A stretch of DNA of 25,074 nt from a virus. The notes beneath the pieces are model-generated. The model worked only from the letters and a program-made list of their open reading frames with translations, ran no database searches and had not been told where the DNA came from. Both the position numbers and the translations under genes were made by a program. The stretch is from positions 1-25,074 of the IMG/VR virus record IMGVR_UViG_3300010149_006393; one strand, written 5' to 3'. Positions 1 through 25,074 of this stretch are shown here, piece by piece; within the stretch, counting starts at the first letter, position 1; the number at the start of each line of letters is the position of its first letter.

Positions 1-173
1 AAATAGAAGTAAAGTCTGAGTGTGAGCAGATCAAAGATATCGTAACAGATTGTCTAGGCTTGCATCGAGGTGCCTTAGGATATATAGGCAGCTGTGGTAA
101 TGTATCTTTAGTAGAAATTAAAGCAATAAACAGCTGTGAAGAGATATTTAGTCATATTGAAAACAAGGATTAA
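1..173 (+). CDS. 3' end of an unidentified CDS
   Basis: An open frame enters from the left edge (codons in register with position 3) and ends at TAA 171-173, giving about 57 residues. The end reads as a compact, cysteine-containing polypeptide (four Cys) finishing IFSHIENKD. The next gene starts 2 nt after the stop, and its ribosome-binding sequence AAGGA lies in the last codons of this frame, which supports a shared transcript. I do not recognise the family, and the N-terminal part is outside the window. Confidence 0.6.
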   Translation, partial: IEVKSECEQIKDIVTDCLGLHRGALGYIGSCGNVSLVEIKAINSCEEIFSHIENKD

Positions 174-175
174 TA

Positions 176-901
176 ATGAATAGAAAAGAAACTCAATTAT
201 TAGTTGAAAACTGGCGTAAAGTTTTAGATGAGGGTTTATATGATAGTGATTCAGAATTACTAGAGGAAATAAATTTAAAAAGAGGATTAGCGATAGCTGG
301 ACTCGCAGCTACTTTATTTGGAAGTGTATTAGGAGGTGCATCTACTGCTGATGCTAAACTTGCTGGATTTTCACCACATAATAATACAAAAGTAATGCAA
401 GTCATTAAACGTGCCTTCGAAGGTCAACAGTTGACTAAGCAACAAATGAAGGATCTTTTTGAGTTGATGAATAAAGCGCAATCTGGCGAAACAGTAAAAA
501 TGACAAGTTTAGAGAAAAGCCAAGCAAAACATTTAATAAAAATGCATAAAAAAATGGTTGACAAGTTGCAAAAAAATCTGGATTTGGCTAAGAAAAATTG
601 TAAAGAAGCACATAAAAAATATAAAGATTATGTTAAATTACACCCAGATGCTACTTACGCTAATTTTAATTCCAAAGAAAGAGAGGTCTCTGGAGATCTT
701 GAAATCGCCCTTGATGAACTTAAAGAAGCACGTCAAGCTATAAAGGAATTTCACAAGCTTCATCTAGAATTTAAAATAGACAAGCAGGATCTTCCTGACG
801 GCTTTAAAGAAACAAAAGTAATTTTAGACAAGGATGGAAATGTAGCTAAAGTTGATGGCAAAAAGCTATATTATGTAACCAAAACAGTTACAGTAAAGTA
901 A
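176..901 (+). CDS. Helical protein with hydrophobic N-terminal segment, unknown function
   Basis: A 241-aa protein starting at ATG 176 behind AAGGA with suitable spacing. Residues 1-32 form a charged amphipathic stretch (ETQLLVENWRKVLDE) ending in an acidic SELLEE. Residues 37-60 are small and hydrophobic (GLAIAGLAATLFGSVLGG...) and could be a membrane or signal-like segment. Residues about 95-200 are Lys/Glu-rich and predicted helical or coiled coil. The N-terminal ETQ-LVE-WR pattern resembles N-terminal segments I have seen on several proteins of large T4-like marine phages. By analogy with T4 internal proteins it could be a capsid-targeting segment cut by the prohead protease, but that is inference. 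It ends four bases before the stop of the convergent barrel gene. No catalytic motif is visible. Confidence 0.75.
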   Translation: MNRKETQLLVENWRKVLDEGLYDSDSELLEEINLKRGLAIAGLAATLFGSVLGGASTADAKLAGFSPHNNTKVMQVIKRAFEGQQLTKQQMKDLFELMNKAQSGETVKMTSLEKSQAKHLIKMHKKMVDKLQKNLDLAKKNCKEAHKKYKDYVKLHPDATYANFNSKEREVSGDLEIALDELKEARQAIKEFHKLHLEFKIDKQDLPDGFKETKVILDKDGNVAKVDGKKLYYVTKTVTVK

Positions 902-905
902 TTAA

Positions 906-1658
906 TTACCACTCATAAACCAAGTTAGACTTAATAACTAAGTCATTTGTCAAAATCCCTTCTGGTGGTTTCGTATCATACATAAAGTTTATAGAGTTTT
1001 CTATAAAAAGGCTTAAACTAGTTATTAAAATTGTACGGACGTTTGCTTCTAGATTTATTCTGTAGTCTTTGTGATTAGATAATAGAGGTTGATAATAAAG
1101 TGTTAACAGGATTAAATTCTTTTTCTTTTCATCAAACGATTTTAGAAAAGACAAGTAAGATGTACTTCGCCATAAAGTGCTAGTTTGTTTATCTAAAACT
1201 ACTTCATGATCAAACATTGCACCTGAGCCTAAACTAAGAGAAATATCTTCTTTTTTGATGAGCTCTGCTCTTAATCCTCCACCGTTTAGCTGTCTTATTT
1301 TAAGAGACTTAAATTCGTCTTGCTGAAGTTGTGTAAATAATTCTAGACCAATAATATTCCATTTCATCCATGTCCATCGAAAGTGAACAAAAGAATTATT
1401 TTTAAACTTTTTGTTAGATTGTTGACCTTGCGAATTTTTTGATTGCAAAAATACATGATGCTTTTTCTTTTTAAAATGAATTAAAAAATTTACATCAAAA
1501 GAAGTAATGTCGACGTTGCCTCTTTGAAGTTCGAGACCTCCTTTGACTTCTCCCCATAGTGGTTTTTTTTTATCATTATTTCTAATAGACTCAATATTAA
1601 CTTGACCAAAAGAAATATTAGGTAAAAGTAGTATTAAAATTAACAGTATTTTTTTCAT
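906..1658 (-). CDS. DUF481-like outer-membrane beta-barrel protein
   Basis: A 250-aa protein with a clear Sec signal peptide: Lys-Lys, hydrophobic ILLILILLLPNI, and a likely cut after SFG (residue 18). The mature part is made of alternating beta strands (GEVKGGLELQRGNVDITSFDVNF, GLELFTQLQQDEFKSL, GGGLRAEL) typical of the DUF481 'salt-induced outer membrane protein' family. It ends in Tyr-Glu-Trp, and a terminal aromatic residue is the usual BAM-recognition signal. Length fits the family. The start is preceded by AAGG, and the gene begins 9 nt after the stop of the lysozyme gene, so the two are probably co-translated. A bacterial-type barrel is unusual cargo in a phage. It could alter the host surface, for example in superinfection exclusion, or act in lysis, but nothing in the sequence decides this. 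Confidence 0.75.
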   Translation of the reverse strand: MKKILLILILLLPNISFGQVNIESIRNNDKKKPLWGEVKGGLELQRGNVDITSFDVNFLIHFKKKKHHVFLQSKNSQGQQSNKKFKNNSFVHFRWTWMKWNIIGLELFTQLQQDEFKSLKIRQLNGGGLRAELIKKEDISLSLGSGAMFDHEVVLDKQTSTLWRSTSYLSFLKSFDEKKKNLILLTLYYQPLLSNHKDYRINLEANVRTILITSLSLFIENSINFMYDTKPPEGILTNDLVIKSNLVYEW

Positions 1659-1667
1659 TTTGATACC

Positions 1668-2894
1668 TTACACAAATAAATGTTTATATATTTTTTTAAT
1701 TGACTCGTTCTGAAATGTTTTTATTGGTGTGTCAACAATTCCTAAATCATCAAGCGCGTTTAATATTTTTTCTATGTTTTTATTTGCTCTTGTTTTTAAA
1801 TCTTTTCGGTACTTAGAATCAAATATTTCTTTTGTAATTTCGTCTAAAAGATCTTTGTAGACGTACAAAGTTGCTTCGGATGGTGTTTTTTCCCCTATAT
1901 CATTAATAGAATCTAGTTCTTGTAATAATTTATGCAGCTTTTTAAATTTTAATATAAAACGACCGCCCATATTGTATGCCATATCGATTAAGGCTTCTTG
2001 AACACTTACAGGCATTTTGTCAAAATCAAATTTTGCAGATTTTTTTAGTCTATTTAATTCGTGATTAATTTTAACTTTAAGCATTTCTTTTGCTTTTTCT
2101 TCTGAAACAGGTTCACAATTTTCAGGTAGTGTATCTAAACCATGTAAATCTTTATACCATTTGTTTGGTGTAGACTTAAAAGTTTTAGATTTTTTTTCAA
2201 ATGTTCTACCGTAATATTTGTCTGCAAAGTCTGTAAGCTTTTTTAGACTTTGCTCGTCAGGTGATCTTGCGTATTCTGTGTAAAGTGAATCGTATTCTGA
2301 TCTAATCTGGTCGTGATAAGACGTGTCAATAAAGCTATCAGGGTTATCTGAAACTCTTGATCCATAACCGATACTCCACTGGTGGTGGTCTGGATAAGGT
2401 GTAGGTCTAAAGCCTTCATTTTCACCTACAATATCTATAATACGTTCGAAAGATAGATTTTTATCAAAATTAAAAACTACATCTTCTTCAACATTTACTT
2501 CTGCTGGTGTTGTTTTTTCTTTATTAACTTGTTTAATAATTTCGATAGCAGCCTTTTGTTCTGAAGAATTGAAATGTGTTGAATTATAAAGTAAAACTGC
2601 TGCCATAAAAGGTAATACAAATTTTGAAGTATTAATAAATTTTTGTAAATAACTTTTATATTTTGGATTTTTATTTGCAACGAATTCTATTTCTTTTTTA
2701 GTAGCTGGTCTATTTTCTTTATCGGTAACTATCGGGTATTCACCGACAGGATAATCCTGTCCTGGTAAATCATCTTTGAATACTGAATGAAATTTTTCAC
2801 TACTATTTTCACTTATATTTTGATAATTTTCAAAATCAACTAAAAAATTTTTAATCATATAGTGATTTTTTTTATTTTCTGCTATAATAATCAT
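1668..2894 (-). CDS. Membrane-anchored GH24 (T4-type) lysozyme
   Basis: A 408-aa protein. Residues 148-178 match the T4-lysozyme active-site region: E160 (ENEGF), D169 (PYPD) and S174 (QWSIGYGS) align with Glu11, Asp20 and Thr26 of T4 lysozyme, so the third residue is a conservative Thr-to-Ser change. Residues 296-313 (VSVQEALIDMAYNMGGRF) match the family's core helix. About 80 residues (181-262) are inserted between these parts. A single hydrophobic segment at about 91-105, with Lys on its N side, predicts a cytoplasmic N-terminus and a periplasmic catalytic domain, as in SAR or tail-anchored endolysins. The first ATG has AAAGG 6 nt upstream; the second ATG (Met13) does not. It would cleave peptidoglycan MurNAc-GlcNAc bonds during lysis, though a virion-borne role in entry is possible. 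It precedes the outer-membrane barrel gene. Confidence 0.85.
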   Translation of the reverse strand: MIIIAENKKNHYMIKNFLVDFENYQNISENSSEKFHSVFKDDLPGQDYPVGEYPIVTDKENRPATKKEIEFVANKNPKYKSYLQKFINTSKFVLPFMAAVLLYNSTHFNSSEQKAAIEIIKQVNKEKTTPAEVNVEEDVVFNFDKNLSFERIIDIVGENEGFRPTPYPDHHQWSIGYGSRVSDNPDSFIDTSYHDQIRSEYDSLYTEYARSPDEQSLKKLTDFADKYYGRTFEKKSKTFKSTPNKWYKDLHGLDTLPENCEPVSEEKAKEMLKVKINHELNRLKKSAKFDFDKMPVSVQEALIDMAYNMGGRFILKFKKLHKLLQELDSINDIGEKTPSEATLYVYKDLLDEITKEIFDSKYRKDLKTRANKNIEKILNALDDLGIVDTPIKTFQNESIKKIYKHLFV

Positions 2895-2927
2895 ACGATA
2901 CCTTTGACTTTATATTTAAGTATAATT

Positions 2928-3233
2928 ATGAAAGATAAAATGAATAAAGACGATTTATATATAATTCAGTCAGACGTAACTGGAATGATAAAAATAGGTA
3001 GATCTAAAAATCCTCAAAAAAGATTAAAACAGCTTCAAACTGGTAATCCAAATAAGCTAAAATTGATAGCTGCTTTTAAAGGTGACGGGTGGAAAGAAAA
3101 AATAGTTCATGAAAGATTAAGCAGATATAGACTTGAAGGTGAATGGTTTAGTTATGATTGTGTAGGTAGTATTCCTGATAATATGTATGAAAAAATTTTA
3201 TTTGGTTCTTTTGATGACTGGTGGAATAATTAA
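2928..3233 (+). CDS. GIY-YIG superfamily protein, T5orf172/MUG113 type
   Basis: A 101-aa protein if started at ATG 2928, or 97 aa from ATG 2940. An upstream in-frame ATG at 2862 lies inside the divergent lysozyme gene and encodes an unlikely leader, so I reject it. Numbered from 2928, residues 10-48 (LYIIQSD...MIKIGRSKNPQKRLKQLQTGNPNKLKLI) are the hallmark of the T5orf172 branch of the GIY-YIG nuclease fold. They are followed by H61-E62-R63 and GEWF (71-74), which carry the expected catalytic-region residues. Members are small and common in phages and are presumed DNA-binding or nuclease proteins; whether this one cuts DNA is unknown. It is divergent from the lysozyme gene across only 33 nt. 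A TATAAT at 2921-2926 lies just upstream. Confidence 0.85.
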   Translation: MKDKMNKDDLYIIQSDVTGMIKIGRSKNPQKRLKQLQTGNPNKLKLIAAFKGDGWKEKIVHERLSRYRLEGEWFSYDCVGSIPDNMYEKILFGSFDDWWNN

Positions 3234-3245
3234 GTTCATATTTAT

Positions 3246-3264
3246 TATAATACGAATAAAAAGG
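3246..3264 (+). promoter_or_regulatory. Candidate promoter and leader for the 3273 gene
   Basis: TATAATAC at 3246-3253 resembles a -10 box or phage late-promoter core, and it runs into CGAATAAAAAGG with the AAGG ribosome-binding sequence. The 15 nt at 3250-3264 recur with one mismatch on the other strand at 7877-7891, upstream of the Cys-rich mini-ORF. Conservation at two unrelated genes suggests a regulatory unit. No -35 box is clear. Confidence 0.35.
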
Positions 3265-3272
3265 TTTTTATT

Positions 3273-3908
3273 TTGAGTCATAATACAACAAATGTAGGTA
3301 CAAAAAAACCAGATGCTAGCGGAAATATAACTGTTGGATTGTCTGATCTTTCAAATGTGTCTGGCACTGCTAGCACAAATCAGTTTTTAAAATATGATGG
3401 AACTAATTGGGCGCCTGCTGATGCATCATCGTCTAGCGCAGTTGAATTTATATTTATTGGGCATGGCGAAAGTAATGCTTATGCCAACAGTCCACATGGC
3501 AGCGGTAATATTACTGCCACTAGTGATTTATACATTTATGATACGTCACCGACAAACACAATTACAGGTGCAACAATATCAAGTACTAATAACTGGGTCA
3601 GTTCAATTACACTTCCAGCAGGAAATTATATCGTTAGCGGCCAGACACGTTTAGAGTTTAGTGCAACCGGCTATGCCGGATATGCTTTTTATGATTCTAG
3701 TAATAATGTTCTTTCACAGATGGGTGTAATAGGTACAAACAGATCTACATATGGTGGTGCTGGTGATCTAGCTTACTCTATAGTTGAGTTATCAAGTCAA
3801 ACAACTGTTAAGCTTAGAATGCAAGCTATGAGTGGACTAGATACAGGTGCTAATCAAGGTAATACACCGAGTGAACATGGAATTATTGTAATTGAAAAGT
3901 TGAGCTAG
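3273..3908 (+). CDS. Short fiber-like protein with C1q/TNF-like C-terminal domain
   Basis: A 211-aa protein starting at a TTG codon (TTGAGTCAT), needed because no in-frame ATG occurs until deep in the protein; AAAAAGG lies about 8 nt upstream. Residues 1-50 hold a module found on phage adhesins (GLSDLSNVSG...NQFLKYDGTNWAPAD). It is related to the N-terminus of the following gene (VNNQKPNSSGVIQLSLDD...NGQILQKSASDWETG). Residues about 57-211 alternate beta strands ending in GIIVIEKLS, with LPAGNYIVSGQTRLEFSATG and GYAFYDSSNNVLSQMG, consistent with a C1q/TNF-like jelly roll such as often forms trimeric fiber tips. It is likely a virion adhesin or accessory fiber; the receptor is unknown. Confidence 0.65.
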   Translation: MSHNTTNVGTKKPDASGNITVGLSDLSNVSGTASTNQFLKYDGTNWAPADASSSSAVEFIFIGHGESNAYANSPHGSGNITATSDLYIYDTSPTNTITGATISSTNNWVSSITLPAGNYIVSGQTRLEFSATGYAGYAFYDSSNNVLSQMGVIGTNRSTYGGAGDLAYSIVELSSQTTVKLRMQAMSGLDTGANQGNTPSEHGIIVIEKLS

Positions 3909-3912
3909 TTAA

Positions 3913-4581
3913 ATGAGTTATAATATAACAGAAGTTAATAATCAAAAACCGAACTCATCAGGAGTTATACAATTAAGTTTAGATGACATAATTACAGTTA
4001 GCTCGCCAACGAACGGCCAGATTTTGCAAAAGTCCGCTTCAGATTGGGAAACTGGTACATTAAATAAATCGCTAAACGGCTTGCTTAATTATTACGACGA
4101 TAATGGTTCTGCCGGTTCGTATGACTATGTCGCTGGGGATGTTTATGACATGAGAAAAGTATCCGGTGAGTTTAACGTTCAAGAATTTACGATGATTAAC
4201 TCATCGGGCAGTTATGTTTCTAGACCTCATGCGAATAGTTCTTGGGTTATGGCTTTTGAAGTGAAAGCGAATGTTTATCCAAACGGCTCTATAATTCTGT
4301 TTCGAGCGAGAGTTGGCCCTACCAGAGGAGCTAATTCGAGTTGTGTTGTACGGTGGTATACAGGTGACCCGACAACAGCAATTAGTGACAGCGTTAATAG
4401 TCCAATCGGGAATAAAGCATACAGTAATACTCAATATGGGGGCGTTGCATATGGTCTATTAGTATGTGATGGAAATGATATAAAGGTCTCACTGCGAGTA
4501 ACGACTGTTACAGGCACAATCGCACAGTCACAAGGTGTTCGATCAAGAATACAACAAATTACAGCCAAACAATTAAATTAA
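3913..4581 (+). CDS. Short fiber-like protein, N-terminal module shared with 3273 gene
   Basis: A 222-aa protein starting 4 nt after the preceding stop. Residues 1-50 repeat the adapter-like module of its neighbour: N-Q/K-K-P, S/A-S-G, a short beta strand, a D-D/L-S-D turn, then a W-containing strand. The rest is beta-rich (YVAGDVYDMRKVSGEFNVQEFTMINSSGSY, WVMAFEVKANVYPNGSIILFRARVG), with no enzyme motif. The C-terminal part differs from the neighbour, as expected for fibers with a constant attachment end and a variable binding end. Codon use is slightly richer in G+C than in the surrounding genes by eye (many GGC/TCG), which may mark recent exchange. Its function as a virion fiber is inferred from composition and context. 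Confidence 0.6.
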   Translation: MSYNITEVNNQKPNSSGVIQLSLDDIITVSSPTNGQILQKSASDWETGTLNKSLNGLLNYYDDNGSAGSYDYVAGDVYDMRKVSGEFNVQEFTMINSSGSYVSRPHANSSWVMAFEVKANVYPNGSIILFRARVGPTRGANSSCVVRWYTGDPTTAISDSVNSPIGNKAYSNTQYGGVAYGLLVCDGNDIKVSLRVTTVTGTIAQSQGVRSRIQQITAKQLN

Positions 4582-4590
4582 GGAGAAATC

Positions 4591-4944
4591 ATGTTTTGTG
4601 TAGTAAAATTAAGTGGAAATTTAGAAGTTGGAACTGTAGTTCAGTATGATACTTCAACTAATAAATGGACAACTGCTAGCAGTCACCAAGATACAATTGG
4701 AGTAGTTAGTCAACCATCACAGCAAGATGAAGAAAATCAAGAATGGTGGGCTCAAGTAACTTTTGCAGGTGTAGCTTTTGCCTTAGCGGGTAGTGATATT
4801 CCTGATCAAGGCGGGAAACTTAATGTATCTAACGGAAAAGTTTTTGTTGACAATGCTTCAGGTGGTAATGGTATAATAGCGCCAATAGCAAGAGGACAAA
4901 GTGCTAGATCAACTAACGATTTAGTTATGGTAGATATTAGATAA
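4591..4944 (+). CDS. Small virion-like beta protein, unknown
   Basis: A 117-aa protein with an excellent start: AAGGAGA five bases before ATG 4591. The sequence is beta-rich (GTVVQYDTSTNKWTTA, WWAQVTFAGVAFALAG, GGKLNVSNGKVFVD) and ends in VMVDIR. The layout (a value, its variation over time, a 'VTFAGVA' strand) is reminiscent of small decoration or head-fiber proteins of the DUF2190 kind, but similarity is weak and I do not assign it. It follows two fiber-like genes on the same strand and converges with the membrane protein gene at 4966; 21 nt of pure A/T-rich sequence separate them. Confidence 0.55.
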   Translation: MFCVVKLSGNLEVGTVVQYDTSTNKWTTASSHQDTIGVVSQPSQQDEENQEWWAQVTFAGVAFALAGSDIPDQGGKLNVSNGKVFVDNASGGNGIIAPIARGQSARSTNDLVMVDIR

Positions 4945-4965
4945 TAATTTTAAAATTAAAATTTC

Positions 4966-5439
4966 TTATTCGTTGTCTAGTTTAGGAATCCATTCGTCAA
5001 CTTCAGTAGGAAGAATAACTTGTGATTGATCTTTTGTTTTAATTGGTTTATCACCTCCACTAAATACTGATAGTTTGTTTATTACTGCATTTTGTAATTC
5101 AAATATTTGTTCTCTCAAGAGTTGCATTTGAATCTGAGAGTCTCGTAAACGTGCTATAAGTGCAGCGCGATCTGCATTTGCACTTGCAAGCTTGTCTTTT
5201 AATTCTTCAACTTCAGATGGATCACGTCCACTAGCAATTGCTAACATAGAAGATATGCTACCAGTAAGCATACCTATAATTCCTATTAATATATCTCTAT
5301 TTTCTTCTACAATTTTCGTTGTTGACAAGAAATATATAAGCTCACAAATGCAAAACATAAATACAACACTTGCCCACCAACCTCGTTTAGCTTTGTCGCT
5401 TTTTGTAAATTGTTTATTTGTCTTATCTTCTTTTGACAT
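4966..5439 (-). CDS. Two-TM membrane protein with coiled coil, holin-like candidate
   Basis: A 157-aa protein. A positively charged N-terminus (residues 1-20, many Lys) is followed by TM1 (about 21-38, WWASVVFMFCICELIYFL), a short charged loop (42-49), TM2 (50-69, ILIGIIGMLTGSISSMLAIA), and a Glu/Lys/Arg heptad region (76-120) that should form a coiled coil. Both ends are predicted cytoplasmic. Size and topology fit class II holins or related phage membrane proteins, but no family motif is decisive. The ATG at 5439 is preceded by AAGAGAAG. It is the last gene of a minus-strand block, downstream of three paralogous beta proteins. A role in lysis or membrane remodelling is only an inference. 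Confidence 0.6.
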   Translation of the reverse strand: MSKEDKTNKQFTKSDKAKRGWWASVVFMFCICELIYFLSTTKIVEENRDILIGIIGMLTGSISSMLAIASGRDPSEVEELKDKLASANADRAALIARLRDSQIQMQLLREQIFELQNAVINKLSVFSGGDKPIKTKDQSQVILPTEVDEWIPKLDNE

Positions 5440-5451
5440 AAATCTTCTCTT

Positions 5452-5964
5452 TTACATTATTGAGTATATCATTGTATTAGATATTCCTGCTAAAAGTGTA
5501 TTACTTAAGTAATATCTTGTATTGTCAAAAAAATCAAGACCATTTAAACCCATTTCATTGTTATTATTCCATAAAGCAATTGCAAGGCCTATTTTTTTAT
5601 CTCCAGACCAAGTATCAATTACAAACTCTGACTTTACCAATCCAGATCTATAAGATGTATTTCCTCCTTGAGTGAATCCGTATTCTTTGTTATTTATTTG
5701 AATATCAGAAAAGTCACCTATAGTTGAATTATTTGCTGAGCTTGACCCAGTTACAATTTTTATATTTGCCCATGAACTAGCGTCAGGCAGGCCTGCTAGT
5801 TGAAAAACGTGACTATAGTATATATTTGTAGCATTTTTTGCACAAGAGTAAGTTATAACACTATCACTTATCATTTGCCAAGAAACAGACATAGGATAAG
5901 AAATTGTTGGCGAAGTTGTTTTGTAAATTTTAACTTTTTCTTTTTTGTTTTTAATGTAAGTCAT
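5452..5964 (-). CDS. Beta-rich virion-like protein, paralog 3 of 3
   Basis: A 170-aa protein, the most divergent of three tandem relatives. A Lys-rich N-terminus (residues 1-15) is followed by beta strands; SDSVITYS (33-40) and VIDTWSGDKKIGLAIA (115-130) correspond to the VTYTP and IDSWSGSKQLRL motifs of its neighbours. The QEYNGSxWVD motif is not preserved. The start has GGAGA at good spacing. It begins 3 nt after the previous stop, so the three genes are surely co-transcribed. The fold is likely a C1q/TNF-like or lectin-like beta sandwich, as on fiber tips; no enzymatic residues are apparent. Confidence 0.6.
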   Translation of the reverse strand: MTYIKNKKEKVKIYKTTSPTISYPMSVSWQMISDSVITYSCAKNATNIYYSHVFQLAGLPDASSWANIKIVTGSSSANNSTIGDFSDIQINNKEYGFTQGGNTSYRSGLVKSEFVIDTWSGDKKIGLAIALWNNNNEMGLNGLDFFDNTRYYLSNTLLAGISNTMIYSIM

Positions 5965-5967
5965 TTA

Positions 5968-6453
5968 TTAATCTCCGTTTATCATAGAATATACAGTTAA
6001 AACAGCTTGGGATTTTCTGTTGGTGTCAACAGAAGTTGTATAGTAAGTATTATGAACTCTGTAACCTCTGCCTGTAGGATTTGTCCAAGCTTTTGCGGCA
6101 AGTCTAATTTGCTTTGAACCTAACCAGCTATCTAAGATCATTCTATACGCAACTGGTATTGCAGCCGAGTCACCTTCAGCATAATAAGAAAATACTGTAT
6201 TACTTATATCTACCCAAGCTGATCCATTATACTCTTGCATTCTACCTCCTATAAAGACGGAGTTAGTATTATTAGCATTTTCAAATGAAAGCTGGAAATC
6301 ATATTCATATACTACAAAATCTGAATTTTCGTATGGAGTATATGTTATTTCTGATCCTTCGAAAGCTATTATATTAGTAGTAATATCTTCGACTATCGTT
6401 GGATTATTTGTGATAACAACTTTTTCGTTAAATATTTGATTTAAATTTGTCAT
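5968..6453 (-). CDS. Beta-rich virion-like protein, paralog 2 of 3
   Basis: A 161-aa protein with clear similarity to the gene before it: EITYTPYENSDFVVYEYDF (35-53), MQEYNGSAWVDISN (72-85) and LDSWLGSKQIRLAAKAW (107-123) align in order and spacing with the 6456 protein. The C-terminal segment after residue 125 differs and carries several Tyr and Thr (HNTYYTTSVDTN). It begins 2 nt after the preceding stop; its ribosome-binding sequence is weak (AAGTGAA), suggesting translational coupling. A jelly-roll adhesin domain is likely, by inference from strand pattern and neighbourhood. Confidence 0.65.
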   Translation of the reverse strand: MTNLNQIFNEKVVITNNPTIVEDITTNIIAFEGSEITYTPYENSDFVVYEYDFQLSFENANNTNSVFIGGRMQEYNGSAWVDISNTVFSYYAEGDSAAIPVAYRMILDSWLGSKQIRLAAKAWTNPTGRGYRVHNTYYTTSVDTNRKSQAVLTVYSMINGD

Positions 6454-6455
6454 TT

Positions 6456-6908
6456 TTATATTTCACTTACTTTTAGTATACACTTGCATTGATTATAATA
6501 ACTTGAGTTTCCTTGCCAATATTTGTTACCATATAAAATAAAGTCGTGATTGGAAGAATAGGCTTCACAATACAGTCTTAATTGTTTAGAGCCTGACCAA
6601 CTATCAATTGAAAATTTAATATTTACAATATGTGCTAATTGATTTGTAGTACCAAAAGATTTTGTACAATTACTAACATCTACCCATACTGATCCGTTAT
6701 ACTCTTGTAGTTTTACAAAACCAATGTCAGATAAGGCTGCTGCTGAGTGAGCGTGAAAAGTGTAGTCATATATAACTTTACTAGAAGTACTAATCGGAGT
6801 GTATGTCACTAAAGAGCTATCTAAAATGGTATCTGCATTTAACGTAATGTATGTAGGAGAAGAACTTTGTATAGTTATATTTGAATTTGAATTTATTGTA
6901 TAAGTCAT
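6456..6908 (-). CDS. Beta-rich virion-like protein, paralog 1 of 3
   Basis: A 150-aa protein, first of three tandem paralogs in transcription order. Motifs: LVTYTPISTSSKVIYDYTF (33-51), LQEYNGSVWVDVSN (67-80) and SIDSWSGSKQLRLYCEAY (100-117). An AGAG sequence precedes the start, and a TATAAT-like stretch lies about 35 nt upstream on the minus strand, just past the cyclase gene's end. The constant motifs form the inner strands, while loops and C-termini vary between paralogs, as expected of surface-binding domains that diversify after duplication. Receptor and virion location are unknown. Confidence 0.65.
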   Translation of the reverse strand: MTYTINSNSNITIQSSSPTYITLNADTILDSSLVTYTPISTSSKVIYDYTFHAHSAAALSDIGFVKLQEYNGSVWVDVSNCTKSFGTTNQLAHIVNIKFSIDSWSGSKQLRLYCEAYSSNHDFILYGNKYWQGNSSYYNQCKCILKVSEI

Positions 6909-6938
6909 TTTTATAACTCTGCTTTTTTAATCATTATA

Positions 6939-7814
6939 TTAGTTTTCCATTATACCTTTGTAGATACTATATATATATTCTAAGAATATATTTACATCTC
7001 CTAAGTAGTATGATAAATCAATTCCTGTGGCAATAAAAAATAAATTGTTTGCATGAAGACTTCTAGATGTATGAAACAGACCAATGATTATATAAACAAA
7101 CAACGCAAATGCAGCTCTATAAAGTAACCACCAAAATATTTCTTTTATTGTTTTATTTCTAAGCCTAACTTTTATTTTTTTTGCGCCACCTAATCTTTTT
7201 ACTTTTTCACCGCTTTGCGGAGGTTGTATGTGTGCTTCTTCGAGACCCATTACATAGACTTGTTCAGGTTTTTTAACACCTTTAAACTGGTATAGTCCAG
7301 CAAGTGCTATTTTGGCTTCTTTGGGAATAAACCTGTTAGACTTAGTTCTTTCTTTAAATTTTAAAAATGCTGACTTGCTTAATAGAATTTGATTTGGCCC
7401 GCATATACTCATTGTTCGTGCTGCAATGTTTTTACCTATTCCTTCAAGATTTATTCTTTTTCCGCCTGCACGAACCATATGCTCTTCAGACTTAACAATA
7501 AGCATTTTAGCCCAGTGTATTCCGACACGAGATTGAAAAGGTATTTTCTTTTTCTTTAGGAAGTTTTTATAATCAAAACCAAATGCTATTGCATCTTGTA
7601 CTGTAGGGAAGTACATTAGATGACCATCAGAAGCATCTACAAGCTGGCCGTTATGTCTTGCAATAAAATTCATTACATATCTATCATGTATCCCAAACCA
7701 TAAAGCAGCAGCTTTAGAGCCATTTCTTTGAACAAACTTTGTACTACCAATAATATCAGTTAATACTATTGCAATCCAGTGTTCAACCATGTTTTGAGGT
7801 AAATCATTACTCAT
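6939..7814 (-). CDS. Class III nucleotide cyclase with C-terminal membrane anchor
   Basis: A 291-aa protein whose residues 12-190 form a class III cyclase homology domain. Visible active-site elements: D20 in VLTDIIGSTKF (metal), D63 in DASDGHLMYF (second metal), RVGIH (96-100), and N129/R133 in GIGKNIAARTM, the transition-state Asn and Arg. IALAGLYQFKGV (169-180) matches the domain's end. The Lys that reads adenine in adenylate cyclases, normally just before the second metal Asp, is missing: the segment reads LVDASDG. Substrate may therefore not be ATP; Pycsar PycC enzymes, which make cCMP or cUMP, also lack the adenylate-cyclase pair. A basic stretch (205-224) precedes a TM helix (about 225-247), with a further weakly hydrophobic tail, placing the domain in the cytoplasm. 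The start ATG overlaps the stop of an upstream mini-ORF, implying coupled translation. Confidence 0.85.
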   Translation of the reverse strand: MSNDLPQNMVEHWIAIVLTDIIGSTKFVQRNGSKAAALWFGIHDRYVMNFIARHNGQLVDASDGHLMYFPTVQDAIAFGFDYKNFLKKKKIPFQSRVGIHWAKMLIVKSEEHMVRAGGKRINLEGIGKNIAARTMSICGPNQILLSKSAFLKFKERTKSNRFIPKEAKIALAGLYQFKGVKKPEQVYVMGLEEAHIQPPQSGEKVKRLGGAKKIKVRLRNKTIKEIFWWLLYRAAFALFVYIIIGLFHTSRSLHANNLFFIATGIDLSYYLGDVNIFLEYIYSIYKGIMEN

Positions 7815-7869
7815 TTATACACTCACATTTGCATTTATTACATTTACAATATTTTATATCTGAAGACAT
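7807..7869 (-). CDS. 20-codon Cys-rich mini-ORF upstream of the cyclase
   Basis: A 20-aa frame with ATG at 7869 and TAA at 7807-7809. It carries five cysteines in ten residues (CKCNKCKCEC, residues 8-17). AAAAGG lies 8 nt before the ATG, a better site than the one before the cyclase. Its stop lies within the start region of the cyclase frame (ATGAGTAA), so the cyclase start is read while terminating this ORF. The Cys spacing suggests a metal-binding, metallothionein-like peptide, or a redox-sensitive leader controlling cyclase translation. Too short for family assignment; the good ribosome-binding site, Cys density and exact overlap are the grounds for calling it. Confidence 0.55.
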   Translation of the reverse strand: MSSDIKYCKCNKCKCECINE

Positions 7870-7876
7870 TTTTTAG

Positions 7877-7895
7877 CCTTTTAATTCGTATATTA
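7877..7895 (-). promoter_or_regulatory. Candidate promoter and leader for the mini-ORF and cyclase
   Basis: On the minus strand this reads TAATATACGAATTAAAAGG. Its 15-nt part ATACGAATTAAAAGG differs by one base from plus-strand 3250-3264. It ends in the ribosome-binding sequence of the mini-ORF. The 67-nt gap up to the divergent gene at 7937 is otherwise A/T-rich, with no other clear element. Confidence 0.35.
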
Positions 7896-7936
7896 ATAAT
7901 TATGTTAATAATACACTAAATAGGACGATAATAATA

Positions 7937-8215
7937 ATGTTAGATAAGACACCTTTAAAGAGCAAGAAGTTTATAGCATATTTAATAGCAGACTTTGGAT
8001 GGAAAATAGTTATCTTATATATGTTGACGCATCTTAAGTCTAAGCTATCACCTGAAGAATTGACATTTTTGTTAACGATTGTAATCACAAGTGGTATAAT
8101 ACAGATTGGGTATATTTTGGGGCAAGCTGCCTTAGACAAGTATGTTAATGCTGCCATTGAAATTTTTGATAGGGATAAAAACGAAGAAAAGAAAGAATTA
8201 AAAGATGAAAAATAG
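7937..8215 (+). CDS. Small two-TM protein, holin-like
   Basis: A 92-aa protein with a basic N-terminus (KSKK, 8-11), TM1 (about 12-31), a short turn with a Lys/Glu pair (34-41), TM2 (42-64), then a highly charged C-terminus (DRDKNEEKKELKDEK). Two helices, both ends in the cytoplasm and a charged tail match class II or similar small phage holins. Being near, but not next to, the lysozyme keeps this a candidate only. The start ATG follows AGGAC at about 9 nt. The following gene overlaps its last 11 nt, so the two are translated together. The minus-strand frame covering the same span is judged a shadow. Confidence 0.6.
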   Translation: MLDKTPLKSKKFIAYLIADFGWKIVILYMLTHLKSKLSPEELTFLLTIVITSGIIQIGYILGQAALDKYVNAAIEIFDRDKNEEKKELKDEK

Positions 8216-8654
8216 TCTGATAGTAGAAAAACTCGAAGCTAATAATTGCGAAATATTATTAGATAAAGCTGAGGCTCTATATTTATCTGAAGAGGTGAAT
8301 AACTTAAAAAATAATAGTTTATTAAACGTTAAAAACCTTAGTAAAGTATTAAAAGAATTTCAAGTTAATAATTCAGTAAAATATTATTCTATTAAAGATA
8401 TTAACAAGATTTCAAAAAATTTATTAAATAACATTAAAAAAAAAGTAATTAAAGAAGAAACTGGGAGAAATCTTTCTACACAGAAAGGCGTATTAAGCAC
8501 AGTTAATGATTCTGGTTCTATAAGTCCTGGTAAACTTGCTTTAGCTCAAGGCTTCGACACTTCAGAGATGTTTGGTGAGGAAGATGATGATGAGCAAGAA
8601 AATTTTATTACAATTAGAAAAGTTTTGACAAAATTAATTGTAAAAAATAAGTAA
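8205..8654 (+). CDS. Unknown acidic-tailed protein
   Basis: A 149-aa protein starting inside the end of the holin-like gene (overlap 8205-8215). Residues 1-85 are Asn/Lys/Leu-rich and helical; residues 86-120 are a low-complexity polar linker (STQKGVLSTVNDSGSISPGK); residues 125-132 are almost all acidic (EEDDDEQE). It ends in a basic helix (IRKVLTKLIVKNK). I recognise no domain. Coupling to the upstream membrane gene suggests partner proteins. It converges with the minus-strand gene at 8671 across 16 nt holding only a weak A/T palindrome. Confidence 0.6.
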   Translation: MKNSLIVEKLEANNCEILLDKAEALYLSEEVNNLKNNSLLNVKNLSKVLKEFQVNNSVKYYSIKDINKISKNLLNNIKKKVIKEETGRNLSTQKGVLSTVNDSGSISPGKLALAQGFDTSEMFGEEDDDEQENFITIRKVLTKLIVKNK

Positions 8655-8670
8655 TTTTTCTATAATATTC

Positions 8671-8925
8671 TTATCTTTTGACTTTACGTTTTAAAATGTA
8701 TTTTTCTCTATAAAGTAAATCATGAAAGGCTTGAATAACTTCTTTGGTGATTTTTTCAACTTTTGAGTCAAAATCTTTGTCAATTTTATCAAGACTATTA
8801 AATTCAGATTTGATAACATCTTTTATTTTTTTTTCAACTTCTTTTTCTTTGAATTTTTCGATCTCTTTTTTGATCATAGACTTAATTTTTTTTAAATCAG
8901 ACTTTGTTAAGTTTTCATTTATCAT
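8671..8925 (-). CDS. Small helical protein of a family seen in marine T4-like phages
   Basis: An 84-aa protein, mostly Lys/Glu heptads: LTKSDLKKIKSMIKKEIEKF, then DFDSKVEKITKEVIQAFHDLLYREKYILK. The pattern 'helical Lys/Glu region, D-F-D-x-K-V-x-x-I-x-K-E-V, aliphatic L-(Y/W)-x-R/K' resembles a short protein of unknown function I recall from cyanophages and pelagiphages. The minus-strand start has TAGAGG upstream, and TATAAAT sits just beyond, close to the T4 late-promoter core TATAAATA. The plus-strand frame across it is hydrophobic and lacks a ribosome-binding site, so I chose this strand. Role unknown. Confidence 0.7.
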   Translation of the reverse strand: MINENLTKSDLKKIKSMIKKEIEKFKEKEVEKKIKDVIKSEFNSLDKIDKDFDSKVEKITKEVIQAFHDLLYREKYILKRKVKR

Positions 8926-8957
8926 TTGTATACCTCTAATTTATATAGGATTTAATT

Positions 8958-10589
8958 TTGAGTAATAATAACTGGAATAAGTATTTTCCTTACAGCAAAC
9001 CTAGACAACAACAAGTAGCAGTAATTAATAAAGTGCTAGAAGAATTTAAAAATGGCAAAAAATACGCTATTATTGATTGTGGTACTGGCGTTGGAAAGTC
9101 TGCTATCGGCTTAACAATTGCAAGATCTATTATAAACAGTTCAGAGTATAGTGGTACATTTGAGAATGGCGCGTATTTTTTAACAACACAAAAAATTCTT
9201 CAAGATCAATATGAAAAAGATTTTTCTAAATCGTCTGGGCTTATATCTTTATACTCATCTTCAAACTATATCTGTAAAAATGACAAAAAAGTATCATGTA
9301 AAGAAATACAATCCGGTTTGAGAGCAAATAGTTTGCCTAAAAGTTTTAGTAATTGTAGTTATAACTGTGTTTACAAAAAGAAAAAGAAAGACTTTGTTGA
9401 AAAAGAATTAGGTATCACTAATTTTAGTTATTTTTTAACAGAAAAAAATTATAGTCAAAAAGTGCCAAATAAAAAAGTTTTAATAATTGATGAAGCACAT
9501 AATTTAGAAAATGAGTTATCTAGGTTTATTGAAATAAGTATTTCTTCTTATTTTTCTAACAAAATATTGAAATTAAAAGTACCTAATGATTTAAATACAC
9601 AATTTAAAGCTTATAAATGGATTAAGGACGTTTATTATCCTGCAGTTAAATTAAAGTGTGAATTTATTGGAAAACAATTGTCAAAGTTTGGTATAACTGC
9701 AGACAAACTAGAAGAATTTCAAAAAATTACAAAAAACTTTGACATGCTAGCAGCGCATGAAAAAAAGATACTACAGTTTATTAGTTTATATGACAAGGAT
9801 AACTGGATATTTGACATTGAAGAAAAACAGCATAACAATAAAAGATTTATTTTTAAGCCCATAGATGTTTCACATTACTCAACACAATACTTGTTAGACT
9901 ATGCTGATTATATAATTTTCATGTCTGCAACAATTATTTCTCATGAAGGATTTAGTCTTACATTAGGTTTACCTTTTAATGAAACTATTTCTATAAAAGA
10001 AGGTTCACCTTTTCCTGTTGAAAATCGGCCAATAATTTTTTCTTCTTGCGGTAGCATGTCATTTAAAAACTTACAAAGTACTTTACCTAACATGATTAAA
10101 TCGATTGATTCTATATTAGAGAATCATAAAGATGAAAAGGGTATAATTCATACTCATAGCATAAAAATAGCTGAAAGTATTTATAAAAAGCTATCTAGAA
10201 AATATAAAAATAGAATTTTAATTGCTTTTGGTAGTGATAGAGACAAAATATTAAAAAAGCACATGAATTCAAAAAGCCCAACTGTGTTATTATCACCCTC
10301 AATGTCAGAAGGCGTTGATTTAAAAGGAGACCTTTCAAAGTTTCAAATACTATGTAAAGTACCTTTCCCATATCTTGGTGATAAAGTAACTAAAAAGAAG
10401 ATGTCTAAATGGAGTTGGTGGTATGATACACAAACAGTAAGAACTATTATTCAAAGTGTAGGAAGAAGTATTAGATCTGAAAAAGACACGGCTGTTACCT
10501 ATATACTAGATGATGACTGGAGAAGACTTAAGAATAAATCTAAAAAGCTTTTTCCTGATAACTTTTTTGAAAATTATCACGAATATTGA
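8958..10589 (+). CDS. DinG/XPD-like superfamily 2 DNA helicase with Fe-S cysteines
   Basis: A 543-aa protein starting at TTG 8958 (TTGAGTAAT) behind TAGGA; no nearby in-frame ATG could replace it. Motifs: Q-like PRQQQ (15-19), Walker A GTGVGKS (42-48), DEAH (178-181) and motif VI QSVGRSIR (499-506). Four cysteines between motifs Ia and II (C106, C114, C133, C137) are placed as the 4Fe-4S ligands of XPD, Rad3 and DinG helicases. These are 5'-to-3' DNA helicases acting on forks, R-loops or G-quadruplexes. At 543 aa it is shorter than bacterial DinG (about 700 aa). T4 itself uses other helicases (Dda, UvsW, gp41), so this is an accessory repair or recombination enzyme. The Nudix gene starts 7 nt after its stop. 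Confidence 0.88.
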   Translation: MSNNNWNKYFPYSKPRQQQVAVINKVLEEFKNGKKYAIIDCGTGVGKSAIGLTIARSIINSSEYSGTFENGAYFLTTQKILQDQYEKDFSKSSGLISLYSSSNYICKNDKKVSCKEIQSGLRANSLPKSFSNCSYNCVYKKKKKDFVEKELGITNFSYFLTEKNYSQKVPNKKVLIIDEAHNLENELSRFIEISISSYFSNKILKLKVPNDLNTQFKAYKWIKDVYYPAVKLKCEFIGKQLSKFGITADKLEEFQKITKNFDMLAAHEKKILQFISLYDKDNWIFDIEEKQHNNKRFIFKPIDVSHYSTQYLLDYADYIIFMSATIISHEGFSLTLGLPFNETISIKEGSPFPVENRPIIFSSCGSMSFKNLQSTLPNMIKSIDSILENHKDEKGIIHTHSIKIAESIYKKLSRKYKNRILIAFGSDRDKILKKHMNSKSPTVLLSPSMSEGVDLKGDLSKFQILCKVPFPYLGDKVTKKKMSKWSWWYDTQTVRTIIQSVGRSIRSEKDTAVTYILDDDWRRLKNKSKKLFPDNFFENYHEY

Positions 10590-10596
10590 GGTAAAA

Positions 10597-11097
10597 ATGA
10601 ATGATGAAAAATATACAGGCGCAGGAATAATCTGCTATATAGACAATACAAAAGGCACAATAGAAGGTTTAAGTAAAGATTATTTGTTTCTTATACTAGA
10701 AGATCATAAAGATTTGTATGACTTCCCTAAAGGTGGATTAGATCCTAATGAACCGCTTTTAGATTGTGCCAAAAGAGAAGCATTTGAAGAAGCTAACATC
10801 AAATCGTCTAATATAGAAAAGTTTTTAATAGACAGTATAGATAAAGCTCATATTTGCGGTAGTGGTTTAGTTTTGTTTTTAGCTAAACTAGATATTTTCT
10901 CTATTGGTAATATAAAAATTAAATTTAATCATACAATCAATAAATTTGAGCACAAACAAGAATTATTTTACTTAACCAAAGAAGAAGCAACAACAAACGA
11001 GGAAAAAAACAATAAAAAGACATTTAAAAAAATGCCTTTTTATTTAAACAAAAGCTTAGACTGGGCTTATAATGTAATAAAAAATAGTGAGATATGA
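10597..11097 (+). CDS. Nudix hydrolase
   Basis: A 166-aa protein. The Nudix box spans residues 46-68: G46-x5-E52-x7-R60-E61-x2-E64-E65-x2-I68, including the metal-binding REAFEE. The usual Gly before the last hydrophobic residue is Asn67. I chose ATG 10597 because GAGGT lies 5 nt upstream, overlapping the helicase stop; the longer in-frame version reaches into the helicase gene. Nudix enzymes cleave nucleoside diphosphates linked to another group: mutagenic NTPs, NAD(H), ApnA or capped RNA ends. FPKGGLDPNE resembles the diadenosine-polyphosphate or NUDT2-like branch, but this is weak. The end overlaps the next gene (ATGA), implying coupled translation. Confidence 0.88.
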   Translation: MNDEKYTGAGIICYIDNTKGTIEGLSKDYLFLILEDHKDLYDFPKGGLDPNEPLLDCAKREAFEEANIKSSNIEKFLIDSIDKAHICGSGLVLFLAKLDIFSIGNIKIKFNHTINKFEHKQELFYLTKEEATTNEEKNNKKTFKKMPFYLNKSLDWAYNVIKNSEI

Positions 11098-12287
11098 ACA
11101 GTCAACTTCTAGAATTATTTTATAAGTTAAAAAAATTTAACACACAATTTAAAAATAGCAAACTAAGATTTGTAACGAATAACAGTATTTATGAAAGTAA
11201 TTTTTTCTACACGTATCTTTTACAACAGTGTAAATTGCTCGAAGCAAATCCTTACAAAGATATATTGTTTAATTACTTAATAAAGTCTGAAAGCTTGTAT
11301 CCAGGGAGCTCTTATTATGTCACAGAAAAGCTTTTAGATGTTTTAAATAATAATAATAATAAAAGCATTAAGACAAAAACAGAGGCCAATATATTAAATT
11401 TTAAAAAATACTTGGACAGTGTTTCAACTAGTAAAGAATACTCAGATTTATTTTTAAACATATTAAAGTTTAGCGGACCTGATGCAACATTATCTTGTAA
11501 GCCAACTAACAACGTTGAAACTACGATTATTAAAAAAAATAATACTAAATTTAATGTTTCTATACACGAAAGTTTTAACGGTGTATATTTTTCAAATCAA
11601 CAAGAAACAACAAAACAATTCATTACAGCTGTTATGGATGTCTATATAGAAAAAGAATCAGAGATAATGTCTCTCATAAATTATGCTTATGAGCAAAAAA
11701 TGCCGGTGTTGCTTATTTGCAGAGGAATATCTGATTACGCTGTTAGTTCGTTAAAAAGTATTATATTAAAAAACAATATTTTTATATATCCGTATATTGC
11801 AAAATTTGATAATGAAGATCCTTTTCTATTAAAAGACGTTTCAGACGCTTTAGAAACAAATCTTTTTTCTTTAGATGCAGGAGATAGTTTATATTCTGGA
11901 ATAGTCGAAAAAACAAGCAATAAAAAGTTAAAAATAAAACCAGACAGTATTGAAATTTTCGATATTAATAAAAGTCTTATGAAAAAAATAAATGATCAAA
12001 TTAAAGATGCTAATCCAGAACTTAGAAAATATTTAATAAAAAGAAAAAATAGAATATCGCCTAATATAATAGAAATTAATATTCCTAAAGATGAAGTCAA
12101 ATTCATTTCAGAAATAAAAAGCTTGATTAGATGTTATAATAGCTGTGTTTTGTTTGGCTTTATAAAAGATGAAAATGAAAAAGTCTATTCTTACAAAGAA
12201 GATATTGTAACAGAAAAACTATCTACAAATCTATATAAGACATTATTAAATATAGGCTATACAATAAGGGAAGATAAGAATGTCTGA
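11094..12287 (+). CDS. Divergent chaperonin (GroEL/Cpn60)-like protein, apical domain retained
   Basis: A 397-aa protein. Residues 143-170 align in order with the GroEL stretch [20 protein letters not shown]...YF (here TTIIKKNNTKFNVSIHES...VYFSNQQET). Residues 178-264 follow the apical core: a strand, EIMSLINYAYEQKMPVLLICR (like a GroEL helix-strand AGKPLLIIAED), an aliphatic helix, then YIAKFDNEDPFLLKDVSDALETNLFS (like [23 protein letters not shown]). Residues 295-355 parallel the later coiled and KARVEDAL region. Residues 1-140, where GroEL has its equatorial ATPase loop GDGTT, show no such motif, so ATP-driven cycling looks unlikely. It might act as a substrate-binding scaffold or modify the host chaperonin. 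T4 already supplies a GroES substitute (gp31), so phage handling of folding machinery has precedent. Overlaps neighbours on both sides. Confidence 0.6.
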   Translation: MNSQLLELFYKLKKFNTQFKNSKLRFVTNNSIYESNFFYTYLLQQCKLLEANPYKDILFNYLIKSESLYPGSSYYVTEKLLDVLNNNNNKSIKTKTEANILNFKKYLDSVSTSKEYSDLFLNILKFSGPDATLSCKPTNNVETTIIKKNNTKFNVSIHESFNGVYFSNQQETTKQFITAVMDVYIEKESEIMSLINYAYEQKMPVLLICRGISDYAVSSLKSIILKNNIFIYPYIAKFDNEDPFLLKDVSDALETNLFSLDAGDSLYSGIVEKTSNKKLKIKPDSIEIFDINKSLMKKINDQIKDANPELRKYLIKRKNRISPNIIEINIPKDEVKFISEIKSLIRCYNSCVLFGFIKDENEKVYSYKEDIVTEKLSTNLYKTLLNIGYTIREDKNV

Positions 12288-12753
12288 ATATATAAAACAT
12301 TTGATTGAATGTCAATGTGTGCTTAACTTATTTAAAAACAATACAAAAACAATATATCATAAATTCAAAGTGTTTTCAAAAATAAATAAAAACGACGAAG
12401 TTAAAGAAAAGTATGTAATCTGCAATAATTGTGATATTGTTCATAGAGTTTATGAGGTTTGCAAAAGTGAAATCAAATGGGGAAACGAAAACTTAAAAAG
12501 TTTAGTAACTACTAAAGAAGATATAAAGTTTAACCTAGAATCAAGAGATAAAGAAAAAATTGTTTTAGAATTAGAAAAAAATAATATAGACTTGTGTGAA
12601 TGGGAATATGCTGAGTATTTAATAGAAAACAACAAAGAAGGACAAATAATATTAAACAAAAACGAAATTGATAATAATATAGTCTATAATGTTCTTTATA
12701 TTAAGGATGATAAATTCTCTATTAAGAAAGAAATTCAACAAAGGTTTGTTTAA
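12280..12753 (+). CDS. CxxC zinc-binding-like protein conserved in marine T4-like phages
   Basis: A 157-aa protein, 8-nt overlap with the upstream gene and GGAAG ahead of its ATG. Conserved-looking features: MSEYIKHLIECQC (1-13), YHKFKVFSKI (26-35), YVICNNCDIVHRVYEVCKSEI (45-65). Cysteines C11, C13, C48, C51, C61 and H55 could bind zinc. I recall this pattern (MSEYIKH...C...HKF...VxCNNC...VYExCKS) as a widespread, unnamed family in T4-like cyanophages and other marine phages. The function is unknown. The C-terminal half is acidic and beta/alpha mixed. Its position between the chaperonin-like and 71-aa genes, all tightly linked, suggests a common middle or late transcript. Confidence 0.75.
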   Translation: MSEYIKHLIECQCVLNLFKNNTKTIYHKFKVFSKINKNDEVKEKYVICNNCDIVHRVYEVCKSEIKWGNENLKSLVTTKEDIKFNLESRDKEKIVLELEKNNIDLCEWEYAEYLIENNKEGQIILNKNEIDNNIVYNVLYIKDDKFSIKKEIQQRFV

Positions 12754-12969
12754 ATGCTAGATCCTAATGAAAGTAAAGATTTAAAATTATTAGAAAAATG
12801 CCGTCAAATCAACAAAGAAATTGTTGATTTTGGTGTTAGCAATAAAGAAATTATAAAAATTATTGAACTTTTGTCTTTTGAGCTAGAAGATACTGACTTA
12901 ATGAGAAGTATTCATTCTTTGTTAAAAAAAGAACCTGATGATATTCAAAAAGAAAAAATAGTTATTTGA
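12754..12969 (+). CDS. 71-aa helical protein of a marine T4-like phage family
   Basis: Its ATG directly follows the previous gene's TAA (TTTAAATG), with AAAGG about 10 nt upstream. It contains INKEIVDFGVSNKEIIKIIELLSFELEDTDLMRSI (residues 19-53), a pattern I recall in small cyanophage and other myovirus proteins of unknown role. All-helical, acidic, no Cys. It is probably a small binding protein, but nothing in the sequence tells its partner. Confidence 0.7.
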   Translation: MLDPNESKDLKLLEKCRQINKEIVDFGVSNKEIIKIIELLSFELEDTDLMRSIHSLLKKEPDDIQKEKIVI

Positions 12970-12981
12970 AAGGAAAGATGT

Positions 12982-13185
12982 ATGTCTGAATTAAACGAAG
13001 AAAATTTTGTACCCCAGGATATTAGTGAGTTTTATGGTAAAGTTAAGCTTTTGATTGAATCTATGGAAGAAGATGTTCTTAAAGCTAACAAAGGAAACAA
13101 AGCTGCAGGAGTTAGACTAAGAAAAAGTCTAAGATACCTAAAATCAGTTTCTGGTGATTTTGTTAAATTTACTTTAAGCAAGTAG
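12982..13185 (+). CDS. Histone H1-like (Hc1 family) small protein
   Basis: A 67-aa protein; AAAGGAAA precedes ATG 12982 with better spacing than the overlapping ATG at 12978, which opens only three codons. Residues 18-55 (YGKVKLLIESMEEDVLKANKGNKAAGVRLRKSL...LK) carry the signature of the Hc1-like histone H1 family, G-N-K-A-A-G-x-R-x-R-K-x-L at 38-50. Members are short DNA-binding proteins in Chlamydia, Bacteroidetes and some marine phages; here the very basic C-terminal tail is missing, so DNA compaction is less certain than in chlamydial Hc1. Its last 12 nt overlap the convergent sigma-4-like gene. Confidence 0.75.
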   Translation: MSELNEENFVPQDISEFYGKVKLLIESMEEDVLKANKGNKAAGVRLRKSLRYLKSVSGDFVKFTLSK

Positions 13186-13419
13186 TTTATTTAGTTTTTG
13201 TAAAGATTTTTTTTCTATTTGACAAACTCTCATTCTTGTAATGTCAAATAGTTCGCCTATTTCTTGTAGCGTCATATCTTTGTTTTCATTAACTTTGTTA
13301 ATAATACAATTACTAGATGATTCTAAGTTATGCCAATATCTACATTTTTTATTAATGCAGGACTTTTCATAACTTTTATGTGCAGCAAAACAAGCTAGCT
13401 CTGAGTTTTTAAGTGTCAT
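13174..13419 (-). CDS. Cys-rich protein with sigma-region-4-like HTH
   Basis: An 81-aa protein. Residues 8-38 hold LACFAAHKSYEKSCINKKCRYW and a later Cys (C10, C21, C26, C38, with H14 and H30), a likely zinc or Fe-S site. Residues 50-75 (TLQEIGELFDITRMRVCQIEKKSLQKL) match the helix-turn-helix of sigma-70 region 4, with the 'QEIG-LF-ITRxRVxQIE' signature. It lacks regions 1-3, so it is not a full sigma factor; it is more likely a DNA-binding regulator, perhaps a promoter-recognition piece like T4 gp55-type modules. I recall this architecture, including LKNSELACFAAHKSY, from other marine T4-like phages. It is divergent from PIN-PhoH and shares its first six codons with it. Confidence 0.8.
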   Translation of the reverse strand: MTLKNSELACFAAHKSYEKSCINKKCRYWHNLESSSNCIINKVNENKDMTLQEIGELFDITRMRVCQIEKKSLQKLNKLLA

Positions 13420-13434
13420 TATAAAACCTTTCTA
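13402..13434. repeat. Left arm of 33-nt perfect inverted repeat
   Basis: This segment is the exact reverse complement of 13471-13503. It spans the ribosome-binding sequence, ATG and first codons (MTLKNS) of the minus-strand sigma-4-like gene. The arms are separated by 36 nt (13435-13470). Neither the base outside nor the base inside the arms pairs, so the match is bounded at 33 nt. Confidence 0.95.
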
Positions 13435-13447
13435 TTTATTATTGAGA

Positions 13448-13463
13448 TATAATTAGTATTATA
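13448..13463. promoter_or_regulatory. Candidate back-to-back promoter elements
   Basis: TATAAT at 13448-13453 (plus strand, about 33 nt before the PhoH start) and, on the minus strand, TATAATAC at 13463-13456 (about 37 nt before the sigma-4-like start) lie back to back in the spacer of the inverted repeat. TATAATAC also occurs before the 3273 gene. Assignment rests on position and sequence only. Confidence 0.35.
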
Positions 13464-13470
13464 GAAATAT

Positions 13471-13503
13471 TAGAAAGGTTTTATAATGACACTTAAAAAC
13501 TCA
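13471..13503. repeat. Right arm of 33-nt perfect inverted repeat
   Basis: Exact reverse complement of 13402-13434. It spans AGAAAGG, the ATG and the first six codons of PIN-PhoH. Perfect identity in coding as well as non-coding bases, including third codon positions, points to recent duplication or gene conversion rather than protein-level selection. Confidence 0.95.
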
Positions 13504-14808
13504 AAAAAATTATTTATTGTTGATACGAGCGTTCTTTTATATGATAAAAGTTGTATAGAAAACTTTAAGGGAAATGATGTTGTTATTCCTCTTGTCGTTT
13601 TAGAAGAATTGGATAAATTTAAGTCAAGAGAAGGTATTTTAGGAGAAAATTCAAGATATTTCAATAGATTTCTTGACGAACTAAGAAGTAACGGTAGTCT
13701 TCACGACGGAATATATCTTGAAGATCTTAATACGTCAATTAGAATAGAATCAAATAATTGTTGGGAAGGATTAACAAATTTAGATTCAAATTCAAATGAT
13801 AATTTAATAATTGCAACAGCAAATTATCTCAGAAAAAATAATGAAAGTTATGAAGATATTATAGTAATAACTAAAGACATAAACTTAAGAGTAAAATGTG
13901 ATGCTATAAATATTGCTGCAAATGATTACTATGCTGACTATGAGTTTCTAATAAATAAAAACATATTCTTGGGAATTAACCAGATTGAAGTAGAAAGAAA
14001 CGTAATTGACGACTTATACAATAATAAGCATATAGTCCTACGAAAGATTCCAGAGTTAACTGAAGTATGTGAAAATGAATGTGTTGTTCTTAAATCGAAA
14101 GACGAATCATCTTCAGCCTTGGCGATAAGAAAGTTTAACAGTTTAGTTTTAGCTACAAGCAAGCAAGATATTTTTAAAAAAACAAAACTAGAAGCAAAAA
14201 ACAAAGAACAGATATTTGCGCTAAATCTTTTGTTAGACGAAAATATTTCTTTAATGACAATGACAGGTGTTCCTGGAAGTGGAAAAACATATTTAGCACT
14301 AATGACAGCACTAAGTGAAATCGAAAAAGAGAAGAAAAAAAGAATTATATTCACTAGACCTATACAAACAGTAGGTAAAGACATAGGATTTCTTCCAGGT
14401 TCTTTAAGCGAAAAGATGGCACCGTGGTTATCACCTATTGTAGACAACTTCAGAAATCAGTTTGGCGACTTAACATATTTCAATATGATGATGGAAAAAG
14501 GTATCATCGATGTCGCACCTTTATCCTATATAAGGGGTAGAAGTTTTAATGATGCAATTATAATTGTTGACGAAGCACAAAATGCTACTGTTCACGAATT
14601 AAAGACTGTAATTACACGTACAGGTAAAAATTCAAAAATAATTCTACTAGGTGATATTGAGCAAGTAGATTTGCCATATATAAATAAGTATTCTAACGGT
14701 TTAACAATAGTTATTGAAAAACTTAAAAAAGAAAATCTAGTAGGTCATATTCATTTTGAAAAAGGCTACAGATCAGACTTAGCTAATATTGCTGCTAAAT
14801 TATTGTAA
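13486..14808 (+). CDS. phoH: PIN-PhoH fusion: RNase domain plus P-loop ATPase
   Basis: A 440-aa protein. The PIN nuclease domain covers residues 8-160, with acidic residues D13 (IVDTSVLL), E40/E41 (LEELDKF), D105 (NDNLIIATA) and D131 (TKDINLR) in the usual places. The PhoH ATPase follows: Walker A GVPGSGKT (261-268), Walker B IIIVDEAQN (358-366) and LLGDIEQVDLP (388-397). This is the PhoH2/YlaK layout, studied as ATP-dependent RNA unwinding and cleavage in mycobacteria. T4-like cyanophages often carry only the ATPase half, so the fused PIN domain is notable. AAAGG lies 8 nt before the ATG. The first six codons are identical to those of the divergent sigma-4-like gene. It probably acts in RNA turnover during infection. 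Confidence 0.92.
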   Translation: MTLKNSKKLFIVDTSVLLYDKSCIENFKGNDVVIPLVVLEELDKFKSREGILGENSRYFNRFLDELRSNGSLHDGIYLEDLNTSIRIESNNCWEGLTNLDSNSNDNLIIATANYLRKNNESYEDIIVITKDINLRVKCDAINIAANDYYADYEFLINKNIFLGINQIEVERNVIDDLYNNKHIVLRKIPELTEVCENECVVLKSKDESSSALAIRKFNSLVLATSKQDIFKKTKLEAKNKEQIFALNLLLDENISLMTMTGVPGSGKTYLALMTALSEIEKEKKKRIIFTRPIQTVGKDIGFLPGSLSEKMAPWLSPIVDNFRNQFGDLTYFNMMMEKGIIDVAPLSYIRGRSFNDAIIIVDEAQNATVHELKTVITRTGKNSKIILLGDIEQVDLPYINKYSNGLTIVIEKLKKENLVGHIHFEKGYRSDLANIAAKLL

Positions 14809-14821
14809 AAGGTTTTTTGAA

Positions 14822-15166
14822 ATGTCAAATCAAATCGATTTAAATAGGCGGAAAAAAATATACCCACTTTTAAGACAAAAGCCTGTATTTGGAAGTGCTA
14901 CTATTGGACCTGGCGGAGGTGGCGGTGGTAGTGGAGGTGAAGACCACTGTATTAATGCAGAAACTCACATAATTCCTTTTATCGATTCTCATAGCGAAAC
15001 AAAGAACTTTACAGGTACTTATACTACTTTACCTGTAGTTGCTGTGACGCCTGAAGATGAAAATGTAAATTTATTTATAACAAATTTAGAATTAACTTCT
15101 GTGACAATAGAAAGCTCTGCGCCATTTACAGGAAAAGTTCACCTTCAAGTATTTAAGGACAACTAG
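14822..15166 (+). CDS. Small virion-like protein: Gly-rich linker plus beta domain
   Basis: A 114-aa protein, start at ATG 14822 behind AAAGG; the longer in-frame reading overlaps PIN-PhoH. Residues 1-25 form a basic head (NRRKKIYPLLRQ), 26-39 a Gly/Ser linker (GPGGGGGGSGG), and 55-114 a beta domain (TYTTLPVVAVTPEDENVNLFITNLELTSVTIESSAPFTGKVHLQVFK). The 'LPVVxVTP...VNxFITNxxxxSxTI' stretch recurs in the next gene, so the two are tandem relatives. The strand pattern resembles H-type-lectin-like or fiber-tip domains. It stands just ahead of the giant fiber genes; a small tip or adapter role is inferred. Confidence 0.65.
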   Translation: MSNQIDLNRRKKIYPLLRQKPVFGSATIGPGGGGGGSGGEDHCINAETHIIPFIDSHSETKNFTGTYTTLPVVAVTPEDENVNLFITNLELTSVTIESSAPFTGKVHLQVFKDN

Positions 15167-15167
15167 T

Positions 15168-15386
15168 ATGTCAAAAACTTACGAAGTAGGTAAAGTTATA
15201 TTAACTAACAGTGAAATAGAAAAAATTGTTTCTTTAGCAGAAACATATAGTCAATCTCCTGTTATTAAAATTACTAGTAACAAAAACGTAAATATATTTA
15301 TAACTAATGTTAGCACAAATAGTTTTACGATAAACAAAAGTGCTTTAGAAGAAGTAACGATATACTATTCAGCTATAGAGAGATAA
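15168..15386 (+). CDS. Small beta-domain protein related to the preceding gene
   Basis: A 72-aa protein whose ATG follows the previous stop by 1 nt; AAGGA overlaps that stop. SPVIKITSNKNVNIFITNVSTNSFTI (residues 30-55) repeats the core of the preceding protein without its Gly-rich linker, then ends IYYSAIER. This looks like a duplication with loss of the N-terminal part. Function is likely the same: a beta-sandwich piece associated with fibers. Confidence 0.6.
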   Translation: MSKTYEVGKVILTNSEIEKIVSLAETYSQSPVIKITSNKNVNIFITNVSTNSFTINKSALEEVTIYYSAIER

Positions 15387-15389
15387 AAA

Positions 15390-18300
15390 ATGGCAGCAAA
15401 AGACTTTTTAAGTAATCAAATAAAAGTAGAAAAGATAATAGGCTCAAATTCAACGGGACCTAAACTTTTAGTATATCCGGATGGAAAAAGTACAAACGAT
15501 ACAGGTGGTATTGATTCATCAATGCTTGCAAACGTCGGATCAGATACATTTTTATTTGTTAGCGGATCAATTTTTGGAAAAGATAGGGGAGATGCAAATT
15601 CTGTTTCTGTTTTTGGTGGAGACGTCGTCGTAAGCGGTACCTTATATGCTGAAAGACAGGTCATAGAAGTTGATGAAGTACTGCCTGGTTATCTTTACGT
15701 TTCAGGCAGTCTAGCAGTTACCGGAAGTTCAATATTTAACTTAAACAAGACAGGAGATTCAGATTTTATTGTCAAGTCTCTTAATAAAGACAATGCAATT
15801 AAAGTTAATTCACTAGAAAATACAATACAATTTATGTCTGGTGGGTCTCCAACATCACCAGACGAATCAAAATATACAGATACAAATTACTTTGTTAGCG
15901 GATCAATAGGGTCAGCACATCAGCCATCAATAGGTCCACAAATCGGAAATGGAGATAGAGGTACTAGTGTTTTTGGCGGTGATGTTTTTGTTAGTGGTTC
16001 TATGTGGGCACGTGCCTTTAATGTAACAAATCTATCAGTTGATGGTGATACTATAAATCTTAAAGGTTATGAAGAAAATGGTTCGTTTTTATCAAGAAAC
16101 GTTGTTGAAGGATTTAATTCGATAGCATTAGGTACAAACAATGTTATAGAAAGTAAAAATTCTTTTGTTTTAGGCTCAAAAAACAACAGAATAGAAGGCA
16201 AAGATGATTTTGCCAACAGCTCAATAATATCTTCAATTGGTTCAACCATTTCAGGATCAAATAGTTCTATAATACTAGGCGGACAAAACAATGAGATTAA
16301 AGACTTTGCAGCACCTAGTTATGTTGCTTTTTCAAATAATGTCAAAGTAAGCCGCGCGGAAATTCTCGCACTTTATAGTAATGATCTAATCGCAAGCGGT
16401 ACAGTTAGTGAAACATTTGTTTTAGGCGCTAGTAATACTGTAATTGGTGCTCCAGAAGATGTTACTAGATTTAATCACGTTTTAGGACGAAATAATAAAA
16501 TTTACGGTGTTAATAGAAGTTTTATTTTAAACTTTTCAGATGAAGAAACTTATAAACCTGAAAACTTAGATAACCCTGAACCTTTAACATTAGTTTCTGG
16601 ATCTAATAATAGTTTTGTAGTTTCTAGAGGCAGTGACTTTATTTCTGGGTCTTACTCAAATGTAATTTTTACAGAAAACTCTGACTATACACTTGTTGAA
16701 GACTCGTTCATAAGTGGCAAAGAAAATACTTTACATAATGTTAAAAATTCAACAATATTTGAAAACAATATCAATACGACCGGATCAAACTATTTAACAG
16801 CTATTGGAGGTGCTAACTCTAATTACTCTGATGATAGTGTTGATGATTTAAATGATAGATTAACTAAAAGTGGAGTAAATTACTTATCGTCTCCTGGGTT
16901 TAATGTTTCATTAGGCGGCGACTTCTCTCAAATAAGTGGATCATACAATTCGCTAATTGGAGGTGCTGCAAATAAAGTTACTGGTTCAAATTCATCTATT
17001 ATTGGATCAATAGGGTCAACAATATCTAATTCAACAGGCTCAGTGATATTAGGTGGAGTAGACAATAGTACTAGTGCAAATGAAAACTTTATTATAGGAA
17101 CTGATAACACTTCTTCAGGTGAAAGATCTTTCTTGCTTGGACGAAATATTACAAATGACAGTGACGACTTTTATATAATTGGAAACGGTCAAGATTCTTC
17201 TAATACGAGCTTAGTCCTAAGCGCGTCAAAGTTTGAATTTGGAAACTTATCTAAAGAAAAAGTTTACGGTGCTGATACTAGCTTTTTCGTTAGCGGTTCA
17301 ATTGGTGCAAGAAGTAGATTTTTTGCAGGAAACACAAATAAAGATGAGTATTATGGCGTCTCTGTCTTTGGCGGTGACGTTCACATATCAGGCTCTCTTA
17401 CAGGAGGAAATTTTGAATTAACAAAATTATTCTTCGAGGGCGGCGAAGCAAAAGGAGTTGCTCGAGCTCTTGGTAATAAGGATGCATTTGATCTTAATTT
17501 TCTAACAAATAATTTCAATAGAGTTAATATTGATGGTGTTTCTGGAAGTCTAACTTTAGGAGGAATGATTCCTGCTGGCGAAGAAGAACACGTTCAATTG
17601 CACATTAGAACAGGCTCCGATGGGAGTTTTGATTTTAATAGTTCTTTAGATAAGTCACCTGCAAGTGAATTTCCTTTACTTATATCTAGAAACATATCAC
17701 AACCATCAGAAAATCAAGGTACTGGCAAAGAAGTAGGTTTAGCATTTTCATCATTCCCGACTTTAGGCATTAGCGATGAAGGATTAATAGATGAACCCGG
17801 TGCAGCTATAACACATAGAACAACAGGGTTCAATGCTAAAGGTGATCTTTTATTTAAAACAAAAACTGAAGTAGGACAAATATCATTAGGCGCTGCAGGT
17901 TCTTTAACAACTAAACTTGCCATTACAAGTGCAGGCGAAATGCTTCTCGGAAACGATAATCCTCAAGGTCACTACATTGATTTAAGAGTTACTGGTAGTG
18001 AGTGGCCTTTAATACAAGCATCAGGTTCTACACCTTCAGGAAGAATAATTTCTATTGGCGAAAACAAAAATGATACAAAAGGATTAAACCAGAAAGATAC
18101 AATTTTTAATGTTTACGGCTTTCCAGGATCGAAAAAGCTTTTACAAAATAGTCGATTAGTTTCTTCATTTGGCGGAGACGTTGTTGTAAGCGGTTCTTTA
18201 TATGTTGAAGCTCAACCTGGTGATGCGAGTTCACCGGGGATTGATTTAGATGGTTCTCTTTTAATAAAAGGTGATATTGAAAGCAAAGAACATAATCTGG

Positions 18301-18758
18301 ATATTAAAGCACCCGACGGAGATATTATATTAAACGCCGAATACGACGTAATTGTTGAAAAAGATTTAGTAGTAAAAGGCAATATTACAGGTTCACATAT
18401 AAAAGGTGACGGTTTAGAAATATCAAACGTCAACAAATCTTCAATATGGGAAGTAGTTGGCACAGATCCGGTTACTGGTGGAACTTTATTGTCACCGGGA
18501 GATTTTATAGACGGAAACACTGGAGTTCATATGGTAGACTTATTTGCGACAATAGACGAATCAAGGATACAAGGCAGACCTGAAATAGCATATTCTCCTA
18601 CAACAAATACGCGATTATATGATACTTATTTTGAAATAGAAAAAGATGCTATTGGTCAAGTAAAATATAAAAATTCTTCTACTGGTGTTGAAGGAACAAA
18701 GCCAATAGAAACTGAAAGAGTTGAGTCTCCTGAGCAATTAATCATTTCGCTTAAATAA
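15390..18758 (+). CDS. Giant fiber protein with YadA-like head repeats
   Basis: A 1122-aa protein starting 3 nt after the previous stop, with GAGAG just upstream. A module 'FVSGSIG...SVFGGDVxVSGS' occurs four times in whole or in part (near 15610, 15968, 17365 and 18167). Residues about 240-600 form a long left-handed beta-roll of the YadA-head type, with repeats such as NSIALGTNN, NSFVLGSKNN, SSIILGGQNN, SVILGGVDN and FIIGTDN. The N-terminus is short and the C-terminus beta/alpha (RLYDTYFEIEKD...QLIISLK), without a recognisable S74 peptidase/chaperone domain. No signal peptide, as expected for a virion part assembled in the cytoplasm. Probably a trimeric tail or baseplate fiber. Such repeats are best known from bacterial trimeric autotransporters, so the same fold serves here without the membrane anchor. 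Confidence 0.8.
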   Translation: MAAKDFLSNQIKVEKIIGSNSTGPKLLVYPDGKSTNDTGGIDSSMLANVGSDTFLFVSGSIFGKDRGDANSVSVFGGDVVVSGTLYAERQVIEVDEVLPGYLYVSGSLAVTGSSIFNLNKTGDSDFIVKSLNKDNAIKVNSLENTIQFMSGGSPTSPDESKYTDTNYFVSGSIGSAHQPSIGPQIGNGDRGTSVFGGDVFVSGSMWARAFNVTNLSVDGDTINLKGYEENGSFLSRNVVEGFNSIALGTNNVIESKNSFVLGSKNNRIEGKDDFANSSIISSIGSTISGSNSSIILGGQNNEIKDFAAPSYVAFSNNVKVSRAEILALYSNDLIASGTVSETFVLGASNTVIGAPEDVTRFNHVLGRNNKIYGVNRSFILNFSDEETYKPENLDNPEPLTLVSGSNNSFVVSRGSDFISGSYSNVIFTENSDYTLVEDSFISGKENTLHNVKNSTIFENNINTTGSNYLTAIGGANSNYSDDSVDDLNDRLTKSGVNYLSSPGFNVSLGGDFSQISGSYNSLIGGAANKVTGSNSSIIGSIGSTISNSTGSVILGGVDNSTSANENFIIGTDNTSSGERSFLLGRNITNDSDDFYIIGNGQDSSNTSLVLSASKFEFGNLSKEKVYGADTSFFVSGSIGARSRFFAGNTNKDEYYGVSVFGGDVHISGSLTGGNFELTKLFFEGGEAKGVARALGNKDAFDLNFLTNNFNRVNIDGVSGSLTLGGMIPAGEEEHVQLHIRTGSDGSFDFNSSLDKSPASEFPLLISRNISQPSENQGTGKEVGLAFSSFPTLGISDEGLIDEPGAAITHRTTGFNAKGDLLFKTKTEVGQISLGAAGSLTTKLAITSAGEMLLGNDNPQGHYIDLRVTGSEWPLIQASGSTPSGRIISIGENKNDTKGLNQKDTIFNVYGFPGSKKLLQNSRLVSSFGGDVVVSGSLYVEAQPGDASSPGIDLDGSLLIKGDIESKEHNLDIKAPDGDIILNAEYDVIVEKDLVVKGNITGSHIKGDGLEISNVNKSSIWEVVGTDPVTGGTLLSPGDFIDGNTGVHMVDLFATIDESRIQGRPEIAYSPTTNTRLYDTYFEIEKDAIGQVKYKNSSTGVEGTKPIETERVESPEQLIISLK

Positions 18759-18792
18759 TTAAATAAAACAAAGTAAATTAAAGGAAAAAAAT

Positions 18793-21700
18793 ATGTCAAT
18801 ATTAGTACCAAAAGCGCATAGAGACGGCTCTCAACTTGGTATGCATAAAAGAGAATGGTCAAATATTCTTTCTGAGCAAATATATTCTTCAGCTTCAATT
18901 ATTGATGGCGCAGTAATAACTTCAGGCTCAACTAGTCTTTTGGTTGATGGAAGACCACTAATTACATCTCCTTTTACAGAAGCCAGCATTTCAACCGAAT
19001 TAGCAGACGGCATAATTGGCTTACGCCTCAATAACTTAATGAAGCCAACAGCTGACTATGACATGGACGGCAATACACTAACTTCAGTTAGAACTCCTAC
19101 TTCTGCAGGTGAAGTTGCGACAAAGTATTATGTTGATCAAAATATTCAAGGCTTAAAGTGGAAACAGTCTGTTAGAATATCTTCACATTTAGAAGATCCA
19201 GACGCCAAACATTGGTCTAAAGGTGAACTAGTCTTAGTTTTTCAAGAGCAAACACCAGACTTACAGGATTATAAATTAATTGATGGTAACGAAGGTTGGC
19301 ATTATAACTCAAGCACAGAAGTTCTAACCTGGAAATACCCGACAGCTGTACAATATCTAAAACACCCGTCAAGCACTACAACAACCACTACCACAACACC
19401 TTTAAACAGTGGAAATCAGAATCTTATACCTACAAGTATAAATCACGTTTACCCACATCCAAATGGAGTACACTATAAGTCTGCAAATATTGATGATGTT
19501 TCTCTTGAAGATAGAAAAATAAACTTTAGAGAATTAATGTTTGACAGAGGTTTAGATAGTGCACCAGCTTATGGTGAAATTCAAATTGGTGATAGAGTTT
19601 TAATAAAAAATGCAACGCCTAAAACCATGAATGGTATATGGTTTTTTGAACAAACTGGTTCAAATTTACCTTATTCTACTTCGATAACTCATCCAGAACA
19701 TGAGTGGAATTGGAGTTTAAAAAGAGCATTAGATTTTGATCATAGTAGTGAAGTTTCTTCAGCAGCAGTTTTTATTGAAGAAGGTAATAAAAACGAAGAC
19801 AAGAGTTATGTTGTTACAACAAATACATCTTCGATAGCAGCACAAGCCATTGGCACTTATGATGTTGACTGGGCTATCTTTGGAACACAATTAGGCGACG
19901 ACATAACAATCTATAGAGATGCAACGCAAAGTGATCGATTTGAAGTCACCGGTGTTCTTAGAGATATTAACGATATCTTTTATGACTATACAACTGCAGG
20001 TAATTATGATGGTATAACTGGTAGAAAAAAAGTAATAGACGGAGAATTTCTTGTAGGTAATGGAACAACTTTTGTTGCTGAAAGTGGTAACGATGTTAGA
20101 TTGTCAATGGGGCTTGGCGATACAGATAGTCCTACGTTTGCAAACTTAACATTGACAGGTGGGGCTTTAACAGCTTCACACTTAATATCAAATAGCAACA
20201 ACGGTGCAGATCCAATAACAATTAAAAGCAATTTATCAGGAACATTTGAAATAACAGGTTCAAGTATTCGTTTAGATGAAGATTTAAATGCAAAAGATAT
20301 TGTAGCAAGAACCTTACTTACTTCTAAAGGTAATGCTCAAATAGACGGTAACTTAAATTCAAGTAATAACATAACTGCAGGAAAATCAATTTCAGCGCAA
20401 TTTGTAACTGCATCTGTTGCATTAAGCGCAAGTTATCTACAATTAAAAGAGTTTAACAATGTTACAGAGTTTACTACTACAAATGGTTATCCTACACAAA
20501 ACTCTTTATATATTGCTAATAATGCTTTATATTTTGATGGCACACAAATAGGAGGCTCAGGAGGCGGAGGTCAGCCTATAGAAAACGTTTTATATTACGG
20601 TGGTAATATAGTCTCGGATATTGCTTCTAGCAGCACGCAAGACCATTCAAACGCAGTCCTTTATATGCGTTTAGGTGTATCAGGTAGTCATTTAAGTGCA
20701 ATTACTGACGCAGCTGGAAGAGCAAATTATTACCAAATTCTTACAGGCTCTTTCCAAGAATTAACAGGGACTAAAGTAGATATTAATGGTGGTACTATAG
20801 ATTCAACTGTTATCGGTGGTTCTATACCGGCTGTTGGTACATTTAGTACATTAAATACTAATAATGCTAAAATAACAGGCGGTGAAGTTACTGGTAGTTA
20901 CGGAAAATTTACAGTACTTTCAGGTTCAGATGTAGATATTAATGGAGGTAGAATTGATAATACTGATATTGGGCTTGACGTAGCAGCACACGGTGTATTT
21001 ACTAATTTGACTGGCTCGACTCATATACACACACCTTTAGCCGAAATTGGCCGAATAGAATTAGAAGGTACTGGTACCCCTGGATTCATAGCAAATACAA
21101 TTATAGGTATGGATAGAAACGGTAGTACTAGCGCTCAAAGAGGTATGTTTACTCAGTTAACTGCTAGTCAGGGGATTGAAACTACTGGAATTAGTACACT
21201 TAACGGTACTAACAAAGCCCTTAGTAGAATAAGCAACTTTACAATTGATAATACATGCCAGATTGATGCAACAACCACTACAGCAACAGATGCCAACTTT
21301 ACAAATTTGAAGGTAACTAATTTACAAATGCCTCAAAATGGTACTACAGATGATCCTGCTAATGTAGGTAATCATTATTTCAAGCTTTTTGCAGATTCCA
21401 ATGTTCGAAGTGAAATTACACACAGATCAGGCAAAGAATTATTAATCAAAGCCACTGAAATGACGGGTACTAGAGCATACTTTAATCATATAGAAGTTAA
21501 AGCTGGTGAAGTTACTGCTAGTTACGGAAACTTTACTTCACTAACTGGCTCGAAAGCTTTATTTTCCGAAGCTATTATTAATAATGCTAAGATAACTGCA
21601 GGTGAAATGACCGGTAGTTACGGAGAGTTTGTAATACTCTCAGGTTCAGACGTAGACATTAATGGTGGCACAATTGACAATGTAATTATAGGCGAAGATA

Positions 21701-24273
21701 CCGATGCAAATAAAATTACACACGGTAGATTTGACACATTAACTGGCTCAGTTTCTTATATAGGCGATCCAGCTTTGCATGGTAGCACATCTTCTAGCGC
21801 ATATAAGAGTTTTGGTAGATTCTTAACACTATCAGCTTCACATGTAGAAATATTAGATCCTGATTCACAAAATCACGGCGTTTTTGAGCACTTGACTGGA
21901 TCTTATATTAGAATTGAAAACGAATTGAGTGCTAGTGAAGGTGCTACAATTGGCTTCGGTGGTAATGTAATAGGAAACGTTGGAACGCCAGATACGTCCA
22001 CAGCAAATCGAAAAGCCGCAGTTAATAGAGAATACATTGATACTGTTGTAGCAATTAAAACTTCCGTAAGATTAGCTCATATGGACGGTAATAAAAATCT
22101 TTTGATAGACTTACAATCGGGGGATAACATTGACGGAGTTGAGCTAGCAGTAGGTGATAGAGTTCTTTTAGCTGCTCAAACTGATCCGAAAGAAAATGGA
22201 ATATGGGAAGTTACAGGCCCCGGAGCTGCATTAAGGCCCTTTGATTATGCTACAGATGATCCAATAGGTGAATTTATTGTATATGTCAAAGAAGGTAATG
22301 GTAATAAGAAAAGTATATTCTCGATAACAAGACCTGATGATAATTCAACTGGTATAATAGATACAGACACAGTTGTTGTTACAAAAATATCTAGTCACTT
22401 TGGTGTTTCAACAGCTGGCAAGGGATTAAATAAGACAAATTCTTTATTTAGTGTAAACATTGCTGAAGGGGGTATTGATGACACCAACTTTAGAGATAGA
22501 TCAAATCTAACATTTGATGATAGATCAGGTGCTGATCCTAGACTATTGCTTTCATCATCTATTAGAGTTGATGCATTAAAAGTAATAGATGAAACTGGAA
22601 ATACTGGCGAAATATTTATAAGCGGTAGTGCTGATTCTCGCATTGACAATGTTAAGATTGGTATGACAACACCTGCTGACGCTCAATTTGCTAACATAAC
22701 TATGAAGTCAGGCAAGACCAAATTTGACACAGACTATGTATTAACATCTTCAAACGGGTCAACAAATACTTCAATTGGTTTACATAAAGGTGAGTTTGAA
22801 GAAATTCATGTTCCTAATTCATTTGTTGCTGACAATAATGACCCTTCAGGAGAAAATAGAGTTATAATTTCTGGTTCGCTAATAATGGAAAATAGCAAGC
22901 CAAACAATACTACTAAAAGAATCTACGTTAAAGATGGCGATTTATACTATCAAGATGATAGAATAGGTTTCGGAAGTGGTGGAGGAGCTGCTACAGGAGC
23001 AGTTACAAAGATACCTGACTTTACATCAATATTTGTCACAGGCTCACAAGCTGACGGGCATGGTGCATTTATATCTGGATCTTTGGTTGTTGAAGGTGAC
23101 GTTCATATTAAAGGAACAACAACAACAATATCATCCTCCAATACAACATTCCAAGATTCAATATTAGGATTAGGAATTACAGGATCAGATGCAGGTACTG
23201 AAGAATTTAACAATTTAGGTGATAGAGGTTTAATATTTGCAAGAGGTGCAAATCAAACTGATGCACTGCCAGGTATGTGGTGGGATGGATCTAAATTTAA
23301 TTTTGCTAAGTCTATAACTTCACCATCATCAGGATCTTTTGGCACAGTAACTGATAGATCTACTATTAGAACAGGAGACGTAGAAGCTGAAGAAATTTCT
23401 GCTACGTCTTTAGACGCTTCATCAGTAACAGCAAGTCTTGGTCTTCGAGTCGGTAACGCTATAGACGGGTATGAATTACCAACATCAGACGGAAACACAA
23501 ATCAAGTTCTACAAACAGACGGAAGCGGAAACCTTACTTTTGCTGATCAAGCTGCAGGACAGAATTCGTTCCTTGTTAAAAGAATTCCAATAACCGTAAA
23601 CCCTACAGCGACAGGCAATGAAATATCTATTAGCCTTGACGATAAAAGCCCAGACATTATTTATTTGGACTTTGCTAATATAGATGTTGCTACTTCTGCA
23701 TACAGCCCATCAGGTAATAACGTTCACTATTTATCAGTTATTCTTTCAAACGTTAAAGATTCATTGTTTGCTTTACCTGAAAGAGAATTTTACCTAGGAA
23801 TTAGAGGTTTTGATCATGATGAATATACTAAGTCAAATTTTGGTTTTGGTGATGGCGGTTTAGCAGTGAGAATTATTTTCTCAGACAATGAAATGAGTTC
23901 AAGTCCATACAATTTAAGACGCAGAAGTACTGCAGATACTACCACAGCTTTATTTAATAACCGGCCAGCACTTTGGACTACAATTAGCGACGCCGGTTAT
24001 ATGAATTTATCCTCACCAAAATCATTAGACAGTGCTTCTTTTAACCCCGACGCGACGTGGTATAGCCACGACTTTCAATTTACTGGAGGGTTTCTTACAC
24101 AATTTGAAGCCTCGAGTGCAATTTTTGATCGCTGTATAACAGATGATAATAAAATATTTTGTTTTAAGTATACAATTGTTAAGGGAGGCATCAATGAGCC
24201 TATGGAACTAGTTACAGACTATAAAAACATAGAAATATTTTCAGTTAATGATTCTAGATTTACGCAGCTATAA
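18793..24273 (+). CDS. Giant tail fiber protein with tandem beta-solenoid repeats
   Basis: A 1826-aa protein; AAAGGA lies 8 nt before the ATG. Domains: a basic N-terminal region (VPKAHRDGSQLGMHKREW), then the fiber motif ATKYYVDQNIQGLKWK (109-124), a Thr run (194-203), and a GDRVLIKNAT...NGIWFF module near 262-285. A second copy of this pair, AAVNREYIDTVVAIKTSVR plus GDRVLLAAQT...NGIWEVTG, sits near 1075-1142. Between them nine copies of G-x-F-x-x-L-(T/S)-(G/A)-S-x-x-x-I (20833-21916) form a solenoid-like stretch, with TGSYG(K/E)F and SDVDINGG(R/T)ID units. The C-terminal 250 residues are a separate beta domain (FYLGIRGFDHDEYTKSNF...) likely to bind the receptor. No enzyme motif. It is part of an operon of adhesins. 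Confidence 0.85.
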   Translation: MSILVPKAHRDGSQLGMHKREWSNILSEQIYSSASIIDGAVITSGSTSLLVDGRPLITSPFTEASISTELADGIIGLRLNNLMKPTADYDMDGNTLTSVRTPTSAGEVATKYYVDQNIQGLKWKQSVRISSHLEDPDAKHWSKGELVLVFQEQTPDLQDYKLIDGNEGWHYNSSTEVLTWKYPTAVQYLKHPSSTTTTTTTTPLNSGNQNLIPTSINHVYPHPNGVHYKSANIDDVSLEDRKINFRELMFDRGLDSAPAYGEIQIGDRVLIKNATPKTMNGIWFFEQTGSNLPYSTSITHPEHEWNWSLKRALDFDHSSEVSSAAVFIEEGNKNEDKSYVVTTNTSSIAAQAIGTYDVDWAIFGTQLGDDITIYRDATQSDRFEVTGVLRDINDIFYDYTTAGNYDGITGRKKVIDGEFLVGNGTTFVAESGNDVRLSMGLGDTDSPTFANLTLTGGALTASHLISNSNNGADPITIKSNLSGTFEITGSSIRLDEDLNAKDIVARTLLTSKGNAQIDGNLNSSNNITAGKSISAQFVTASVALSASYLQLKEFNNVTEFTTTNGYPTQNSLYIANNALYFDGTQIGGSGGGGQPIENVLYYGGNIVSDIASSSTQDHSNAVLYMRLGVSGSHLSAITDAAGRANYYQILTGSFQELTGTKVDINGGTIDSTVIGGSIPAVGTFSTLNTNNAKITGGEVTGSYGKFTVLSGSDVDINGGRIDNTDIGLDVAAHGVFTNLTGSTHIHTPLAEIGRIELEGTGTPGFIANTIIGMDRNGSTSAQRGMFTQLTASQGIETTGISTLNGTNKALSRISNFTIDNTCQIDATTTTATDANFTNLKVTNLQMPQNGTTDDPANVGNHYFKLFADSNVRSEITHRSGKELLIKATEMTGTRAYFNHIEVKAGEVTASYGNFTSLTGSKALFSEAIINNAKITAGEMTGSYGEFVILSGSDVDINGGTIDNVIIGEDTDANKITHGRFDTLTGSVSYIGDPALHGSTSSSAYKSFGRFLTLSASHVEILDPDSQNHGVFEHLTGSYIRIENELSASEGATIGFGGNVIGNVGTPDTSTANRKAAVNREYIDTVVAIKTSVRLAHMDGNKNLLIDLQSGDNIDGVELAVGDRVLLAAQTDPKENGIWEVTGPGAALRPFDYATDDPIGEFIVYVKEGNGNKKSIFSITRPDDNSTGIIDTDTVVVTKISSHFGVSTAGKGLNKTNSLFSVNIAEGGIDDTNFRDRSNLTFDDRSGADPRLLLSSSIRVDALKVIDETGNTGEIFISGSADSRIDNVKIGMTTPADAQFANITMKSGKTKFDTDYVLTSSNGSTNTSIGLHKGEFEEIHVPNSFVADNNDPSGENRVIISGSLIMENSKPNNTTKRIYVKDGDLYYQDDRIGFGSGGGAATGAVTKIPDFTSIFVTGSQADGHGAFISGSLVVEGDVHIKGTTTTISSSNTTFQDSILGLGITGSDAGTEEFNNLGDRGLIFARGANQTDALPGMWWDGSKFNFAKSITSPSSGSFGTVTDRSTIRTGDVEAEEISATSLDASSVTASLGLRVGNAIDGYELPTSDGNTNQVLQTDGSGNLTFADQAAGQNSFLVKRIPITVNPTATGNEISISLDDKSPDIIYLDFANIDVATSAYSPSGNNVHYLSVILSNVKDSLFALPEREFYLGIRGFDHDEYTKSNFGFGDGGLAVRIIFSDNEMSSSPYNLRRRSTADTTTALFNNRPALWTTISDAGYMNLSSPKSLDSASFNPDATWYSHDFQFTGGFLTQFEASSAIFDRCITDDNKIFCFKYTIVKGGINEPMELVTDYKNIEIFSVNDSRFTQL

Positions 24274-24299
24274 TATTTAATTAATAAAGAGGAATAATA

Positions 24300-25074
24300 A
24301 TGTACTTAACAAGACGCATACTAAGAAATGCAAAAAAAGGTGCTGTTTTACAGTTTTCCGAAAATGGCGGGGTTACTTTAAATAATAATCTTGCAATGTC
24401 TTCTTCTTCGCCCGTTACGATGTCAATTGATCAAACATTCAATATTGACGGAGCAGACGCCTATTTTAGCAATAACATCAATACTTCAGGATCATTATCA
24501 GTTGCTGAGGCAGCTACTCTTTCAAAAACTTTAACTGTAACACAAGGATCTACGCTTCAAGGAACTCTGGATGTAACTGGTGAATCGATTTTTACTACAA
24601 ATACAACTGTGAGTGGCACATTAAAAGCAGAAAACAATTTAGACTTCTCAACCGGAGGTGGTAGTCTTAAAGCTGGAAGTTTAAATGCACTAACAGTTAA
24701 TTCTTCAGGGGAAGTAACAAAAATAGGCCAGGACACTCCAGGTGAAGGTGAGTTTTTAAAATGGGATAGTAATAATAACAAAGTAGTTTGGGATGCTGCA
24801 TCAGTAACATCTTTATCTTTAGACTCAATCACGGCTGCTAATAATGCCAGCACTAGAATTGAAAATTCAGGAGACTTACATCTAGATAGTACAGCCGGAG
24901 AACTATTTCTAAGCTCATCAAATGATTTTACATTTATTTCGAGCGATACTACAAGTAATATTAACTTTCAAAGTAATGGACTTACATCAGGTAAGGGCCA
25001 CATAAATTTACAAATAATTGATAGAGGCAATGATAAAAGTTTATCTCAAATTTCGCTTAGTAGTTTTGGTTCCG
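24300..25074 (+). CDS. 5' part of another fiber protein (continues past window)
   Basis: ATG 24300 preceded by AAGAGGA (24287-24293), in frame and open to the window's end: 258 codons plus one base. It begins MYLTRRILRNAKKGAVLQFSENGG and continues with strand-turn repeats (NINTSGSLSVAEAATLSKTLTVTQGSTLQGTLDVTGESIF, GGSLKAGSLNALTVNSSG, GEFLKWDSNNNKVVWDAAS). The style matches the two upstream fibers, so it should be another virion fiber; its C-terminal domain lies outside the window. Confidence 0.8.
   Translation, partial: MYLTRRILRNAKKGAVLQFSENGGVTLNNNLAMSSSSPVTMSIDQTFNIDGADAYFSNNINTSGSLSVAEAATLSKTLTVTQGSTLQGTLDVTGESIFTTNTTVSGTLKAENNLDFSTGGGSLKAGSLNALTVNSSGEVTKIGQDTPGEGEFLKWDSNNNKVVWDAASVTSLSLDSITAANNASTRIENSGDLHLDSTAGELFLSSSNDFTFISSDTTSNINFQSNGLTSGKGHINLQIIDRGNDKSLSQISLSSFGS

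Follow-up and report, generated by a model that had tools for sequence, protein, structure and literature searches.

The window analysed here, the whole stretch of DNA, is a 25,074-base IMG/VR virus record from an uncultured phage. The parts of it that bear on the argument are the following, with the basis of each assignment in brackets:

4966-5439, minus strand: gene D, 157 aa, two predicted transmembrane (TM) helices followed by a long coiled-coil-like helix (same-strand linkage, TM prediction)
5452-6908, minus strand: three small ORFs (5452-5964, 5968-6453 and 6456-6908) between genes C and D (window ORF list)
6939-7814, minus strand: gene C, class III nucleotidyl cyclase of 291 aa with a C-terminal TM anchor (ORF, profile, fold, relatives)
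7083-7139, minus strand: predicted TM helix of gene C, residues 226-244 (hydropathy)
7416-7451, minus strand: codons of N122 (7449-7451, the Asp position of adenylyl cyclases), N129 (7428-7430) and R133 (7416-7418) (118-sequence alignment)
7626-7757, minus strand: codons from D20 (7755-7757) to D63 (7626-7628), including D60 (7635-7637) and A61 (7632-7634) (118-sequence alignment)
7807-7869, minus strand: remnant of gene B, 20 codons, a Cys-rich small protein overlapping the cyclase start (comparison with relatives)
7937-8215, plus strand: gene A, 92 aa, two hydrophobic segments (hydropathy, locus comparison)

Gene C is an open frame of 291 codons with an ATG start, and its product is a class III nucleotidyl cyclase by fold and by catalytic residues, as the initial annotation had proposed. 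The AF2 model (pLDDT 79.6) adopts the class III cyclase fold, superimposing on Ma1120 with Z 22.1 and an rmsd of 2.0 over 161 residues and on Rv1900c with Z 21.4 (VIA-align); Rv1900c is also matched by Foldseek at E 1e-12. At the sequence level, a first search of the PDB matched Rv1900c/LipJ at ~1e-6 and Ma1120 at ~1e-5, and a family-level profile search returned the same two proteins as best matches (LipJ 1.7e-15, Ma1120 5e-14), making adenylyl cyclases the nearest solved structures. The Pfam scan of the window protein gave no match, PF00211 not being reached, whereas the relatives L053, L064, L097 and L117 pass the gathering score of that family. The strongest family match is NCBIfam TIGR04510 (mod_pep_cyc, the N-terminal domain of putative peptide-modification system cyclases), at 6e-32 over residues 15-207 and up to 2e-48 in relatives, although only about residues 7-204 align to the 814-position model and the 111 bits fall short of the cut-off of 400 for the full-length model. 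The C-terminal membrane anchor that had been described is present as a single predicted hydrophobic helix (residues 226-244), spanned in the AF2 model by a helix at residues 223-251.

The metal-binding Asp and the Arg are shared with the mycobacterial class III adenylyl cyclases Rv1900c (LipJ) and Ma1120, at 20-24% identity. Gene C differs from them in having lost one residue of the loop before D63, in its TM anchor and in having a constant partner gene; it also has no lipase domain.

The family is widespread in uncultured phages. Scans of viral contigs gave relatives of gene C with identities from 100% down to 51%, further contigs lying at 51-80%, and a broader alignment recovered 298 viral stretches with relatives, on some 300 uncultured IMG/VR contigs. 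The catalytic part has a dN/dS of ~0.05-0.1, an estimate for which dS is near saturation. Because of the relatives at 51-80% identity, the ~300 viral relatives and the low dN/dS, gene C is not a chance ORF. In isolate phage records the window cyclase and two D proteins had no match, and among 50,697 such records a cyclase relative found one weak match (26% identity), in an unannotated faecal fragment. Plasmids gave just distant cellular cyclases at 23-32% identity, and D was not found there; PHROGs hold no family for the cyclase. No relative of gene C came up in two pattern scans, a method that can overlook distant kin, over 84,980 species of bacteria and archaea (one genome each). The earlier statement that such cyclases are rare in phages therefore holds for isolates but fails for uncultured phages, in which ~300 contigs carry the family.

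Residues were counted over 118 distinct near-full-length family members. D20, D60, D63, R96, K119, E124 and R133 are invariant (118/118), and N129 is retained in 115, the three divergent exceptions carrying Ala. The metal Asp D20 and D63, the transition-state N129 and R133 and the LVDASDG motif all lie at the sites previously given for gene C. The Ala substitution counts against an active enzyme, although active Ma1120 naturally has Ala at this site (PMC4215837).

The base-reading positions behave differently. The adenine-reading Lys is indeed absent from gene C, as had been noted from the LVDASDG motif, but its equivalence is ambiguous because of the deletion before D63: the profile alignment places the invariant D60 opposite the Lys, whereas the relatives suggest position 61. 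Position 61 is Arg in 96 of the 118 cyclases, Lys in one and Ala, Ser or Asn in 21. It is linked to position 122, which corresponds to the Asp position of adenylyl cyclases: all 97 sequences with Arg or Lys at 61 have E122, and all 21 with Ala, Ser or Asn have N122. The latter state defines a 21-member clade that includes the window, and the window clade thus lacks the adenylyl-type Lys/Asp pair, its residues in the window itself being N122 and A61, or D60 if the profile alignment is followed. The linkage was considered as independent evidence of covariation and rejected, since in the tree the clade forms a single long branch (100/100 support), so that the switch is one event and not a repeated one. 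The window clade has lost a basic/acidic pair, R/K61-E122, that the rest of the family retains at what are likely the base-reading positions. This points to a changed base pocket without naming the base, and the window clade may use another nucleotide than its relatives do.

Loss of the Lys does not by itself imply a product other than cAMP, because an active cyclase keeps its use of ATP after a Lys to Glu change: in Ma1120 K101E the kcat/Km for ATP falls only from 1.25 to 0.82, so that most of it is kept (PMC4215837). Of the "non-adenylate" label formerly given to gene C, the loss of the base-reading pair in the window clade stands, whereas a product other than cAMP is not established. Pyrimidine reading in PycC uses other residues, F100, R142 and Q144 in EaPycC (PMC11224242), and two positions before the first metal Asp, where EaPycC has F100, 116 of the 118 cyclases have Leu.

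A survey of the neighbours in related phages, which the initial annotation had suggested, reveals a constant same-strand partner that it had overlooked. This partner, gene D, is present in 61 of 61 distinct cyclase loci; the second most frequent neighbour is a ThyX-like ORF, in 23. A scan with D alone gave 274 viral relatives; among the best 80, 79 carry a same-strand cyclase and the contig of the 80th starts 71 bases before D. Conversely, D is found in 77 of the best 80 of the 298 cyclase stretches; in the remaining three the contig breaks off no more than 70 bases from the cyclase. Wherever the contig reaches far enough, the same-strand linkage is therefore complete, 79/79 from D and 77/77 from the cyclase, in two sets that overlap. 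In most relatives C adjoins D directly, without the three ORFs that intervene in the window, and in 42 of 50 loci the frames overlap or lie close together (-30 to +60 bp). Their constant pairing, their close or overlapping frames and the persistence of the pair in dissimilar surroundings speak for a joint action of C and D.

D is also better conserved than the cyclase, with a mean identity of 69% against 51%. Locus L073 combines a cyclase of no more than 37% identity to the others with a D that is still 79% identical, suggesting that D depends on cyclase activity more than on one particular cyclase sequence. The L073 cyclase (5145-5951) is of a long-branch type with Lys61 and Ala at the Asn129 position, and its D lies at 5998-6519; replacement of the cyclase beside a kept partner is possible at this locus.

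The profile matches of D are weak. SLATT, for which pore formation in response to nucleotides has been predicted (PMC7159879), weakly matches 31 of 35 D proteins (best E 5e-5), and the window D scores 14.8 bits against the 26.5 of the PF18142 gathering score. Matches to CBASS 2TM, CARF_TM and PycTM lie at 0.007-0.012, the PycTM model matching one of the 35 proteins (E 0.012). Like SLATT and CBASS 2TM effectors, D has a pair of TM helices ahead of a cytoplasmic helix and lies beside a nucleotide enzyme, but the likeness is below the curated cut-off and is not clearly distinguishable from membrane-composition noise. The matches to signal-gated TM effectors are only suggestive, because the unrelated polytopic AbrB family scores nearly as well as SLATT (22/35, best 1e-4), and membrane composition could explain the SLATT similarity. 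Matches to PD-T4-6 (10/35, best 0.001) fall on the helix region and were set aside as coiled-coil noise. No TIR family appears among the D matches listed, fold searches with D in the PDB and in viral models gave nothing significant, and in PHROGs D weakly matches phrog_9990, a family without assigned function, alone, with the holin profile phrog_27838 at E 0.13. The cNMP-binding domain PF00027, found in 10 of 14 control genomes, is absent from 15 phage records (~2.35 Mb), which leaves D as the sole constant candidate receptor.

The C-D pair occurs in very different surroundings, on contigs of up to 376 kb. In the window and in L010 its neighbours are tail and lysis genes, in L112 and L053 terminase and portal genes. 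Some loci have lysozyme or amidase ORFs at a distance of up to 7 kb; next to C-D in the terminase/portal setting, lysis genes were not recognised. Genes A and B accompany the pair in part of the loci. Of 61 distinct loci, 22 have gene A close to the module; in the window it is on the opposite strand. Gene B, reduced to a remnant in the window, is full length (69-95 aa) in many relatives (e.g., L004 9799-10011, L010 9708-9995), and the Cys-rich protein that it encodes directly upstream of the cyclase probably binds metal.

Other small genes recur around the module. In terminase/portal-type loci, too, the cyclase has a Cys-rich small ORF (cluster 40) ahead of it. Lipoprotein-like small ORFs that contain Cys recur near the module (L053 4913-5128, L122 3748-3981, L047 11432-11689), and in jumbo-type contigs lipoprotein-like ORFs of clusters 22 and 25 lie directly upstream of the cyclase. 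The window encodes a DUF481 outer-membrane-type protein (906-1658, minus strand; Pfam 5.5e-17), and clustering (cluster 14) finds DUF481-like ORFs no further than 7 kb from the module in 10 of the 61 distinct loci, jumbo-sized contigs included. A T5orf172/MUG113 (GIY-YIG-like) protein (2862-3233, plus strand) is kept in 11 of 61 module loci, and a PIN-PhoH (PhoH2-type) protein with strong profile matches is encoded at 13486-14808 on the plus strand. Two large ORFs of 1122 and 1826 aa (15390-18758 and 18793-24273, both plus strand) contain many VSGS/TGS-type repeats and probably encode virion fibre or appendage proteins; the former has no PHROG match.

Pycsar (PycC and PycTM; PMC11224242) is a known system of similar layout, each being a two-gene pair of a class III-type cyclase with a small TM protein. 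However, C-D is carried by phages and Pycsar is a bacterial defence, and D does not reach profile membership of PycTM. The PADLOC PycC profile matches the window cyclase weakly, at 0.0017, and the best-scoring relative (L037) at 3e-5; in the PDB the uridylate cyclase 8jsz is found at E 0.045. With these weak profiles, and with PycC absent from the 50 best structural matches listed, direct kinship to PycC, for which the initial annotation had suggested a profile search, was not adopted, the nearest structures being adenylyl cyclases. C-D apparently resembles Pycsar in architecture and is not descended from it. Adenylate cyclases have also been reported in the curli (T8SS) clusters of pelagiphages (PMC9599517); they are phage-encoded like gene C, but are reported with curli genes and not with D, and the likeness is one of description alone. 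The open literature that was searched contains no paper on a cyclase with a D-type TM partner in phages.

Together these data suggest, with a probability of roughly one half, that an active, membrane-anchored cyclase and D form a phage-owned two-gene module in which C controls D and which probably acts on the host membrane late in infection. In such a module, C would make a cyclic mononucleotide locally at the inner membrane. D, with its two TM helices and long cytoplasmic helix, would be the membrane effector or receptor under cyclase control, responding either to the cyclic nucleotide directly or to contact with the cyclase. The module would probably act late on the host membrane, either in timing lysis or in shutting out other phages. 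Some observations count against parts of this model: the SLATT similarity of D is weak and D has no fold match, D is more conserved than the cyclase, unlike a typical fast-evolving immune effector, and only some loci have recognisable lysis genes in the neighbourhood of the module. The pair could also be a physical complex without a diffusible signal.

Several explanations compete with this module. An unlikely one is a phage-borne exclusion system similar to Pycsar, in which the cyclase would sense a competing phage and its product would open D, so that the competitor is stopped. The architecture is that of PycC with PycTM, the weak PycC matches and the single weak PycTM match fit, and dissimilar phages carry C-D as one unit, but membership of neither PycC nor PycTM is significant, Leu replaces the EaPycC Phe before the first metal Asp, D is very conserved and a sensor has not been identified. 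An envelope or lysis cassette, in which D would resemble a holin and lysis would be timed by the cyclase or by what it makes, is similarly improbable. The small two-TM character shared by D and A, the nearby lysozyme and amidase ORFs and the lipoprotein-like ORFs that recur beside the cyclase are in keeping with it; it sits poorly with the terminase/portal loci, where lysis genes were not recognised, and with a holin match to D of just 0.13.

Reprogramming of host transcription or metabolism by cAMP, cGMP or another cNMP, or a decoy for a host Pycsar system, with D merely localising the cyclase, would agree with the complete set of catalytic residues, the switched base pocket in the window clade and the cyclase of the pelagiphage curli clusters (PMC9599517). 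Since it leaves the constancy and higher conservation of D unexplained, it is considered quite doubtful. A catalytically inactive scaffold with a cyclase fold, serving to assemble D in the membrane, would account for the altered base-reading positions, the Asn to Ala change in three relatives and the deletion before D63, yet the invariance of D20, D63, R133, K119, E124 and others in 118 sequences, with N129 kept in 115, and the strong purifying selection on the catalytic part make it very improbable.

Cyclic nucleotide anti-phage systems have been described as a bacterial property, with phages responding by degrading or sequestering the signal. In a phage family where a cyclase and a membrane protein always occur as a pair, the two would represent a signalling module on the phage side. 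Uncultured phages commonly carry the module, and isolate collections lack it apart from one weak match, which may explain its absence from the literature that was found. The linked switch at positions 61 and 122, at likely base-reading positions, provides a sharp and testable prediction on nucleotide choice. Tentatively, uncultured and partly jumbo-sized phages may own a second-messenger circuit in which a cyclase product controls a dedicated two-TM effector, a form of viral signalling as opposed to bacterial defence or counter-defence, and whose base specificity may have changed in one clade.
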